Source: Hyunsoonleella jejuensis
GTDB lineage: Bacteria; Bacteroidota; Bacteroidia; Flavobacteriales; Flavobacteriaceae
NCBI RefSeq assembly: GCF_900111025.1
Contig: NZ_FOFN01000001.1
Coordinates: forward strand, 372,001 to 436,000
Reading direction: 5' to 3'
Length of the DNA: 64,000 nt
The translations under genes and the position numbers were made by a program. Shown here piece after piece: positions 1 through 64,000 of this stretch (position 1 is the first letter of the stretch; each line of letters begins with the position of its first letter). A model generated the notes under the pieces. That model made no database searches. It was not told where the DNA came from and saw only the letters and a list, made by a program, of their open reading frames with translations.

Positions 1-1
1 A

Positions 2-313
2 GCTTCAAAAATTTCAGAACAAATCGCTAACGAAAGGTTGCGAGATTACACGATTCAACTAAATATAAAAAATAAAGTGTTATTGTCGCAACTACAACAA
101 CAACAAAAAGCATTGGATTTTTACGAAGAAGAAGGCGCGGTACTTTCAAAAGAAATTTTAAAAACTGCCAACGGTAGCTTTAAAAACGGCGAAATAAACT
201 TTTACCAGTACATTTTGAGTTTAGAAAACGCATATGAGATTCAGCTCAATTATCTGGAAAACCTTAATGCCTACAACCAAACGGTAATAGCCATAAACTA
301 TTTAACATTATAA
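2..313 (+). CDS. C-terminal end of a TolC-like heavy-metal efflux component (cut by window edge)
   Basis: The frame is open from base 2, so this is the 3' end of a longer gene and the first in-window start-like codon (TTG at 38) is not a real start. The visible ~103 residues are rich in Q, N, E and L and helical, with a 'GEINFYQYI' stretch and a terminal 'INYLTL', typical of the outer-membrane-factor (TolC/CusC) helical barrel. In flavobacteria this TolC-like segment is often fused to the C-terminus of a CusA/CzcA-type RND pump, which cannot be decided here. The adaptor gene follows after 10 bp, so the two are probably co-transcribed and expel metal ions across both membranes. Confidence 0.72.
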   Translation, partial: ASKISEQIANERLRDYTIQLNIKNKVLLSQLQQQQKALDFYEEEGAVLSKEILKTANGSFKNGEINFYQYILSLENAYEIQLNYLENLNAYNQTVIAINYLTL

Positions 314-323
314 AGTTAGTTCT

Positions 324-1451
324 ATGAAAAACATATATAAAACATCAATACTTATCCTCTTAATCATGATTTCTGGTTGTAAAAAATCAGAAAACACAGC
401 TAAAATTGAGACTGATACAACTGAAGATCAGCGCATTGAAATTGCTAAAGCGCAGTTTCAACAAAACAATATGGTTATGGGGAATATTGAGACCAAGCCA
501 TTCCCTGTAAGCATAAAAGTAAATGGTGTAATAGATGTTCCGCCGGAGAACAAGGCCATAGTAAATGCCATTATTGGTGGTTATGTAAAAACTATTCCGT
601 TATTAGTTGGCGACATGGTTAAAAAAGGACAGGTTTTGGTGTCACTAAAAAATCCGGAGTTTGTAGCACTACAGCAAAATTATCTGGAAGTAAAGGAACA
701 GCTCAACTACCTAAAAACGGAATTTGAAAGACAGCGCACCATGTTTGAAGAAAACATCATTTCTAAAAAAGTGTTTTTAAAATCAGAAAGCGCATACAAA
801 ACGGCCAATGCGAGATATAAAGGCCTAAAAAAACAATTGTTACTACTCAATATCGATCCGTTACGAGCTGAACAAGGCAACTTCACTTCAGTAGTTAATA
901 TCTATGCGCCAATAAACGGAAGCATTACCAAGGTACATGTGTCCAAAGGTTCTTATGTTTCACCAACCACAGCAATATTAGAAATTGTTGATAACAGCCA
1001 TATTCACTTAGAATTATCGGTTTTTGAAAAAGACATCATGAATATTAAAAAAGCACAAAATATTTTGTTTAAAATTCCTGAAGCATCTAATGATTTTTAC
1101 GAAGCTAGTGTATATTTAGTAGGCTCGTCTATTGAAGATAACAGAACTATTAAAGTACATGCACATCCAAAAAACGAGTCGCATCAGTTTTTAACTGGTA
1201 TGTTTGTTAATGCTGAAATTATAACCGAAGAACGTACGGCAAACGCTTTACCAGAAACTGCTGTTATAGAAGTAGACGGCAATTATTTTATATTGGTTTT
1301 AGATGAGCAAACTGATGGCAGTTATTTTTTTAATCAAGTTAAAATTGATGTTGGCAGAACATATAATGGCTATGTAGAACTTAAAAATTCGGAAGCATTG
1401 CCAAATAACAACAAGTTATTGACAAGAGGAGGTTTTAGTTTAATAAACTAA
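324..1451 (+). CDS. Efflux RND transporter periplasmic adaptor (CusB/CzcB-like lipoprotein)
   Basis: This 375-residue membrane-fusion protein links an inner-membrane RND pump to an outer-membrane channel. The N-terminus is a lipoprotein signal with lipobox ISGC (Cys19). Two biotinyl-lipoyl half motifs flank a helical hairpin: 'GGYVKTIPLLVGDMVKKGQ' near residues 90-110 and 'INIYAPINGSITKVHVSKG' near 195-215. A beta-barrel region around 230-300 ends in 'GMFVNAEI'. Family length and domain order are normal. It lies 10 bp behind the TolC-like end. CusB/CzcB adaptors handle Cu, Ag, Co, Zn or Cd; the substrate cannot be read from this sequence. Confidence 0.88.
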   Translation: MKNIYKTSILILLIMISGCKKSENTAKIETDTTEDQRIEIAKAQFQQNNMVMGNIETKPFPVSIKVNGVIDVPPENKAIVNAIIGGYVKTIPLLVGDMVKKGQVLVSLKNPEFVALQQNYLEVKEQLNYLKTEFERQRTMFEENIISKKVFLKSESAYKTANARYKGLKKQLLLLNIDPLRAEQGNFTSVVNIYAPINGSITKVHVSKGSYVSPTTAILEIVDNSHIHLELSVFEKDIMNIKKAQNILFKIPEASNDFYEASVYLVGSSIEDNRTIKVHAHPKNESHQFLTGMFVNAEIITEERTANALPETAVIEVDGNYFILVLDEQTDGSYFFNQVKIDVGRTYNGYVELKNSEALPNNNKLLTRGGFSLIN

Positions 1452-1541
1452 CATGAGTTTAAAGTATTAAATTTTCTTAAATGTTAACCTCATAGTTAGA
1501 GTTTGCCAAAATGCATCAACTATTATACCAGCAATAGCTAA

Positions 1542-2198
1542 CTAAGTGACTTTAACAAACAAATTATTTGCTATTACATTAGATATCACCAATTCTCTAT
1601 CCTTCAATTTTATGGTTATAGAATTATCAAAAGGTTCGCGTTGCAATACTTTTAAGTGAACCCCTAAAGCTATATTGTTCTTGTCTAAATATTTTAAAAA
1701 TTCGGTAGAAGAATCCTGAACGCCAACACAAATACAATGATCGCCTTCTTTTGCTTCCGAAAGTAGAATTTTGTCAATTTTTTTAATATTTCCGGTTTCA
1801 TCAGGTATAGGATCGCCATGAGGATCATGCGTTGGATAACCTAAAAATGCATCTAGCTGGCTAATTAACTTTTTCGATTTAATATGCTCTAATTGTTCTG
1901 CTACTTCGTGAATTTCATCCCAAGAAAAATTTAATTTTTCAGCTAAAAACACTTCCCACAATCTGTGCTTACGCACAATATTTATGGCAATAGTCTTTCC
2001 TTTTTCAGTTAAAGAAACACCTTGATATTTTTTATAATCTGCATACCCTTTTTCCGATAGTTTTTTCACCATATCGGTAACAGACGATGCCTTTGTTTCC
2101 ATATCTTGAGCAATAGCGTTGGTACTTACATTAGTAGCGCCTTGCTTTCCTAAATGGTAAATAGATTTGATATAATTTTCTTCGGTAAGCGTAATCAC
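1542..2198 (-). CDS. DtxR/MntR-family metal-dependent transcriptional repressor
   Basis: A 218-residue iron/manganese-dependent repressor: N-terminal winged helix (about 5-65, 'SSVTDMVKKLSEKGYADY'), metal-binding dimerisation domain (70-140) and a C-terminal FeoA/SH3-like domain. Aligned by eye with DtxR, the ancillary ligands are kept (His78, Glu82, His97) and the primary site reads Glu101, Glu104, His105. DtxR has Cys102 where this protein has Glu101, and Glu is what manganese-sensing MntR uses, so Mn2+ is more likely than Fe2+ (inference). The start is GTG; an overlapping ATG is out of frame. It is divergent from the TonB receptor of a metal-uptake locus, with a palindrome between them. 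Confidence 0.9.
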   Translation of the reverse strand: MITLTEENYIKSIYHLGKQGATNVSTNAIAQDMETKASSVTDMVKKLSEKGYADYKKYQGVSLTEKGKTIAINIVRKHRLWEVFLAEKLNFSWDEIHEVAEQLEHIKSKKLISQLDAFLGYPTHDPHGDPIPDETGNIKKIDKILLSEAKEGDHCICVGVQDSSTEFLKYLDKNNIALGVHLKVLQREPFDNSITIKLKDRELVISNVIANNLFVKVT

Positions 2199-2217
2199 AT
2201 TACAATTTTAAACAAAA

Positions 2218-2225
2218 CAAAGATA
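2218..2225 (-). promoter_or_regulatory. -7 promoter box of the DtxR-type gene
   Basis: On the minus strand this reads TATCTTTG, an exact match to the Bacteroidota -7 consensus TAnnTTTG, 19 bp before the GTG start. No clear TTG -33 element is seen; the palindrome at 2251-2270 occupies that upstream area. Confidence 0.6.
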
Positions 2226-2250
2226 TAGTATTTTTTGCACTAAAAATAAT

Positions 2251-2270
2251 TTTTTAGATTAGTCTAAAAA
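2251..2270. promoter_or_regulatory. Perfect palindrome, likely DtxR/MntR-family operator
   Basis: TTTTTAGA-TTAG-TCTAAAAA is a perfect 8-bp inverted repeat with a 4-bp spacer. It sits 6 bp upstream of the receptor's -7 box and 25 bp upstream of the repressor's own -7 box. Size and TAG..CTA core resemble DtxR/IdeR/MntR operators. Binding here would occlude the receptor promoter and could autoregulate the repressor gene (inference). Confidence 0.68.
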
Positions 2271-2276
2271 TATATT

Positions 2277-2284
2277 TATATTTG
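2277..2284 (+). promoter_or_regulatory. -7 promoter box of the TonB receptor
   Basis: TATATTTG matches TAnnTTTG exactly. It ends 15 bp before the GTG start, implying a 5' leader of only about 8-10 nt. Confidence 0.62.
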
Positions 2285-2299
2285 CATAAAAATTAATTA

Positions 2300-4546
2300 G
2301 TGAAGTACCTTACCCTTTTAATAATCATTCTATCTAGCACATCCTTTTATGCTCAAAACGTAAAAGGAAAAGTTATATCTAATGGTGAAAGTTTACCATA
2401 CGTAAACATATTCTTAAAAGGCACTACAAAAGGAGCGATTTCAAAAGAAGATGGCTCGTACAGTATAGCAAACGTAAAAGCTGGCACCTATACTGTTGTG
2501 GCTTCGTTTACAGGTTATCGAACCCAAAAAAAAGTAATCACTATAACTACTGAAAATAGTATTGTGAATTTTGATTTATTTGAATCTGAAATTCTCGATG
2601 AAGTTATTGTCACAGGAACACTAAAAGCAGTTTCTAGATTGGAAAGCCCTGTTCCTGTTGAAGTTTACTCTCCTACATTTTTCAAAAAAAACCCTACACC
2701 TAATATTTTTGATGCTTTGCAAAATATAAATGGTGTAAGACCTCAACTTAATTGTAACGTTTGTAATACAGGCGATATTCACATTAACGGTTTAGAAGGG
2801 CCTTACACTTTGGTAATGATTGATGGTATGCCCATTGTTAGTGGTTTATCTACAGTTTATGGTTTATCAGGGATTCCCAATTCTTTAATTGAACAGGTTG
2901 AAGTAGTAAAAGGTCCAGCTTCCTCGCTTTATGGTAGCGAAGCAGTTGGTGGTTTAATCAATATCATTACAAAACTTCCAGAGCATACACCATTAGTTTT
3001 TGCTGATGGATTTGTAAGTAGTTGGGGAGAAGCTAACTTAGATGTAGGTCTTAAAGCGAACATAAACAACAAAGCTAATATGCTTCTAGGTGTAAATTAT
3101 TTTAATTATTCCAACCCTATTGATAATAATAGCGATAATTTCACTGACGTAACGCTTCAAGATAGAATTTCAGTGTTTCAAAAGTGGAGCTTTAAGCGTA
3201 AAAACAATAGATTGCTGTACTTGGCTGGTCGTTATTTTTATGAAGACCGATGGGGTGGAGAAATGCAATGGAATCCATCATTTAGAGGAAGCACCGAAGT
3301 GTATGGAGAAAGTATCTATACATCGCGCTTTGAGATTATTGGAAATTATCAATTACCCATTTCTGAAAAAGTGAATTTTCAATTTTCATATTCCGATCAT
3401 GATCAAGATTCGTTTTACGGTGATACTGAGTATAAAGCACAACAGCGTATTGGGTTTGGCCAATTAATTTGGGATAAACCACTTAAACATCATGATTTAT
3501 TATTTGGTTTAGCCGCTAGATATAATTTTTATAATGATAATACTGCGGCCACAGTTCAGGCAGATGAAGTTACTATACCTTCAATTTTTGTTCAAGACGA
3601 AATAACTTTATCCAAGAAACAGCGAGTTTTATTAGGCTTACGTTATGATTATGACAATAGGCACGGTTCAATCTTAACACCTCGAATCGCATACAGATTT
3701 AAACCCACTGAACATGATATCTTTAGAATAAACGCAGGAACTGGTTTTAGAGTTGTTAATTTGTTTACCGAAGACCATGCTGCATTAACGGGCGCAAGAG
3801 ATGTTGTAATCACCGAAGCTCTCGAACCTGAACAGTCGTACAACATCAATCTCAATTATTTAAAGAAGTTTTATACTAAAAGCGGATTTTTAATTACCCT
3901 AGACGCTTCAGCTTGGTACACCTATTTTACCAATGCTATTATTCCAGATTACGACACTAATCCAAATCAGATTATTTATGATAATCTAGACGGCAACTCA
4001 ATCTCAAAAGGATTTAGCCTAAATTTAGATGCTGTTTTCGCTAGTGGAATTAGCGCCTCTGTAGGTGCTACATTTCAAGATGTATCCCAAAAAGAAAACG
4101 GCATAAGAACAAGACAAATTTTAACCGAACGCTTCACAGGGGTTTGGTCGCTTTCCTATAAAAATTTTCCAACACATCTTACTTTCGATTATACCGGAAA
4201 TATTTATGGCCCTATGCGATTGCCTTTATTGGGAGAGTTAGATCCAAGACGTGAATACTCACCAACATGGAGCATTCAAAACATTCAATTGACATATGAT
4301 GGTATCAGTAATTTTGAAATCTATGGCGGCGTAAAAAATATTTTAGATTGGACGCCAAATAGAGGCAATCCTTTTATCATTGCTAGGGCAAACGATCCAT
4401 TTGATAAAGATGTTACGTTTGATGCTGATGGCAATGCTATTGCCACAGCTGACAATCCTTACGCCTTAACTTTCGATCCTACCTATGTTTACGGCCCAAA
4501 CCAGGGCCGACGTCTGTTTTTTGGATTACGGTTTACTTTAAATTAA
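2300..4546 (+). CDS. TonB-dependent outer-membrane receptor, probably for metal uptake
   Basis: A 748-residue receptor with signal peptide (to about residue 19, ending FYAQ), a carboxypeptidase-like regulatory domain (20-92), a TonB-box-like stretch 'LDEVIVTGT' (99-107), a plug domain (about 115-230) and a C-terminal beta-barrel ending in an aromatic-rich strand ('RRLFFGLRFTLN'). The plug carries a Cys pair in 'NCNVCNTGDI' (Cys152, Cys155). The start is GTG, the only start giving the signal peptide in frame. It is first in an operon with a TroA-like binding protein and ABC genes and is preceded by a DtxR-type operator. Together these point to import of Mn, Zn or a related metal or its chelate; the exact ligand is unknown. 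Confidence 0.87.
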   Translation: MKYLTLLIIILSSTSFYAQNVKGKVISNGESLPYVNIFLKGTTKGAISKEDGSYSIANVKAGTYTVVASFTGYRTQKKVITITTENSIVNFDLFESEILDEVIVTGTLKAVSRLESPVPVEVYSPTFFKKNPTPNIFDALQNINGVRPQLNCNVCNTGDIHINGLEGPYTLVMIDGMPIVSGLSTVYGLSGIPNSLIEQVEVVKGPASSLYGSEAVGGLINIITKLPEHTPLVFADGFVSSWGEANLDVGLKANINNKANMLLGVNYFNYSNPIDNNSDNFTDVTLQDRISVFQKWSFKRKNNRLLYLAGRYFYEDRWGGEMQWNPSFRGSTEVYGESIYTSRFEIIGNYQLPISEKVNFQFSYSDHDQDSFYGDTEYKAQQRIGFGQLIWDKPLKHHDLLFGLAARYNFYNDNTAATVQADEVTIPSIFVQDEITLSKKQRVLLGLRYDYDNRHGSILTPRIAYRFKPTEHDIFRINAGTGFRVVNLFTEDHAALTGARDVVITEALEPEQSYNINLNYLKKFYTKSGFLITLDASAWYTYFTNAIIPDYDTNPNQIIYDNLDGNSISKGFSLNLDAVFASGISASVGATFQDVSQKENGIRTRQILTERFTGVWSLSYKNFPTHLTFDYTGNIYGPMRLPLLGELDPRREYSPTWSIQNIQLTYDGISNFEIYGGVKNILDWTPNRGNPFIIARANDPFDKDVTFDADGNAIATADNPYALTFDPTYVYGPNQGRRLFFGLRFTLN

Positions 4547-4572
4547 ATTAGCACAAAATAGGCATCATAAAT

Positions 4573-5478
4573 ATGAAAAAAGCACTACTCCTAATTATCT
4601 TAAGCATTATCATTATCAACTGTAAAAATGTTAAAGACAACAATGGAAAACTTAATGTTGTTACCACCACCACAATGATTACCGATTTGGTTAAAAACAT
4701 TGGTGGCGCACACATTAATTTACAAGGTTTAATGGGTAGTGGTGTAGATCCGCACCTCTACAAAGCAAGTGAAGGCGATGTTACTAAGCTATCAAATGCT
4801 GATATCATTTTTTATAACGGCTTACATTTAGAGGGAAAACTAGTAGAAGTTTTCGAGAAAATGAAAAATAAGAAAACCATTGCAATATCTGATGCTTTAG
4901 ACAAAAACACATTGATTGGTTCAGAATACTTTGCTTCAAATTATGATCCTCATATTTGGTTTGATATAGAATATTGGAAACAAGCCACAAATTTTGTGGT
5001 AAAGACACTTTCTGAGGCTATTCCAGAGCAAAAATTAGCCTTTGAAGAAAATGGCAAAACATATATTGATAAATTAAACAATTTAAAAGCTGAAATAGAT
5101 AATACAATTTCAGCTATTCCAGAAGAACAGCGAATTTTAGTAACAGCACATGACGCTTTTAATTATTTCGGTAAAGCTTTTAATTTTCAAGTAGTTGGTT
5201 TACAAGGCTTATCAACAGCGACAGAAGCGGGTGTAAAAGATGTTCAAAAATTATCTACATTCATCATAGAAAACAAAGTAAAATCTATTTTTGTAGAAAG
5301 CTCTGTACCTAAACGCACTATTGAAGCACTTCAAGCAGCGGTAAAATCAAAAGGTCATGAAGTTTCTATTGGAGGGACTCTATATTCTGATGCACTAGGA
5401 AATGCAGGAACTGTTGAAGGGACTTATATTGGAATGTTTGAATATAATGTGAATACGATTGTAAATGCTTTAAAATAA
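4573..5478 (+). CDS. Metal ABC transporter substrate-binding lipoprotein (TroA/ZnuA-like)
   Basis: A 301-residue cluster A-I (TroA/ZnuA/PsaA) binding protein. The N-terminal signal ends at Cys17 (IINC, an atypical lipobox with Asn at -1), so it is probably an inner-membrane-anchored periplasmic lipoprotein. Candidate ligands match Treponema TroA best: His61 (VDPHLY), His127 (DPHIWF), His193 (TAHDAF) and Asp273 (YSDALG). TroA, with this His-His-His-Asp set, binds Zn and Mn, whereas PsaA-type Mn proteins use Glu at the third position. The long His-rich loop of many ZnuA proteins is absent. It lies 26 bp behind the receptor, so one transcript is likely; a repeat-rich 378-bp gap separates it from the ABC genes. 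Confidence 0.9.
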   Translation: MKKALLLIILSIIIINCKNVKDNNGKLNVVTTTTMITDLVKNIGGAHINLQGLMGSGVDPHLYKASEGDVTKLSNADIIFYNGLHLEGKLVEVFEKMKNKKTIAISDALDKNTLIGSEYFASNYDPHIWFDIEYWKQATNFVVKTLSEAIPEQKLAFEENGKTYIDKLNNLKAEIDNTISAIPEEQRILVTAHDAFNYFGKAFNFQVVGLQGLSTATEAGVKDVQKLSTFIIENKVKSIFVESSVPKRTIEALQAAVKSKGHEVSIGGTLYSDALGNAGTVEGTYIGMFEYNVNTIVNALK

Positions 5479-5491
5479 AAGCCCCTCCTAA

Positions 5492-5508
5492 CCTCCCCGA
5501 TGGGGAGG
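5492..5508. repeat. GC-rich intergenic hairpin
   Basis: CCTCCCC-GAT-GGGGAGG is a perfect 7-bp stem with a 3-base loop, 13 bp after the binding-protein stop. It lacks a following T-run, so it fits a dispersed palindromic repeat better than a classical terminator. It stands out in this AT-rich DNA. Confidence 0.6.
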
Positions 5509-5529
5509 AACTTTACTCATACTTTGTAA

Positions 5530-5578
5530 GTTTAGAGTTTAGAGTTTAGAGTTTAGAGTTTAGAGTTTAGAGTTTAGA
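5530..5578. repeat. Tandem heptanucleotide repeat, 7 copies of GTTTAGA
   Basis: Seven exact, uninterrupted copies of the 7-bp unit GTTTAGA. The array lies between the binding-protein gene and the ABC ATPase gene of the same pathway. It is outside any gene, so slippage would change spacing only. Perfect identity suggests recent expansion. Confidence 0.95.
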
Positions 5579-5768
5579 AAGTTGAAAAATAGTTTTGAAT
5601 TAAATAATGGTTAGGCAAAAGAGCCAACACCCGAGTTCTGATGTAATCGGAATCATCAATCTGCAGAAATAATGAGAGAAGGAATGAAGTCGCGAAGCGC
5701 AGCTTCAGGCGCGTAATTCCGAGAGCGAATGGTGCTTTAGCAATTTTCTCAGATTGATATGATTTTTT

Positions 5769-5839
5769 GGTTCATGGTATTTAGCTAGAAACGTCCACTG
5801 GACCTTTCAAACTAAATAGTGTATCAAGACAAAATGAAC
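5769..5839. repeat. Inverted-repeat element upstream of the metal ABC ATPase
   Basis: GTTCAT (within 5769-5775) is matched by ATGAAC (5834-5839), enclosing the 11-bp palindrome GTCCACTGGAC (5793-5803). Together with a comparatively GC-rich stretch at 5690-5735, the 5480-5856 gap looks like stacked repeat debris. No credible ORF or TAnnTTTG box was found in it, so how the ABC genes are transcribed is open. Confidence 0.45.
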
Positions 5840-5856
5840 ATTCAAACACGAAAGAA

Positions 5857-6594
5857 ATGAAAGATAAAATAGCCGTAAAAGTAGATGACCTCACCGTAGC
5901 CTACAACTACAAACCCGTATTATGGGATATTGATTTAGAAATCCCAGAAGGCGTACTTATGGCTATTGTAGGTCCCAATGGCGCTGGTAAATCAACCCTA
6001 ATAAAATCTATTTTAGGTATTCTTAAGCCAATTGCTGGAAGCGTTAGCATTTATGACAAACCCTATGAAAAACAGCGGCAACTCGTTGCATATGTGCCCC
6101 AAAAAGGCAGTGTAGATTGGGATTTCCCTACTACGGCCTTAGATGTTGTTATGATGGGAACATATGGCAGTTTAGGTTGGATAAAACGCCCTGGGCAAAA
6201 ACAAAAGAAAGCAGCTTTAGAAGCTTTAGAAAAAGTGGGCATGTTGCCTTTTAAGGGCCGACAGATTAGTCAACTTTCTGGTGGCCAACAGCAACGTATA
6301 TTTTTGGCGAGAGCCTTGGTACAAAACGCCTCCATCTATTTTATGGACGAGCCTTTTCAAGGTGTAGATGCTACAACAGAAATAGCAATTATTAATATTT
6401 TAAAAGAACTTAGAAAAGCAGGAAAAACAGTTATTGTAGTACATCACGATTTACAAACTGTCCCTGAATATTTTGATTGGGTTACGTTCTTAAATGTAAA
6501 AAAGATTGCTACTGGTCCGGTTAAGGATATTTTTAATGATGATAATTTAACTAAGACCTATGGTATTAATTATAAAGTAAGCATTCAGGAGTAA
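5857..6594 (+). CDS. Metal ABC transporter ATP-binding protein (ZnuC/MntB-like)
   Basis: A 245-residue ABC ATPase that powers import through the two permeases downstream. Visible motifs: Walker [10 protein letters not shown] (about 39-47), Q-loop 'YVPQKG', signature LSGGQQQR (about 140-147), Walker B 'IYFMDEP' with catalytic Glu, and switch His in 'VVHHDL'. Length and the '[15 protein letters not shown]' segment after the Q-loop are typical of the Zn/Mn/Fe importer family. The ATG follows a purine-rich 'acgaaagaa' stretch. The order binding protein, ATPase, permease, permease matches tro/mts/sit-type operons. Confidence 0.92.
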
Positions 6595-6680
6595 AAAAAG
6601 TTTACAGTATTCAGTCGCAGTAAACAGTGCTTACTCGACTGGAAAAAATAGAATAAGAAATAAAGCGAAACAAAGGAAGA

Positions 6681-6701
6681 GATTCCTGATTTCGCAGAAA
6701 T
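6681..6701. repeat. Dispersed palindromic repeat, degenerate copy
   Basis: The stretch 'gattcctgatttcgcagaaat' resembles the window's dispersed family (GAT-n-CTGnn..nnCAG-n-AT). It abuts the start of the first permease gene. One arm is degraded. Confidence 0.4.
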
Positions 6702-6702
6702 T

Positions 6703-7830
6703 ATGGACATAACAGAATACATAAAACTCGTTTTCACCGACTATACCCTAAGAACCATAACCCTAGGTACTGCTATACTAGGCGCAGTAACTGGTATGTT
6801 AGGGAGTTTTGCTGTTTTGCGAAAACAAAGTTTATTAGGTGATGCTATTTCCCACGCAGCTTTACCAGGAATTGCCATAGCCTTTTTACTAACTGGTGCA
6901 AAAAACAGCAATGTTTTGCTTTTGGGCGCGTTAGTAAGCGGACTCATTGGCACGTTTTGGATTCGTGGTATTATTAAAAAAACACATTTAAAATCAGATA
7001 CTGCTTTAGGCTTAATTCTATCCTTATTTTTTGGTTTTGGGATGTTATTACTCACATTTATTCAAAAACAACCCAATGCTAATCAGGCAGGATTGGATAA
7101 ATATTTATTCGGACAAGCGGCAACATTACTTGAAAGTGACGTATGGATGATGGCTATTGTAACTGGAATATGTTTACTTGTATTGTTGCTATTTTGGAAA
7201 GAATTTAAAATTCTTCTATTTGATGCTGACTACACCAAAACGCTAGGGTTCAACACAAAAAATATAGATATTTTAATTACCTCTTTTATCGTGCTTGCTA
7301 TTGTATTAGGCTTGCAAACTGTTGGCGTAGTGTTAATGAGCGCCATGCTATTAGCGCCCGCAGCGGCAGCCAGACAATGGACAAACAGCTTAGGCGTTAT
7401 GGTATTTCTAGCCGCCATTTTTGGTGCGTTTTCTGGTGTGTTTGGAACGGCCATAAGCGCAAGTCAAGACAACCTATCTACTGGTCCTGTTATTGTAATT
7501 ATTGCAGGTGTTTTTGTATTGTTTTCGTTTATATTTTCACCAAGTAGAGGCTTATTGTTTAAGCAAATTCGATTTATAAAAAACCGTCGCGATTTACAAT
7601 TACACAAAACCTTAGCCTTTATGTACAATATCGTTGAAAGTCATGAAGACGTTTCACATCCACATGCTATTAAAATCCTTAATAATTTTCAAGGATATAC
7701 CAAAAGTACACTTCAGAAGTTGGTAAGTAAAAATTACGTAACCCTTGAAGGTAATATGTGGAGTTTAACCGAAGAAGGCTTTAAAGCAGCATCAAATTTA
7801 TACAATCAACAAAACGACAACAATGAGTAG
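6703..7830 (+). CDS. Metal ABC transporter permease with C-terminal winged-helix-like domain
   Basis: 375 residues. Residues 1 to about 285 form an eight- to nine-helix ABC-3 (ZnuB/TroC/MntB) permease with the conserved 'LRKQSLLGDAISHAALPGIAIAF' region and a 'GLQTVGVVLMSAMLLAPAAAARQ' helix. After 'FSPSRGLL' a cytosolic tail of about 90 residues resembles a DtxR winged helix: 'KSTLQKLVSKNYV' aligns with a recognition helix and 'WSLTEEGFKAA' with the wing. Plain ABC-3 permeases are about 280 residues. Chlamydial YtgC-YtgR is a known permease-DtxR fusion, a precedent for a regulatory tail. The 3' end overlaps the next permease by 8 bp. Confidence 0.88.
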   Translation: MDITEYIKLVFTDYTLRTITLGTAILGAVTGMLGSFAVLRKQSLLGDAISHAALPGIAIAFLLTGAKNSNVLLLGALVSGLIGTFWIRGIIKKTHLKSDTALGLILSLFFGFGMLLLTFIQKQPNANQAGLDKYLFGQAATLLESDVWMMAIVTGICLLVLLLFWKEFKILLFDADYTKTLGFNTKNIDILITSFIVLAIVLGLQTVGVVLMSAMLLAPAAAARQWTNSLGVMVFLAAIFGAFSGVFGTAISASQDNLSTGPVIVIIAGVFVLFSFIFSPSRGLLFKQIRFIKNRRDLQLHKTLAFMYNIVESHEDVSHPHAIKILNNFQGYTKSTLQKLVSKNYVTLEGNMWSLTEEGFKAASNLYNQQNDNNE

Positions 7831-8983
7831 CGCACAAATTGAAATACAGCTGATTGCAAGTTTGGTTGCCATAGCCTGCGCTATTCCAGGGACTTTTTTA
7901 GTGCTTCGGAAAATGGCTATGATTAGTGATGCTATTAGTCATTCTATTTTACCAGGAATCGTTATTGGTTTCTTTATTACTCAAGATTTGAACTCACCAC
8001 TGTTAATCCTTTTAGCTGCATTGACCGGAATTTTAACCGTTGTTTTAGTGGAATATATCCAAAAAACTGGACTTGTTAAAGAAGATACTGCTATTGGCTT
8101 AGTGTTTCCTGCGCTATTTAGTATTGGTGTGATTATGATAGCCAAAAATGCTAATGATGTACATTTAGATGTGGATGCCGTATTATTGGGAGAACTTGCT
8201 TTTGCTCCTTTTGATAGATTAATTATTTCTGGAGTTGATGTAGGCCCGAAATCATTGTGGATTATTGGAACTATTTTAATCATAACCATCGGGCTATTAT
8301 TCGCCTTTTTTAAAGAACTAAAAGTAAGCACCTTTGATGCTGGTTTAGCTGCGTCTTTAGGATTTTCTCCTGCCATAATTCATTATGGATTAATGACTGT
8401 TTCTTCCGTTACAACCGTTGGTGCTTTTGATGCTGTGGGCGCCATTTTAGTAGTTGCGTTAATGATAGCACCCGCCGCAACCGCTTATTTATTGACCAAC
8501 GAATTAAAACGCATGGTCATTTATGCTGTTTGTTTTGGCGTTTTTAGTGCGATTTCTGGATATTGGGTAGCACATTGGTTGGACGCTTCTATTGCAGGAT
8601 CTATCACCACAATGCTCGGAATAATATTTTTAATAGTGTACTTGTTTGCACCAAGTCGTGGTATTATCGCTGTTCTTTATAGAGAAAAACAACAACGTAC
8701 AGAGGTGTCTCTCCTCACCTTTCTTCTGCATTTAAAAAATCATACAGAAGAACGTGAGCGTCATGTAAATCACCTCAACGAACATATTAATTGGCAAAAG
8801 GTACGCTCAAAATCAGTATTAGATTTAGCTTTGAAGAATAACATGATTCAGTTAGATAAAAACATTGTGTCCTTAACTGAAAAAGGAGATGAATTCACTT
8901 CAAAAGCTATTGATTACATCATCACCAACAAGGATGCACAGATTGAGGATATGAAAGATGACTTCTTTTTGTTTAGGGGGTAA
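7823..8983 (+). CDS. Second metal ABC transporter permease with C-terminal extension
   Basis: 386 residues; an ABC-3 permease paralogue of the upstream gene ('LRKMAMISDAISHSILPGIVIGF', 'GAFDAVGAILVVALMIAPAATAYLL'). It probably pairs with that gene as a heterodimeric channel, as in TroC/TroD. After 'FAPSRGII' it has a cytosolic tail of about 110 residues, with a weaker winged-helix resemblance ('VLDLALKNNMIQLDKNIVSLTEKGDEF' region). The ATG lies 8 bp inside the preceding gene (ATGAGTAG), so translation is probably coupled. yraN follows after 2 bp. Confidence is high for the permease, low for what the tail does. Confidence 0.88.
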   Translation: MSSAQIEIQLIASLVAIACAIPGTFLVLRKMAMISDAISHSILPGIVIGFFITQDLNSPLLILLAALTGILTVVLVEYIQKTGLVKEDTAIGLVFPALFSIGVIMIAKNANDVHLDVDAVLLGELAFAPFDRLIISGVDVGPKSLWIIGTILIITIGLLFAFFKELKVSTFDAGLAASLGFSPAIIHYGLMTVSSVTTVGAFDAVGAILVVALMIAPAATAYLLTNELKRMVIYAVCFGVFSAISGYWVAHWLDASIAGSITTMLGIIFLIVYLFAPSRGIIAVLYREKQQRTEVSLLTFLLHLKNHTEERERHVNHLNEHINWQKVRSKSVLDLALKNNMIQLDKNIVSLTEKGDEFTSKAIDYIITNKDAQIEDMKDDFFLFRG

Positions 8984-8985
8984 TT

Positions 8986-9345
8986 ATGGCACAACATAAC
9001 GAACTTGGTAAAAAAGGTGAACAAATAGCTGTAGATTTTCTTTTGAAAACCGGTTATGATATTATTGAACGTAATTACCGTTTTGATAAGGCAGAAGTTG
9101 ATATTATTGCCAAAAAAAGTGGCATTCTAGCCATTGTTGAAGTGAAAACACGTTCTACTGCCGATTTTGGAGACCCTCAAGACTTTGTAAAGCCAAAGCA
9201 AATAAAAAACTTGGTTAAAGCTGTTGATGAATACGTTACGGTTAACGAATTAGATGTTGAAGTGCGCTTCGATATTATAGCGATTGTAAAAGAAACTAAT
9301 GGTTATAATATTGAACATTTAGAGAATGCTTTTTATCATTTTTGA
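8986..9345 (+). CDS. yraN: YraN / UPF0102 family nuclease-fold protein
   Basis: 119 residues, full length for the family. N-terminal 'NELGKKGEQIAVDFL' and the core 'AEVDIIAKKSGILAIVEVKTR' are the family signature; the D-x(n)-E-x-K arrangement is that of the restriction-endonuclease-like fold. The function is not firmly established; a link to DNA processing or recombination is only presumed. It starts 2 bp after the second permease and ends the operon. A palindromic-repeat remnant follows its stop. Confidence 0.9.
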   Translation: MAQHNELGKKGEQIAVDFLLKTGYDIIERNYRFDKAEVDIIAKKSGILAIVEVKTRSTADFGDPQDFVKPKQIKNLVKAVDEYVTVNELDVEVRFDIIAIVKETNGYNIEHLENAFYHF

Positions 9346-9350
9346 TATTA

Positions 9351-9381
9351 GATTCTTCGGTCGTACCTCCCTCTGAACGAC
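9351..9381. repeat. Dispersed palindromic repeat between yraN and the thioredoxin-like gene
   Basis: 'Gattcttcggtcg' and 'tctgaacgac' give the GATTCTTCG...CTGAACGACA format of the dispersed family. It lies in the gap between convergent genes. The stem is imperfect. Confidence 0.5.
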
Positions 9382-9388
9382 AAAAAAA

Positions 9389-10756
9389 CTACTCTTTTTC
9401 TTCTTCAGTTTGTGAGTTTGAAATTTCAAAAAAGGCTTTCAACTCTTCTAAATCCTCAGGTTTTGAAACTATTTTTTTATCTATATCTAAAATAAAATAC
9501 GTTGGTGTACCAGTGACACCATAGCTATTTCCAATTTCGTTATCCCATTTCCCTTCACCATAAACATGTATAAAGTTAGCATAATCATAGGTTAAATTTT
9601 TCCATGCATAATGTTCATCTTCCAAACCTATAGCAATAACTTTTAACTTTTTATCTTCAAATGTTTTTGAAAAATCGTGCAGTTGTGGAATTTCGACTAA
9701 ACAATGAGAACACGTGCTACTCCAAAACGCTACAATATAATATTCAGCAATATCTAGTTTGCTTAACAACGTTTTTGTAGTTTCTTCTTTTTTTTCGATT
9801 TCAATTGCAAAATCTGGAGCTTCGGTTCCAATAGACGTATTTTGATATAATATCAACGCTTGTAAAAGTTGTTGATCGTTTAGCTTAACCGATAAGTCCA
9901 TGAGAAAGTTTTCGGCTATAAAATTAGCAACAGACTCTATTTTTAAATCTACCATCTGCTCCCATAAATCAGTATACAACGATTTTTTGATGTCATCAGG
10001 AGCATCAGTCATCGCTTTACTAAATACCTTTATATTTCTTTTATAGTCTGCTTCCTCATTCCCATTTTGCGAAGACATGCCAAACACGTAATTCAACATA
10101 CGCTCTGTTAAAAATTTGGAACGCTGCAATACCTCGTTATTAAAATCTACATGATCAAAATAATGGGTTTCTAGACCTTTTATGTAGGTTTTAACATCAA
10201 CTATCTTCTCTGGAATATATGGGCTATTCGCCTTTATAAAATTAAATGCTAATGTTCCTTTAGAAGCTTCTTCAAAACCCTGTTGTGTTTCGTGTTGTGT
10301 TTTAAAAATTGCTCCTAAAGCCAGCGAATCCCTTGTTTCACTTTTATCTCTGAAATAGTTACCTATACTATTCGTAATCATCAACATGCTCTTCGTATAA
10401 GATTCTAATAACTTGTTTTCTCTTGATGCTAAAAATTCAACACCTGTTTCAGGATTAAAAGCTAACTCCACATCTTCTTCACCATTGTAAATCACATCAA
10501 AATTATATTCTTCCTGAGGAACGGCATAGGTTATTCGATACATGCCTTTTGTAATGGTTGAATCTAATTTTATTTCGAAACTACCATCAGCAGCAATAGG
10601 TGCGTTTGTAACGTAATTTGAATGTGTAGGAGTAACTTTATATAGCAATGCAATTTCAAATTCTCCTGCAGGTGTAAATGTGCCTTTTATACTATGTTGC
10701 CCCAAGCAAATTACTGGGATGAAAAGAAGCGAAAAAATTAAATTCTTTAAATTCAT
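9389..10756 (-). CDS. Exported thioredoxin-fold (TlpA/AhpC-TSA-like) protein
   Basis: 455 residues from the ATG at 10756, which gives a clean signal peptide (MNLKNLIFSLLF...CLG). The open frame extends 8 codons further upstream but those precede the signal. An N-terminal beta domain (about 20-110) and a helical middle precede a C-terminal thioredoxin domain with active site 'SSTCSHCLVEIP' and cis-proline loop 'GVTGTPTYFILD'. This is the layout of Bacteroidota TlpA-like thiol-disulfide proteins acting in the periplasm; the partner is unknown. The C-terminus is acidic (QTEEEKE). It lies downstream of mfd on the same strand, separated by a gap that contains a palindromic repeat. Confidence 0.82.
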   Translation of the reverse strand: MNLKNLIFSLLFIPVICLGQHSIKGTFTPAGEFEIALLYKVTPTHSNYVTNAPIAADGSFEIKLDSTITKGMYRITYAVPQEEYNFDVIYNGEEDVELAFNPETGVEFLASRENKLLESYTKSMLMITNSIGNYFRDKSETRDSLALGAIFKTQHETQQGFEEASKGTLAFNFIKANSPYIPEKIVDVKTYIKGLETHYFDHVDFNNEVLQRSKFLTERMLNYVFGMSSQNGNEEADYKRNIKVFSKAMTDAPDDIKKSLYTDLWEQMVDLKIESVANFIAENFLMDLSVKLNDQQLLQALILYQNTSIGTEAPDFAIEIEKKEETTKTLLSKLDIAEYYIVAFWSSTCSHCLVEIPQLHDFSKTFEDKKLKVIAIGLEDEHYAWKNLTYDYANFIHVYGEGKWDNEIGNSYGVTGTPTYFILDIDKKIVSKPEDLEELKAFFEISNSQTEEEKE

Positions 10757-10786
10757 TGTAATATTTAAATTCTGAAACAATGCACA

Positions 10787-10812
10787 GATTCTGAAACGAG
10801 TTCAGAATGACA
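10787..10812. repeat. Dispersed palindromic repeat, intact copy
   Basis: ATTCTGAA-ACGAG-TTCAGAAT is a perfect 8-bp stem followed by GACA. It lies in the 87-bp gap between mfd and the thioredoxin-like gene. This is a clear representative of the dispersed family in this window. Confidence 0.8.
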
Positions 10813-10843
10813 ATTCTTTTTATGGGTTTACTTAGAACAACAA

Positions 10844-13800
10844 TTAAGCCACAATAGGTTGTAATGCTTCCCAAGCTTGTTTTACCGATTTTATATTGTC
10901 AAAGGTTAATAATAATCGTAATCCATTTCGGGTTTGCTTTTCCTTCATTTTACATGCTTGCGGATGTGTTTGTACAAACTGCAACACTTTTGTAAAGTTA
11001 GCACTTTGATAGAAACTACTTTGCTGATCATTAATAAAATAACCAATCAGTTTATGTTTCTTCATCACCACTTTTTCAAAACCAGCTTTGGTTGCCAACC
11101 ACTTTATTTGGACACTATTTAATAAATCGGTCACTTGTTGTGGTAATTCCCCAAAACGGTCAATTAACTCCATCTTAAATTTCGCTAACTCTTCTTCAGT
11201 CTTTAAATTATTGAGTTGCGTGTACAAATTTAAGCGCTCTGCAATGTTATTAACGTAACTATCTGGAAATAAAAGCTCAAAATCGGTGTCAATCGTAACA
11301 TCTTTAACATACACTTTATCCTCGTTATCATCTTGATACAAGTCCTTAAACTCGTTCTCTTTCAGTTCTTCTATAGCTTCATTTAGAATTTTTTGATAGG
11401 TATCAAAACCTATTTCATTAATAAACCCACTTTGCTCGCCACCTAACAAATCTCCTGCACCTCGAATTTCTAAATCTTTCATGGCAATATTGAAGCCGCT
11501 TCCCAATTCAGTGAATTGTTCTAAGGCTGTGATGCGTTTTCGGGCATCTTCCGTCATGGCAGAATATTCTGGTGTAATGAAATAACAGAATGCTTTTTTA
11601 TTGCTCCGCCCTACGCGACCACGCATTTGATGTAAATCGCTCAACCCAAAATTATTGGCGTTATTAATAAAAATAGTATTGGCATTTGGCACATCTAAAC
11701 CGCTTTCTACTATAGTTGTACTGACCAAAACATCAAAGCCTCCTTCCATAAATTGTAACATTAAGGATTCTAACTTCCTGCCTTCCATTTGCCCGTGACC
11801 AATACCAATCTTCGCATCTGGCACTAAACGTTGTAACATTCCTGCTACTTCTTTTATATTTTCGATACGGTTATGTATGAAGAAAATCTGGCCGCCACGT
11901 TGAATTTCATAACTTATAGCATCACGAATAGTTTCCTCATTAAAACGAATCACATGACTTTCAATAGGGTATCGGTTAGGTGGCGGTGTGGTTATTACCG
12001 ATAAATCCCTTGCCGCCATTAAACTAAATTGCAATGTTCTTGGTATTGGTGTTGCGGTAAGCGTTAACACATCAACATTTTCCTTTAAGGTTTTTAGTTT
12101 TTCTTTTACGGCTACACCAAATTTCTGCTCTTCATCAACAATCAACAATCCTAAATCTTTAAACTTTACATTTTTATTAACAAGTTGGTGCGTGCCAATA
12201 ATAATATCAACCTTCCCCTCTGCCAAAGCCTCTAAGGTTTCTCGTTTTTGTTTTGCGGTTCTAAAGCGGTTTACATAATCTACAACCACAGGAAAATCCT
12301 TTAAGCGCTGTTTAAAAGTTCTAGAATGTTGATACGCTAAAATAGTAGTTGGTACCAAAACCGCTACTTGCTTTCCGTTATCCACCGCTTTAAACGCTGC
12401 TCTAATAGCCACTTCGGTTTTACCAAAACCAACGTCGCCACAAATCAATCTGTCCATGGGGCGTTCACTTTCCATATCGGCTTTAATATCGGCTGTTGCA
12501 GTACTTTGGTCGGGTGTATCTTCGTAAATAAAAGACGCTTCCAATTCATGCTGCATATAACTGTCAGGATTGTACTGAAAGCCTTTTTGGGTTTTACGTT
12601 TTGCGTAAAGTTTAATAAGATTAAAAGCCACGTGTTTTACACGTGCTTTTGTTTTTTGTTTTAAGGTTTTCCAAGCGCTACTGCCGAGTTTGTATATTTT
12701 AGGTGGCTTTCCATCCTTTCCGTTAAACTTAGTGATTTTATGAAGCGAATGAATACTTAAATACAGCACATCGCGTTCACCGTAAATCAATTTTATGGCT
12801 TCTTGCTTTTTACCTTCAACATCGATTTTCTGAAGACCTCCAAAACGTCCGATACCATGGTCTATATGCGTAACGTAATCTCCAATATCCAAATTGGTGA
12901 GTTCTTTTAACGTGATGGCTTGCTTTTTGGCATAGCCATTCTTTAATTGGAATTTATGATACCGTTCAAAAATTTGATGGTCTGTATAGCATACAATTTT
13001 ATTATCGTGGTCTACAAACCCTTGGTGTAGCGATAGAATTACTGTTTGATATTCTTTTACATCTAGCTTTGCATCATCAAAAATATCATGGAATCGTTTG
13101 GCTTGTTGTTCGCTTACGCAAGCAATATAGTTTGCATATCCTTTTTCGTGATTGGCGTTTAAATCTTCTATCAACAAATTGAATTGCTTGTTGAAGGTAG
13201 GTTGTGGGGTGGTGTTAAAATGAATTGTGGACACTGAGGCTCTCGAAGTGTCTGTTTTGCTTATTGTGCCTTCGAGAACCTGAGGCACCAAGACACTCTG
13301 TGTTCCAAACTCTATAATTGAAAAATCGAGAAGTTGTTTTTTTAGTAGTTCTGAATTACAAAATAGTTCCTGAGGTTCTGCATGTTTAATATCGTTCGAA
13401 AGTTCCTTAAAAGCTTCTTCCGCTTTGGTATAAAAATCATCGATTCTTGAAAATAGCAAGTCGGCATTCTTTAGACCGATTACCGTTTTTTGAGCAATAT
13501 ATTTAAGGAAACTTTGCCGTTTTTCCTCAATCATTTTATTCGCCACATTGGGAATAATATTGATTTTTTTTATTTGCTCTACGGATAGTTGCGTTTCAAC
13601 ATCAAACGTTCTAATAGAATCTACCTCATCACCAAAAAACTCGATACGGTAGGGTTCATCATGCGAAAATGAAAATACATCTACAATACCACCACGTACT
13701 GAAAACTCACCAGGTTCGGTTACAAAATCCACTCGTTTAAATTTGTATTCGAAGAGAACTTCGTTTACAAAATCAATAGATACCTTATCATTCACACCTA

Positions 13801-14257
13801 CTTTAAGCGTATTGCGCTCCAGTTCTTTTCGGGTTACCACCTGTTCAAACAATGCATCAGGATAAGTGACAATTATCGCTGGTTTCTTTTGAGAATTGAT
13901 ACGGTTTAACACCTCGGCCCGAAGCAACACATTAGCATTATCGGTCTCCTCGATATCGTAAGGTCTTCGGTAACTTCCTGGATAGAACAACACATCTTTT
14001 TCACTTAATAGTTGTTCCAAATCATTAAGGTAATGTGCCGCTTCTTCTTTATCGTTAAAAATTAAAAGAAATGGTTTTTGTACTTCTTTGTAAACACTTG
14101 AAAGCATAAACGAAAATGCTGAACCTACTAAGCCTTTTATATAAGTTTTAGGCTTATCTTGAGCGGAGTCGAAAGGTTCGGATTGCGCAATAGCATTCTG
14201 CAGATTTTGCGTTTGCAAAGCCTGTGCATAGGTTTGAGAGATACGAGATTTACTCAC
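10844..14257 (-). CDS. mfd: Transcription-repair coupling factor Mfd
   Basis: 1137 residues, normal family size. Mfd displaces RNA polymerase stalled at DNA lesions and recruits UvrA. Seen in order: UvrB-like N-terminal module ('VLFYPGSYRRPYDIEET', 'GGIVDVFSF'), the CarD/TRCF polymerase-binding domain ('LDIGDYVTHIDHGIGRF'), helicase motifs GDVGFGKTEVA (Walker A), DEEQKFG (DEEQ box), 'LTATPIPRTL', 'QMRGRVGRS', and the C-terminal TRCF domain. Start is GTG. Two segments look foreign to the family: 'EPFDSAQDKPK' (27-37) and about residues 320-343; both coincide with dispersed palindromic repeats in the DNA and remain in frame, so the gene appears functional. Confidence 0.97.
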   Translation of the reverse strand: MSKSRISQTYAQALQTQNLQNAIAQSEPFDSAQDKPKTYIKGLVGSAFSFMLSSVYKEVQKPFLLIFNDKEEAAHYLNDLEQLLSEKDVLFYPGSYRRPYDIEETDNANVLLRAEVLNRINSQKKPAIIVTYPDALFEQVVTRKELERNTLKVGVNDKVSIDFVNEVLFEYKFKRVDFVTEPGEFSVRGGIVDVFSFSHDEPYRIEFFGDEVDSIRTFDVETQLSVEQIKKINIIPNVANKMIEEKRQSFLKYIAQKTVIGLKNADLLFSRIDDFYTKAEEAFKELSNDIKHAEPQELFCNSELLKKQLLDFSIIEFGTQSVLVPQVLEGTISKTDTSRASVSTIHFNTTPQPTFNKQFNLLIEDLNANHEKGYANYIACVSEQQAKRFHDIFDDAKLDVKEYQTVILSLHQGFVDHDNKIVCYTDHQIFERYHKFQLKNGYAKKQAITLKELTNLDIGDYVTHIDHGIGRFGGLQKIDVEGKKQEAIKLIYGERDVLYLSIHSLHKITKFNGKDGKPPKIYKLGSSAWKTLKQKTKARVKHVAFNLIKLYAKRKTQKGFQYNPDSYMQHELEASFIYEDTPDQSTATADIKADMESERPMDRLICGDVGFGKTEVAIRAAFKAVDNGKQVAVLVPTTILAYQHSRTFKQRLKDFPVVVDYVNRFRTAKQKRETLEALAEGKVDIIIGTHQLVNKNVKFKDLGLLIVDEEQKFGVAVKEKLKTLKENVDVLTLTATPIPRTLQFSLMAARDLSVITTPPPNRYPIESHVIRFNEETIRDAISYEIQRGGQIFFIHNRIENIKEVAGMLQRLVPDAKIGIGHGQMEGRKLESLMLQFMEGGFDVLVSTTIVESGLDVPNANTIFINNANNFGLSDLHQMRGRVGRSNKKAFCYFITPEYSAMTEDARKRITALEQFTELGSGFNIAMKDLEIRGAGDLLGGEQSGFINEIGFDTYQKILNEAIEELKENEFKDLYQDDNEDKVYVKDVTIDTDFELLFPDSYVNNIAERLNLYTQLNNLKTEEELAKFKMELIDRFGELPQQVTDLLNSVQIKWLATKAGFEKVVMKKHKLIGYFINDQQSSFYQSANFTKVLQFVQTHPQACKMKEKQTRNGLRLLLTFDNIKSVKQAWEALQPIVA
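13230..13296. repeat. Pair of palindromic repeats inside mfd
   Basis: Two hairpins with related cores lie back to back: GACACT...AGTGTC (13230-13252) and GTGCC...GGCAC (13266-13284) followed by 'caagacac'. Both contain the CTCGA/TCGAG-with-TGAGG core of the dispersed family. They encode roughly Mfd residues 320-343 without breaking the frame. Confidence 0.65.
14153..14176. repeat. Palindromic-repeat remnant inside the 5' end of mfd
   Basis: The segment 'ttgagcggagtcgaaagg' is the 'CTTTCGACTCCGCTCAA' type of dispersed repeat and encodes 'PFDSAQDKP' near Mfd residue 30. The same peptide would arise wherever this repeat is read in this frame. Confidence 0.68.
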
Positions 14258-14353
14258 CTAATTTTGTTTTGAGGTGCAAATATAAGGTTTAGATATGTTT
14301 TAATTTATCGTGAATTCACAAATATTTATTTACAATGTAAAAAAAGTTCTCAA

Positions 14354-14494
14354 CCCGCGCTAGGGATTGAAGGATACTTCGACTGCGCTCAGTACAGGTT
14401 TGTTGATGCTCCCCGACGCAGGAGGAAGTCCTTCGCCCACGCTCATGATAAACTCTAGCCGAAAGCCCAACCTGACCCAAGGAGGGTAGCGCCC
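14354..14494 (-). repeat. Composite intergenic repeat element, copy A
   Basis: On the minus strand it begins GGGCGCTACCC, then GGTTGGGCTTTCGGCTA, contains CCTCCTGCGTCGGG, and ends ATCCCTAGCGC. Copy B at 47172-47285 has the same layout (GGGCGTTACCC, GGTCGGGCTATCCGTTA, the identical 14-mer, ATCCCTAACGC). Copy A also holds a dispersed palindromic repeat (CTTCGACTGCGCTCAGTACA, 14378-14397). It fills most of the 309-bp gap between mfd and the TerB gene and is much more GC-rich than its surroundings. No ORF in it is credible. Confidence 0.72.
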
Positions 14495-14536
14495 AAAAAA
14501 GTGAAAATTTCAATTTAAAATCTTAAAAAAAATATG

Positions 14537-14544
14537 TACGTTTG
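14537..14544 (+). promoter_or_regulatory. -7 promoter box of the TerB-family gene
   Basis: TACGTTTG matches TAnnTTTG. It overlaps an upstream in-frame ATG at 14534, which argues that translation starts at 14567 instead. Confidence 0.6.
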
Positions 14545-14566
14545 CAGCACTAAAAAAGAAGTATAT

Positions 14567-14998
14567 ATGTCGTTTTCAGATTTATTTGATAGTGGTTTTA
14601 AGAAGCGTAATGAGAATCATTTTGCTGCAATTGTTCGTGTGGCAATGGCCGATGGTGTGATTACTGATGATGAAAAAGCTTTTTTAGATAGGTTGGCGCA
14701 GCGTTTGGAAATTGGTGAAAACGATTATAAAGCGATTTTGAAAAATTATCAATCGCACCCGATTAACCCCCCTGTTTCCTACGATCAGCGTTTAGAGCGC
14801 TTATACGATTTAGTACGTATGATTCATGTAGATACCATTACTGGCGAACCAGAAATGATGTTGTTGAAGAAAATTGCTGTGGGGCTTGGGTTTCATGCGG
14901 TGAACGTAAAATACATTATCGATAAAGCATTAACACTTGTAAATAACGGTGCCGATTTGGATGATTTTGTGGACCAAATAAAGAATATGAATAGATAA
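14567..14998 (+). CDS. TerB-family tellurite-resistance-like protein
   Basis: 143 residues from the ATG at 14567 (MSFSDLFDSG); an upstream in-frame ATG lies in the promoter box. The all-helical TerB-like domain shows 'AAIVRVAMADGVITDDEKAFLDRLA', the acidic, EF-hand-like signature, and a second 'DTITGEPEMMLLKKIAVGLGF'. TerB-like proteins are cytoplasmic and linked to metal or membrane stress, but the biochemical role is uncertain and the name does not prove tellurite resistance. It is a single gene closed by a strong terminator. Confidence 0.82.
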   Translation: MSFSDLFDSGFKKRNENHFAAIVRVAMADGVITDDEKAFLDRLAQRLEIGENDYKAILKNYQSHPINPPVSYDQRLERLYDLVRMIHVDTITGEPEMMLLKKIAVGLGFHAVNVKYIIDKALTLVNNGADLDDFVDQIKNMNR

Positions 14999-15019
14999 TA
15001 AGTTGAATTATTATATTCT

Positions 15020-15053
15020 AAAAGCGTCCAAAAATATTGGACGCTTTTTTTTT
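15020..15053 (+). terminator. Rho-independent terminator after the TerB gene
   Basis: AAAAGCGTCC, a 9-base loop, GGACGCTTTT and a continuing T-run: a perfect 10-bp stem, 21 bp after the stop. Confidence 0.9.
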
Positions 15054-15125
15054 AAAAAAAACAGAACAGGGAACAAAACCGAAATTCATTTAACCTTCTA
15101 ATTTACTAGTTATATCGCATTTTCC

Positions 15126-15133
15126 TAACTTTG
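15126..15133 (+). promoter_or_regulatory. -7 promoter box of the kinase-like gene
   Basis: TAACTTTG matches TAnnTTTG and ends 7 bp before the ATG at 15141, so the transcript is probably almost leaderless. Confidence 0.58.
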
Positions 15134-15140
15134 GCCTGAT

Positions 15141-16088
15141 ATGAACAACCATTTCAAGTCCATCATTCTACAGAACACAGGAGCTTCTTCTTTAGTTGAA
15201 AAAGAAATCATTCAGGAACTTTGGAGCGGTTATGGTAAAATTATTCGCGTTGGATTAGAAAATACTACTTTTGAAAGCGTTGTGGTGAAGCATGTGCAAT
15301 TACCCAAAAGTCAAAATCATCCGAGAGGTTGGCATACAGATATTGGTCATCAAAGAAAATTGAAATCTTATAAGGTAGAAACTAAGTGGTATCAAACCTA
15401 TAGTAAACATAGTAAGGCACGTTTGCCAAAGTGTTTTGGTGTTGAAAGCTACCAAGACGAGACCCTTATCATTCTCGAAGATTTAGATGCAGTAGGTTTC
15501 CCATTACGAAAACAAAACGTAGAATGGCAAGATATTGATGCCTGTTTAGAATGGTTGGCGCAATTTCATGCAAGTTTTTTGGGGGAAGCCCCTAACGGAC
15601 TTTGGGACGTAGGCACCTATTGGCATTTGAACACTAGACCTCAAGAATTAGAGGTTTTGGACGATACAGCACTAAAAAACGCCGCTGATGCCATTGACAA
15701 AAAATTGAACAGCTGTAACTTTAAAACCTTTGTACATGGCGATGCAAAATTGGCTAACTTTTGTTTTTCGAAAGATGGACAAGTTGCTGGCGTAGATTTT
15801 CAATATGTAGGTGGTGGTTGTGGTATGAAAGATGTCGCCTATTTTATAGGCAGTTGCCTCAATGAAAGCGATTGTGAACATTTGGAATTGAAAATTTTGG
15901 AAACTTATTTTAATCATCTGCATAACGCACTTGGTGAAACAAATGAAGCTCTTGAAAACGAATGGCGCCCTTTATATCGTGTTGCATGGGCAGATTTTCA
16001 TCGGTTTTTAAAAGGTTGGAGCCCTGGCCATTGGAAAATTAATAGTTATAGTGAACGCATCACTGCTGAAGTAATTAAAAAACTATGA
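15141..16088 (+). CDS. Phosphotransferase (aminoglycoside/choline-kinase-like fold)
   Basis: 315 residues with the kinase-fold active site: '[11 protein letters not shown]' (HxD...N catalytic loop, about 195-205) and '[10 protein letters not shown]' (the DFG-equivalent metal-binding Asp, about 213-222). '[13 protein letters not shown]' marks the hinge between lobes. It resembles the APH/EcKL-type small-molecule kinases annotated near DUF1679; the substrate cannot be named. Its last 4 bp overlap the start of the inositol-monophosphatase-like gene (ATGA), so a kinase and a phosphatase-fold protein are made together. Confidence 0.75.
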
Positions 16089-16912
16089 AAATAGACTTAC
16101 AATATTTAGCGTTCATCGCCATTGAAGCTACACTTTCTGCTGGAAAAGTCATCCAAAAATACATGAATGCTGATATTATCGTGGAGCAAAAAGACGGAGG
16201 TTCTACCTATGCCTCTCAAGTCGTTACAAAAGTAGATCTTGAATGTGAACGTATTATTTTGTCGCATTTGCAACCCACTTGTGAAGCTTCTGATATTGGT
16301 CTATTATCTGAAGAATCAAATGATGACGGCAGCAGATTTGAGAAAGATTACTTCTGGTGTATAGACCCCATGGACGGTACATTGGCATTCATCAATAAAC
16401 AACCTGGGTTTTCAGTTTCGATTGCTTTAATTGCCAAAGATGGAACGCCTGTAATTGGCGTTGTATTTGATCCAAGTACAGAAACGTTATACCATGCTAT
16501 AAAAGGACACGGTGCTTATAAAAACAGAACCTCTTGGAATATTAAAAATACCAACGATTATTTGACTTACGCAACAGATAAAACATTAAATAATACCGCA
16601 AATTCTGCTGAAATACAACAAATACTAAATAAACATAAAACTACTTTAGGATTAAAGGGTATTAAAGAGCTTTCTGGAGCAGGTGCAGTAATGTGCGCTA
16701 TTTTAGCATTAGAAAACGGACCTGCTTGCTTTTTCAAACTCCCGAAAAAAGAAATTGGCGGTGGTAGTATTTGGGATTATGCCGCTACAGCTTGCATCTA
16801 TCAAGAGTTTGGCTTACAAGCAACAACCTTTAGCGGTGAAACATTAGACTTAAATAAAAGAGATAGTACTTTTATGAATGATGAGGGGGTGTGTTATGCT
16901 AACTTAGCTTAA
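16085..16912 (+). CDS. Inositol-monophosphatase-superfamily phosphatase
   Basis: 275 residues with metal-binding motifs 'LLSEES' (Glu), '[13 protein letters not shown]' (DPxDGT, about 95-107) and '[14 protein letters not shown]' (WD motif near 225), all on family pattern. Members include inositol monophosphatase, CysQ (3'(2'),5'-bisphosphate nucleotidase) and fructose-bisphosphatase; the sequence alone does not decide among them. It is translationally coupled by ATGA to the upstream kinase-like gene, suggesting a shared small phosphorylated substrate (inference). Confidence 0.85.
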
Positions 16913-16962
16913 TTATAGTATTGCTTCATTAAAAATATTACAATTCCGAACGGTGAATAATA

Positions 16963-17237
16963 TCAAGATAATGAGATATCTCTATCACCATCACAATCTG
17001 AAAATGCCGCATAACTACTAATATTACCAACAGTAATACCTCCTTCACTATAAATATACAAATAGTTTAAGAAGTTAAAATCGGGCATTTCTATATTCGA
17101 AAATTAATATTGGAATGGCTAGAAGGAATATTAGTAAACATAATGTTTTTACCATCTTCATATGGCGATGGTAAATCATCTTTACAAGACGAATGAAGTA
17201 CTACAATGAGAAGACATAAAACCGTTCTAAGAGCCAT
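16963..17237 (-). pseudogene. Decayed lipoprotein gene, possibly FG-GAP/VCBS (CRTAC1-like)
   Basis: Read from ATG 17237, the frame gives a lipoprotein-like start (MALRTVLCLLIVVLHSSC) and stops at 17091. A different frame continues from 17088 with 'PDFNFLNYLYIYSEGGITVGNI' and 'SDCDGDRDISLS' before stopping at 16963. The order, a short lipoprotein signal, 'S.SNINF', 'FNYL...Y..GG...GNI', then an Asp-rich DGD repeat, recalls the N-terminus of secreted FG-GAP/ASPIC proteins of Bacteroidota, where the last segments read GGGVAVGDINNDG. It looks like a truncated, frame-disrupted remnant. The family call is from memory and tentative; the decay is clearer. Confidence 0.5.
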
Positions 17238-17285
17238 TAATTTTTCAACTTTTAAAGCAATATAATAAAATCCTTTTGGATTTAT

Positions 17286-18188
17286 CTAAAAGAAAACCTC
17301 CTGAGCCAACCGAAAGGTATTGGCGTGTGCTTCAATAATAATTTTAATCTCTGGAGAATAACCGCCTCCCATAGAACACATTACAGGAATTTGATGCTTT
17401 TTACAGGTTTCTAGCACAAAACGATCTCGTGATTTACAACCATCTAAAGTCATACCTAACTTCCCTAATTTATCAGAAGCTACAACATCTACACCGCATA
17501 AATAGTATATAAAATCCGGCTTTTGTGCATCGATTAGTTTAGGTAATGTGTTTTTCAAAATCCTTAAATACGTATCATCATCTGTACCATTTTCTAAAGC
17601 AATATCTAAATCGCTTTGTTCTTTTTTAAAAGGATAATTACCTTTTCCATGCATTGAAAATGTAAAGACGCTATCATCGTTTTGAAAAATTTCAGCGGTT
17701 CCATTGCCTTGGTGTACATCTAAGTCAACGATTAACACTTTTGACGCTAGATTTTTATTCAGCAAATATCGTGCACCAATAGCTTGGTCGTTCAACAAAC
17801 AAAATGCTTCTCCTCTATTAGAATAGGCGTGGTGCGTACCTCCGGCAATATTCATAGCAACACCATATTTTAAGGCAAATTCACTTGCTTTTATGGTGCC
17901 GTCTGCAATAATAACTTCACGCTCTACCAAAACTGCACTTAAAGGAAAGCCTATTTTTCTAGCGGCTCTGGCATCTAAAGTTTGATTGATTAAATCTAGG
18001 TAATAGTCTCTCGTATGGGCTCGTAAAATATGTGTCTCATCAGGAATAGTGGGTTGAAAAAAATTATCTTTAACACAGGTGCCTTCATGCAATAGTTGTT
18101 GGGGCAATAGTTCATACTTTATCATAGGAAATCTATGCCCTTCTGGTAATGGGTGTTTATAGATAGAATGGTAGGCTATTTTAAGCAT
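17286..18188 (-). CDS. Histone-deacetylase-superfamily amidohydrolase
   Basis: 300 residues with the HDAC/acetoin-utilisation active site: 'GGTHHAYSNRGEAFCLLND' (paired His, about 116-134) and 'VLIVDLDVHQGNGTAEIF' (Asp-x-His zinc ligands, about 152-169). Further Zn and tunnel residues are in 'YYLCGVDVVASDKLGKLGMT' and 'CSMGGGYS'. In bacteria such proteins deacetylate proteins, polyamines or small amides in the cytoplasm; the substrate here is unknown. It is a single gene, divergent from the lipoprotein at 18289. Confidence 0.9.
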   Translation of the reverse strand: MLKIAYHSIYKHPLPEGHRFPMIKYELLPQQLLHEGTCVKDNFFQPTIPDETHILRAHTRDYYLDLINQTLDARAARKIGFPLSAVLVEREVIIADGTIKASEFALKYGVAMNIAGGTHHAYSNRGEAFCLLNDQAIGARYLLNKNLASKVLIVDLDVHQGNGTAEIFQNDDSVFTFSMHGKGNYPFKKEQSDLDIALENGTDDDTYLRILKNTLPKLIDAQKPDFIYYLCGVDVVASDKLGKLGMTLDGCKSRDRFVLETCKKHQIPVMCSMGGGYSPEIKIIIEAHANTFRLAQEVFF

Positions 18189-18288
18189 GATGAATAAAAA
18201 AATTACCTCCTTTAAAAGGCACTGTACGACAATGATAATTATTTTGCTAAATTAGGCCTTACACTATATGCTTTAAAATAAAATTTCT

Positions 18289-18762
18289 ATGAAATACCGC
18301 TGCTCATTATTTTTCATCATCATAGTTACATTATATGGATGTAAAAATCCGACATCTACCAATTATGATAACACACAAGATTTTAAAGCTGTAGAGCATC
18401 TAATACAAAACATTTTTGATGATATTTGGAGTGATAAAAAAGCTGAGCTTCTTACAAAATACCATACCGAAGACTTTATTCTATTGGAACACGGAGAAAT
18501 ATGGACCAAAGATACTATTGCCGATTGGTGCGAACGCGCTAAAAAAAGAGATCAGGGTATAAAGCGCATTAATAGCTTTGATTTTTTCGAAGCTAAAAGA
18601 GAAGGTAATCGTATTTGGATGGCATATCATAATTATGCAACTATTAAAAAAGATACTTTAGAAAGAAAATTACAATGGTTGGAGAGTATTGTAGCAATAA
18701 AAAAAGATAGCATTTGGAAATTGGAGATGATGCATTCTACTAGAGTTCCAGTAGAAAATTAG
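18289..18762 (+). CDS. SnoaL/NTF2-like (DUF4440-type) lipoprotein
   Basis: 157 residues with a lipoprotein signal (lipobox LYGC, Cys18). The remainder fits an NTF2-like cone fold: N-terminal helix pair ('AVEHLIQNIFDDIWSDKKAELL'), 'YHTEDFILLEHGEIWTKD', and C-terminal strands 'WLESIVAIKKDSIWKLEMMHST'. Such domains bind small ligands or act as scaffolds; no catalytic residues can be assigned. It probably faces the periplasm. Its stop overlaps that of a convergent 54-residue gene. Confidence 0.7.
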   Translation: MKYRCSLFFIIIVTLYGCKNPTSTNYDNTQDFKAVEHLIQNIFDDIWSDKKAELLTKYHTEDFILLEHGEIWTKDTIADWCERAKKRDQGIKRINSFDFFEAKREGNRIWMAYHNYATIKKDTLERKLQWLESIVAIKKDSIWKLEMMHSTRVPVEN

Positions 18763-18923
18763 GCCACCTTCTTAATCAAATCAAAGCAAGGGCATTTTTT
18801 GCAGCGTTTGTTTTCACCCTTCTTAAACTTTTTACAGCAACTAGATTTTACTTTTTCAGGAAGTTCTATTCCTAATTTTCTTAATTTTTTAATTGCCTTT
18901 TTTTGTTTCTTTTTTTTGCCCAC
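18759..18923 (-). CDS. Small basic cysteine-rich protein (54 aa)
   Basis: From GTG 18923, 54 residues: a Lys-rich N-terminus (MGKKKKQKKAIKKLRKLGIE), then 'SSCCKKFKKGENKRCKKCPC' with five of the protein's cysteines, ending 'FDLIKKVA'. The CC...CxxCxC spacing suggests a small metal-binding knuckle or a nucleic-acid-binding peptide. No ATG is in frame before the upstream stop, so the start is GTG. It ends 4 bp inside the convergent lipoprotein gene. I recall similar short proteins in other flavobacteria but cannot verify that. Function unknown. Confidence 0.68.
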   Translation of the reverse strand: MGKKKKQKKAIKKLRKLGIELPEKVKSSCCKKFKKGENKRCKKCPCFDLIKKVA

Positions 18924-18997
18924 AGAAAATGAAAATTCAATTCTGCGGACAAAAATAAGTTATTTTTATTAAATCTAAATAAGCTTAAATGTTAAAA

Positions 18998-19516
18998 TTA
19001 TTCTGGATTATCAATAGCAGCCGTAGTAACTGTTAAGTTTTCAATATCTCTATCAAATAGATACAGACCGCCTTTATCATCACCAATCATATTAATTTTG
19101 TCAAGAATAGTACGGGCTACAGCTTCTTCTTCAATTTGTTCAGCTACATACCATTGTAAAAAGTTATGTGTCGCATAATCGCGCTCTTCAAGCGAAATAT
19201 GCACTAACTCATTAATACTCTGTGATACAAACACCTCATGGTCAAATAATTTTTCAAACATTTCTTTAAAGGACTTAAATGTTACATTAGGTGCTTTTAG
19301 TTGAGATATTTTCGCATGTCCGCCACGTTCATTTACAAATTTCACCAACTTCAACATGTGCTCCCGCTCTTCATCGCTTTGCGCATACATAAAATTCGCA
19401 ACGCCTTCCAACCCCTTAACTTCGGCCCAACATGCCATAGCTAAATATATTTGTGAGGATTCTGCTTCTACACGTATTTGATTATTTAAAGCTTCTTCTA
19501 TAGTTTTTGATAACAT
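18998..19516 (-). CDS. ftnA: Ferritin (FtnA-type iron-storage protein)
   Basis: 172 residues, standard for bacterial non-haem ferritin. Ferroxidase ligands are visible: Glu17 ('IRVEAESSQIY'), Glu50 and His53 ('EEREHMLKL'), Glu94 and Glu/Gln near 127-130 ('EQIEEEAVA'). It oxidises Fe2+ and stores Fe3+ in a 24-mer shell in the cytoplasm. It is a single gene with its own upstream gap; no DtxR-like palindrome was found in front of it. Confidence 0.95.
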   Translation of the reverse strand: MLSKTIEEALNNQIRVEAESSQIYLAMACWAEVKGLEGVANFMYAQSDEEREHMLKLVKFVNERGGHAKISQLKAPNVTFKSFKEMFEKLFDHEVFVSQSINELVHISLEERDYATHNFLQWYVAEQIEEEAVARTILDKINMIGDDKGGLYLFDRDIENLTVTTAAIDNPE

Positions 19517-19578
19517 AATTTCTAGTTTTTTGTAAAGTTAAAAATTTCTGTTGGCTCATTTAATTTCTAATCATAAAA

Positions 19579-19608
19579 AAAGGTTATTCTTTAATTAGAA
19601 TAACCTTT
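19579..19608 (-). terminator. Terminator of the cupredoxin-like gene
   Basis: AAAGGTTATTC, 8-base loop, GAATAACCTTT: a perfect 11-bp stem. The T-run (TTTTTTT) follows on the minus strand, just after the stop at 19633. On the plus strand the run is weaker. Confidence 0.88.
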
Positions 19609-19632
19609 CTCCATTATTAATCAAACTTCACT

Positions 19633-20022
19633 TTACTGAACAGTAAGTGTATATTGTGGTGTAGGGTTTAATGGGCAGAAATACACATATTCTCCTTTTG
19701 TTAATTTTGTGGCTTTAGATGTTTCAACTGTTCCATCTTTTACAACAGAAGTTACATAAGCCGTTTGAATATGGTTTTCTGGTTTACTTGCATCTTTTCC
19801 TTTTGGCACTAAAACCAAACCTACATCTTTCCCCACATGGTTGTTAGATACAGCAAATACATAAGTGCCTTCACTAACCGTTACCGATTTTTGTGTAAAC
19901 TCACCTGCGGTTTGTTCTAATGCAATGGTTTTAACTGCGTCTTTTTTCATCATTTTATCCTGTGCATTACCGTTTAATGCGAAACCTAATACTACTACTA
20001 AAATTGCTATTACTTTTTTCAT
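19633..20022 (-). CDS. Exported cupredoxin-like protein with incomplete copper site
   Basis: 129 residues with signal peptide (MKKVIAILVVVLGFALNGNAQ). The rest is a beta sandwich of cupredoxin type: 'FTQKSVTVSEGTYVFAVSNNHVGKDVGLVL' carries His62, and 'GEYVYFCPLNPTPQYTLTV' carries Cys116. A normal blue-copper site needs a second His and often a Met after the Cys; here the loop reads PLNPTPQY, so a type-1 site is unlikely. It follows the AhpD-like gene by 67 bp without a visible promoter and is probably co-transcribed. The DKMMKKD stretch after the signal is Met/Lys-rich. Confidence 0.75.
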   Translation of the reverse strand: MKKVIAILVVVLGFALNGNAQDKMMKKDAVKTIALEQTAGEFTQKSVTVSEGTYVFAVSNNHVGKDVGLVLVPKGKDASKPENHIQTAYVTSVVKDGTVETSKATKLTKGEYVYFCPLNPTPQYTLTVQ

Positions 20023-20089
20023 TGTTTTAATTATTTTGAGCTTTTTGCTCTGGTTATTGATTTAATTATTATTGATTTATTATTATTTA

Positions 20090-20638
20090 CTATACTGTTG
20101 CAGCTTCTAAAGATTGAGCTAAAGGAAAATCCACTGGAACTTGTGTTGTATTATGTATGTAATTTGAAATGGTTTTATCACCAACCAATGAAATCACATC
20201 AATTAAATTTCCTTTGGTATATCCAGCATTAAAGAAGTTTTCTAAAACCGCTTCATCTGTTTTCCCTCTGTTTTCTGTTACATTTTTAGCTAATCGCGCT
20301 AAAGCATCCAATTTGTTATTGAAAGAAGCTTCTCCGGCTCTTAATTCCAGAATTTGTTCGTCTGTAAATCCATTCATTTTTCCAATAGCAGTATGTGCAG
20401 ATAAACAGTAAACACAGCTATTTACTTCACTTACAGCTAAGTTTACAACTTCCTTTTCTTTTGCTGATAATGATGTTTTTGCATTGGCAAAATTTAAATA
20501 ATTTTCTAAAGCTGTATCGCTATGCGCATAGGTTGCATATAAGTTTGGTACAAATCCTAAGGCTTTATTTAAATTATCGAAAATCGCTTGATTGTTTTCG
20601 CTTACTTGATCTCTTGTTGGTACATTAAATGTGCTCAT
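20090..20638 (-). CDS. Carboxymuconolactone decarboxylase / AhpD-like protein
   Basis: 182 residues. The AhpD-type redox site is intact: 'EVNSCVYCLSAHTAIGK' (CxxC with downstream His, about 70-86). This all-helical family includes AhpD, which reduces peroxiredoxin systems with the CxxC pair, and gamma-carboxymuconolactone decarboxylase; the CxxC favours a peroxidase-like redox role. A conserved promoter module (20692-20766) precedes it and the same module precedes the 58-residue gene, so an AraC-type regulator probably controls both. Confidence 0.85.
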   Translation of the reverse strand: MSTFNVPTRDQVSENNQAIFDNLNKALGFVPNLYATYAHSDTALENYLNFANAKTSLSAKEKEVVNLAVSEVNSCVYCLSAHTAIGKMNGFTDEQILELRAGEASFNNKLDALARLAKNVTENRGKTDEAVLENFFNAGYTKGNLIDVISLVGDKTISNYIHNTTQVPVDFPLAQSLEAATV

Positions 20639-20691
20639 TATTTTAATTTTAAATTGTTATTATTTTTAATTTTTACTGTTTTATTTTGTTG

Positions 20692-20766
20692 GTACAAAGG
20701 TGCAACCGTTATAAAGGTTATACCATGATAGTATTTCCTTTTAGATTGTCAATTTTTCCTTTATAA
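20692..20766 (-). promoter_or_regulatory. Promoter module A (AhpD-like gene)
   Basis: On the minus strand this holds GGAAAAATTGACAA, then after about 40 bp CACCTTTGTAC (a -7-like CTTTG). Module B at 20961-21033 aligns with almost no gaps: the same GGAAAAATTGACAA and CATCTTTGTAC at the same distance. The upstream block is where an activator would bind; the adjacent AraC-family gene is the natural candidate. It overlaps the 3' end of the 58-residue gene. Confidence 0.65.
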
Positions 20767-20937
20767 GTTTGAAGCTATAGTATTTGCCTGAACATAAGGT
20801 CTTTCAGCATCACAATAATAATCGTGAATATATTTTTGCTCACAATGTGTTTTAGGCGAAATGGTATTAACAATGTTTCTTCTTTTTCCTCTGAATATTT
20901 CAATTAAATTGAAAATTGATATGTGTTTTAAATTCAT
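20761..20937 (-). CDS. Small hypothetical protein (58 aa)
   Basis: From ATG 20937, 58 residues: starts 'MNLKHISIFNLIEIFRGKRR', middle 'THCEQKYIHDYYCDAERPYV', ends 'ASNL'. It has two Cys and His/Tyr/Asp-rich spacing but no signal peptide or transmembrane segment that I can see. Support for a real gene: its own promoter module 24 bp before the ATG, identical in layout to that of the AhpD-like gene, and a position between an AraC regulator and that gene on one strand. Function unknown; a small redox- or metal-linked protein is conceivable from context only. Confidence 0.62.
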   Translation of the reverse strand: MNLKHISIFNLIEIFRGKRRNIVNTISPKTHCEQKYIHDYYCDAERPYVQANTIASNL

Positions 20938-20960
20938 GACTTTGTTGTTTTAATTATACA

Positions 20961-21033
20961 GTACAAAGATGAATCAAAAGGAAAGGTGATAAAATGTTAG
21001 GAATGCCCTATGGGTTGTCAATTTTTCCCTATA
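20961..21033 (-). promoter_or_regulatory. Promoter module B (58-aa gene)
   Basis: The same arrangement as module A: TATAGGGAAAAATTGACAA, then about 40 bp, then CATCTTTGTAC ending 24 bp before the ATG at 20937. It overlaps the last 5 bp of the AraC gene. Two copies of one promoter in 350 bp, each in front of a separate gene, imply a local regulon. Confidence 0.65.
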
Positions 21034-21871
21034 CCACTTTTTGAAGTTGCTTTTTAAAGTCTGAAGGCGATAAAGAGGTGTGTTTTTTAAACAATCGGCT
21101 TAAATGTGAGGCATCGTCAAAACCAACTTCGTATGCAATTTCCTTTGCTGTTTTATCTGTGTAGATGAGTAAACGTTTCGCTTCAAGAACAATGCGCTCG
21201 TGAATAATTTGTAACGGACTCGTATTTAATTTAGCAAAGTTATTAGATAAAGTTTTAGGCGATTTAAAGAGTTTATCGGCATAAAATGACACACTATGTT
21301 CCGTTTTAAAAAACGATTCTACTAACAAGTTAAACTCACGTAATAAATCAATTTTAGTGTTTTTGGTAGTCTCTACAAAACCTTCTTTAGCCTTTAGCAA
21401 ACGTGTACTAATAATGATGAATCGTGCCATAAGCATTCGCAACATTTCTGCTTGAATGGTATCTTCAGTTTCTAATTCATCTAAAAAAACCTCATGAAGA
21501 ATGTTGAGTTTTTTTAGTTCTTTTGTGTTTAGCTCAATAATTGGGATATGTACATTCCCAAAGAACAACAGTCCCGCACAACTCACTTCTTGGTCGTGGT
21601 CTTTGATGCAATAAAACTCTCTGTTGAATTGATACACCACCAAATCTTCCCCAGAACTATATTGAAAATATTGTACTGTGGTTAAGGCAAAAATACTATT
21701 AGCTTCAATGGTATATGGAATGCTATCAACTACAATTTCAGCCTTAGAATTAGTTGTTCTTACGAATATATATAATTCTGGCTGTTTTGCAGTTGTATAA
21801 GATTCCAGAAGGGTTTCATCCCCTATTTTAAGAATGGCGTTGGTAGAAAACTCGGTGAATGTTTTTTGCAT
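21029..21871 (-). CDS. AraC-family transcriptional regulator
   Basis: 280 residues: an N-terminal cupin-like sensor region (about 1-170; 'IYVFVRTTN'-like strands, 'YQFNREFYCI') and a C-terminal AraC HTH pair (about 185-280) with 'FKSPKTLSNNFAKL' and 'TAKEIAYEVGFDDASHLSRLFKKHTSLSPSDFKKQL', the family signature. It probably activates the two promoter modules directly downstream (20961-21033, 20692-20766). The inducer is unknown; redox or peroxide stress is suggested only by the AhpD-like neighbour. Confidence 0.9.
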   Translation of the reverse strand: MQKTFTEFSTNAILKIGDETLLESYTTAKQPELYIFVRTTNSKAEIVVDSIPYTIEANSIFALTTVQYFQYSSGEDLVVYQFNREFYCIKDHDQEVSCAGLLFFGNVHIPIIELNTKELKKLNILHEVFLDELETEDTIQAEMLRMLMARFIIISTRLLKAKEGFVETTKNTKIDLLREFNLLVESFFKTEHSVSFYADKLFKSPKTLSNNFAKLNTSPLQIIHERIVLEAKRLLIYTDKTAKEIAYEVGFDDASHLSRLFKKHTSLSPSDFKKQLQKVV

Positions 21872-21944
21872 TGTAGGTATGTCTCAATTATTCTGAAAAC
21901 ATTACAAGTGCGCTAATTAAAATAGATTACAAAAAATAAAATTG

Positions 21945-24344
21945 TTAATTAGATTCCTTAACATTGAGCAAAGTATTATTTGATAATACTATTCCTTTAT
22001 TGGAAATGCCCTCAATATAAATTTTCATATTAGTGCCTGCGGGGTTGAATATTGTAAAATTCAAATTCTCATCATTGTCTATTTTTGCATTCGGAATCCA
22101 ATCAACAACGCCATATTCTTTATAAAAATCCGTATTGTAATATTCATACTTAGGCACATAATATGTTTTAGGTTCTGAAAACGCTAAAGGAAAATCAAAT
22201 TTTCTGAAGTACTCACTTTGTTTTTTCCCTGGGAAAACATTAGATGTATAAATCTTAATTACGCCGCCAGAACCTCTCAACCCTTCACCAAAACCATGTC
22301 GGTCGTAAGCAATATAATCTACACGACTCATATCAAAATTTACAAGAAACTCTAAACTATTCAATTGTACGTCATCTAGAAACACCAAAGGGGCTACATT
22401 GTTATTGTTAAAAGATTGTACATTTCTATTTGTTATTGTTAACACACCTCTTTGTTCATTTGCAAAAAAACCAGGCATATAAGTATTGATGTAAGTTGGC
22501 AATGATAAATTAAGCATGCGTTTTATGTCGTCAAAAACATCTATTTTCATGTAAGAGCTTCCTTTAATTCTCGCAATTCTAGTTTCTCTAGAGGTAGCTT
22601 TAACAATAACTTCCTTTAAATTTTGGGCCATACTAAGATCAAGTTCATCAAAAGGTTTAGAAGTTTTGAGTTCTGTAATTGTTTCTTTCTTTGGCGGTAT
22701 AGGCTCAAACATATTCGTATTAAATTCAGGAATCTTTGTTGGTGAAAACTGTATGTATAGATTTGCTTTTTTTGCTTTTCCTTTATTGTTTAAAATACTA
22801 AGGTTTAACGTTTCTTTTTGTTGAGGGTAAAACCCTGCTTTTAAAAAACTAGGTTCATTTGCAGGAAGATCTATCATATATCCATCTGTATTCTTTAAAG
22901 GATAGATTATAAAACTCTTATCTTCTTTGTCAGGACTGTTCCCTTTAATTACAATGCCATCCTCAAAAACATAATTATTATTACCATCGTAATTGAATAT
23001 ATTATTCCAATTGTAACTACTCCAACCTTGCGTAATCAGCAAATTATCCAACTCATATTCTTTTTGTCTTGTAATGTCGGTAAAATAATAAGCTGCATGT
23101 TCTACGTATCCCTTTAAATATGGTTGCAGGTAAGTATATGAGATTATATTTTGATGTTTATTGTATGATTTTGTGCCTTCTGGAAGAATTGATACACTTA
23201 AGTGAAATATATCATCTTTATCGTGTGAATGTATTATAGGTATAGTGATATTTAATGAATCCCTTTTGGGGATAAATTGTGGATTCTTTAAATTAACCAT
23301 ATTAATTCCTTCATAATTAAAAAATAGTCGTTCTAAAATTGGTTGATTAACCTCATTAAATAGTGTTATGGTATTAATTCCAGAAAACAAATCCTTAAAG
23401 TCTATTAACTGAATTAGCTCTATATTATCAAAATTTATATTGATGACTTTAATAGATTTTCCATTATGAACAGTTAATTTATAAGGCTTGCCTTGAATAT
23501 TTTCTAATGTTTCGGGATTCGTTTTAAGTTCAATAGCTAATTTCTCTCTTGATTTATTTACGTGAATAGCAATACCTCGTGCTTCAATATCCCGAATGGT
23601 ATACTCAAAGGGGCTATTGAGATAATTAAATTTTACGGTATAGGTTTTATCAGAATCAGGATATAATAGAAAACGCCCTGTGCCTAATGTATTTGTTTGA
23701 AAATTTGTAATAAACTTGTTATCAGAATCAAATACACTTGCAGATATATTTGGAACACCATAGCCTTGTGCATTCTTTATGGTTACACCAACGTTGGTTT
23801 TTACGTTATGAACAAAATGACCACCTTCTGGTAAGAATTGTGCATCTAACTCATTTGCGACTTTTTGGCGTTTTACAGTTTTTGTTTGTTCCGGGTCTAT
23901 CACACGAAAACGTTCAATAAAGGCACTAGGTTCATCAAAATTTTTCATCCAATTAGTATAGGCCTTAAACGTGTATTTACCTGTTTTAAATACGCTATCT
24001 AAACTAAAGGTATTATGAGCAATACCTCGATCAATTTTTATGAGTTTTTGTTTTACAATGTTATCTAAACTATCTAAAATAACACAGTATAAATTTTTAG
24101 TTAAAACCGATGGTGTTTTCGTGTGTTTATCTAAAACATAAGCTTTGAATCCTAGAGGTTCCCCTTTAATATAGGTAGATTTATTAAGATGACAATATGC
24201 CGTTTCCCGATAAGGAGAAGTGAAGTTTTCAAAGCTGCTTACTAAACTTTTAATTGCGTTTTCTTGCGCACTAAGCACACTTGAAAATTGTAAAACACAA
24301 GTTATACAAACAAGCCTAAGGCAATAAAAAAAAAGTTTATTCAT
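21945..24344 (-). CDS. Large exported protein with MG2/TonB-plug-like domains
   Basis: 799 residues with an N-terminal signal (to about 26, ending 'SSVLSAQ'). It opens with 'YRETAYCHLNKSTYIKGEPLGFKAYVLDKHT', the macroglobulin-like (MG2/YfaS) strand pattern of large Bacteroidota exported proteins, and has a carboxypeptidase-like Ig repeat around 190-260. Near 640-720 there is a plug-like segment ('APLVFLDDVQL', 'VDYIAYDRHGFGEGLRGSGGVIKIYTS') like a TonB-receptor plug but no barrel follows. It is probably periplasmic or outer-membrane-associated. Such proteins are common and uncharacterised; a role in nutrient binding is conjecture. Confidence 0.72.
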   Translation of the reverse strand: MNKLFFYCLRLVCITCVLQFSSVLSAQENAIKSLVSSFENFTSPYRETAYCHLNKSTYIKGEPLGFKAYVLDKHTKTPSVLTKNLYCVILDSLDNIVKQKLIKIDRGIAHNTFSLDSVFKTGKYTFKAYTNWMKNFDEPSAFIERFRVIDPEQTKTVKRQKVANELDAQFLPEGGHFVHNVKTNVGVTIKNAQGYGVPNISASVFDSDNKFITNFQTNTLGTGRFLLYPDSDKTYTVKFNYLNSPFEYTIRDIEARGIAIHVNKSREKLAIELKTNPETLENIQGKPYKLTVHNGKSIKVININFDNIELIQLIDFKDLFSGINTITLFNEVNQPILERLFFNYEGINMVNLKNPQFIPKRDSLNITIPIIHSHDKDDIFHLSVSILPEGTKSYNKHQNIISYTYLQPYLKGYVEHAAYYFTDITRQKEYELDNLLITQGWSSYNWNNIFNYDGNNNYVFEDGIVIKGNSPDKEDKSFIIYPLKNTDGYMIDLPANEPSFLKAGFYPQQKETLNLSILNNKGKAKKANLYIQFSPTKIPEFNTNMFEPIPPKKETITELKTSKPFDELDLSMAQNLKEVIVKATSRETRIARIKGSSYMKIDVFDDIKRMLNLSLPTYINTYMPGFFANEQRGVLTITNRNVQSFNNNNVAPLVFLDDVQLNSLEFLVNFDMSRVDYIAYDRHGFGEGLRGSGGVIKIYTSNVFPGKKQSEYFRKFDFPLAFSEPKTYYVPKYEYYNTDFYKEYGVVDWIPNAKIDNDENLNFTIFNPAGTNMKIYIEGISNKGIVLSNNTLLNVKESN

Positions 24345-24428
24345 CTTTAATGTTTGATTTCCATGACTTGTTGAAGTTACTCAAAAAAAAAGATGTGAGG
24401 TAAGAAAATAACCCGTTTTTTTATTTTG

Positions 24429-26498
24429 TTAACTAATCTGCAATCCATTACCCACCTTAGCATCATCAGGATTTACAAATACCAACTTACCCTCAGGTGT
24501 CTCCGTCATTAAAATCATCCCTTGGCTTTCCACGCCTCTTAAAGCTCTTGGGGCTAGATTTACCAAAACAGTAACACGTTTACCTATAACTTCTTCAGCA
24601 GTAAAACTTTCAGCAATTCCAGAAACTATGGTTCGCGTGTCAATACCAGTGTCCACTTTAAGCTTTAATAGCTTTTTGGTTTTTGGCATTTTTTCAGCTT
24701 CTAAAATAGTACCTACTCTAATATCTAATTTTGTAAAATCTTCAAAAGTTATGGTATCCTTTTGTGGCTCTACTGTTTTGTTTGCTGCTTCATTTGCTTT
24801 TTTACTAGCTTCTAATTTATCCAATTGTTTTTGGATGGTAGCGTCTTCTATTTTTGAGAATAGTAATTCGGCCTTTCCTATTTGATGGTTGGCAGGTAGT
24901 AGTACTTTTTTAGTAGATACGTCGTTCCAAGACGTCTCGACTACGCTCGACGTGACATTAAGAATCTTTTTCAGTCTTTCAGATGTAAACGGTAAAAACG
25001 GCTCACTCAATGTTGCTAAAGCTGATGCTATTTGAAGTGCCACATACATTATGGTTTTTGTACGTTCCTCGTCCTCTTTAATTACCTTCCAAGGTTCAGC
25101 ATCGGCTAAATATTTGTTTCCTAAGCGCGCCAAATTCATCAACTCTTGTCCTGCTTCTCTAAAACGGTATCGCTCAATAGAACTGGCAATCACATCTGGA
25201 TATGCTTTTACTGCCGCAAGTATTTCTTCATCAACTTTATTAAATTCTGAAGGTTGTGGAACAATACCATCGTAATATTTATTCGTTAGCACTACAACTC
25301 TATTAATAAAGTTCCCAAAAATAGCTACCAACTCATTGTTATTTCTCGCTTGAAAATCTTTCCAGGTAAAGTCGTTATCCTTAGTTTCAGGTGCATTGGC
25401 ATTCAACGCATAACGCAATACGTCTTGTTGCCCAGGAAATTCTTCCAAATATTCTGGCAACCAAACTGCCCAATTTTTTGATGTGGATAATTTATTGCCT
25501 TCTAAATTTAAAAACTCGTTTGCTGGTACATTATCTGGTAGGATGTAACTGCCTTCAGCTTTTAGCATCGCAGGGAAAATGATACAGTGAAATACAATAT
25601 TATCCTTACCAATAAAGTGCACCAATTTAGTATCTTTATCTTTCCAATACGGCTCCCAATCTTTACCTACTCTTTCGGCCCATTCTTTAGTAGACGAGAT
25701 ATAGCCAATAGGCGCATCAAACCATACATACAACACTTTACCTTCACCACCTTCGGCAGGCACGGGAATGCCCCAATCTAAATCTCGTGTTACAGCTCTA
25801 GGGCGCAGTCCATCGTCAATCCAAGATTTACATTGCCCGTATACATTGGGTTTCCAATCTTTTTTATGACCTTCTAGAATCCATTCTTTTAAAAACGCTT
25901 CGTGTTTATCTAACGGTAAAAACCAGTGTTTTGTTTGTTTTAAGGTTGGCGTATTTCCGGTAATTGCCGATTTGGGGTTAATCAAATCCGTTGCATTGTG
26001 GCTTGTCCCGCAATTTTCACACTGGTCGCCATAACTTTCTTCATTTCCACATTTTGGGCATGTTCCAATAACAAATCTATCTGCTAAAAACTGGTTGGCT
26101 TCTTCGTCGTATAATTGCTCGGTAGTTTCTTCAATAAATTCACCTTTTGCATCAAGCGTTTTAAAAAATTCTGAAGCTGTTTTATGATGAATTGGTGCTG
26201 ATGTACGCGAATAATTGTCGTATGTAATTCCAAAATCCTCAAATGATTTTTTAATAATGGCATGGTATTTATCTACAATGTCTTGAGGCGACACCCCTTC
26301 GTTTTTTGCTTTTATGGTAATAGGTACACCATGCTCATCACTTCCACCTATAAAGGCTACATCGTTGCCGGTTAATCGTAAATAGCGCGCATAAATATCT
26401 GCTGGCACGTAAACACCGGCTAAGTGTCCAATATGAATAGGGCCGTTAGTGTAAGGTAAAGCGGTAGTTATGGTGTATCGTTTTGGTTTGCTCATCAA
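24429..26498 (-). CDS. metG: Methionyl-tRNA synthetase
   Basis: 689 residues. Charges initiator and elongator tRNA-Met. Motifs: '[14 protein letters not shown]' (HIGH, about 15-28), zinc finger '[18 protein letters not shown]' (about 144-161), KMSKS as 'GNKLSTSK' (about 336), anticodon-binding helices and a C-terminal OB-fold tRNA-binding domain ('[19 protein letters not shown]', about 580-689), so it is the long, dimer-type MetRS. Around residues 514-524 ('[13 protein letters not shown]') the coding DNA contains a palindromic-repeat remnant, adding a few residues without a frame break. It is preceded by a gap to a divergent gene. Confidence 0.97.
24931..24957. repeat. Palindromic-repeat remnant inside metG
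   Basis: 'GACGTCTCGACTACGCTCGACGTGACA' overall shape: stem arms GACGT...ACGTC around TCGACTACGCTCGA. The typical family ends (TCGA core, GTGACA tail) are kept. It translates in frame as part of MetG (about residue 514-523). Confidence 0.7.
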
Positions 26499-26636
26499 AT
26501 ATGTCTTTACTTAAATAATCGCAAAAGTAAGTATTAAGTTTGTTTTTAATTAATTCTTCTATCGTAAAAAAACTATACCTACGGAAGCAACCTTTTCTGT
26601 TTTTTGTAATCTTTAAAATATACTAACAAGGCTTTA

Positions 26637-27263
26637 ATGAATACTTTTTCAACCTATCTATTTACCTTCTTTTGCTTTTTTAAGTGTTTCTCGCAACAGC
26701 AAACAGATTCTACTAAACAAGATGTTAACCCAATTTCATACATTGAAGGTATGTTTGGGTATGCAGGTGGGAGCTCACACGGGGTAACACTTGGTGCTCA
26801 AATTAATTTTCAAAAAGACAAAAGTCTTTATACTTTTCGTTATCACAATCAAACAAGAGTAAACTACGATACCGCAGTTATTGGTTTTGTCGCAATTCCA
26901 TACTTCTATTCAGATCTTAAAATTGATGAATATGCTTTTCTTTTTGGTAGACGTTTTATAGACAAAAACAAATCTTATAGTTTTTCTTTAGGGCTTTCTT
27001 CAAATTCACAAAGCCTCAAATCAACACTTAATGATGAAATCAATTGGACAACAAGCAATTACATTGGTGTTCCTTTTGAATTAAATATAAAATGGTTTAA
27101 ACGAAAGAAAAAAAGATTTAGAGCTTATTATGGGCTAATTCCCATTGGTAAGGAAACTTCATTTGGTAGAAGCTTTGGTTTCAAGCTGTATGGTAATATT
27201 GGATCAATAAGTTATATTGGATTAGGAATTACCTTTGGTTATGGCTGGCATAAAATATATTGA
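26637..27263 (+). CDS. Exported protein of unknown family, probably outer-membrane beta-barrel
   Basis: 208 residues with a signal peptide (to about residue 20, 'FKCFSQ'). The rest is alternating hydrophobic/polar strands rich in Gly, Tyr and Phe ('YFYSDLKIDEYAFLFGRRF', 'KSYSFSLGLSSNSQ', 'YGNIGSISYIGLGITFGYGW') with an aromatic C-terminus, like a small outer-membrane barrel. No family was recognised. ATG at 26637 chosen because it gives the signal peptide. It is a single gene, divergent from metG. Confidence 0.62.
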   Translation: MNTFSTYLFTFFCFFKCFSQQQTDSTKQDVNPISYIEGMFGYAGGSSHGVTLGAQINFQKDKSLYTFRYHNQTRVNYDTAVIGFVAIPYFYSDLKIDEYAFLFGRRFIDKNKSYSFSLGLSSNSQSLKSTLNDEINWTTSNYIGVPFELNIKWFKRKKKRFRAYYGLIPIGKETSFGRSFGFKLYGNIGSISYIGLGITFGYGWHKIY

Positions 27264-27321
27264 TTTTATATTTTCCAAAATAGACAGGTTTATCCTTTTT
27301 AAAAAAATGTAAATTTACATC

Positions 27322-28341
27322 ATGAGGAAACCCCTTTTCACATTAGTTATATGCTGTACCTTTTTTTTCTTCGGAATTGAAACTGGCATAGCACAAGAAG
27401 AATCTACTGAAAAACTTAATAATACGTTGAAACAACCACTATATTTACAAAAAGGAGATACTGTTGCCATTGTGGCACCAGCCGGTATTTTGAAGAACAG
27501 AGAAGGCGAAATAAACAAAGCTAAAGCGCTTTTAAAAAATTGGGGGTTGCAGGTCGTTGTTGGAAACAATATTTTTAATCAAGGGCAACATTTTGCTGGT
27601 ACAGATGACGAACGTTGCGAAGATTTTCAAAAGGCTTTGGATAACCCTAACGTAAAAGCCATTTGGTGCGCTAGAGGTGGTTATGGCAGTGTAAGAATTC
27701 TTGATAAATTAGATTGGACTACCTTTAAAAAACAACCTAAATGGATTATTGGTTACTCTGATATAACTGCCATTCATAATGAAGTGCATAATTTAGGTTT
27801 TCAGTCCATCCATGCCATGATGTGTACAAGTTTGCAGGATGATGCAGAAACTATCACAGAAACCATTTCAACATTTAAAGATGCCATTTTCGGTAAGCAG
27901 TTAAGTTACACTTTAGAAGGTTCTAGATACAACAAACCTGGATCAGCTTCCGCGCCATTGGTAGGCGGTAATTTAACTATCATGCACACCATGCTGGGTT
28001 CTAGAACAAGTATTGATCCTTCTGGAAAAATTCTGTTTATCGAAGAAATAGGTGAATATAAATATCATATAGACCGCATGTTACACAGCTTAAAACGTGC
28101 TGGATATTTTGATGATTGTAAAGGCGTGATTATCGGCAATATGACAAAAATAAAACGTAACACTACGCCTTGGGGCTCATCAATTCAACAACTAATTTTA
28201 GATGTATTGGCAGACTACAATTTTCCTATCGCTTTTAATATGAAAGCTGGTCATGAAAAAGACAACCGCGCACTGATTTTAGGTGAAATTGTTGATTTAC
28301 AGGTGAAAAAAGAACAATCTACCCTTAAATTCACTCCTTAA
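27322..28341 (+). CDS. LD-carboxypeptidase (peptidase S66) with signal peptide
   Basis: 339 residues. Catalytic Ser in 'WIIGYSDITAIH' (about residue 145), Glu in 'LFIEEIGEYKYHIDRMLHSLKRAG' (about 235) and His in 'MKAGHEKDNRAL' (about 313) form the Ser-Glu-His triad of LdcA/MccF proteins, which trim the D-Ala from L,D-linked muropeptide tetrapeptides during cell-wall recycling. Unusually for the E. coli cytoplasmic enzyme, it carries an N-terminal signal peptide (to about residue 25, 'GIAQ'), so it is probably periplasmic here. Single gene. Confidence 0.9.
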   Translation: MRKPLFTLVICCTFFFFGIETGIAQEESTEKLNNTLKQPLYLQKGDTVAIVAPAGILKNREGEINKAKALLKNWGLQVVVGNNIFNQGQHFAGTDDERCEDFQKALDNPNVKAIWCARGGYGSVRILDKLDWTTFKKQPKWIIGYSDITAIHNEVHNLGFQSIHAMMCTSLQDDAETITETISTFKDAIFGKQLSYTLEGSRYNKPGSASAPLVGGNLTIMHTMLGSRTSIDPSGKILFIEEIGEYKYHIDRMLHSLKRAGYFDDCKGVIIGNMTKIKRNTTPWGSSIQQLILDVLADYNFPIAFNMKAGHEKDNRALILGEIVDLQVKKEQSTLKFTP

Positions 28342-28499
28342 GCTATTAAAACGCATTGTTTTTTATCGAATAAAAACGCATTTCGTGGAGATCTAGGTGT
28401 TTTTATCGTTTATAACTATACCGTCAGCCATTAATTTTAAGAATTCTTGATTTGTGCTGTAACTTGCAAGAAATTATTAACTATTTAAATAGTCCCAAT

Positions 28500-28730
28500 A
28501 TGAAAAAAATATTACTCGCAAGCGCAATGATTTTATTATCTTTTAGCATGAATGCTGAAGACATTATTATTTCTGATTTAAATCTTTACAACCCAGATGT
28601 AAGAAAATGCTTACTTGAAGCTTCTGCACAAGATGGTTGGGAATTAAAATCTGTTTACATGAACTCTAGTGACGAACTAGTAATGGTTTTTGATAAAGGA
28701 AATACTACTAAAATTTATAAAAGTAAATAA
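28500..28730 (+). CDS. Small exported protein of unknown function (76 aa)
   Basis: From the ATG at 28500 this is a 76-residue protein with a clean signal peptide (MKKILLASAMILLSFSMNA). The upstream in-frame start at 28452 adds 16 unrelated residues before it. The mature part is about 55 residues ('VRKCLLEASAQDGWELKSVYM', 'LVMVFDKGNTT'), probably periplasmic or secreted, with one Cys. No family recognised. A terminator follows 25 bp after the stop. Confidence 0.68.
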   Translation: MKKILLASAMILLSFSMNAEDIIISDLNLYNPDVRKCLLEASAQDGWELKSVYMNSSDELVMVFDKGNTTKIYKSK

Positions 28731-28754
28731 CTATTATCAACAAAATTCCCTCAT

Positions 28755-28790
28755 AACCAACTATTCAACTCTCGTTTAGTTGGTTTTTTT
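28755..28790 (+). terminator. Rho-independent terminator
   Basis: AACCAACTA, 13-base loop, TAGTTGGTT then T-run: 9-bp perfect stem directly after the small exported gene. Confidence 0.88.
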
Positions 28791-29090
28791 ATGCCCTATA
28801 CCGAGTTAGATAATAGACTTAGTACTAAAACATATGTTATTTCATTTTTATTTTTGACAATTTTCTAAAATTATGTATTCCCCACTAACAAATTAGTTGG
28901 CTCCCAAACTTTGGGTTTTCATAATAATCAATAAATCGTTTTTTCTCGACTTCAAAATTTTGGTATCAGTAAATACATTCCAAAAGGCAGTCATTTAAAG
29001 CAAGAGATAAATTACTCAACATAACGACCATTCATATGGTTTGCGTTAATATCCATTTGATTTCAACAAACATAAACACTTCATGATTAT
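28791..29090. other. Gap without a recognised gene
   Basis: About 300 bp of AT-rich DNA. I found no ORF with a credible start, no tRNA and no terminator besides the one at its left edge. Its right end holds the -7 box at 29091. Confidence 0.5.
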
Positions 29091-29098
29091 TAACTTTG
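29091..29098 (+). promoter_or_regulatory. -7 promoter box of the 58-residue membrane protein
   Basis: TAACTTTG matches TAnnTTTG. It overlaps the in-frame TTG at 29096, so that TTG is promoter, not start; translation begins at the ATG at 29120. Confidence 0.65.
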
Positions 29099-29119
29099 AC
29101 CGTACAAAAACAACTAATT

Positions 29120-29296
29120 ATGGAGAAAGAAAAAGGAAATTTTGAATTTGTAAAAGACAGTGACGATAAAAAAAGAAATTATATCTTCCAGAAAGATGGT
29201 ATCACCAAAACAGGTACTATAATTGTGGTTACCTCTTTAATAGTGCTTATTATTGCAGTAATAATGTCTGGTGTTTTAGTAGATTTCACCTCCTAA
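29120..29296 (+). CDS. Small single-pass membrane protein (58 aa)
   Basis: From ATG 29120: a charged cytoplasmic N-terminus ('[21 protein letters not shown]') and one transmembrane helix ('[24 protein letters not shown]', about residues 31-54), ending 'DFTS'. No signal-peptide cleavage site is apparent. A clear -7 box lies 21 bp upstream, supporting expression. It overlaps the end of the convergent DnaJ-domain gene by 4 bp. Function unknown. Confidence 0.7.
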
Positions 29297-30069
29297 AAGC
29301 GCAATTCTTTCTGTAATTGCTCGTAAGCTTCCTGTACTTGCCTAAACTTCTCTTCTGCCCCTTCTTGATGCTCTTTACCTAAATGAATAACACGATCTGG
29401 ATGGTACTTTTTTGCCATCTTTCGGTACGCTTTTTTAATTTCAACTACAGAAGCATTTTTATCTATTTCTAAAATTTTGTAGGCATTATCTTTACTGCTG
29501 TAAAACATTGCCTTTATGCTTTCATAATCTTTTGAACTAATCCCTAAATACCCAGTAATTGTGTAGATTTGACGTTCTTCATCTTGGGTAACTGTGCCAT
29601 CTGCTTTTGCAATGCCAAATAAAAAATGAATAAGTTGCAAACGTGATGGATGATCCATCATTTGTCGTATTTGTAAACACACAGGGCGAACAGAAATATT
29701 TTGTCTGCTTATGCCCTTAAATAGCTTAAAAGCATGATTTGCCCGTTCTTTACCATACATGTTTACAAACTGCTGGCGTACAAAATCCAGTTCACGTTGG
29801 TCTTGTTTTCCATCGGCTTTTATAACTATAGAAGCTAGTATTAACAAGCTTACCTCAAAATCGCCAGACTGTGTTTGCGCGCGTTGTTTAGTTCGTGTGC
29901 TATAGGTTGTTCTTCTACCCCTAGTAGATGTACGCTCTCCAATAAGTGGATTATCACCTCCATTTGCCATAGCATCAATTACACTGCCAATGGCTAGCCC
30001 AATTATAGCCCCAATTGGCCCTCCGAAAGACCAACCTAATGCACCACCTATCCATTTTGAAAAACTCAT
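29293..30069 (-). CDS. TerB-DnaJ (DjlA-like) co-chaperone
   Basis: 258 residues: a Gly-rich hydrophobic N-terminus ('[24 protein letters not shown]'), a TerB-like helical domain (about 65-180, '[13 protein letters not shown]', '[14 protein letters not shown]'), and a C-terminal J domain (about 195-258) with the HPD motif in '[12 protein letters not shown]'. The architecture matches DjlA, a membrane-anchored DnaK co-chaperone. J-domain length is complete. It shares a 4-bp overlap with the convergent small gene at 29296. Confidence 0.88.
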
Positions 30070-30145
30070 GTAAGAAATAGATTTTAATTATGACCAAATA
30101 TAATATTTGTTAGTTGATTGATTCACAATTTTGTTACACAATTGG

Positions 30146-30153
30146 TATCTTTG
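30146..30153 (+). promoter_or_regulatory. -7 promoter box of the bacilliredoxin gene
   Basis: TATCTTTG, an exact TAnnTTTG match, 36 bp before the ATG at 30190. Confidence 0.62.
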
Positions 30154-30189
30154 CAACTCAAAAATTGTTAATACTTAAAATTTAAAAAT

Positions 30190-30600
30190 ATGTATCCAGC
30201 AGAATTAGTAAAACCAATGCGCGAGGATTTAACCAATGTTGGTTTTGAAGAATTACAAACTGCCGAAGCTGTTGATGCTGCATTATCAAAAGAAGGCACC
30301 ACACTTGTTGTGGTTAATTCGGTTTGTGGATGTGCTGCAGCCAATGCAAGACCAGGGGCTAGAATGAGTTTACAAAATGCAAAACGACCAGATAATATTG
30401 CTACCGTTTTTGCAGGAGTGGACAAAGAAGCTGTTGAAAGAGCAAGGGAATACATGATTCCATTTCCACCTAGTTCGCCAAGTATGGCTTTATTTAAAGA
30501 TGGCGAATTGGTGCATATGCTAGAACGCCACCATATTGAAGGAAGGCCTGCAGAATTAATTGCAGAAAATTTAATGGATGCGTATAACGAGCACTGTTAA
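30190..30600 (+). CDS. Bacilliredoxin (BrxA/BrxB, YphP/YqiW family)
   Basis: 136 residues, full length. The redox motif is Cys-Gly-Cys in 'VVNSVCGCAAANARPG' (about 50-65), followed by 'FPPSSPSMALFKDGELVHMLERHHIEGR', the family signature. Bacilliredoxins remove bacillithiol from protein thiols in Firmicutes; Bacteroidota homologues exist, and whether this organism makes bacillithiol cannot be judged here. Cytoplasmic. A terminator follows at 30663, so it is a single gene. Confidence 0.92.
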   Translation: MYPAELVKPMREDLTNVGFEELQTAEAVDAALSKEGTTLVVVNSVCGCAAANARPGARMSLQNAKRPDNIATVFAGVDKEAVERAREYMIPFPPSSPSMALFKDGELVHMLERHHIEGRPAELIAENLMDAYNEHC

Positions 30601-30662
30601 GTAGCTACCATTCCTTATCCTCTGTTCAATGGAAAAGGAAACTAGGAGGTAAAATAAAAATC

Positions 30663-30689
30663 AAACCACGACATTCTCGTGGTTTTTTT
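30663..30689 (+). terminator. Rho-independent terminator
   Basis: AAACCACGA, loop CATTC, TCGTGGTTT then T-run; 9-bp perfect stem after the bacilliredoxin gene. Confidence 0.9.
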
Positions 30690-30711
30690 ATGCCTTTACC
30701 TCATATTACAT

Positions 30712-30719
30712 TAATTTTG
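30712..30719 (+). promoter_or_regulatory. -7 promoter box of the plsC-desaturase operon
   Basis: TAATTTTG matches TAnnTTTG; the ATG at 30724 follows after 4 bp, so the transcript is practically leaderless. Confidence 0.55.
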
Positions 30720-30723
30720 ATGC

Positions 30724-31461
30724 ATGGAAAAATTGCTTTCATATCCAATATCGTTTATTTATTATGTGTTTTTCGGGTTAACATTAGTTGTTTTTCATCC
30801 TATCCAATGGATTTGTTTTAATCTTTTTGGCTATAAGGCACATAAATTAAGTGTGGATGCACTCCAATTCTGTCTTATGCGATGTGCAAATATTTTGGGT
30901 ACACGATTTACGTTTAATAATCCGCATAGCATTCCAACAGATAGGCCTCTTATTATTGTTGCAAACCATCAAAGTTTATACGATATCTCACCAATTATGT
31001 GGTTTATGCGAAAACATCATACTAAATTTATAAGTAAAATTGAATTGGGTAAAGGCATCCCTAGTGTATCTTATAATTTACGTCATGGAGGATCTGTACT
31101 AATCGATAGAAAAAACCCAAGACAATCGCTTCCTGCAATTATGAAGTTTGGAGAATACATTGAAAACACTAAACGAGCCGCAGTAATTTTTCCCGAAGGA
31201 ACACGTAGTAAAGATGGCACCCCAAAACCTTTTCAAACAAAAGGTTTAGAGATTATGTTTAAAAAAGTACCATCAGCTTTAATAGTGCCTATTTCTATAA
31301 ATAACTCATGGAAAATGCAACGTTATGGGCAATTTCCTATGGGTTTGGGCACTCATATTAAATTTACAGTACATAAGCCTCTAGAATTAGCTACCTTTGA
31401 TGATAAACAAGTCTTAATTAAAACAGTAGAACAAACTGTTAAGACTCATATTCACCCTTAA
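30724..31461 (+). CDS. plsC: 1-acyl-sn-glycerol-3-phosphate acyltransferase
   Basis: 245 residues. Converts lysophosphatidic acid to phosphatidic acid at the inner membrane. The HX4D motif is 'VANHQSLYDISP' (about 78-89) and the second motif 'FPEGTRSKDGTPKP' (about 155-168); an N-terminal hydrophobic helix anchors it. The next gene, 10 bp downstream, is an acyl-ACP desaturase, which fits membrane-lipid synthesis. A second PlsC-type gene lies at 39069-39803. Confidence 0.9.
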   Translation: MEKLLSYPISFIYYVFFGLTLVVFHPIQWICFNLFGYKAHKLSVDALQFCLMRCANILGTRFTFNNPHSIPTDRPLIIVANHQSLYDISPIMWFMRKHHTKFISKIELGKGIPSVSYNLRHGGSVLIDRKNPRQSLPAIMKFGEYIENTKRAAVIFPEGTRSKDGTPKPFQTKGLEIMFKKVPSALIVPISINNSWKMQRYGQFPMGLGTHIKFTVHKPLELATFDDKQVLIKTVEQTVKTHIHP

Positions 31462-31471
31462 AAATTACAGT

Positions 31472-32467
31472 ATGTCGTTGAAAAATGTAAGATTGGAAGT
31501 TATGCAGTTTTTAGAAAAAGACGTCGCATCTTTAATGGATAAATATTTAATGCCTATAGAAAAAATTTGGCAGCCAACCGATTTTTTACCAAATTCAGAA
31601 AAAGACTCCTTTTTTGAAGAAATTGAGGAAATACGTGAGCTGGCAAAAGAGTTACCTTACGATTTTTGGGTAGTTTTAGTTGGCGATATGATTACTGAAG
31701 AAGCGTTACCCACCTATGAATCGTGGTTAATGGACGTAGAGGGTGTAGACCAAGTAGGCGAAGGCGGTAATAGCTGGAGTAAATGGGTAAAACATTGGAC
31801 TGCCGAAGAAAATCGTCATGGTGATGTTTTGAATAAATATTTGTATTTATCAGGACGTGTAAACATGAAAGAAATTGAAAAAACTACACAGTATTTAATC
31901 GCTGATGGTTTTGATATTGGTACCGATAGAGATCCATATAAAAACTTTGTATACACCAGTTTTCAGGAGTTGGCGACTTATATTTCGCATAATCGTGTGG
32001 CAAAAATTGCAAAAAAAACGGGCAATAAACGATTAGCAAAAATGTGCCAGATTATCTCTGGAGATGAAATGCGTCACCACAATGCATATTCTGAGTTTGT
32101 GGAGCGTATTTTTAAGGTAGATCCTAGCCAAATGATGATGGCATTTCATTATATGATGAAACAAAAAATTACCATGCCAGCCCATTTTTTAAGAGAATCT
32201 GGAGGCCAAATAAGTACCGCTTTTGAAGAATTTTCTAATACTGCCCAACGCATAGGTGTTTACACCTCGACAGATTATGTAGATATTTTACAAAAGTTGA
32301 TTGAGCGTTGGCAAATTGACAAAATTACTGATCTTACAGAAGAAGCTGAAAAAGCTAGAGATTACTTAATGAAATTACCTGCGAGAATGTACCGTTTAGC
32401 AGAACGCATGAAGGTTCCTCAAAATTCTTATGAATTTAAGTGGGTAACCCCGGCTATTGCAAAATAA
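31472..32467 (+). CDS. Acyl-ACP desaturase (soluble di-iron)
   Basis: 331 residues of the plant-type stearoyl-ACP desaturase family. Di-iron ligands: 'WTAEENRHGDVL' (EENRHG, about 109-120) and 'ISGDEMRHHNAY' (DEMRHH, about 190-201), with a further Glu in 'ITEEALPTYES'. It introduces a cis double bond into saturated acyl-ACP using O2 and ferredoxin. It is directly behind plsC, so unsaturated chains could go straight into phospholipid. The 3' end overlaps the region upstream of the HD gene. Confidence 0.92.
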   Translation: MSLKNVRLEVMQFLEKDVASLMDKYLMPIEKIWQPTDFLPNSEKDSFFEEIEEIRELAKELPYDFWVVLVGDMITEEALPTYESWLMDVEGVDQVGEGGNSWSKWVKHWTAEENRHGDVLNKYLYLSGRVNMKEIEKTTQYLIADGFDIGTDRDPYKNFVYTSFQELATYISHNRVAKIAKKTGNKRLAKMCQIISGDEMRHHNAYSEFVERIFKVDPSQMMMAFHYMMKQKITMPAHFLRESGGQISTAFEEFSNTAQRIGVYTSTDYVDILQKLIERWQIDKITDLTEEAEKARDYLMKLPARMYRLAERMKVPQNSYEFKWVTPAIAK

Positions 32468-32472
32468 CAGTA

Positions 32473-33132
32473 ATGACCTTAGAAGAAGAAATCATAAAGA
32501 AAACCATTGTCTTCGTTAAAAAAACACTTGAAAATGCAGAAGGTGGGCACGATTGGTTTCATATAGAACGTGTTTATAAAAACAGCTTATTAATTGCAAA
32601 AACCGAGCCTGTTAATCTCTTTATTGTCGCATTAGGAAGTTTACTTCATGATATTGCCGATAGCAAGTTTCATAATGGTGATGAAACTGTTGGCCCAAGA
32701 GTAGCCAGAGCGTTTTTATTTAAAATGAATGTAGACTCTACTGTTATTGAGCATGTGATAGCCATTATTGAAAATATTTCCTTTAAATCGAGTCTTAGTA
32801 ATGCAACATCCTTCCAATCTAAAGAACTAAATGTTATTCAAGATGCTGACAGGCTAGATGCTATTGGCGCTATTGGTATTGCACGCACGTTTAATTTTGG
32901 TGGTTTTAAAAATAGAGCTATCTATGATCCTGAGATACGGCCTAATTTAAATATGACTAAGGCCGAATATAAAACCTCAACCGCTCCAACAATAAATCAC
33001 TTTTATGAAAAACTACTGCTTTTAAAGGATAAAATGAATACTGCAACCGGTAAAAAACTTGCAGAACAACGCCATACTTTTATGGAATTGTATTTAAAGC
33101 AGTTTTATAAAGAGTGGAATGGTAAAATTTAA
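32473..33132 (+). CDS. HD-domain phosphohydrolase
   Basis: 219 residues from the ATG at 32473; an upstream in-frame start would overlap the desaturase. The HD motifs are 'GGHDWFHIERVYKN' (His, about 25-38), 'LGSLLHDIADSKFH' (His-Asp, about 55-69) and 'DADRLDAIGAIGIAR' (Asp, about 120-134), the YpgQ/YedJ type of HD enzyme. Some of these hydrolyse nucleoside phosphates; the substrate is not known here. It probably belongs to the plsC-desaturase transcript. Confidence 0.87.
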   Translation: MTLEEEIIKKTIVFVKKTLENAEGGHDWFHIERVYKNSLLIAKTEPVNLFIVALGSLLHDIADSKFHNGDETVGPRVARAFLFKMNVDSTVIEHVIAIIENISFKSSLSNATSFQSKELNVIQDADRLDAIGAIGIARTFNFGGFKNRAIYDPEIRPNLNMTKAEYKTSTAPTINHFYEKLLLLKDKMNTATGKKLAEQRHTFMELYLKQFYKEWNGKI

Positions 33133-33316
33133 TACCAATCTTTTGAGGTAAATTCCATTTTATTTCTCATAACAACCTATATATCCTCTCATTAATTCTT
33201 GCATATTACCCAAAAATATTTACTCATTTAAGCTTCAATGACAATTTAGCATAGAAACTCAACAGAAATAATGTTTTCATAAGTGCCATTCTAAAGTAAT
33301 TTTAAATGCTTATAGA

Positions 33317-33463
33317 ATGAAAAAGATGAATGAGATCTCAATTCATAAGAAAGACTGCTGTAAAATAACGCAGAACATTTTGTATGCTATTACTTTTCTA
33401 GTAGCGTCACCATTGATAATAATATTTTATCTCATATCAAAAAAGCTGAAAACTATAAATTAA
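33317..33463 (+). CDS. Possible small membrane protein (48 aa)
   Basis: ATG 33317 to TAA 33463 encodes 'MKKMNEISIHKKDCCKITQN', then a hydrophobic helix ('LYAITFLVASPLIIIFYL', about 22-39) and a basic C-terminus (SKKLKTIN). It is the only credible ORF in a 380-bp gap. The A-rich stretch before the ATG and the Cys pair just before the membrane segment make a real protein plausible. No homologue is recalled with certainty. Confidence 0.45.
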   Translation: MKKMNEISIHKKDCCKITQNILYAITFLVASPLIIIFYLISKKLKTIN

Positions 33464-33514
33464 AAAAAACTCCAAAATATTGCAGACGTTTTTTCACTTC
33501 AACTTAGAAGAATT

Positions 33515-33688
33515 TTAATTTTCTTTGGCCACCTGTAGCGCTGTTATTTTATATTCTAATACAGCAAGTTCTTCGCCTTTTTCTATAATTTCTTCTACAC
33601 CAAGAGTATCATTACCGTTTACAAAATCAATAATCACTTTTTGTTGGGACAAATAATATTCTAAAGCTTCATCAATTTTATTATCCAT
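33515..33688 (-). CDS. Small acidic protein (57 aa) co-transcribed with the AraC gene
   Basis: From ATG 33688, 57 residues: 'MDNKIDEALEYYLSQQKVII' and 'GVEEIIEKGEELAVLEYK', acidic and probably helical, without signal or membrane segment. It starts 10 bp after the stop of the AraC-family gene on the same strand, so it probably shares that transcript. No family recognised. Confidence 0.6.
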   Translation of the reverse strand: MDNKIDEALEYYLSQQKVIIDFVNGNDTLGVEEIIEKGEELAVLEYKITALQVAKEN

Positions 33689-33698
33689 AATAAAAGTA

Positions 33699-34571
33699 TT
33701 ATTGAATTATATGCTTTATCTCCTTTCGATATTGAGAAGCACTTTTCCCTGTAATTTCGTTAAACTGCTTATTGAAATGCGAAAAATTGTTGAATCCACA
33801 CTCGTAACAAATGTCAGCAATACTCATTTCGCTTTCATTTAAAAGCTTGGTAGCGTGCACAATACGGTATTCATTCACTATTTGGGTAAAGGTTTTTCCT
33901 GTGGCTTTTTTAAAATATCTACAAAACGCCGGAACCGTCATGCTTACCTTATCTGCTATTTCATCCAAAGTGATGTGGTTTTGAAAATTGGAGTTTACAT
34001 ATTTAAATATATCCCTGATTTTTGAGCTTTCTTGCGCTTCTGTTTCAAAAGCAACACCATCGGCATTTAAAATTTCATAATCATCAGTAAGCGCTAAATA
34101 CCTTAAAATCTCCATCAACTTGATAGAGCGCTCCAAACCTTGATAGTCTGAAAGTTTTTCAATTTTAGGCCCAATTATTTTTTTGGTTTCCACCTTAAAC
34201 CGAATACCCTTTTTTGCCAATTCAAACAAAGACACGAGATTTACTGCTTCGGGAATATTCAAAAAATCTTCCCCTAAAAAGTTGTTTTTAAAATGTATTG
34301 TGGTTTCTGTGCCTTCGGCAGTTAATCTATCAGTAAATCCATTATGAGGTAAAAATTCTCCTATAAGAATTAATTGACTATTATTAAAATAGGATAGATG
34401 ATTCCCTATATGGGTTTTTCCTTGTCCTTTATTAACGTAAATAAGCTCTAGTTCTTTATGAAAATGCCAATAAGCATCATTTCTATCTAACTTCTCAGTA
34501 TGCTGCTTAACCATAATAGAGCTACCGAAACTTGGTGTTAGCTTTTTAAGCGTAGGTTTCTTCTTTATCAT
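33699..34571 (-). CDS. AraC-family transcriptional regulator
   Basis: 290 residues: N-terminal cupin domain ('AYWHFHKELELIYVNKGQGKTHIG', about 30-60) and C-terminal AraC HTH (about 185-285; 'ISMTVPAFCRYFKKATGKTFTQIV'-type helix and 'IADICYECGFNNFSHFNKQFNEITGKSASQYRKE'). It resembles sugar- or nutrient-responsive AraC regulators. A 57-residue gene follows in the same transcript. The upstream region (34572-34737) separates it from the candidate RNA on the opposite strand and is rich in TATA/TTAA motifs; no operator could be picked out. Confidence 0.9.
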   Translation of the reverse strand: MIKKKPTLKKLTPSFGSSIMVKQHTEKLDRNDAYWHFHKELELIYVNKGQGKTHIGNHLSYFNNSQLILIGEFLPHNGFTDRLTAEGTETTIHFKNNFLGEDFLNIPEAVNLVSLFELAKKGIRFKVETKKIIGPKIEKLSDYQGLERSIKLMEILRYLALTDDYEILNADGVAFETEAQESSKIRDIFKYVNSNFQNHITLDEIADKVSMTVPAFCRYFKKATGKTFTQIVNEYRIVHATKLLNESEMSIADICYECGFNNFSHFNKQFNEITGKSASQYRKEIKHIIQ

Positions 34572-34708
34572 TGTAGGCTATTTTAATGCAAATTTAATGT
34601 TTATTATGCATACATTATATATTCTATTACCTTAAATATATACTATATTAACTTAACACTTATTTAACATTAATTTAATAGTTAATATAGCATATAAATT
34701 AGCCAAAA

Positions 34709-34745
34709 TTGATGTTTTATAAGGTGTGCATTACGTATATCTTTG
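34709..34745 (+). promoter_or_regulatory. Candidate promoter of the structured RNA
   Basis: TATCTTTG at 34738-34745 matches TAnnTTTG. A TTG at 34709-34711 is the only nearby -33-like triplet, with a 26-bp spacer that is longer than the usual 19, so the -33 assignment is weak. Confidence 0.48.
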
Positions 34746-34781
34746 TTCTATAAAAAGTGGCAAACCCTAACTTGGTAAAAA

Positions 34782-34814
34782 ATGAAAAAGATATTTAATA
34801 CCATTAGGATATAG
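34782..34814 (+). CDS. Possible 10-codon leader peptide
   Basis: ATG AAA AAG ... TAG encodes MKKIFNTIRI. Its ATG lies in the loop of the first hairpin and its last codons form the hairpin's 3' arm, so translation would melt the hairpin. No Shine-Dalgarno is needed to stand out in Bacteroidota; the region before it is A-rich. Whether it is translated is unknown. Confidence 0.28.
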   Translation: MKKIFNTIRI

Positions 34815-34905
34815 ATACAAAATAGAGTGCTTTACACAAGTAAGCGCATTTAGAAAATACATTAATAATTAATTTTAATGTCTTATTTAGTTTAGTTGGT
34901 TAAAG

Positions 34906-34931
34906 GTGGGCTGTGGTGGCCCACTTTTTTT
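34906..34931 (+). terminator. Rho-independent terminator of the candidate RNA
   Basis: GTGGGC, 7-base loop, GCCCAC, extended by A/T pairs, followed by seven T residues. It has no upstream protein-coding gene on its strand. Confidence 0.88.
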
Positions 34932-34959
34932 GTTTGAGAGAAAATCAATTGTATAAAAA

Positions 34960-34991
34960 AAAAGCACTTTATTTAAAATCAAAGTGCTTTT
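34960..34991 (-). terminator. Hairpin terminator, stronger on the minus strand
   Basis: AAAAGCACTTT, 10-base loop, AAAGTGCTTTT: 11-bp perfect stem. On the minus strand it is followed by nine T; on the plus strand by six. No annotated minus-strand gene lies within 300 bp upstream of it, so it may end an unrecognised minus-strand transcript. Confidence 0.72.
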
Positions 34992-35326
34992 TTGAGTAAC
35001 TCATTATTAAAAATCTTTCTTTTTCATATTGAATTTAACAAGAGCTAACTGCAATAGGCTTAACAATTTTCTATAATCTGATATACAACAACTGAAACGC
35101 CAAATGCTTTATATAAATGGGATTTGGAACTAAAATTTTTCTTTTTCACAGCAAATTTTTACCCACTTTATTTATTAGATGCAAAAAAAACAAAATGGTT
35201 GCGTTAGGAATTAAAAAAAACAATTACATACTTAAAATAGACTTTAATGCATGTTGAAAACTATTATTGTAACATCTCGAAACTTGTAGTATTTTAGCTA
35301 ACATAATTTTTTGAGAAAACGAAACA
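34992..35326. other. Upstream region of recA, no clear gene
   Basis: About 335 bp. The sole ORF of note is a 29-residue minus-strand frame (GTG 35149 to 35060, starting 'MKKKNFSSKSHLYKAF'), which would run into the terminator at 34960. No exact TAnnTTTG was found; the nearest is TAATTTTTTG before recA. The ORF is too short to call a gene confidently. Confidence 0.4.
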
Positions 35327-36328
35327 ATGAGCAACGAAAAAGAAGCAAAATTAAAGGCACTAAAACTTACATTAGACAAACTAGATAAAGCATACGGCAA
35401 AGGCACCGTAATGAAAATGAGTGATGCTGCTGTAGTAGATGTGGATGCCATCCCATCAGGATCATTGGGTCTGGATATTGCATTAGGTGTTGGTGGTTAT
35501 CCGCGCGGACGTGTAATAGAAATATACGGTCCGGAATCATCGGGTAAAACCACATTAACATTACACGCCATAGCCGAAGCTCAAAAAGCTGGAGGTATTG
35601 CAGCATTTATTGATGCAGAACACGCGTTTGATAGATTTTATGCCGAAAAATTAGGTGTTGATATAGACAACCTTATTATTTCCCAACCCGACAACGGTGA
35701 GCAAGCACTAGAAATTGCCGATAATTTAATCCGTTCTGGTGCTATAGATATCGTTGTTATAGATTCGGTAGCAGCATTAACGCCTAAAAGCGAGATTGAA
35801 GGAGAAATGGGAGACTCAAAAATGGGCTTGCATGCGCGTTTAATGTCTCAGGCCTTAAGAAAGCTAACCGCTTCTATAAGTAAAACGAACTGTACCGTTA
35901 TTTTTATTAACCAATTACGTGAAAAAATTGGGGTAATGTTCGGCAATCCTGAAACAACAACTGGTGGTAATGCCCTAAAATTTTATGCTTCGGTACGAAT
36001 AGATATTCGTAGATCTACCCAGATTAAAGATAGCAACGGCGAAGTTTTAGGAAATAAAACAAGAGTTAAAGTGGTGAAAAATAAAGTAGCGCCACCCTTT
36101 AGAATGGCAGAATTTGATATTATGTATGGCGAAGGTGTGTCAAAAGTTGGTGAAATATTAGATGTAGCCGTAGAGCACGATATTATTAAGAAAAGTGGCT
36201 CCTGGTTTAGCTATGGTGAAACTAAATTAGGACAAGGTAGGGATGCTGTAAAAGCTATAATTAAAGACAACCCAGAACTGTTTGAAGAACTGGAGGAAAA
36301 AATCAAAGATGTTATAAAAAGCGAATAA
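35327..36328 (+). CDS. recA: Recombinase RecA
   Basis: 333 residues. Walker A 'GPESSGKTT' (about 66-74), '[10 protein letters not shown]', Walker B '[24 protein letters not shown]', L2-region '[29 protein letters not shown]' and the acidic C-terminus ('[16 protein letters not shown]') are all present. It polymerises on ssDNA, drives strand exchange and triggers LexA-type responses. Single gene, closed by a strong terminator; no SOS box of the E. coli type was seen. Confidence 0.98.
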
Positions 36329-36348
36329 TAAAAACCGAAAATTTAAAA

Positions 36349-36374
36349 AAATCCCGTTAACGCGGGATTTTTTA
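36349..36374 (+). terminator. Rho-independent terminator of recA
   Basis: AATCCCG / CGGGATT stem around a TTAACG loop, followed by TTTTTT, 21 bp after the stop. Confidence 0.88.
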
Positions 36375-36447
36375 CTTTTATACGCAACCTTTTATTGTGT
36401 TTTGCATCTAAAGAGAAAGTATTGATTAAACCCAAATTAAATTTTTT

Positions 36448-36858
36448 ATGAAAAAGTTTTTTATTTTAAGCTTTGTGGTGGCGTTATTATTTTCCTGTAG
36501 TCTTGATGATGATGGCCCAAACTTCAGCTTTGAATTAATTCCTATTGAAAGCGTTGATATTCCTGATGAATTTACTTTAGGAGAAGTTTACCCTATCACT
36601 GTAACCTATGAAAGGCCTACGAGTTGCCATACCTTTAGGGAATTTTACTATGCAAAACATAATAATGAGAGGACAGTCGCAGTAATTAACACAGTGTTTG
36701 ATGAAAATAATTGCGAAGATTTAACCGATGCCATGTTAACTGCCTCATTCAACTTTCAAGTTACTAGTAATGGTTCCTACATATTCAAGTTTTGGCAAGG
36801 AAAAGACGAAAACGATGAAGATATTTATTTAGAAATAGAAGTACCGGTAACCAATTAA
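36448..36858 (+). CDS. Lipoprotein of unknown function
   Basis: 136 residues with lipobox FSC (Cys17; MKKFFILSFVVALLFSC) and an acidic tether 'SLDDDGPN'. The body is beta-rich ('LGEVYPITVTYERPTSCHTF', 'NFQVTSNGSYIFKFWQGKDEN') with two Cys, and looks like a small immunoglobulin-like domain. No catalytic residues. It sits directly upstream of the sigma-factor gene with a 28-bp gap, so it may belong to that stress-response unit, but no evidence beyond position exists. Confidence 0.65.
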   Translation: MKKFFILSFVVALLFSCSLDDDGPNFSFELIPIESVDIPDEFTLGEVYPITVTYERPTSCHTFREFYYAKHNNERTVAVINTVFDENNCEDLTDAMLTASFNFQVTSNGSYIFKFWQGKDENDEDIYLEIEVPVTN

Positions 36859-36886
36859 ACGAAGTGTAAACTAATTTTTGTGTCAT

Positions 36887-37429
36887 TTGAGTTTAAATCA
36901 ACTCATAGAAAAATGTAAAGCCAATGATACCAGAGCACAGGGGGAATTATATCAGCTCTTTTCGAGTAAGTTATTTTCTGTATGCTTAAAGTATTCGCGT
37001 AATTATGTAGAAGCACAAGATAATTTACAAGATGCCTTTTTAACGATATTTGATAAAATTGAACAGTATAAATACAAAGGTTCTTTTGAAGGTTGGATAA
37101 AGCGTGTCACGGTAAATACCGTTTTACAACGCTACCGTAACGAAAAAGTTTTTGATATTATAAATGAAAATATAACTGAAGACATTGAAATTGAAGTTTA
37201 CGAGGACCAGATATCCATAGATTTTCTTCTAAAATGTATTCAAAAATTACCCGATAGATACAGAATGGTGTTTAACCTTTATGCACTTGACGGGTATTCG
37301 CATAAAGATATAGCAGAAATGCTAAAAATTACTGTAGGCACTTCAAAATCAAATTTAGCCAGGGCGAGACAAATTTTGAAGCAGACTATAGAACAAAATA
37401 GCGAGAAGCAAAACCTACAATCCTTATAA
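36887..37429 (+). CDS. ECF-type RNA polymerase sigma factor
   Basis: 180 residues from TTG 36887 (MSLNQLIEKCKAND), a start that aligns with related sigma-70 family proteins; an in-frame TTG at 36878 adds 3 residues. Region 2: 'LFSVCLKYSRNYVEAQDNLQDAFLTIFDKIEQYKYKGSFEGWIKRV'; region 4: 'LPDRYRMVFNLYALDGYSHKDIAEMLKITVGTSKSNLARARQIL'. No ATG is available in frame. Its stop codon overlaps the next start (TAATG), so it is translationally coupled to a membrane protein that looks like its anti-sigma partner. Confidence 0.92.
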   Translation: MSLNQLIEKCKANDTRAQGELYQLFSSKLFSVCLKYSRNYVEAQDNLQDAFLTIFDKIEQYKYKGSFEGWIKRVTVNTVLQRYRNEKVFDIINENITEDIEIEVYEDQISIDFLLKCIQKLPDRYRMVFNLYALDGYSHKDIAEMLKITVGTSKSNLARARQILKQTIEQNSEKQNLQSL

Positions 37430-38970
37430 TGGGAGAGAAAAAACATATAGATAGATTATTTCAGGAACGCTTTAAAGACTTTGAAGTACAACCTGATGAT
37501 GCTGTTTGGAGTAATATAGAAGCTAAGCTTAATGAAAAAAAGAAAAAGCGACGTGTAATACCTATCTGGTGGCGTTACGCAGGTGTAGCGGCACTTTTGT
37601 TGTTAGCATTTACTATTGGTGCATACTTATTCGATAGGGACAATTCTGAGAATACCATTCCACAAATAGTTGATACCGAACAAAAAGACACAGAAAACGC
37701 AACGAACAAGAACTTGTTGAAGAAAAATAATAACCTTATCGGTGTAGATGACACGTCTATAACATCAAATGTTGATGATACTGATGGCGCATCTGTATTG
37801 CCTTCTAATACTTCAAAAGATACATTTAAACGTAATTCTAAAACAGTACATCAAGAGACTGTAGTGGCTAATTCAAAAGAAAATATTTCGGTTAATAAAT
37901 CTTCAAAAGCCTCCAAAAATAAGTCTCGAGCACTATTTAACGATGATGCCTCTAAATTGATAACAGATAATGGCGTTATTGAAAATAAAACGGAGCTTAA
38001 AGACGCTTCTAACGTGAAGCAAAATAATTCTGATGCTTTTAATAAAACGAATAACCCTCAACAAAATGCCACTACAATTGCTTCAGATAATACTGCTTTA
38101 AAGACAAGCGAGATTAAAACGACTGATGTAGCCGAAAACGAATCGAAAAAAGAAGAACAATCGATCGAAGAGGCTATTGAGAAAAACAAGACACTTCTTG
38201 AAGACGAAAAAACCGAAGTGGCTGCAATAAACAAATGGAGTATTGCTCCAAATGCAGCACCAGTATATTTTAGTAGTTTGGGTAAAGGCTCGTCAATTGA
38301 TGCTCAGTTTAACGAAAACTCTAAAAGTGGAGAAGTAAATATGAGTTATGGCCTTAACGCAAGTTATGCTATAAATAAAAGGCTTACTGTACGCTCAGGA
38401 GTTAACCGTGTAAATTTAGGGTACAACACTAATGATGTTGTGGTTTTTAGTTCTGTAAATGCAAGCACTAGTACTAAAACTTTAAATACCTTAAGTAGTA
38501 ATGTGTCGGATAATATGGCTCAAACATCTGCCATAAGTGCTGGAGAGAATGTATCAATTATAAGTGCTACATCTTTTAAATCCAGCAACATAGCTGCTTT
38601 TGAAACTACAAACACCAGTATTAATCAGTCTTTTGGTTTTATTGAAGTGCCTCTAGAATTACAATATGCTATATCAACCAAACGCTTAGGAGTAAATGTT
38701 ATTGGTGGTTTTAGTTCCTTGTTTTTAAATAATTATGAATCGGTTTCAGTTATAGAAGGACAGCGCACGCGTTTACAAGAAGCCGATAATATTAATAATA
38801 CAAGTTATAGCGCCAATTTTGGTTTGGGCTTAAATTATAAAGTATCAGAAAAGATTAATTTGAATTTAGAACCTATGTTCAAATATCAAATTAATACGTT
38901 TAAAAATACGTCTGGAGATTTTCAACCCTTCTTTATTGGGGTTTACACCGGATTCGGAATTAAATTTTAG
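37429..38970 (+). CDS. Single-pass membrane protein with barrel-like C-terminus, probable anti-sigma partner
   Basis: 513 residues: a charged N-terminal cytoplasmic part (1-45, 'IDRLFQERFKDFEVQPDDAVW'), a transmembrane helix ('YAGVAALLLLAFTIGAYLF', about 49-68), a long Ser/Thr/Asn/Lys-rich linker (about 70-270), and a C-terminal beta-rich domain ('MSYGLNASYAINKRLTVRSGVNRVNLGY', 'GVNVIGGFSSLFL', 'FIGVYTGFGIKF') of outer-membrane-barrel type. A gene coupled 1 bp behind an ECF sigma factor is usually its anti-sigma. If so, the N-terminus would bind the sigma factor and the C-terminus sense the envelope. The barrel-with-TM arrangement is odd and could also be a periplasm-spanning protein. Confidence 0.68.
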   Translation: MGEKKHIDRLFQERFKDFEVQPDDAVWSNIEAKLNEKKKKRRVIPIWWRYAGVAALLLLAFTIGAYLFDRDNSENTIPQIVDTEQKDTENATNKNLLKKNNNLIGVDDTSITSNVDDTDGASVLPSNTSKDTFKRNSKTVHQETVVANSKENISVNKSSKASKNKSRALFNDDASKLITDNGVIENKTELKDASNVKQNNSDAFNKTNNPQQNATTIASDNTALKTSEIKTTDVAENESKKEEQSIEEAIEKNKTLLEDEKTEVAAINKWSIAPNAAPVYFSSLGKGSSIDAQFNENSKSGEVNMSYGLNASYAINKRLTVRSGVNRVNLGYNTNDVVVFSSVNASTSTKTLNTLSSNVSDNMAQTSAISAGENVSIISATSFKSSNIAAFETTNTSINQSFGFIEVPLELQYAISTKRLGVNVIGGFSSLFLNNYESVSVIEGQRTRLQEADNINNTSYSANFGLGLNYKVSEKINLNLEPMFKYQINTFKNTSGDFQPFFIGVYTGFGIKF

Positions 38971-39022
38971 GTTTTTGGTTAGATTGATGTCGGCTTTCCT
39001 TAAGCTCGAAAGCTGATGTCTA

Positions 39023-39056
39023 GAAAAAACTGCTCTTCCCCCAAGAGCAGTTTTTT
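39023..39056. terminator. Bidirectional terminator between convergent genes
   Basis: AAAAAACTGCTCTT, loop CCCCC, AAGAGCAGTTTTTT: a 14-bp perfect stem with A-run and T-run, serving both the plus-strand barrel-like gene and the minus-strand plsC. Confidence 0.92.
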
Positions 39057-39068
39057 ATTTTCTAAAAA

Positions 39069-39803
39069 TTACTCAAATGCCTTAAGTTGCTTCATGATAA
39101 TAGCCCGAGAGCTTTCGTTTATACTCCTAGTATCATGAGTTGTTAAACCTTTGGTTGACAAAAACTTATGAATTTTGGCACGCATTTTTCCTGGTCCACC
39201 ACTAAAGAATGTATATGAAAAGCGTTTTTTATTATCGGCAAAGGTTAATGGCACAATTGGAATTTGGTGATTTATGGCTAAACGGAATGCACCATCTTTA
39301 AATTCGTCTAAAAGCACAGATTCGTCTGGTACTCCACCTTCAGGAAATATACAAATACTTAAACCTTGTTTCAAACGTTTTTGGGCTCTTAAAAATACGG
39401 CACGCCTACTTTCTGGAGAACTTCTATCTACCAAAATACACGTACGTTTATAGAAAAAACCAAACAGTGGAATTTTTGCTAGTTCCTTCTTCCCCACAAA
39501 CACAAACGGATTTTTAACTACAACCAACATCAGCATAATATCGGCCATTGAAGTGTGGTTTGCTATAAACATATAGCTTTTTCCTTGCTCTGGTATTTGT
39601 TCGCGTTCAATATTATAACGAAAGCCCATGCCTATTAAAATGAATTTCGCCCACCCTCGTGCTAATTTAAAAAAGTGAGGATACCATGATTCCTTTAAAA
39701 TAGAAATCAACAGCAATGGGAACAATATTAAAATTGGCAATGCCACAAGGATGTAAAACCAAATACGGTATAACACCCAGAATATGTATTTAAAAACCAT
39801 CAT
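39069..39803 (-). CDS. plsC: 1-acyl-sn-glycerol-3-phosphate acyltransferase (second PlsC-type)
   Basis: 244 residues from ATG 39803. The open frame reaches TTG 39812, but that TTG lies in a TATTTTTG -7 box, so it is unlikely as start. Signature 'IANHTSMADIMLM' (HX4D, about 73-85) and 'FPEGGVPDESVLL' (about 148-160), an N-terminal transmembrane helix pair ('FWVLYRIWFYILVALPILILFPLLLISIL'). Paralogous to the gene at 30724 but divergent; a bacterium with two may use them for different acyl donors (inference). Confidence 0.88.
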   Translation of the reverse strand: MMVFKYIFWVLYRIWFYILVALPILILFPLLLISILKESWYPHFFKLARGWAKFILIGMGFRYNIEREQIPEQGKSYMFIANHTSMADIMLMLVVVKNPFVFVGKKELAKIPLFGFFYKRTCILVDRSSPESRRAVFLRAQKRLKQGLSICIFPEGGVPDESVLLDEFKDGAFRLAINHQIPIVPLTFADNKKRFSYTFFSGGPGKMRAKIHKFLSTKGLTTHDTRSINESSRAIIMKQLKAFE

Positions 39804-39809
39804 TACTGC

Positions 39810-39817
39810 CAAAAATA
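39810..39817 (-). promoter_or_regulatory. -7 promoter box of the second plsC
   Basis: On the minus strand TATTTTTG, an exact TAnnTTTG, 6 bp before the chosen ATG. Confidence 0.58.
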
Positions 39818-39827
39818 AGCAATTGCA

Positions 39828-39857
39828 TTGAGGTTTTTATGAAATCGTTTACCTTTG
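39828..39857 (+). promoter_or_regulatory. Full -33/-7 promoter of trpS
   Basis: TTG (39828-39830), exactly 19 bp, TACCTTTG (39850-39857): the complete Bacteroidota TTG-N19-TAnnTTTG promoter. It is the best-spaced one I found in the window. Confidence 0.78.
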
Positions 39858-39890
39858 CTTTCGGTTAAAAACTAGAGTTTAATTTAAATT

Positions 39891-39915
39891 AGATTTCTGC
39901 CTTGGCGGGAATGAC
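39891..39915. repeat. Dispersed palindromic repeat in the trpS leader
   Basis: 'Agatttctgccttggcgggaatgac' is the 'AGATTCCTGC...GCGGGAATGAC' form of the dispersed family. It lies between the promoter and the ATG, so it would be in the mRNA leader of trpS. Confidence 0.68.
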
Positions 39916-39918
39916 GAA

Positions 39919-40887
39919 ATGGCAAGAATACTTACAGGCATACAAAGTACAGGAACACCACATTTAGGAAACATTTTAGGCGCAATTATGCCAGCAATTA
40001 AAATGGCCGAAGACCCAAAAAACGACTCCTATTTGTTTATTGCAAATCTGCATACCTTAACGCAAATTAAAGATGCTGCTACACTTAGAGAAAACACCTA
40101 TTCTACTGCTGCAACTTGGTTGGCTTTTGGTTTAGATATCGAAAAAACCGTATTTTACAGACAAAGCGATATTCCTCAAGTAACCGAACTGTCTTGGTAT
40201 TTAAGCTGCTTTTTTCCGTACCAACGTTTAACCTTAGCCCACAGTTTTAAAGATAAAGCTGATAGATTGGAAGATGTAAATTCTGGATTATTTACCTACC
40301 CAATGCTTATGGCTGCCGATATTTTATTGTATGATGCCAACATCATTCCTGTAGGGAAAGACCAATTGCAACATATTGAGATGACACGTGATGTAGCCTC
40401 TCGTTTTCATGCGCAAGTAGGCGATACTTTTGTAATGCCTGAAGGGAAAATTCAAGAAAACACCATGCTAGTTCCTGGAACGGATGGTGAAAAAATGAGC
40501 AAGAGTAGAAATAATACGATTAATATATTTCTAGCGGATAAAAAACTGCGTAAGCAGATTATGTCTATTAAAACGGATAGTACGCCGCTTGAAGACCCTA
40601 AAGATTGGAAAACCTGTAATTGTTTTGCAATTTATAGTTTATTAGCAGATGATGCTCAAATTGCTGAAATGAAAGCTAATTACGAAAAAGGTGGTTATGG
40701 CTACGGACATGCTAAACAAGCCCTATATGAATTAATTATAGAAAAATTTGCTGAACCTCGCGAGCGTTACAATCACTACATGAATAACCTTAACGAAATT
40801 GACAAAGCTTTAGCTATTGGTGCTGAAAAGGCAAAAAAAGTGGCTGACAGCGTTTTGGCTAGGGTTCGTAAGAAGGTTGGGTATTAA
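39919..40887 (+). CDS. trpS: Tryptophanyl-tRNA synthetase
   Basis: 322 residues, full length. HIGH-like 'STGTPHLGNILGA' (about 10-22) and KMSKS 'GEKMSKSRNN' (about 192-201) are both intact. Class Ic synthetase charging tRNA-Trp. It ends in a convergent overlap of 4 bp with dprA. A palindromic repeat lies in its leader; no T-box or trp-leader peptide was noticed there. Confidence 0.97.
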   Translation: MARILTGIQSTGTPHLGNILGAIMPAIKMAEDPKNDSYLFIANLHTLTQIKDAATLRENTYSTAATWLAFGLDIEKTVFYRQSDIPQVTELSWYLSCFFPYQRLTLAHSFKDKADRLEDVNSGLFTYPMLMAADILLYDANIIPVGKDQLQHIEMTRDVASRFHAQVGDTFVMPEGKIQENTMLVPGTDGEKMSKSRNNTINIFLADKKLRKQIMSIKTDSTPLEDPKDWKTCNCFAIYSLLADDAQIAEMKANYEKGGYGYGHAKQALYELIIEKFAEPRERYNHYMNNLNEIDKALAIGAEKAKKVADSVLARVRKKVGY

Positions 40888-41999
40888 ATAACCTCAAACA
40901 ACTTACCAGGTAAAGGTCTTACCACACCTTTTAATTCCATATTCAATAAGATACTTGCAGTTTTAAAAATAGGTAAGTAGCACCCTAAAGCGATTGTATC
41001 GAGTTGTGCTTTTTCGTTGTCTTTTAAATAATTGTAAATAAGCTTTTCAGTATCATCCAACTCAACAAACAATTGTTTTTGTATGTTATTTTTGGCTGCT
41101 GAGCTTGTCGAAGCATCCAGTTGCCAATTTAATATATAAGGCACATCTAAAGGAGAAGTCATCATATGTGCTTTTTGGTATTTAATTAAATTGTTACAGC
41201 CCATACTAAATTGGTCTGTAGCGCGCCCAGGAACTGCAAAAACATCACGGTTGTAGGAATGGGCAATATCTGCAGTAACCAAACTACCGCCTTTTTCAGC
41301 AGATTCTATCACAATTGTAGCTTCACTTAGGCCTGCAATAATACGATTTCGTTTTAAAAAATTGGTTTTATCAAACTTACTTGTACTCCAAAAATCAGAG
41401 AAAAAACCTCCGTTTTTCTCAACATCAGCCATATACTTTTTATGCACTTTTGGGTAAATTTGGTTCAATCCGTGTGCTAAACAACCTATAGTTTGTAAAT
41501 TATGTTTTATCGCCAATTTGTGCGCCGTAATATCTGTACCATATGCAAAACCTGAAACAATTATAGGGTTATAGGGTCTTAAAGCTTCAATTAATTTTTC
41601 ACAAAAAGCAATGCCATTAGTTGTAATTTTTCTGGTACCAACAATACTAATAATATGCTGCTGCTCTAAATTAATATGTCCTGTTTGAAACAATAAAATA
41701 GGGCCATCAATACAATGCTTTAATTTTTCAGGATAATCAGTGTCTTCAAAATAAGACACTTTTATAGCGTTCTCCTCGATGAAAGCAATTTCCTTTTCGG
41801 CCTCAACTAAATGTTGCGGATCAAAGAGTCCACTTAACACATATTCGCCAATACCATCAATCTTTAAAAGGCGTGCTTTTTTTTCTTTCAATACCGCTTC
41901 AGCAGAACCACAATGTGCAATGAGGCGTTTCGCAATAATGTCTCCAACATTTGGCACATGCTGTAAGGCTAAGGTGTAAAGTAGTTCGTTTTCTGTCAT
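40884..41999 (-). CDS. dprA: DNA processing protein DprA
   Basis: 371 residues. DprA loads RecA on incoming single-stranded DNA during natural transformation. The Rossmann-like core shows 'ISIVGTRKITTNGI' and 'IVSGFAYGTDITAHKLAIKH' (GSGxAxGID-type), 'KTNFLKRNRIIAGLSEATIVIESAEKGGSLVTADIAHSYNRDVFAVPG', and a C-terminal winged helix (about 310-371). An N-terminal HhH-like segment ('KIDGIGEYVLSGL') is present. Around residues 294-302 the DNA carries a palindromic-repeat remnant. It overlaps the trpS end by 4 bp. Confidence 0.95.
   Translation of the reverse strand: MTENELLYTLALQHVPNVGDIIAKRLIAHCGSAEAVLKEKKARLLKIDGIGEYVLSGLFDPQHLVEAEKEIAFIEENAIKVSYFEDTDYPEKLKHCIDGPILLFQTGHINLEQQHIISIVGTRKITTNGIAFCEKLIEALRPYNPIIVSGFAYGTDITAHKLAIKHNLQTIGCLAHGLNQIYPKVHKKYMADVEKNGGFFSDFWSTSKFDKTNFLKRNRIIAGLSEATIVIESAEKGGSLVTADIAHSYNRDVFAVPGRATDQFSMGCNNLIKYQKAHMMTSPLDVPYILNWQLDASTSSAAKNNIQKQLFVELDDTEKLIYNYLKDNEKAQLDTIALGCYLPIFKTASILLNMELKGVVRPLPGKLFEVI
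41094..41118. repeat. Palindromic-repeat remnant inside dprA
   Basis: 'GGATGCTTCGACAAGCTCAGC' (minus strand) is the CTTCGACAAGCTCAG form of the dispersed family, coding 'LDASTSSA' in the linker before DprA's C-terminal winged helix. Confidence 0.68.
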
Positions 42000-42090
42000 T
42001 TAAACATCTGAAATTCTACTGCAAGAAAAGGATTTTTTATTGAACTCATCTAGGCTTTTTCTAATTGGCTACAAAATAATCTTTTTTGCC

Positions 42091-42142
42091 CATTTTTCGT
42101 TATTTTTTAGTTCCGTAACTAAGGCTATGCAACGAAAAAATG
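42091..42142. repeat. Nested palindrome between dprA and the HU-SPOR gene
   Basis: Outer arms CATTTTTCGTT (42091-42101) and AACGAAAAAATG (42131-42142); inner arms TTAGTT (42107-42112) and AACTAA (42117-42122) around CCGT. It would fold as a hairpin within a hairpin. It is not followed by a T-run suited to either strand's gene, and lies in the 263-bp gap between divergent genes. Confidence 0.65.
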
Positions 42143-42250
42143 CCTTAACTGAACAAAAAATCTTTATTTTTCGCTTCAATCAAAAAAGTCTACACGAGTT
42201 CATTGTTAATAAATAGTTAAGTCAAAAATTTAATAGAAACCATATTTTTT

Positions 42251-42258
42251 TAAATTTG
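42251..42258 (+). promoter_or_regulatory. -7 promoter box of the HU-SPOR gene
   Basis: TAAATTTG matches TAnnTTTG and ends 4 bp before the ATG at 42263, implying a nearly leaderless mRNA. Confidence 0.58.
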
Positions 42259-42262
42259 CCTT

Positions 42263-43198
42263 ATGCAACTGGAAACCTTCATTAGCGATTTATTATACCG
42301 ATACGAATGTGTGATTGTACCTGACTTTGGTGCGTTTTTAACTGAGCGTCAATCAGCTACCGTAAATGAAACTACTAATTCGTTCTATCCACCAAGAAAA
42401 GTCATTGCTTTTAACGAGCAAATCCAAAATAATGATGGTTTGTTAGCACGTTATATTGCTGATGTAGAAAAAATTCCTTTTGAAGTTGCAGTAAAAAAAA
42501 TAAAAAAACGTGTAAAAATCTTAAAGTCATATTTGACCCAAGGAGAAACCATCACGTTTAATAATATAGGTGAAATTATTTTTAACTCTGAAGGAAAAAT
42601 AGTTTTTGAACCTTCGTATAACCTCAATTATCTTACTGACGCTTTTGGTTTATCTCAATTTGAATCGGAAGTTGTTACGCGAGAGGTTTACAAAGAAACC
42701 GTTGAAGCTATTGAGGAAACTGCACCTATTACAATCACTCCTGAAAAGCGTAAAAATAGAGGGTATTTAAAATATGCCGCTGTTGCATTGATTGCATTAA
42801 CATTAGGTGGTGTAATGGCATCAAAATATTACGTTGGTCAAATTGAAGCCCATAATATGTTGGCTCAAGAAGAAGCAAAACAGCAATTAGATACTAAAAT
42901 TCAAGAGGCTACTTTTAGTTTGAATCCCCTTCCAGCGATTACTTTGAATGTTACCAAACAAACGGGCAATTATCATATTGTCGCTGGTGCTTTTAGAATT
43001 GAAGATAACTGCGATAAAAAAGTAGCACAATTAAAATCTGAAGGCTTTAGTGCAAGAAAAATTGGTGCAAATCGCTATGGTTTACATCAAGTAGCTTATG
43101 CGAGCTACGAAGGCAGGCTTGATGCGCTTAAAGCATTGAGAACTATCAAAAAAACGCATAATAAAGATGCGTGGTTACTGGTACAGAAGCTGGACTAG
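42263..43198 (+). CDS. HU-like (CCDC81-type) and SPOR-domain membrane protein
   Basis: 311 residues: N-terminal HU-like fold (about 1-130; 'LLYRYECVIVPDFGAFL', 'GETITFNNIGEIIFNSEGKIVFEPS'), a linker, one transmembrane helix ('YLKYAAVALIALTLGGVMASKYYV', about 168-190) and a C-terminal SPOR domain ('QTGNYHIVAGAFRIEDNCDKKVAQLKSEGF', about 238-311) that binds denuded peptidoglycan glycans. Bacteroidota proteins of this layout probably link the chromosome or cytoplasm to the division-site cell wall (inference from domains). Confidence 0.85.
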   Translation: MQLETFISDLLYRYECVIVPDFGAFLTERQSATVNETTNSFYPPRKVIAFNEQIQNNDGLLARYIADVEKIPFEVAVKKIKKRVKILKSYLTQGETITFNNIGEIIFNSEGKIVFEPSYNLNYLTDAFGLSQFESEVVTREVYKETVEAIEETAPITITPEKRKNRGYLKYAAVALIALTLGGVMASKYYVGQIEAHNMLAQEEAKQQLDTKIQEATFSLNPLPAITLNVTKQTGNYHIVAGAFRIEDNCDKKVAQLKSEGFSARKIGANRYGLHQVAYASYEGRLDALKALRTIKKTHNKDAWLLVQKLD

Positions 43199-43238
43199 TT
43201 TAACAAAAGATTACTGTTTACTTTATTGCTTTAATACG

Positions 43239-43246
43239 TAACTTTG
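43239..43246 (+). promoter_or_regulatory. -7 promoter box of the thioesterase gene
   Basis: TAACTTTG matches TAnnTTTG. It overlaps an in-frame TTG at 43244, excluding that TTG as start. Confidence 0.62.
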
Positions 43247-43264
43247 CAGCATCAAAATTTAGAG

Positions 43265-43774
43265 ATGCAAGCAAAGACTCCGGAACAATCGAAAACTACA
43301 ATGACCGATATGGTCTTACCTAGTGAAACCAACCCTTTAAACAACTTATTTGGTGGTGAACTTTTAGCACGTATGGATCGTGCAGCTAGTATCGCTGCAA
43401 GACGCCATAGTAGACGTATTGTGGTAACAGCTTCTGTAAATCATGTAGCGTTTAATCGCGCGGTGCCTTTGGGGAGTGTGGTTACTGTTGAAGCTAAAGT
43501 TTCTCGAGCGTTTAATACGTCTATGGAGATTTATATTGATGTGTGGATGGAAGATAGAGAATCTGGCGCTAGAACAAAGGCTAATGAAGCTATTTACACA
43601 TTTGTAGCTGTTGATGAAACAGGACGTCCTGTAAAAGTACCTGAAGTTACTCCTGAAACCAAACTAGAAAAAGAGCGTTTTGATGCAGCATTGCGACGTA
43701 AACAATTAAGTTTATTGCTAGCTGGAAAAATTAAGCCCGATGATGCTACGGAATTAAAAGCACTTTTTTATTAA
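43265..43774 (+). CDS. Acyl-CoA thioesterase (hotdog fold, YciA/BFIT-type)
   Basis: 169 residues from ATG 43265 (MQAKTPEQSKTTMTDMVLP). The hotdog signature 'PLNNLFGGELLARMDRAASIAARRHSRR' with 'TASVNHVAFNRAVPLGSVVTVEAKV' is that of acyl-CoA hydrolases, which cut acyl-CoA to free acid and CoA in the cytoplasm. Single domain, so it probably forms the usual hexamer. It is monocistronic with its own -7 box; the in-frame upstream TTG lies inside that box. The gene ends 2 bp before the convergent envC-like gene. Confidence 0.88.
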   Translation: MQAKTPEQSKTTMTDMVLPSETNPLNNLFGGELLARMDRAASIAARRHSRRIVVTASVNHVAFNRAVPLGSVVTVEAKVSRAFNTSMEIYIDVWMEDRESGARTKANEAIYTFVAVDETGRPVKVPEVTPETKLEKERFDAALRRKQLSLLLAGKIKPDDATELKALFY

Positions 43775-43776
43775 AA

Positions 43777-45006
43777 TCACATCTTGTAAATCCAACTTGC
43801 AGGATTTTGTGTTGTGGCATCCTTAAATATAGAAAAACTGAGGATGGTGTCTACTTCTACATTTGTAGAAACCTCACCAATAACGTCTTTTGTTTTAAGC
43901 GTATCTCCCTCTTTTACATAAACTTTAGAGAGGTTTTTATACACCGTAATGTAATTACCGTGCCTTATCATTACCATAGGGTTGGAGTTTCTAATGGCGG
44001 TAACTTTAATTACAGTACCATTAAAGATAACCCTAGCTTTCGCTTGTTTTTCTGTGGTAATTAAAACGCCATTACGTTGAACGGTTAAAGATTTATCAAT
44101 CAACGAAGGTTGTTTCCCATAACGTGCTTTTACAAAACCCTTTTCCACAGGCCAAGGTAGTTTTCCTTTATTGGCTATAAAATTACTAGCCAACACCTTT
44201 TCTTCCGCCGTGAGCGCAAAATTGGAACTTCTAGATGTTGATGTGCTCGAGGCCTTATTAGATTTTGCAATGGCTGCTTTAATAATGCGCTCTATTTCTC
44301 TATCTATTCTAGCGGCTTCCCGCTGTTTTGATTTTATTTGAGCCGTGTATTTCTTCAAGTCTTTTTGAATGGACGCCATGATAGAACTATGTTGCGCACG
44401 CTCCTCTTCTAACGTTTTCTGTGTTTTTTTGTTTTCGGCAATCAGCTTTTGTTTGTCTTCCTTTTGAACGAGCAAATCTTTATTTATTTGCTGTAATTTG
44501 GCCGTTTTAGCCTTTATAGTTTCACCTTGTTCCTTTTGATGGCTTGTGTACTGCTTCATGTACTGCAAGCGCTTATAAGCTTGCTTGAAATCGTTGGAAG
44601 ATAATAAAAACATAATGCGACTTTGCTGATTTTTGCTTTTATATGATTTTACAATCATAGCAGCATAGTCATCTTTTAAGAGTTTTAACTCATCACGAAG
44701 GTTGTCTATTTGTTTTTGGTTATTATTGATTTCTCGCGTTAATAAATTTGCTTGTTGATTTGTAACTTTAATTAAGTTATTAAGCACACTTATTTTATAG
44801 TTGAAGTCTTCTATAAGTGATAGTTGCGATTTCTCCTTAGACTTATTTTCAGCACGTAAAGCGTTGATTTTTTGAATTTCCCTACGTAGTTCTTGGCGAC
44901 GTGTTTCCAATTGTTTTTGGGTATTGCTCTGGGCAAAAACCACGGTGCTCCCCATAAAAATAAAGAGTACAAAAACACCTCGAATTATGTGAGTTTTGGA
45001 ACGCAT
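43777..45006 (-). CDS. EnvC-like murein hydrolase activator (coiled coil, degenerate M23)
   Basis: 409 residues. Signal peptide (ending 'VVFAQ', about 27), a long coiled coil (about 30-240) rich in K, E, Q, and a C-terminal LytM/M23 fold (about 285-409). Catalytic zinc ligands are missing: the 'HxxxD' position reads 'GVLITTEKQAKAR' and the C-terminal 'HxH' reads 'TILSFSIFKD'. This is the hallmark of EnvC-type activators, which open amidases instead of cutting peptidoglycan. The ATG overlaps the DUF4292 stop by 1 bp, so it is coupled to the envelope block upstream. Confidence 0.88.
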   Translation of the reverse strand: MRSKTHIIRGVFVLFIFMGSTVVFAQSNTQKQLETRRQELRREIQKINALRAENKSKEKSQLSLIEDFNYKISVLNNLIKVTNQQANLLTREINNNQKQIDNLRDELKLLKDDYAAMIVKSYKSKNQQSRIMFLLSSNDFKQAYKRLQYMKQYTSHQKEQGETIKAKTAKLQQINKDLLVQKEDKQKLIAENKKTQKTLEEERAQHSSIMASIQKDLKKYTAQIKSKQREAARIDREIERIIKAAIAKSNKASSTSTSRSSNFALTAEEKVLASNFIANKGKLPWPVEKGFVKARYGKQPSLIDKSLTVQRNGVLITTEKQAKARVIFNGTVIKVTAIRNSNPMVMIRHGNYITVYKNLSKVYVKEGDTLKTKDVIGEVSTNVEVDTILSFSIFKDATTQNPASWIYKM

Positions 45007-45794
45007 TATAACTCTATTTTCTTAAATCCTGATGGAATTTTAAATGGAAATCGTAAATCTTCATTAAGCGACACCGATTTAAATTCTAATTCTGCTATAA
45101 GCTCTTTAGTACCTTCAACAGCGATTACTTTTACATGTTCTGGCAACACCTGTTTATCTACTTCTTGATGCGCTAAATAGTCTATCTGTAAATGCCGTTG
45201 TTCCGACATTTGCGATAATTGTTGCGATGTCACCTTGAAAAGTGACGGATTTACCAAAAAGAAAATTTCAAATAATTCCCGCTGATTTTTAGGTTGCAGT
45301 ACATATTTGCCTTCATAAACCGAAACGTTATAAGTCTCATCCTTTAAATTGAACAAGGCTTCACCTAAAATAATATTCTGTACTTTTTCAAAATCTAATG
45401 CTGTGCCCAGCAGTTTACTAAAATATTTAAAATCACCTTCAAAATACGTGTTGTCTAACTTATTATAAAATGCTACACTTTGTGGGGTGATTTTTGCTCT
45501 AATAATCCCAAATGTAGCGCTCATCCACAACACTTTGTCTTTCTCCATACGATAACTAACCGTATGCGATTGGGTTTTATCACCTTCAGAATAGGTGATT
45601 TTTAATTTTGATTGCAGCGTTTTAAACTCTGGAGCCTGTTTTTGGTTCTCTTTAATCAATTGCTTCGCAGAAAGCTTTAAGTTACTATCTCCTGCTGTTA
45701 CAGTTTTTGTCGATTTACATCCTGTAAACCCAAAAAACAATAGGAACAGACATAAAGATAAAATGTGGGGTTTTTTCAAAATTTGAGGTCTCAT
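45006..45794 (-). CDS. DUF4292 lipoprotein
   Basis: 262 residues with a lipobox (FTGC, about Cys26). The mature part is beta-rich with the 'LQSKLKITYSEGDKTQSHTVSYRMEKDKVLWMSATFGIIRAKITPQ' pattern and 'ALFNLKDETYNVSV', resembling a LolA/LolB-like half barrel; this is the DUF4292 family of Bacteroidota. It may move or hold lipoproteins or lipids in the envelope (inference). It is translationally coupled to the EnvC-like gene and 12 bp downstream of a TPR-protein gene. Confidence 0.82.
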   Translation of the reverse strand: MRPQILKKPHILSLCLFLLFFGFTGCKSTKTVTAGDSNLKLSAKQLIKENQKQAPEFKTLQSKLKITYSEGDKTQSHTVSYRMEKDKVLWMSATFGIIRAKITPQSVAFYNKLDNTYFEGDFKYFSKLLGTALDFEKVQNIILGEALFNLKDETYNVSVYEGKYVLQPKNQRELFEIFFLVNPSLFKVTSQQLSQMSEQRHLQIDYLAHQEVDKQVLPEHVKVIAVEGTKELIAELEFKSVSLNEDLRFPFKIPSGFKKIEL

Positions 45795-45806
45795 TAAATT
45801 ATCTTA

Positions 45807-47159
45807 TTACGATTTAAGCGCATTCGCCTTATCCCTAAACGTTTTTGCCTTGTTGGTATTGTTAAGCAATTCGTACGCACGGGCCAGTTGGTTATAAAAA
45901 TCGGCTTCCATCTTCGTGTCATCCACAATCCAATCTAACCCAGATTCCAAAACATCAATAGCGTCTTTCGCATGTTGCAACTCAATTAAGGCTATACCAT
46001 TTATCAGGTAACATAAAGGTTGCGCTGGATAGGTTTGCATGGCATTTTCACTTTTAGCTTTTGCCAGTTCAAACTGATGTAAATCTATATGCAATAGCAT
46101 TACGTTTTTTAAAATACCGAAATTATTGCTATCTAACTTCAAAGCTTCCTGAAAGTGTTCTAGGGCCTTTTGCTTATCTTCTTTTTGTAGATAATATTGC
46201 CCTAAATCTGTCAGGGACTTTGCATTGGCTGTACCCTCAAGAAGCGATGTAGCTTCAACGAGCTCCTTTTCGTATTCTGGATGTAGCTTTACAAAATTTA
46301 CAAAATCAGACAGTACTTTTAATTTAGCGTCTGGCTTAATGGCATTGCTTTGCACTACAATTTTCATAGATTTTATAGCTTCCTCTGTTTCATTTCTGTC
46401 CAAATAAAACTTATAAAGTGCCAAGTGTACCACTTGGGAATTTGGTTTAATTTTAAGTAATTCCTGCGCTGTTTCGAATGCTTTTTCCGTGTCTCCTTGT
46501 TCGCTATAGCGATAAATCAAGGCCAAATAATTGGTTTCATTATTAGGATTCTTATCAACTCTAGATTCTAAATTCTCTATTTGCTCTTTTGCACGTCCTG
46601 TGGCCTTGTATATTCTATTACGCAAGACATCACGTGCTGCGGAAATACCAAAGGAAGCATCCAATTCATCTAAAATCTCAAGTGCATCATCATACTTTTC
46701 CATCTTAACGTATAGCGTTGCCAAATCCTCTTTATAATCGGGATGATACTGCACCAGTTGCTTTACGGTTTTAAGCGCATTTTTTAAGTCATTTTGCGAT
46801 GCATAATAGCCATAAAGTTCATCCAAATACCATTCGTTATCAGGAGCTTTATCAACAGCTTTTTTTAATGCCTCTTCAGCTGCACCAAAATTCTTTAATT
46901 TCATGTAGTTTTTACCCAACTCAAAATATAAAACTGCCGGTTCTTTATCTATATCGATGCATTTTATAAGTGCTTCTACCGCTCTATCGTAGTTTTCAAT
47001 ACCTTTTTGTTTCAAGGCTTCAAAAAACAGTTCTTGAAATTGGTCTTCAACAATACCTAAATCATCATCTGGAGTTTTATTAAAATCCACTTGGGTATAG
47101 CTAAAGCTAGGAATAACTAATATTCCGAAAAAACAAAATATGTAAAATAATCGTTTCAT
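45807..47159 (-). CDS. Exported tetratricopeptide-repeat protein
   Basis: 450 residues with a signal peptide (to about 24, 'FSYTQ'). At least 9-10 TPR units are visible ('AVLYFELGKNYMKLKNFGAAEEALKKAVDKAP', 'EWYLDELYGYYASQNDLKNALKTVKQLVQYHP', 'LTDLGQYYLQKEDKQKALEHFQEALKLD'), suggesting a periplasmic scaffold. Same transcript as DUF4292 and EnvC-like genes by spacing; all probably serve envelope assembly. The upstream gap holds composite repeat copy B. Partner unknown. Confidence 0.85.
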   Translation of the reverse strand: MKRLFYIFCFFGILVIPSFSYTQVDFNKTPDDDLGIVEDQFQELFFEALKQKGIENYDRAVEALIKCIDIDKEPAVLYFELGKNYMKLKNFGAAEEALKKAVDKAPDNEWYLDELYGYYASQNDLKNALKTVKQLVQYHPDYKEDLATLYVKMEKYDDALEILDELDASFGISAARDVLRNRIYKATGRAKEQIENLESRVDKNPNNETNYLALIYRYSEQGDTEKAFETAQELLKIKPNSQVVHLALYKFYLDRNETEEAIKSMKIVVQSNAIKPDAKLKVLSDFVNFVKLHPEYEKELVEATSLLEGTANAKSLTDLGQYYLQKEDKQKALEHFQEALKLDSNNFGILKNVMLLHIDLHQFELAKAKSENAMQTYPAQPLCYLINGIALIELQHAKDAIDVLESGLDWIVDDTKMEADFYNQLARAYELLNNTNKAKTFRDKANALKS

Positions 47160-47171
47160 TACATATATTTT

Positions 47172-47285
47172 AGGGCGTTACCCCGCTCGATCGCTTAGGC
47201 TCTCGAAGCGCGGTCGGGCTATCCGTTACTAGTCCTCGCACCTCCTGCGTCGGGCTGTGGGCTATCCACTTCTATCCCTAACGCA
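47172..47285 (+). repeat. Composite intergenic repeat element, copy B
   Basis: Starts GGGCGTTACCCC, contains GGTCGGGCTATCCGTTA and CCTCCTGCGTCGGG, and ends ATCCCTAACGCA. Layout and the internal 14-mer match copy A (14354-14494). It also contains a dispersed-family core (GGCTCTCGAAGC, 47199-47210) that forms a small hairpin. It sits in the 198-bp gap between the TPR gene and the nucleotidyltransferase, is far more GC-rich than its flanks, and contains no ORF I would believe. Confidence 0.72.
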
Positions 47286-47357
47286 CTTATCCGCCATCAT
47301 TTAGCATGCACTAAGCTTACACTTGTCTACAAATAGATTCCTTTTTTCAAAGGAATT

Positions 47358-48377
47358 TTATTCCAAAACCGAATAATCACCAATACTAATACTAGTAAAT
47401 TCGCCATTATAGGTCACATTGTTTCCAATCATGGCATTCTTCAATTTAGCATTTCTAATTTCTGTGTTGGTTTGAATTAAGCTATTCTCAATAGTTGAGT
47501 TTTCAATAACCGTACCATTTCCAATAGACACAAACGGCCCAATGGTTGTATTTTTCAATACCACATTTGCTCCAATAAAACAAGGCTCAATAATATTTGC
47601 GTTCTCTAACTTCGCTGAACTTGCCACCAATTGTTCCTCGCCATCCGCCTTTAAAAAGCCCAGCATCCGTTGATTAGTTTCTATGGTAATGGCTTTATTA
47701 CCACAATCCATCCATTCATCAACAGTTCCTGTTTTAAATATTTTTCCATCGGCCATCATACGCTTTATACCATCATTAATTTGGTATTCACCACCGTTCA
47801 CAACGTTCTCATCCAAAATTTCTTGCAGTTTTTCTTTTAAAACAGCAACATCTTTAAAATAATAAATGCCAATTACGGCTTGGTCGCTCACAAAAGTCTC
47901 TGGTTTTTCAACTAACTCTACTATTTCATCATTTTTATTCAGCTTTACCACACCGTAAGCTTCTGGATTATCTACTTGTTTTGTCCAAATAACACTATCT
48001 GCTTCAGGATCTAAATCAAATTCTGCCCTAATCAATGTATCTGCATATGCAATGACTGCTGGTCCAGAAAGCGAAGGTTTCGCGCACATAATGGCATGCC
48101 CTGTTCCTAAAGGTTTATCCTGTCGGTAAATTGAGGCTTTTGCTCCTAGGCTTTTGGCTAAATCTTTTAAACTAGATACCACATCGTCTCCAAACCATGC
48201 AGGGTCTCCTAAAACAAACGCTATTTCATCAACAGGCTGCTTTAATACTTTTGCTATATCCTTAACAAGTCTGTGCACTATAGGTTGACCCGCAACCGGA
48301 ATTAACGGTTTTGGTACTGTTAAACTATGTGGGCGTAATCGAGAGCCTCGACCTGCCATGGGGACTATTATTTTCAT
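47358..48377 (-). CDS. Sugar-phosphate nucleotidyltransferase with left-handed beta-helix
   Basis: 339 residues. N-terminal pyrophosphorylase domain with the GxGxRLRP-type loop 'MAGRGSRLRPHSLTVPKPLIPVAG' (about 7-30), 'GTGHAIMCA', and 'NGGEYQINDGIKRM'; from about residue 240 a hexapeptide left-handed beta helix ('ENANIIEPCFIGANVVLKNTTIGPFVSIGNGTVIENSTI'). It makes an NDP-sugar from NTP and sugar phosphate for envelope polysaccharides. The flippase and dut upstream suit a cell-surface role. Substrate not assignable; glucose-1-phosphate is common. Confidence 0.88.
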   Translation of the reverse strand: MKIIVPMAGRGSRLRPHSLTVPKPLIPVAGQPIVHRLVKDIAKVLKQPVDEIAFVLGDPAWFGDDVVSSLKDLAKSLGAKASIYRQDKPLGTGHAIMCAKPSLSGPAVIAYADTLIRAEFDLDPEADSVIWTKQVDNPEAYGVVKLNKNDEIVELVEKPETFVSDQAVIGIYYFKDVAVLKEKLQEILDENVVNGGEYQINDGIKRMMADGKIFKTGTVDEWMDCGNKAITIETNQRMLGFLKADGEEQLVASSAKLENANIIEPCFIGANVVLKNTTIGPFVSIGNGTVIENSTIENSLIQTNTEIRNAKLKNAMIGNNVTYNGEFTSISIGDYSVLE

Positions 48378-48483
48378 TTTTTAAGGTTGATTCGTTTATG
48401 TGTTTAATTGTTTATTCGTTGTGTTGAGTTCACTAATTTTGTTATAATTCTGCTATCAAAAATCGTCAATCGTAATTCATTAA

Positions 48484-48918
48484 TTACTTAGTTCCAGTAC
48501 TTCCAAATCCTCCTTCACCTCTATCAGTTTCAGAAAGCGTCTCTACCTCAGCCCATTCCGCACGCTCATGTTTCGCAATCACTAATTGTGCAATACGCTC
48601 ACCGTTTTGGATGGTAAAGTCTTCATTAGATAAGTTAACCAAAATTACGCCTATTTCACCTCTGTAATCGGCATCAATAGTTCCAGGAGCATTAAGTACT
48701 GTAATGCCTTTTTTTGCCGCTAAACCACTTCTTGGGCGTACCTGGGCTTCAATACCTACTGGAAGCTCTATAAAGAGTCCTGTACCGACAATACTGCGCT
48801 CTAATGGCTTTAAAACTCTTGATTCGGATATGTTGGCTCGTAAATCCATACCAGCCGAAGCAATGGTTTCGTAATGTGGCAACTCATGGCTGGATTTGTT
48901 TATGATTTTAATTTTCAT
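48484..48918 (-). CDS. dut: dUTP diphosphatase
   Basis: 144 residues, standard trimeric dUTPase. Motifs: '[10 protein letters not shown]' (I), '[12 protein letters not shown]' (II), '[15 protein letters not shown]' (III), 'ERIAQLVI' (IV) and a C-terminal '[10 protein letters not shown]' (V), all intact. Removes dUTP and supplies dUMP. It sits between the flippase and the nucleotidyltransferase on one strand; the pairing is conserved in flavobacteria but functionally incidental. Confidence 0.97.
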
Positions 48919-48933
48919 GAATTTAATATTAAA

Positions 48934-48960
48934 GATGCTTAGACCGCGCTCAGCACGACA
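48934..48960. repeat. Dispersed palindromic repeat between dut and the flippase gene
   Basis: 'Gatgcttagaccgcgctcagcacgaca' is the GATGCTTnGACnGCGCTCAGCACGACA form. It abuts the flippase stop at 48966. Confidence 0.68.
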
Positions 48961-48965
48961 TTAAT

Positions 48966-50420
48966 TTATTTTCTTAATAATTGTTTTAGTTCATCTTTCT
49001 CTGAAAAATAAACGATTCCCAAAAATACAACTAACATAGAAATTCCGACAATATAATTAGTCCTAAATTGATAAAAGTATACTACTGAAAACAGTATGGA
49101 AACCGTTAAATATATTCCTATCTTCTTCAAATTATAAGCTATTGGATAATATTTTCTACCGAAGTAATACGATAATAACACCATAGTACCGTAAGCTACC
49201 AAAGTTGCAATGGCAGATCCTTTATAGCTCATAATAGGAATTAACCAAATATTTAATACTAAAGTAATTATAGCTCCAACTACAGAAATATAAGCTCCGA
49301 ATTTGGTGCGATCGGTGATTTTATACCATACAGAAAGGTTATGATATATCCCTAAACATAAACTGGCAATTAAAATGATAGGAACAATCCACATGGCTTC
49401 CCAGAAGTCTTCATCTCGAATAATGATAACTTTTAAAACATCTGAAAACACAACAACCATCAATAAAATCACAGAGCCAAATACCACAAAATATTCTAAA
49501 ATTCTGGCATAGTTTTTCTGTGGGTTTTTACTATTTGAATGACTAAAAAAGTAGGGTTCTATACCTAAACGAAAGGCTGTGGCAAACAACGTCATAAACA
49601 ATGCTAGCTTATAACAAGCCGAAAACATCCCAACTTCACGCTCAGGATGTTCGGCAGTGGACAAACTACTATCCAATAAAATACGGTTAAAGGTTTCTAT
49701 AGTGGTGTAGGCTAACCCTGCTATAAGTACTGGGAATGCGTAGCGCAACATGTGCTGCCATAATTTAGTATCGAATACATATTTGATCTTGCTATAAAAA
49801 GACAGCATTAACAAAAGCGTAATAGCGCTTGCAACCACATTGGCAATAAGTACATAATTTATTTCAAAATCAGGTTTATATGCGGTTTCAAAAAAACCTC
49901 CGTTTTTTGCTAACCCACTTAACAACAAAAAGAAAAACAAGTTAAGACCAATGTTGATAGCTACATTTGCGATTTTAATTATAGCATATTTTACAGGTTT
50001 TGCCTTAGCTCTTAACCAAGCAAATGGAATGATTACTAAAGCATCTAGAAGTAAAATCCATACCACAAAACTAATATGTTCGGGCTGTATATCAGTGATT
50101 TCAGCTATTTCATTTTTAAACATAAAGGCTAAAACAAATATTGCGAACGATGTAAAAATAACGGATAATGCAGCTGTTCCAACCACTTTATCTTTGTCTT
50201 CCTCTTTATTGAAAAAACGAAAAAACGCTGTTTCCATCCCATAGGCTAAAATCACATTAAAAATAGCAAACCATGAAAATATAATAGAAACCTTCCCATA
50301 AACACCTACAGCCATCACTTCTGTGTAAAGTGGCGTCAACAAGAAGGTAAGCATTCTTGGTAACACAGTTGCTAAACCGTAGATAAATGTTTGTTTAAAA
50401 AGTGATTTAATGCCGCTCAA
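48966..50420 (-). CDS. Polysaccharide flippase (Wzx/MOP superfamily)
   Basis: 484 residues, about 14 transmembrane helices ('FIYGLATVLPRMLTFLLTPLYTEVM' first), the Wzx/MurJ-like oligosaccharide-lipid flippase pattern. It probably moves lipid-linked sugars to the periplasmic face. The frame opens with TTG (50420); no ATG is available in frame near the first helix. First gene of the block flippase, dut, nucleotidyltransferase, TPR, DUF4292, EnvC-like, so it probably supplies envelope glycans. Confidence 0.88.
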   Translation of the reverse strand: MSGIKSLFKQTFIYGLATVLPRMLTFLLTPLYTEVMAVGVYGKVSIIFSWFAIFNVILAYGMETAFFRFFNKEEDKDKVVGTAALSVIFTSFAIFVLAFMFKNEIAEITDIQPEHISFVVWILLLDALVIIPFAWLRAKAKPVKYAIIKIANVAINIGLNLFFFLLLSGLAKNGGFFETAYKPDFEINYVLIANVVASAITLLLMLSFYSKIKYVFDTKLWQHMLRYAFPVLIAGLAYTTIETFNRILLDSSLSTAEHPEREVGMFSACYKLALFMTLFATAFRLGIEPYFFSHSNSKNPQKNYARILEYFVVFGSVILLMVVVFSDVLKVIIIRDEDFWEAMWIVPIILIASLCLGIYHNLSVWYKITDRTKFGAYISVVGAIITLVLNIWLIPIMSYKGSAIATLVAYGTMVLLSYYFGRKYYPIAYNLKKIGIYLTVSILFSVVYFYQFRTNYIVGISMLVVFLGIVYFSEKDELKQLLRK

Positions 50421-50462
50421 GAACAGGTATTTTGTTATGCTAAAAATAGGGTTTTTAAAACA

Positions 50463-50490
50463 AAAAAACCTAACTCAAAAAAGTTAGGCT
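50463..50490 (-). terminator. Terminator of the ATP synthase operon
   Basis: On the minus strand CCTAACT ... AGTTAGG hairpin followed by TTTTTTTG, 54-80 bp beyond the atpG stop. It ends the atpB-E-F-H-A-G run. Confidence 0.82.
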
Positions 50491-50505
50491 TTTGTTAATT
50501 ACGAT

Positions 50506-50532
50506 GAGATGCTGAACAAGTTCAGCATGACA
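50506..50532. repeat. Dispersed palindromic repeat, intact copy
   Basis: ATGCTGAAC-AA-GTTCAGCAT is a perfect 9-bp stem with a 2-base loop, then GACA. It lies between the atpG stop and the operon terminator. Confidence 0.85.
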
Positions 50533-50543
50533 ATATTAAATCA

Positions 50544-51404
50544 TTAATTGTTTAAAGCTTCAGCTCCACCAACAATCTCAAGGATTTCGTTAGTAATTGC
50601 AGCTTGACGTGCTTTATTGTATGTTAATTTCAACTGATCTCTTAATTCAGTTGCGTTATCAGTTGCCTTATGCATTGCAGTCATACGCGCACCATGTTCA
50701 GAAGCAAAAGAATCTCTAATACCTTTGTACAATTGTGTCTTTAAAGACTTAGGAATCAATTGCTCTACAATTTGAGCTTTCCCTGGTTCAAAAATATAAT
50801 CTGCATTATTTACAACTGCACCTTCAACAGGTACAATTGGCAAAAATTGCTCGGTCATTACAATCTGTGTTGCAGCATTTTTGAATTTGTTATAAACAAT
50901 TTCAATTTTATCAAATTCGCCAGCAACAAATCTATCCATTAAATCTTGAGCAATGGTTGCTACATTATCAAAGGTTAAATCATCAAAAACCCCACTATGG
51001 TTTGCAATAACCTTATTGGTCTTTTTAAATGCATCGTTAGCCTTCTTACCTATTGCAATGTATGATACCTCTTGATTTGCATAATTTTCTGTAGCTAGTC
51101 TACTCACTTCTTTAATGATGTTTGAGTTGAAAGCACCTGCCAAACCTCTGTTAGAAGTTATTGCAACAATAAGTACTTTTTTAACATCGCGTTGCGTAGA
51201 AAATTTACTCCCAGAATCGGCATCTAAAGTTGCACTCAAACTCTGTAAAAGTTCAGTTAACTTATCAGCATAAGGACGCATTGCGGTAATAGCATCCTGT
51301 GCCTTCTTTAACTTTGCAGCCGATACCATTTTCATGGCACTAGTAATCTGCATCGTTGAAGATACCGATGATATTCTGTTACGTATTTCTTTTAGATTCG
51401 CCAT
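50544..51404 (-). CDS. atpG: ATP synthase F1 subunit gamma
   Basis: 286 residues. 'MANLKEIRNRISSVSSTMQITSAMKMVSAAKLKKAQ' is the conserved N-terminal helix and 'ARMTAMHKATDNATELRDQLKLTYNKARQAAITNEILEIVGGAEAL' the conserved C-terminal helix that form the central rotating shaft. Last gene of this ATP synthase cluster; beta (atpD) and epsilon (atpC) are not in the window. Confidence 0.98.
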   Translation of the reverse strand: MANLKEIRNRISSVSSTMQITSAMKMVSAAKLKKAQDAITAMRPYADKLTELLQSLSATLDADSGSKFSTQRDVKKVLIVAITSNRGLAGAFNSNIIKEVSRLATENYANQEVSYIAIGKKANDAFKKTNKVIANHSGVFDDLTFDNVATIAQDLMDRFVAGEFDKIEIVYNKFKNAATQIVMTEQFLPIVPVEGAVVNNADYIFEPGKAQIVEQLIPKSLKTQLYKGIRDSFASEHGARMTAMHKATDNATELRDQLKLTYNKARQAAITNEILEIVGGAEALNN

Positions 51405-51414
51405 AATCTCTATT

Positions 51415-51488
51415 TGTCATTCTGAATTTATTTCAGAATCTATTTTCAACTAAATTATGAGATCCTGAAACAAGTTCAGGATGACATC
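51415..51488. repeat. Two dispersed palindromic repeats between atpG and atpA
   Basis: First copy: ATTCTGAA ... TTCAGAAT (51419-51439), preceded by TGTC. Second copy: GATCCTGAA-ACAA-GTTCAGGATGACAT (51459-51488). They face each other, occupy nearly all of the 92-bp spacer and could reduce or fine-tune atpG expression relative to atpA (inference). Confidence 0.82.
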
Positions 51489-51496
51489 AACATGTC

Positions 51497-53077
51497 TTAA
51501 GCTCTATATTTACCTGATAAATCCTTAGCTACAGCAGTTAATGTATCTGTAACCTCATCAGTTAATTTTCCAGATTTTAAAGTATCTAAAACATCTCTAT
51601 GCTTAGCGTTTAAAAACTCTAAATAATCTCTTTCAAATTCTTTTACTTTATCAACAGGAACATCTCTCAATAAGTTTTTAGAACCTGCATAAATAATTGC
51701 AATTTGATTTTCAACAGTAAACGGATCGTTTTGTGCTTGTTTTAAAATCTCAACATTTCGCTTACCTTTTTCAATTACATTTAAAGTAACCGCATCTAAA
51801 TCTGAACCAAACTTAGCAAACGCTTCTAATTCACGGAATTGTGCTTGGTCTAATTTTAATGTACCAGATACTTTCTTCATAGATTTAATCTGAGCGTTAC
51901 CACCAACACGAGATACTGAGATACCTACGTTAATAGCTGGACGAACACCAGAGTTAAATAAATCACCATCTAAGAATATCTGACCGTCTGTAATCGAAAT
52001 TACGTTTGTTGGGATATATGCCGATACGTCACCTGCTTGTGTTTCAATAATCGGTAAAGCTGTTAAAGAACCGCCACCTTTTACCATTGGCTTTAAAGCA
52101 TCTGGCAAGTCGTTCATGTCTTTAGCAATAGAATCATCGTTAATTACTTTTGCTGAACGCTCTAATAAACGCGAATGCAAGTAGAAAACGTCACCTGGGT
52201 ACGCTTCACGTCCCGGTGGTCTTCTTAATAATAAAGACACCTCACGATACGCTACCGCTTGCTTAGATAAATCATCATAAATGATTAAGGCTGGACGACC
52301 AGTATCTCTAAAGTACTCACCAATTGCAGCACCTGCCATAGGCGCATATACTTGCATTGGCGCAGGATCTGATGCGTTTGCGGCTACAATAGTAGTGTAA
52401 GCTAAAGCACCTCTATCTTCTAATGTTTTCGCAATGTTCGCTACAGTAGATGCTTTTTGACCTACAGCGACATATATACAATATACAGGCTCGCCTGCAT
52501 CATAAAATTCTTTTTGATTTAAGATGGTATCAATACAAACTGTTGTTTTACCAGTCTGACGGTCACCAATAACCAACTCACGTTGTCCACGACCTACAGG
52601 AATCATGGCATCGATAGACTTAATACCAGTTTGTAATGGCTCAGTTACAGGCTCACGGAAAATTACCCCTGGCGCTTTGCGCTCTAAAGGCATTTCGTAA
52701 GTATCTCCAGGAATTGGTCCCTTACCATCAATAGGGTTTCCTAAAGTATCTACTACACGTCCAACAATACCTTCTCCAACATTAATAGAAGCAATACGTC
52801 CTGTACGTTTTACTGTAGAGCCTTCTCTAACCCCTATTGAAGCACCTAATAATACAATACCAACATTATCCTCTTCAAGATTAAGTACAATACCTTCTAG
52901 TCCGCCATCGAATTCAACTAACTCACCATATTGTGCATTAGATAATCCGTAAGCACGTACAATACCATCACCCACAGTAAGTACCGTTCCTACTTCATTT
53001 AACGAAGCTGAGGCTTCAAAACCTTCAAGTTGTTTTTTTAAGATTGCTGATACTTCAGCTGGTTTTACTTCTGCCAT
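51497..53077 (-). CDS. atpA: ATP synthase F1 subunit alpha
   Basis: 526 residues, normal length. Walker A 'GDRQTGKTT' (about 171-179), '[13 protein letters not shown]', signature '[17 protein letters not shown]' and '[28 protein letters not shown]' all conserved. Non-catalytic nucleotide-binding subunit of the F1 head. It is separated from atpG by 92 bp of repeats and from atpH by 7 bp. Confidence 0.99.
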
Positions 53078-53084
53078 CTTATTT

Positions 53085-53621
53085 TTAATTTAATATAAAT
53101 TCTCTTTTTAACTTGTTTAATTTGTTAGAGATACTTGCATCAAATTGCTTATCTCCAACTCTTAAAATGAAACCACCAATAATGCTTTCATCTATTATAC
53201 TTTCCAACTCTACTTTTTTACTAGTAAGCTCTTTAACTTTAGCTAAAACTTTTTGCTCTAAGTCTTTTGTTAAAGGAACGGCAGTAGTTACCTGTGCGGT
53301 TTCTTTACCATTATGTTCGTCGAATAACACACTATATTTCTCAGCAATATGCAGCAAAATATCAATTCTCTTATTTGAAATCAAAAGATCAAAAAGACCT
53401 TGAGTCATCTTGTTAAGTTTAGGAAATATTGCTAATAGCGCCGATTTTTTAGTGTCTGTTTTAACAACAGGATTGCTTAGCATATTGCTTAACTCTTCGT
53501 TTTCTGCAATAGTACTAGCAATAAGCTTCATATCATCATCAACCTTATCTGCTTTATTTTCAGAAATGGCTAAACTTAATAATGCTTTTGCGTATCGTAT
53601 AGCTGCTCTTGTTCCTGCCAT
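53085..53621 (-). CDS. atpH: ATP synthase F1 subunit delta
   Basis: 178 residues; N-terminal helices '[25 protein letters not shown]' and C-terminal '[54 protein letters not shown]' are typical. Connects F1 to the b-subunit stalk. Operon order b, delta, alpha, gamma; 9 bp from atpF, 7 bp to atpA. Confidence 0.96.
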
Positions 53622-53630
53622 AATACTTTA

Positions 53631-54131
53631 TTAATTTAAAGTTGCGTCTCCTAACAAAGACTCTACCAACTTTTCTTGCTTTCCTTTATTTGATAATTCA
53701 TCCTGAACTACTTTTTCAGCAATACTTATAGATAAATTAGCAACTTGAGATTTTAAATCAGCAATCGCTGCTTTCTTTTCACTTTGAATACTTGCCTGTG
53801 CTTGAGCAATTAACTTAGATGCTTCTGCTTGAGCCTCACCTTTAGCGTCTTCAATCATTTTATTTTTGATATCTCTCGCTTCTTTCAACATTACTTCACG
53901 CTCTGCTCTTGCTTCTTTTAATAATTTCTCATTATCAGCTTGAAGGTTTTGCATTTCTAATTTTGCCTGTTCAGCAGAATCTAAGGCATTTTTAATACCC
54001 TCTTCTCTTTCATTAACCGCATTTAAAATAGGTTTCCAAGCAAATTTTCTTAATAAAAAGAATAAAGCTAAAAACAATACTGTTTGCCAAAAAAACAACC
54101 CAATTGAAAATTCTTCTAATAACTTTTCCAT
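53631..54131 (-). CDS. atpF: ATP synthase F0 subunit b
   Basis: 166 residues: one N-terminal transmembrane helix ('LFFWQTVLFLALFFLLRKFAW') then a long charged amphipathic helix of the peripheral stalk ('EAQAEASKLIAQAQASIQSEKKAAIADLKSQ'), ending 'LLGDATLN'. Placed between c and delta genes as usual. Confidence 0.96.
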   Translation of the reverse strand: MEKLLEEFSIGLFFWQTVLFLALFFLLRKFAWKPILNAVNEREEGIKNALDSAEQAKLEMQNLQADNEKLLKEARAEREVMLKEARDIKNKMIEDAKGEAQAEASKLIAQAQASIQSEKKAAIADLKSQVANLSISIAEKVVQDELSNKGKQEKLVESLLGDATLN

Positions 54132-54222
54132 AATGTATATACTAGTATTATGTGTGTCTTTTAATTTTTAAATGAAGCAACCTTGCAACCAACCGTTACA
54201 AGGTTACTTTTTTTGGTTTTGA

Positions 54223-54414
54223 TTACACTGCAAATAACGCAGCGAATCCAATACCTTCAATTAACGCAGCTGCAATAAGCATAGCAGTTTGAATTTTACC
54301 GTATGATTCTGGTTGACGAGCGATTGCTTCCATAGCTGAACCACCAATTTTACCAATACCAATACCAACTCCAATTACCACTAAACCGGCACCTACCATT
54401 ACTGGGATATCCAT
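54223..54414 (-). CDS. atpE: ATP synthase F0 subunit c
   Basis: 63 residues, two transmembrane helices forming the rotor ring hairpin: 'VGAGLVVIGVGIGIGKIGGSAMEAIARQPESYGKIQTAMLIAAALIEGIGFAALFAV'-type layout with the polar RQP loop. The ion-binding carboxylate is Glu in 'AALIEGIGFA'. A short c subunit, typical for Bacteroidota. H+ versus Na+ use cannot be decided from this alone. Confidence 0.97.
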   Translation of the reverse strand: MDIPVMVGAGLVVIGVGIGIGKIGGSAMEAIARQPESYGKIQTAMLIAAALIEGIGFAALFAV

Positions 54415-54453
54415 AATAAATATATTTAAAAATTAATATTCAAATTTAATTTT

Positions 54454-55587
54454 TTACAAGTGTTGTACTTCCCCTTCGTGTTCCTCTGCATGATCATGAG
54501 TTTCTGAAGCGAAACCAAAATAAAGGGCAGACAACATTGTAAAAATATATGCTTGTAGCAGTGCCACAAGTAATTCTATTAAAGAAATGGCGAAAGCTAA
54601 TCCAAATGATAATGGACTTCCTAACCAGCTCTTAAATAAAAACATTAAACCAATTAAGCTCATTAAAACAATATGTCCTGCTTTAATGTTTGCATACAAA
54701 CGTATTAATAATGAAAACGGTTTAATGAAAATTCCTAATACCTCAATTGGTATTAGTATAATGTATAATGGAATTTTAGCTATCCAAGGCATAGAATCGC
54801 CTAATGGGTCGAAAATATGCTTCCAATAATCTTTTGTTCCTGTAAAGTTTGTGAGTATAAAGGTGATTAATGCTAATGCAACCGTAACTGATATACTATT
54901 TGTTACATTTACCCCTAGTGGCGTTAACCCTAATATATTAATAAACCATATAAAGAAAAATACAGTTAATAAATACGGCATGTATTTTTTGTACTTCTTT
55001 TCACCAATATTCGGAATTGCAATATCATCTCTAATATATAGCACAATTGGCTCAAAAAACCTTCCAGCACCTTTAGCAATATTACCATTTCTAGCGTATG
55101 ATTTTGCCAACCCTCTAAATAAGAAAAACATTAAAACACCAACTAAAAAAATAACAACTACATTTTTTGTAATTGAAAAGTCCAGTGGTTTTGCATTGGT
55201 TGCATGTCCGTCTTCATCTTCTATTATCTTTCCATTTGGACCATCAACCTTGTATAATTTTGAATGATGTTGTTTGTAAAAATTACCATCAACTTCAGCT
55301 ACGTCTTCACCATGATGTAACTTTGAAGATGAAAACACTTTTAAACCATTGTCCCAAAGTATTACCGGTAAAGGAAATCCAACATAAACGTGTTCACCAT
55401 TTTCTTTGGTGTAAGATGTTAGACTAAAATCGTAGGAATCTTGTAAGTGATGTTGAATATATTCCTTAATCTCAGTCTTTTTGTCTTTCTTAGTTTCTCC
55501 ATGCTGGTTAGTATCTTTTGCATATGACAAGAAGGTCATTAAAAAAAGCACTAATGTAATTGGCTTAAAAGCTATTTTTCTTCGCAT
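54454..55587 (-). CDS. atpB: ATP synthase F0 subunit a, with exported N-terminal extension
   Basis: 377 residues; a standard a subunit is about 250-270. The C-terminal part has the conserved helices ('PFSLLIRLYANIKAGHIVLMSLIGLMFLF' with the stator Arg in LLIRLYAN, about 301). The N-terminal about 140 residues start with a cleavable-type signal (to about 23, 'MTFLSYAK') and form a polar, His-rich domain ('TNQHGETKKDKK', 'HGEDVAEVDGNFYKQHHSK') before the first true membrane helix. Such an extension is a Bacteroidota feature. First gene of the a-c-b-delta-alpha-gamma run. Confidence 0.96.
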   Translation of the reverse strand: MRRKIAFKPITLVLFLMTFLSYAKDTNQHGETKKDKKTEIKEYIQHHLQDSYDFSLTSYTKENGEHVYVGFPLPVILWDNGLKVFSSSKLHHGEDVAEVDGNFYKQHHSKLYKVDGPNGKIIEDEDGHATNAKPLDFSITKNVVVIFLVGVLMFFLFRGLAKSYARNGNIAKGAGRFFEPIVLYIRDDIAIPNIGEKKYKKYMPYLLTVFFFIWFINILGLTPLGVNVTNSISVTVALALITFILTNFTGTKDYWKHIFDPLGDSMPWIAKIPLYIILIPIEVLGIFIKPFSLLIRLYANIKAGHIVLMSLIGLMFLFKSWLGSPLSFGLAFAISLIELLVALLQAYIFTMLSALYFGFASETHDHAEEHEGEVQHL

Positions 55588-55621
55588 ATCACTTTAAATA
55601 ATAGTGGCTTAAAAATCGGTG

Positions 55622-55629
55622 CAAAGGTA
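55622..55629 (-). promoter_or_regulatory. -7 promoter box of the ATP synthase operon
   Basis: On the minus strand TACCTTTG, matching TAnnTTTG, 35 bp before the atpB ATG. A TTG about 17 bp further upstream may be the -33 element. It makes atpB-atpG an independent transcript from the genes before it. Confidence 0.7.
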
Positions 55630-55781
55630 TGTTTTTATCTCAAAAACAAAAACTATTTTGCTTTTTATTTCATCTATACGTTTTTATCGCTTTTTAAGAG
55701 CGCGATAAGGCAAATAAATAATAAATGTTAAGGCGTGATAATTTTTTAAACAGCGTAATTAAAATACGCGTTGTAGACTGG

Positions 55782-56180
55782 TTAAGAGGGCGTTTCATCC
55801 ATACTGTTAAGCCATTTACCAAGACTGGTAGTTTCTAGTATTAAACCCACTAAATACGGCACAAAAAACGCCGCAAACTCAAGCTTTGAAATAACACCAT
55901 CATCTTTATAAAAAGGGTAGAAAAGTGCAAAAAACACAGCAAATTTTATCGCACTCCCGAACAAAAATAAAAACCCTAATTGCGTTTTATATTTTTTCTT
56001 AAGAAGATAGAGTGCACCAAAAATGCCTATTACTAATATCAAATTCACAAAGTAACTTAGCACAATACGATTGTTAAAAAGAGGTAGATTTAGTTGCTGA
56101 AGAATAAGAAGGTGTATTCCGAAAACAACTGCAAGTAGTATTATGGCTTTTAATGAAAAGCTTAAAAAAGGATTCGTCAT
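55782..56180 (-). CDS. Membrane protein of the ATP synthase neighbourhood (DUF6168-like)
   Basis: 132 residues, four transmembrane helices ('FSLKAIILLAVVFGIHLLIL', 'VLSYFVNLILVIGIFGALYLL', 'LGFLFLFGSAIKFAVFFALFYPFY', 'LEFAAFFVPYLVGLILETTSLG'). The position, directly behind atpZ with a 1-bp overlap, is where UncI/AtpI-type assembly factors sit, but residue conservation to AtpI is weak. I place it with DUF6168 membrane proteins of flavobacteria from memory, with limited certainty. Confidence 0.7.
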   Translation of the reverse strand: MTNPFLSFSLKAIILLAVVFGIHLLILQQLNLPLFNNRIVLSYFVNLILVIGIFGALYLLKKKYKTQLGFLFLFGSAIKFAVFFALFYPFYKDDGVISKLEFAAFFVPYLVGLILETTSLGKWLNSMDETPS

Positions 56181-56413
56181 TAATATTTAATTCGGTTGAG
56201 TTGTTTTACAACAGTGTAAAGCGATAGTGCGACTCCCAAAAGTGTCATCACTATAATAAACCCCTTATCACCGTCATTATATTTACCATCAAGCCATTTT
56301 CCTAGCAGTACAAACAGGTATATAATTACGCCCATTTGTATGCCAATACCTGAAAGTACAGCAATATGTTTAAGCTGTTTTCTCGGTTTCTTGTTTTTTT
56401 CTTGCTGGCTCAC
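56180..56413 (-). CDS. atpZ: AtpZ/AtpI-family protein
   Basis: 77 residues from GTG 56413: a basic N-terminus (SQQEKNKKPRKQLKH), then two membrane helices ('IAVLSGIGIQMGVIIYLFVLLGKWLDG' and 'FIIVMTLLGVALSLYTVVKQL') with the conserved G-K-W-L-D between them. AtpZ assists ATP synthase c-ring assembly or ion supply. Its 5' end overlaps the bactofilin gene by 44 bp in another frame, and its stop overlaps the next start by 1 bp, so both junctions are translationally linked. Confidence 0.85.
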   Translation of the reverse strand: MSQQEKNKKPRKQLKHIAVLSGIGIQMGVIIYLFVLLGKWLDGKYNDGDKGFIIVMTLLGVALSLYTVVKQLNRIKY

Positions 56414-56792
56414 CGTTTGTCATTGGTTTTACAGTGCCTTTCATGGCACATGTTACATTAAATGTGGCTCCTGGCTCTACAGCCAACTTACCCACTATAA
56501 CTTCGCCTTCTATAAATGCAGAAGATTTTAGGGTTAACGTACCCGATAAGGATAATTTTCCTGAAAATTTACCTTCAAAGTAAGCGTCTGTACCTTGTAT
56601 GGTACCTTTTATATAACCGTCTTTACCAACTACAATTTTTCCTGAAGTTTTAATATTGCCCTCAATGGCCCCGTCTATTCTAAAATCACCTTCACTATTA
56701 AAGTCACCAACAATTTTAGTGCCTTGGGCTATGATATTTTGGCTTGATTGATTTTCCATTAGTTGTTTATCTTTTTTATTTTCTGAAAACAT
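56370..56792 (-). CDS. Bactofilin
   Basis: 140 residues. The right-handed beta-helix core is plain in 'IAQGTKIVGDFNSEGDFRIDGAIEGNIKTSGKIVVGKDGYIKGTIQGTDAYFEGKFSGKLSLSGTL' with short disordered ends. Bactofilins polymerise into cytoskeletal filaments without nucleotide and shape cells or position proteins. The C-terminal 'NGEPARKKQETEKTA' overlaps atpZ by 44 bp. It follows the SprE gene by 12 bp. Confidence 0.95.
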   Translation of the reverse strand: MFSENKKDKQLMENQSSQNIIAQGTKIVGDFNSEGDFRIDGAIEGNIKTSGKIVVGKDGYIKGTIQGTDAYFEGKFSGKLSLSGTLTLKSSAFIEGEVIVGKLAVEPGATFNVTCAMKGTVKPMTNGEPARKKQETEKTA

Positions 56793-56803
56793 AACATCTT
56801 GGT

Positions 56804-59356
56804 TTATTGGTTATTCAAGTTTAAGTAGGTCTCTAAATTTTTATGAATTTGGAGTATTTGATAATTGGCAGACGACACTGCAAAGTAGGGTTCTTTTATT
56901 TTTTTTGCGTCTTTATCTAATAATATTTGGTTAAACGTTTTTGCCACTTGCGCGTTTCCTAAACCATGCACTACTACAAAGGTAGTATTTGTATCGTAAA
57001 CATCAACGGAACTCTTTAATTTATAATACCTTACGTTTTTTAAAACCTCATCTAAAGTTGTTTTAAACGTGTCTATTTTATCTGTTTTACTACGATCAAA
57101 TTGAAAAATTACTTTAAAATGGTCTGAAATACTATCATTAACAAACGCTGCACTTTCAAGCTTTGGAAGCATTTCATTTGCAGTTTTTTGTGCTTGTTGC
57201 CCTTCTGGGGTATTCGCATAAGTAACGGCTATATAATTTATACCTTTTTTGTAAGCTTCGAAACCATATAAACGTCCTGATGCTGTGGTTTTCAACAATT
57301 CAAATTTGGGCACAATAGGTTCGCCATCAAAGGTTTTGATGTATTGCTCACTTTTTTCGATAACGGTTTCATAATCTTGTGCGACGTGAACTTCGTACAA
57401 GTTTTCATAAAGTGTTATCGGACTATTTTCATCTTTCGCGTTAACAGAATCAGGATTGGTTAAAATTGCCGTATATCTGCTTTCTGGATAGTTTGAAATA
57501 ATATCGTTTTTGGCAATTGTGGCCTCGTCATTTTCACCTAATAATTCATAAATCTTATAGAGATTATATTTTGAAGGTAGAATTAAACGCTCTTCAGGAT
57601 TGCTTTGCAGCAGCTCTTGAAATTTGTCCTTTGATAAATTATACTCCTTGAACTTCTCTTTATAAATTAATCCTAGCTGATAATATGCATAATTCCGCTC
57701 TTTTGAGATACTATCAATTATTTTTTCATCCGTAGGTATCTTGGATATGTAAAACTGAGGATCAAATCGCTCATCCTCTGAGGCACTTGCCACAATATCA
57801 GCAGTAGCACCAACATTTCCTGAAGAAGATAATGTTTTGCTAGACCATCGCCAGTTATCCTCTAAAGGCCTATCGCCCCATACCTTTATAAATTCATTTT
57901 TTCCAAATGCTACCGTTGTAGGATTATAAAAATAAAACCCTGCCGCCTGTCCAGGAACTCCAGTATTCGTATTTCTGTTACCTATTTGATTGTTTACTGT
58001 AGCTAAGCCTGTATTGCGCTGTAACGCTTCTTGCTTTTTTTCTTCTTCCTCAGCTTTCTCTTTTAAATCTGTTGTGAATTTTTCAAAATACACCAGCTTT
58101 TCAGCATCAGACAGGTTTGCTAAATTTAAAATGCTATCATCCACCTTGGCTACGGCTTCATAATAAATTACGTCTTCTAGATTATCGCGCTTACGCTTAA
58201 TGGTACGGTAAGGTTTAGAATTTAGCTTAAGATTCGCCAAAGTGCTGTCATAATACGCTCCTGCATCGGCATATAAACGTTTATCAAATGTTATATCTCC
58301 TAAAATCTCATAATTTCTGGCTTTCAGCTTTTGATCTCTGGTGTTGGTACGTAACGATTTATTAAAATACCGTGATGCCAATTCTACCGAACCATTTTTT
58401 AAATGATGTGTACCAATCACGTGGTAAATCTTATCCAAAAACGGACGGTTTTCGCGGTTAGTTTCAAGTTCTTCTAGTAATTCTGCCAATAGCAATTTAT
58501 CACCATTCTCGTAATCGAAGTTTTTAATTTTTTCAAGATGCGCAGAAATCATGTAAATGCGTGGGGTTTTTCTGTTCAAATCAATCACCTCATCAAAAAC
58601 CATATTAGCACTATCCTTATAGCCTAAAGTATTGTAAAGTTGTCCTTGAATAAAACGATAACGCCCCCGTTCGTCATTACTTTTTGTAGCTTCTGCAGCA
58701 ATATTAAGTTGTGTTACAGCACTGTCTATGGATTTAGTATTAATGTATGCCTGTGCCAACATAGATGTTGCATCAGCCAAATCCTGACCCTCTAAATCTT
58801 CTTGTCTCAACAGACGTTTTAAGTTCTTAATGGCCAATTCATCATTTTCTAAACGAATATTGGTTTTCTCTCGCCATACCTTGGCCTGATTTATCTTATC
58901 GCTCGCAGGGTATTTGTATAAAATGTAGTTAAAAGCTTCTAGCGCAGGCACAAAACGCTGATCGAAATAGCGCGCTTTCCCTAAAAGCAAATACGCTTCA
59001 TCCATTTGCGGATTATACTCCTTGCTTTCAATATTTATACTGTGCTTTTGTATGGCCTTTACGGCTTTTTCCTCAGCTCTCGTAAAATTGTCGTTCTTAG
59101 ATTGTCCAGGTAGTATCACATCCTCATCAATCTGCATACGCTCAATGGGTAACACTTCCCAATAGTCGTCTTCATAACCTTCATTAAGCGATGTTTTTCC
59201 TTGCTCCAACGCATTGTAACCATTGTACAACGCATTATACTCCGCTGTAACAGCATGAATATTTCTGCTTAAAAAGGTGTTTTTTTTGCGCGAACAACCT
59301 GTTATAGTTAATGCGCTTATAAGAACTAATAATAAAGGTTTAAAAAGTGCTTTCAA
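56804..59356 (-). CDS. sprE: Gliding/type IX secretion lipoprotein SprE (PorW)
   Basis: 850 residues, TTG start, lipobox TGC (Cys21). Repeated TPR-like helices ('AYLLLGKARYFDQRFVPALEAFNYILYKYPASD', 'YYQLGLIYKEKFKEYNLSKDKFQELLQSNP', 'YNLYKIYELLGENDEATIAK'), conserved start 'HAVTAEYNALYNGYNALEQGKTSLNEGYEDDYWEVLP', and a C-terminal region 'VDVYDTNTTFVVVHGLGNAQVAKTFNQILL'. It matches SprE/PorW, required for type IX protein secretion and gliding motility in Bacteroidota. It heads the transcript with bactofilin and atpZ. Confidence 0.88.
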   Translation of the reverse strand: MKALFKPLLLVLISALTITGCSRKKNTFLSRNIHAVTAEYNALYNGYNALEQGKTSLNEGYEDDYWEVLPIERMQIDEDVILPGQSKNDNFTRAEEKAVKAIQKHSINIESKEYNPQMDEAYLLLGKARYFDQRFVPALEAFNYILYKYPASDKINQAKVWREKTNIRLENDELAIKNLKRLLRQEDLEGQDLADATSMLAQAYINTKSIDSAVTQLNIAAEATKSNDERGRYRFIQGQLYNTLGYKDSANMVFDEVIDLNRKTPRIYMISAHLEKIKNFDYENGDKLLLAELLEELETNRENRPFLDKIYHVIGTHHLKNGSVELASRYFNKSLRTNTRDQKLKARNYEILGDITFDKRLYADAGAYYDSTLANLKLNSKPYRTIKRKRDNLEDVIYYEAVAKVDDSILNLANLSDAEKLVYFEKFTTDLKEKAEEEEKKQEALQRNTGLATVNNQIGNRNTNTGVPGQAAGFYFYNPTTVAFGKNEFIKVWGDRPLEDNWRWSSKTLSSSGNVGATADIVASASEDERFDPQFYISKIPTDEKIIDSISKERNYAYYQLGLIYKEKFKEYNLSKDKFQELLQSNPEERLILPSKYNLYKIYELLGENDEATIAKNDIISNYPESRYTAILTNPDSVNAKDENSPITLYENLYEVHVAQDYETVIEKSEQYIKTFDGEPIVPKFELLKTTASGRLYGFEAYKKGINYIAVTYANTPEGQQAQKTANEMLPKLESAAFVNDSISDHFKVIFQFDRSKTDKIDTFKTTLDEVLKNVRYYKLKSSVDVYDTNTTFVVVHGLGNAQVAKTFNQILLDKDAKKIKEPYFAVSSANYQILQIHKNLETYLNLNNQ

Positions 59357-59581
59357 TACCTCTTGGTTTGGTGTTATAAATAACTACAAAGTAGTACATA
59401 TAGTATGTAAGTGGGTAAAAATAAGCATCTTTTTCGATTAAGCTATAAAATCACCGTAATTTTGGAGGTTGCTATGAACGCTTCACAAGGGTCTGACTTT
59501 TCATTAAAAGTCTGTTTTCTCTGTAGCGTAACAAAAAGCAACCACCACAATCTAAAGCAAAAATCCTTCGGAAACACGATA

Positions 59582-59616
59582 AAACCCCAAACAATGAATT
59601 GCATAGTTTGGGGTTT
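59582..59616 (-). terminator. Probable terminator of the ABC transporter operon
   Basis: AAACCCCAAAC ... GTTTGGGGTTT: 11-bp perfect stem, about 30 bp beyond the ABC ATPase stop. On the minus strand the stem runs into TTTT; a weak tail. The remaining part of the 286-bp gap to sprE (59357-59581) holds no gene I trust. Confidence 0.65.
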
Positions 59617-59645
59617 GCTTAAATTTACTAATAATAGTAGGCGCT

Positions 59646-60341
59646 TTAATTCGCAAAATGAGCCTCCAACTCCTTCAAAGTAGCCTCATTAGTTACTAAA
59701 TCTTTTACAACTTCACCTTTTTCAAGTACTACGATACGCTCGCACACATCAGTAACGTGCATTAAATCATGGCTCGAAATTAAAACAGTAACACCTCTAG
59801 TTTCGGCTAAATCTTTTACGATACCTTTTAGGCGAATTTGTGTTGTAGGGTCTAAATTTGCAAAAGGTTCATCTAAAATCACTACTTCTGGGTTTCCAAT
59901 AAGTGCGGCTACAATACCTGCTTTTTTCTGGTTTCCTTTGCTTAAATCGCGCAAATACTTCTTTTTTCCTAAAATTTCACCATGGAAAAAATCTTCAAAC
60001 TGGCCCACAAAAGCATCAACAGTAGCTTTATTTTGTCCGCGTAATTCGCCAACAAAATAAAAATATTCCTCAGGTGTTAAATACCCAATTAAAAAACTTT
60101 CATCTATAAAAGCCGACGTAAATGGTTTCCAATCTTCGCTTTTATTCACTTGAATATCATTAGAAATAATATGCCCCGTTGTTGGTTGAATTAAATCTAA
60201 CAATAAACTAAAGTATGTGGTTTTTCCAGCACCGTTATTGCCTACTAAACCAAAACTTTGTCCTTTGGGAATCTCTAAGTTTTCAATATGTAAAACCTGA
60301 TTTCCACTATATTTTTTTGATAAATTTGATGTTGTTATCAT
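59646..60341 (-). CDS. ABC transporter ATP-binding protein
   Basis: 231 residues: Walker A 'GNNGAGKTT' (about 37-45), Q-loop near 'AFIDESFLIGYL', signature 'DLSKGNQKK' (a degenerate LSGGQ, Lys-Gly-Asn), Walker B 'VVILDEPFANLDP', His switch 'ISSHDL'. Short exporter-type ATPase, pairing with the 492-residue permease 9 bp upstream (same strand) as a drug/lipid export or tail-anchored ABC system. Substrate unknown. Confidence 0.9.
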   Translation of the reverse strand: MITTSNLSKKYSGNQVLHIENLEIPKGQSFGLVGNNGAGKTTYFSLLLDLIQPTTGHIISNDIQVNKSEDWKPFTSAFIDESFLIGYLTPEEYFYFVGELRGQNKATVDAFVGQFEDFFHGEILGKKKYLRDLSKGNQKKAGIVAALIGNPEVVILDEPFANLDPTTQIRLKGIVKDLAETRGVTVLISSHDLMHVTDVCERIVVLEKGEVVKDLVTNEATLKELEAHFAN

Positions 60342-60350
60342 AGCTGTATT

Positions 60351-61829
60351 TTAATTATCTTGATCGAAAGCATCAATCATTTTGTATTTTGATTCTAAAT
60401 ATTTTCCTGTTATAAATCGCATTAGTTTTTCGTGAAATACAATACCTAAAACACCCATAGCAATAAGCACAATACATGCGATTTCAAAACTTAACAACCA
60501 ATTTAAAAGTGCAAAAATTAGCATTGGTAAAACAAGAAGTGGAATACCTATTAACCATTGTACTGCACCGGTACCTTGATAGTTAAATGCTGCTTTTTGA
60601 CTTAAATCGATCTTTTTTCTGTTAAAAGAGCCTCCCCACAAAATAACATGCGTATTAATACCAATGTTGTAAATGGCAGCTGCAAAATGCGCAAACAAAA
60701 TTTTCCAACCGAAATACACATAAGGTATTCCCAAAACAAATAGCACAACTACACTTAAGGCCATCAATGTAAATTTAGATTTTAAATATTGCTCGTACTT
60801 AATATTTTGGCTCATCAATAATTTATAATAACCACTATCCCAAGCGGGTACAAACTGACCAAAGTTGATTAAAAATATTCCAGTTGAAAAAATACCAATA
60901 AATATGAAGAAAAACGGCATGTTATTATAGGTTGGATTTGGATAGAAAAACAGCCCATAAAGTAACCCAATAGCCAACATCCACACAGACGATTTTGTGC
61001 GTTTATTGCGCCAAATTAATCGTAAATCCAACTGCATAAAAGGCGCAATGTCTCCAAAGTTCTTCGTCCAATCTAGGTTTGATGCATTTACCTCTTTCAC
61101 CTCTGTTTTCAAGCCACTATCTAGAAATAGCTTTTTGTGTAAGAGCTTAAAATTAAAAATATAAGTTATGGCTAATATTAGGAGAAGCACTAATATCAAT
61201 AATGGCGATTCGTAAATAGCAATAAACGCATTACCAATTAAATCTTTAAATGAAATAATTTCATAATAATTTAGAGCAAATAAACCTCCTGTTAACAAAA
61301 TAACAGGCAAAAACGATAATTCCGTTTCAGCTGAAAAGCTTTCAATTATAAAATTTAGGAAGTTAATGATAAGTGTCGTTACAAAAAGCGCTAATAGCAA
61401 TATCAATACTGAACCCGTTGGATAATCTTTAAACAATAACTTTATACCAAAAGGTATAATAGCAAAAAGCGGTAAAAAGTTAAAGAATGATAAGGCTGAT
61501 TTTCCCAATACATAATGTACTATTTTATTTCTACTGACTGGGAGTGTTAATAATGGTTTCACACTCATAACTGGAAGTTTTTGAAAGAAAAACCGAAAAA
61601 TTAAATCGCCTAAAATCCAGAAGAACAATAAACCGCAAAATGCTGTAATTAAATCTAATTTTGGGAAGACCTTTTCGAGGATTTTATCCATAAAAAACCC
61701 ACCAATTAAAAAGAAAGTCATAAAATAAAGCGCCATAAAGCCCATAAAAATCTTTATGCCTAGACTTTTTCCAAAACTGGCTGACCTAAAAAATGCTTTC
61801 CATTCTAGTTTTAAGAAATGCTTCATCAT
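60351..61829 (-). CDS. ABC transporter permease (DUF5687-like)
   Basis: 492 residues, about 10-12 transmembrane helices ('GIKIFMGFMALYFMTFFLIGGFFMDKIL', 'LILLLALFVTTLIINFLNFIIESF', 'VVVLFVLGIPYVYFGWKILFAHFAA') and a cytoplasmic N-terminus 'MMKHFLKLEWKAFFRSASF'. Its ATPase partner follows after 9 bp, and a PadR regulator is divergent upstream, a common arrangement for drug-inducible exporters. It fits the DUF5687 family of Bacteroidota (from memory). Confidence 0.82.
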   Translation of the reverse strand: MMKHFLKLEWKAFFRSASFGKSLGIKIFMGFMALYFMTFFLIGGFFMDKILEKVFPKLDLITAFCGLLFFWILGDLIFRFFFQKLPVMSVKPLLTLPVSRNKIVHYVLGKSALSFFNFLPLFAIIPFGIKLLFKDYPTGSVLILLLALFVTTLIINFLNFIIESFSAETELSFLPVILLTGGLFALNYYEIISFKDLIGNAFIAIYESPLLILVLLLILAITYIFNFKLLHKKLFLDSGLKTEVKEVNASNLDWTKNFGDIAPFMQLDLRLIWRNKRTKSSVWMLAIGLLYGLFFYPNPTYNNMPFFFIFIGIFSTGIFLINFGQFVPAWDSGYYKLLMSQNIKYEQYLKSKFTLMALSVVVLFVLGIPYVYFGWKILFAHFAAAIYNIGINTHVILWGGSFNRKKIDLSQKAAFNYQGTGAVQWLIGIPLLVLPMLIFALLNWLLSFEIACIVLIAMGVLGIVFHEKLMRFITGKYLESKYKMIDAFDQDN

Positions 61830-61843
61830 AGCTAATACGTTTA

Positions 61844-62254
61844 TTAGTTATATTTCTGAGCAATCCCTTGTACTTTCATACCCCATGACTGTCCCATCAT
61901 CATACCTTTTTGGGTTAATGAAAGTTGCTTTTCTGCAAGTTTCTTACCAATATCAGAATTATAAAACTTCAAAAGTTCCTGAATTTCGGCTCTTGTGAAT
62001 TCACTCATATACAATTCCGCCATTTCTTCATAAAGTGCGTCCAAAGTTCCCTCAGCTTCCTTTTTGTAGGCTGCTTTATTTTCTTGAGACACCATACTCC
62101 CTAGTTGTTCAATAGCGCTATCAAACGCTTTGGTGGCACCGGTAAGTTTAATAAACTCAATGGTTTCTTCTTTAAAACTTTCATCTTCTTGTGCATTCAT
62201 TGAAATGGTGAATACTAAAAGAAATAACAATAGCAATCTTTTCATTTTTGACAT
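61844..62254 (-). CDS. DUF2059-containing exported protein
   Basis: 136 residues with a signal peptide (MKRLLLLFLLVFTISMNA); the first ATG at 62254 gives MSKMKRLLLL and the second at 62245 starts the signal, so the true start may be 62245. The helical DUF2059 core is 'GTLDALYEEMAELYMSEFTRAEIQELLKFYNSDIGKKLAEKQLSLTQKGMMMGQSW'. Function unknown, periplasmic. It is 14 bp before the permease gene on the same strand, so it probably belongs to the exporter transcript. Confidence 0.85.
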   Translation of the reverse strand: MSKMKRLLLLFLLVFTISMNAQEDESFKEETIEFIKLTGATKAFDSAIEQLGSMVSQENKAAYKKEAEGTLDALYEEMAELYMSEFTRAEIQELLKFYNSDIGKKLAEKQLSLTQKGMMMGQSWGMKVQGIAQKYN

Positions 62255-62415
62255 GTTTTGGTTAATGTGAATTTTAGATATAGGTATAAAAATAGATAGA
62301 AATGTTACAATTTCCTTCCGTTTCGCATAATTATATAAATAAAAACTCTAAAGAAATTGGTTTTCTTGGTAATTTATGAGAACGAAGACTTAATAAAATT
62401 TCATACTCCCTGATG

Positions 62416-62751
62416 TTACTGCCTAAACTTCGGGTTTACTAACGCCCGCATGGTCCTTATATAATCTTCCAGTTCTGCTAATTTATAAACGGTTTCTTGC
62501 GTACCTAATTCAGTAAGTTTATAATATTTTCTAGTTCTATTGTTCACTTTTACAAATTCAACATCCAATAAACCTTCGGCTTCTAATTTATGTAATGATG
62601 GGTAGAGCGCACCTTCAGTAATAATAAGCTCACCATTGGTGATTTCCTTTACTTTTTGTGTAATTTCATAGCCATACATTTTATCATTCTCGTTTAAGAG
62701 CTTTAAAATGATGGTTGTTAAACTCCCTTTGTATAAATTAGTGCTTTTCAT
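62416..62751 (-). CDS. PadR-family transcriptional regulator
   Basis: 111 residues from ATG 62751; the in-frame TTG at 62760 falls in the gene's own -7 box. Winged-helix 'TNLYKGSLTTIILKLLNENDKMYGYEITQKVKEITNGELIITEGALYPSLHKLEAEGLLD' and C-terminal dimer helix 'YKLAELEDYIRTMRALV'. PadR regulators of this size repress nearby transporters until a ligand binds. A symmetric sequence overlaps its promoter, consistent with autorepression; the ABC exporter lies immediately downstream. Confidence 0.93.
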   Translation of the reverse strand: MKSTNLYKGSLTTIILKLLNENDKMYGYEITQKVKEITNGELIITEGALYPSLHKLEAEGLLDVEFVKVNNRTRKYYKLTELGTQETVYKLAELEDYIRTMRALVNPKFRQ

Positions 62752-62757
62752 TACTTT

Positions 62758-62798
62758 CAAATATACATAATTTATCTATGCATAAAATTATTATGTAT
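62758..62798. promoter_or_regulatory. Symmetric operator overlapping the PadR promoter
   Basis: ATACATAA (62763-62770) and TTATGTAT (62791-62798) are exact inverted repeats, and TATGCATA (62777-62784) lies exactly between them about one centre (62780.5). The PadR -7 box (TATATTTG on the minus strand, 62758-62765) overlaps the left arm. PadR proteins prefer ATGT..ACAT palindromes, so autoregulation is likely. Confidence 0.66.
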
Positions 62799-62841
62799 TA
62801 TTTTTTCGACTAATAATACCGATAAAACGTTACTGCTTCAT

Positions 62842-62849
62842 TATTTTTG
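62842..62849 (+). promoter_or_regulatory. -7 promoter box of the PaaE-like gene
   Basis: TATTTTTG matches TAnnTTTG. An in-frame TTG lies within it at 62847, so the ATG at 62865 is preferred as start. Confidence 0.62.
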
Positions 62850-62864
62850 ATAAAAATTTATTTC

Positions 62865-63929
62865 ATGTCTGAATTTCATAAACTTTCTGTCAAAAACATC
62901 AATAGAGAAACCGATAAATCGGTAAGCATAACCTTTAATGTTACTGATAATTTAAAACCTGTTTTTTCATTTAAAGCAGGGCAATACATTACATTAAAAA
63001 CCGACATTAACGGGAACGAGGTTAGGCGCGATTATTCACTTTGCGCCTCTCCAAAAAGCGGTGAATTAAAAGTAGCAGTAAAAGAAGTGAAAGACGGCAC
63101 GTTTTCAGCTTTTGCTAACAACAACCTAAAAGTTGGTGATGTTCTAAATGTTGCACCTCCCAGAGGTCGTTTTGTTTTTGAACCAAACGATAAAAAAACC
63201 AAAAATATCGCACTATTTGCTGCTGGTAGTGGTATTACACCCATTTTAAGTATCATAAAATGTGCTTTAGAAGAAGAAGTACATAGTAAAGTTATTTTGG
63301 TTTACGGGAATAAATCCACTAAAGATACCATGTTCCTTAATGAACTTTTAGAGCTACAACACCAATATAGTGAGCGTTTTTCAATTCAATTTGTATTTAG
63401 TCAAACCGATGAAGACGATGCTATTTTTGGACGTATTGAAAAAAGTACTGTAAACTACGTGATGAAAAACAAGCACAAGCACATAGATGTAGATGCGTTT
63501 TATTTATGTGGTCCGGAAGGCATGATCAACACCGTAAAAGGGGTATTAACCGAACATGGTATAAACGAAGACCGCATACATTTTGAACTGTTTAAAGCCG
63601 GTAAAACTTCAGAAAGTATAAAAGAGACAATTAGTGCAATACCTGTTGGACGTACAAAAATAACTGTTGTTGTAGATGATGAGGAATCTACCTTTGAAAT
63701 GTCTTCTAAACAAACCATTCTTGAAGCTGCGCTCGACGAAGATCTTGATGCGCCCTATTCCTGCCAAGGTGGTATTTGCAGTAGTTGCTTAGGGAGAATT
63801 AAAGAAGGTGCCGCCACTATGGTACAAAACAATATTTTAACTGAAAGTGAAGTCGCTGAGGGATTGATTTTAACGTGTCAGGCGCATCCAACAACGTCTA
63901 CTATCATTGTTGATTACGATGATGTTTAA
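62865..63929 (+). CDS. PaaE-like ferredoxin/flavin reductase
   Basis: 354 residues from ATG 62865. FAD domain with 'RRDYSLCASP' (RxYS flavin motif, about 48-57), NAD(P)H domain ('GSGITPILSIIKCALEE', 'YLCGPEGMINTVKGVL'), and a C-terminal plant-type 2Fe-2S domain: 'CQGGICSSC' (CX4CX2C) with 'LTCQAHP' (fourth Cys). This layout matches PaaE, electron donor of the phenylacetyl-CoA epoxidase, and related reductases. The other paa genes are not in the window, so another partner oxygenase or reductase is possible. Confidence 0.87.
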   Translation: MSEFHKLSVKNINRETDKSVSITFNVTDNLKPVFSFKAGQYITLKTDINGNEVRRDYSLCASPKSGELKVAVKEVKDGTFSAFANNNLKVGDVLNVAPPRGRFVFEPNDKKTKNIALFAAGSGITPILSIIKCALEEEVHSKVILVYGNKSTKDTMFLNELLELQHQYSERFSIQFVFSQTDEDDAIFGRIEKSTVNYVMKNKHKHIDVDAFYLCGPEGMINTVKGVLTEHGINEDRIHFELFKAGKTSESIKETISAIPVGRTKITVVVDDEESTFEMSSKQTILEAALDEDLDAPYSCQGGICSSCLGRIKEGAATMVQNNILTESEVAEGLILTCQAHPTTSTIIVDYDDV

Positions 63930-63948
63930 AGCCGAACCCTAAATCTCT

Positions 63949-64000
63949 TTAAACAACAGCGTTTATTTTATCTACAATCGTTTTTGGTGAGATTGATGCA
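63949..64000 (-). CDS. 3' end of an unidentified minus-strand gene
   Basis: A frame open to the right edge ends at TAA (63949-63951) with C-terminal residues 'ASISPKTIVDKINAVV'. It converges on the PaaE-like gene with a 19-bp gap. Sixteen residues are too few to identify it, and a chance frame is possible. Confidence 0.4.
   Translation of the reverse strand, partial: ASISPKTIVDKINAVV

Follow-up and report, generated by a model that had tools for sequence, protein, structure and literature searches.

A conserved RNA module beside araC with an optional reading frame: a probable small RNA derived from an mRNA in Hyunsoonleella jejuensis

Between the araC-family gene and recA of Hyunsoonleella jejuensis, a promoter and a strong terminator enclose a short stretch of DNA with no ordinary gene, which raises the question of what this stretch encodes and where it came from. 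The window, as we call the whole stretch of 64,000 nucleotides that was analysed, carries here a divergent AraC-family regulator gene (33699..34571, minus strand; HTH_18, 2.2e-22) that adjoins the RNA in 12 out of 12 loci of the genus. The initial annotation had described a -7 box, four stems, a terminator, and a 10-codon ORF, all of which are present in 34738-34931, the arms of the second hairpin being slightly longer than claimed. All the features that follow lie on the plus strand. A conserved upstream promoter element (34680..34718), alike in both kinds of unit described below in the 27 loci (of 66) displayed, is a candidate AraC site to which the regulator may bind. It is followed by the -7 box TATCTTTG (34738..34745), with the TAnnTTTG pattern at a fixed distance from the araC start. 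From the positions of promoter and terminator, an sRNA transcript of ~180 nt is predicted (34752..34931), comprising the P1 hairpin (34766-34777/34799-34808), the ORF MKKIFNTIRI, 10 codons from ATG to TAG (34782..34814), the P2 hairpin (34825-34835/34840-34851), the P3 hairpin ACATTAA/TTAATGT of 7 pairs (34859-34865/34875-34881), a single-stranded linker of UUUAG repeats (34882..34903), and an intrinsic terminator with the near-invariant loop UGUGGUG (34904..34931). P3, the linker, and the terminator with its loop are together termed the 3' module (34859-34931). Another terminator-like hairpin, a bidirectional one (AAAGCACTTT...AAAGTGCTTT), can be read in the sequence at 34961-34990, separating the RNA from recA, the identity of the latter being taken from its naming in the initial annotation and from reading of the sequence. 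ARAGORN reports no tRNA or tmRNA.

Rfam cmscan analysis of the whole window returned no match at the gathering score, and that of 34560-35330 reported 27 matches at E up to 10, none of them over threshold; the RNA thus belongs to no known Rfam family. The best match, L20_leader, reaches 25.5 bits against a cut-off of 58.7, and the GibS model 18.6 bits against 115. The assignment to 6S or Flavo-1 that had been suggested earlier is not supported: neither 6S RNA (6S-Flavo included) nor Flavo-1 has a gathering-score match in the window or is found among the 27 matches. In the titles and abstract beginnings of the open-licence literature, no paper pointing to this RNA was found. Folding statistics are modest for the 191-nt RNA (z -1.59; 12 of 200 shuffles as good) and for 34746-34900 (z -0.74; 42 of 200), and stronger for the 108-nt 5' body alone (z -2.9). 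Folding by itself is weak proof of a structured RNA in the window; comparison with relatives settles the matter.

A covariance model (R1) of the module finds it in all 12 genomes of the genus that were analysed, with one strong copy in each (E 1.8e-9 or better, the next match being at 0.02 or worse). With filters that are stricter and lose weak matches, it was found at E≤0.01 in 61 of 397 sampled genomes of the family, and in 6 of 395 genomes sampled from the order, namely the genome of the window and five others belonging to its family. When the whole RNA is compared by BLAST with 40 relatives, the 3' part is retrieved from all 11 congeners (E 7.5e-8 or better), and the alignments cover that part only, stopping short of the 5' half. 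Between the window and its congeners, the module is 95-100% identical in 10 cases out of 11 and 82% identical in the remaining one (G004), as compared with 72-84% for araC, and the stretch from promoter to module varies in both length and sequence, with a gapped identity of 58-77% for which no control was run. A scan with a 23-base core reports at least 80 stretches, and among the matches listed are Hyunsoonleella, Jejuia, Tamlana, Algibacter, Mariniflexile, Confluentibacter, Seonamhaeicola, Aestuariibaculum, Flaviramulus, Flavivirga, Gaetbulibacter, Aestuariivivens, Marixanthotalea, and other relatives, with no Flavobacterium among them. The stems of the 3' module are kept between related genomes; the sequence of P1 is not conserved.

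Compensatory changes, sought over homologues, are found in the stems of the module. Across 119 distinct copies, 94.5% of the cells are paired. Two-sided changes affect 16 of the 17 pairs, as compared with 2.3 for shuffles and no more than 6 if the pairing is slid; the alignment used (A2) was fitted to the model, so that its pair counts lean towards the structure, and in the unfitted alignment A1, of 12 rows, such changes are seen in only 2 of the 17 pairs. Every one of the 7 pairs of P3 has a two-sided change in one or more of the 119 copies, and the outermost pair of this hairpin is unpaired in 88 of them. The terminator stem reads GTGAGC/GCTCAC in 59 of 134 copies, GTGGGC/GCCCAC in 58, GCGGGC/GCCCGC in 4, and GCGAGC/GCTCGC in 2, is mixed in 2 and unmatched in 9, and the loop UGUGGUG is exact in 105. 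With paired substitutions in the stem and a loop that is mostly invariant, the conservation of this element exceeds what termination alone would require. In the same 134 copies, the linker contains two UUUAG units in 87, three in 36, and four in 3, none being found in 8. With its module conserved and its stems changing in a compensatory manner, the small RNA reading put forward at first is well supported, and we regard it as a new structured RNA family, its genome being one in which searches for Hfq and for an RRM protein were negative.

The module occurs in two contexts. Leaving aside one of 135 matches (L162:1-57) that is cut by the end of its locus, 73 of the 134 classified copies end an ORF of at least 80 codons matching one and the same protein, hereafter the host protein, with the stop codon at one fixed offset of the module in 62 of these 73. 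The other 61 do not and are counted as stand-alone, including two doubtful ones (the first copy of L136, and L147) that resemble host genes truncated at the edge of the locus, and the copies of L126, L132, and L138 that are nevertheless located directly behind a host gene. The host protein belongs to a family of ~200 residues and is probably secreted, judging from its N-terminus. Pfam and NCBIfam analysis of three host proteins reports nothing over the curated cut-offs, with a similarity to DUF3244 just below the Pfam cut-off in two of the three. The loci share a layout in which araC is followed by a divergent array of units, either stand-alone or made up of a host gene and the module, and often by host genes devoid of the module; some module-bearing stretches contain no araC within their ends. 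In Tamlana nanhaiensis (L165), six stand-alone copies follow one another in tandem, 358-415 bp apart. Five host-family genes are arranged in tandem beside araC in L117, and six in L161, where araC is outside the stretch. In L132 and L138, two consecutive modules follow one host gene, 135 and 184 bp apart.

Both contexts share one promoter. Where araC is in reach (66 loci), an intact gene, its last codons and stop lying within the module, forms the first unit in 22 loci and is missing from it in 44. The distance of the -7 box from the araC start is alike in both states, being 163-169 nt in 61 of the 66 and 185-187 nt in four Tamlana loci, a strict match being absent in one, in a count made without a random control and with TAnnTTTG also occurring elsewhere in some loci. 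The 66 loci beside the same araC display an intact gene, a half-decayed gene, or a gene-less RNA at a single promoter. The origin of bacterial sRNAs is an open question, largely since sRNAs change too fast to be traced; with three states at one promoter, the conversion between mRNA and sRNA becomes traceable and open to testing. On the araC tree, which is a gene tree and not a species tree and on which gain and loss are indistinguishable, the states alternate with 9 changes, 8 of them forced by supported branches. Seven switches are still forced when five doubtful stand-alone rows (L145, L109, L140, L160, and L102) are dropped, and a quick tree gives 10 changes, 6 of which are forced.

Within the window, remnants of the gene are recognisable at both ends of the RNA. 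The 10-codon ORF shares 17 of 20 bases with the start of the intact gene in L153 (Jejuia pallidilutea), and of the 45 bases that precede P3, 29 agree with L153, a level attained in either case by none of 2000 shuffles; the segment 34816..34872 represents the last codons and the stop (...INN*) of the lost host gene. With relics at both ends, the window RNA is best read as a host gene the middle of which has been deleted. Hyunsoonleella aquatilis contains a half-decayed gene of which only codons 2-82 and 169-200 are recognisable, and a stand-alone unit of Tamlana fucoidanivorans opens with MKNVITNTKK, much like the host start by a comparison that had no shuffle control. The coding-like stretch before P3 is clear, beating all 40 shuffles, in only 16 of 57 stand-alone copies, so that coding ancestry is established for a minority of them and extrapolated to the rest. 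The suggestion of a leader whose gene was lost was thus right as to the loss, and wrong as to the gene, which was the transcript's own and not a downstream one.

The 5' part behaves differently from the module, in that its sequence varies and its folding tends to persist. Taken together, P1 and P2 of 40 stand-alone units, out of 44 (three were too long and one lacks a -7 box), fold with a mean z of -1.90, with p≤0.05 in 19 of 40 and p≤0.5 in all 40. The 5' bodies of the nearest congeners, L108 and L166, have no excess folding (z -0.5 and 0.1). P2, located directly before P3, occurs in both forms of the unit: in a 45-nt segment, p≤0.05 is reached by 22 of the 60 stand-alone copies and by 26 of the 71 coding ones. 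In relatives the hairpin is located at the same place inside the coding region. For this named stem, chosen by eye before testing, all 5 pairs are in register in 23 of 61 coding copies (the distinct ones among the 73, with a stop offset of 19 only), as compared with at most 3 when the stem is slid; 222 of 305 cells are paired against 207.8 (sd 3.7) in shuffles, none of 2000 reaching this value. The positions of P2 that covary in coding copies include two third codon positions. An unguided scan for covarying column pairs in 64 distinct coding copies, swamped by shared codons, does not return P2 among its top 25 pairs, and was replaced by the named-stem test.

The window RNA is thus probably a trans-acting non-coding RNA of ~180 nt, derived from an mRNA by internal deletion, with the 3' module as its working part. 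Transcription would start at the promoter facing araC, under an AraC control suggested by position, and end at the RNA's own terminator. As the relics and the intact relatives show, the deletion removed most of a coding region of ~200 codons, whereas the promoter stayed in place together with the opening codons and the entire 3' end. P3, the linker, and the fixed-loop terminator would then be the functional elements, and the 5' body, folded but variable, would probably serve as a protective spacer. The module, near-unchanged after the loss of the protein, most likely acts in trans, since a cis element without a reading frame has nothing to act on; this could involve pairing or the binding of a protein, the likely contacts being the linker (2-4 UUUAG units) and the fixed loop. 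In relatives that keep the gene, the module is the 3' end of the mRNA and may work there or be cut free. In a broader proposal, one transcription unit would shuttle repeatedly between mRNA and sRNA in evolution, with selection holding the promoter and the 3' module, the reading frame being optional and the C-terminus dictated by the RNA, of which the last codons and the stop are structural parts; we favour this proposal by a small measure.

Searches for a pairing target gave the following results. The complement of the linker, allowing up to 3 mismatches, has 6 matches in the window's genome, one of which is the RNA itself, as compared with 5 for the reversed control. The linker pairs with 128 host start regions at a mean of -7.09 against -9.06 for shuffles, and with 65 araC start regions at -8.18 against -9.20. 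As it pairs less well than shuffles in both cases, autoregulation through pairing of the linker to host or araC starts is not supported. As for possible protein partners, Hfq was not found in the window's genome, and PF00076 returned no match to an RRM protein there. TTTAGTTTAGTT tracts resembling the linker lie outside any module in the same genome (L180 and L181; G000:C2:61919 and C4:199027).

Among the other explanations, the one that survives best, still an unlikely one, is that the direction was the reverse, an older sRNA whose 3' end was taken by host genes, or that whole units were lost by recombination between tandem modules; it is partly compatible with the derivation by internal deletion. 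Tandem arrays of both kinds exist, and the tree counts are blind to gain versus loss. In 16 of 32 loci, as compared with an expectation of 7.3, the copies agree with one another in linker and stem class, which points to conversion or to a recent duplication. Against this, each genome of the genus has a single strong copy beside araC, at the same place, belonging to an intact mRNA (G001), to a decaying gene (G009), or to a stand-alone RNA; with one strong copy per genome, loss of a neighbouring module-bearing unit is unlikely within the genus. Module-bearing hosts also cluster on the host tree, with 8 changes as compared with 40 in shuffles.

Rather less probable is a decoy, in which the module would be a cis element of host mRNAs, bound by a protein for stability or localisation, that the stand-alone RNAs soak up. 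The same module does end up to two mRNAs in a locus that also holds a stand-alone copy, a repeat number of 2-4 in the linker suits protein binding better than a pairing seed, and no antisense target was seen in the linker searches. However, the window's genome has one strong module copy, and the module is missing from the only host paralog that was found in it; with no module-bearing mRNA found in this genome, a decoy would have nothing to compete with. We give very little credence to a recent dead relic, in which promoter, hairpins, and terminator would merely not yet have decayed after the loss of the gene: the coding remnants at both ends agree with it, but it is already strained by the conservation of the module, which stays near-identical in 10 of 11 congeners and exceeds araC in identity as lengths and sequences between it and the promoter diverge, and the six tandem copies of Tamlana nanhaiensis speak against it. 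A leader-peptide attenuator or riboswitch, with a ribosome melting the first stem as the initial annotation had imagined from the ATG in the first loop, can hardly be upheld, as the 10-codon ORF is what is left of the start of the lost gene, no leader ORF is conserved (an ATG ORF of at least 8 codons is absent in 24 of the 44 first units without an intact gene), and no recA was found in the vicinity of the RNA in the stretches from 11 congeners, the contig of one of them (G011) ending just past the module.

Among known systems, the closest are the bacterial sRNAs derived from 3'UTRs as reviewed in PMC9438474, in which a functional RNA module at the 3' end of an mRNA likewise shares the terminator of that mRNA. 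The same arrangement is found here, the module and its terminator being common to the RNA and to the mRNA 3' end in the 73 of 134 copies that end a host ORF. The difference from these sRNAs is that 44 of 66 loci have no intact gene, and that the RNA would run from the mRNA's own promoter; by analogy, it would work like an sRNA of the 3'UTR type with the body of the mRNA dropped. The main text of the review contains no match for the words pseudogene, ancest-, or lost (PMC9438474). By taxon, the nearest described sRNA is Rfp18 of Flavobacterium psychrophilum, from the same bacterial family, reported as structured, conserved in Flavobacterium, and affecting metalloprotease mRNAs, the comparison with it being by description alone (PMC9723704). 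FopS and GibS of Bacteroides, described as paralogous Bacteroidota sRNAs, have a single-stranded stretch before the terminator, as here, and their partner RbpB is an RRM protein (PMC11697453); they are ruled out by the GibS score of 18.6 against 115 bits and by the lack of any RRM protein found in the window's genome. Synteny is broken in the window at 34931-35327: a host paralog follows the RNA in 8 of 11 congener stretches, and the window has recA next, the host paralog of its genome (G000:C2:296880-297491) being located ~110 kb away from the RNA. MicL is a further example of an sRNA derived from a 3'UTR. In mammals, Xist arose from the protein gene Lnx3 and is likewise a non-coding RNA from a decayed protein gene; it is unrelated, and the parts kept here are the promoter and the 3' end.
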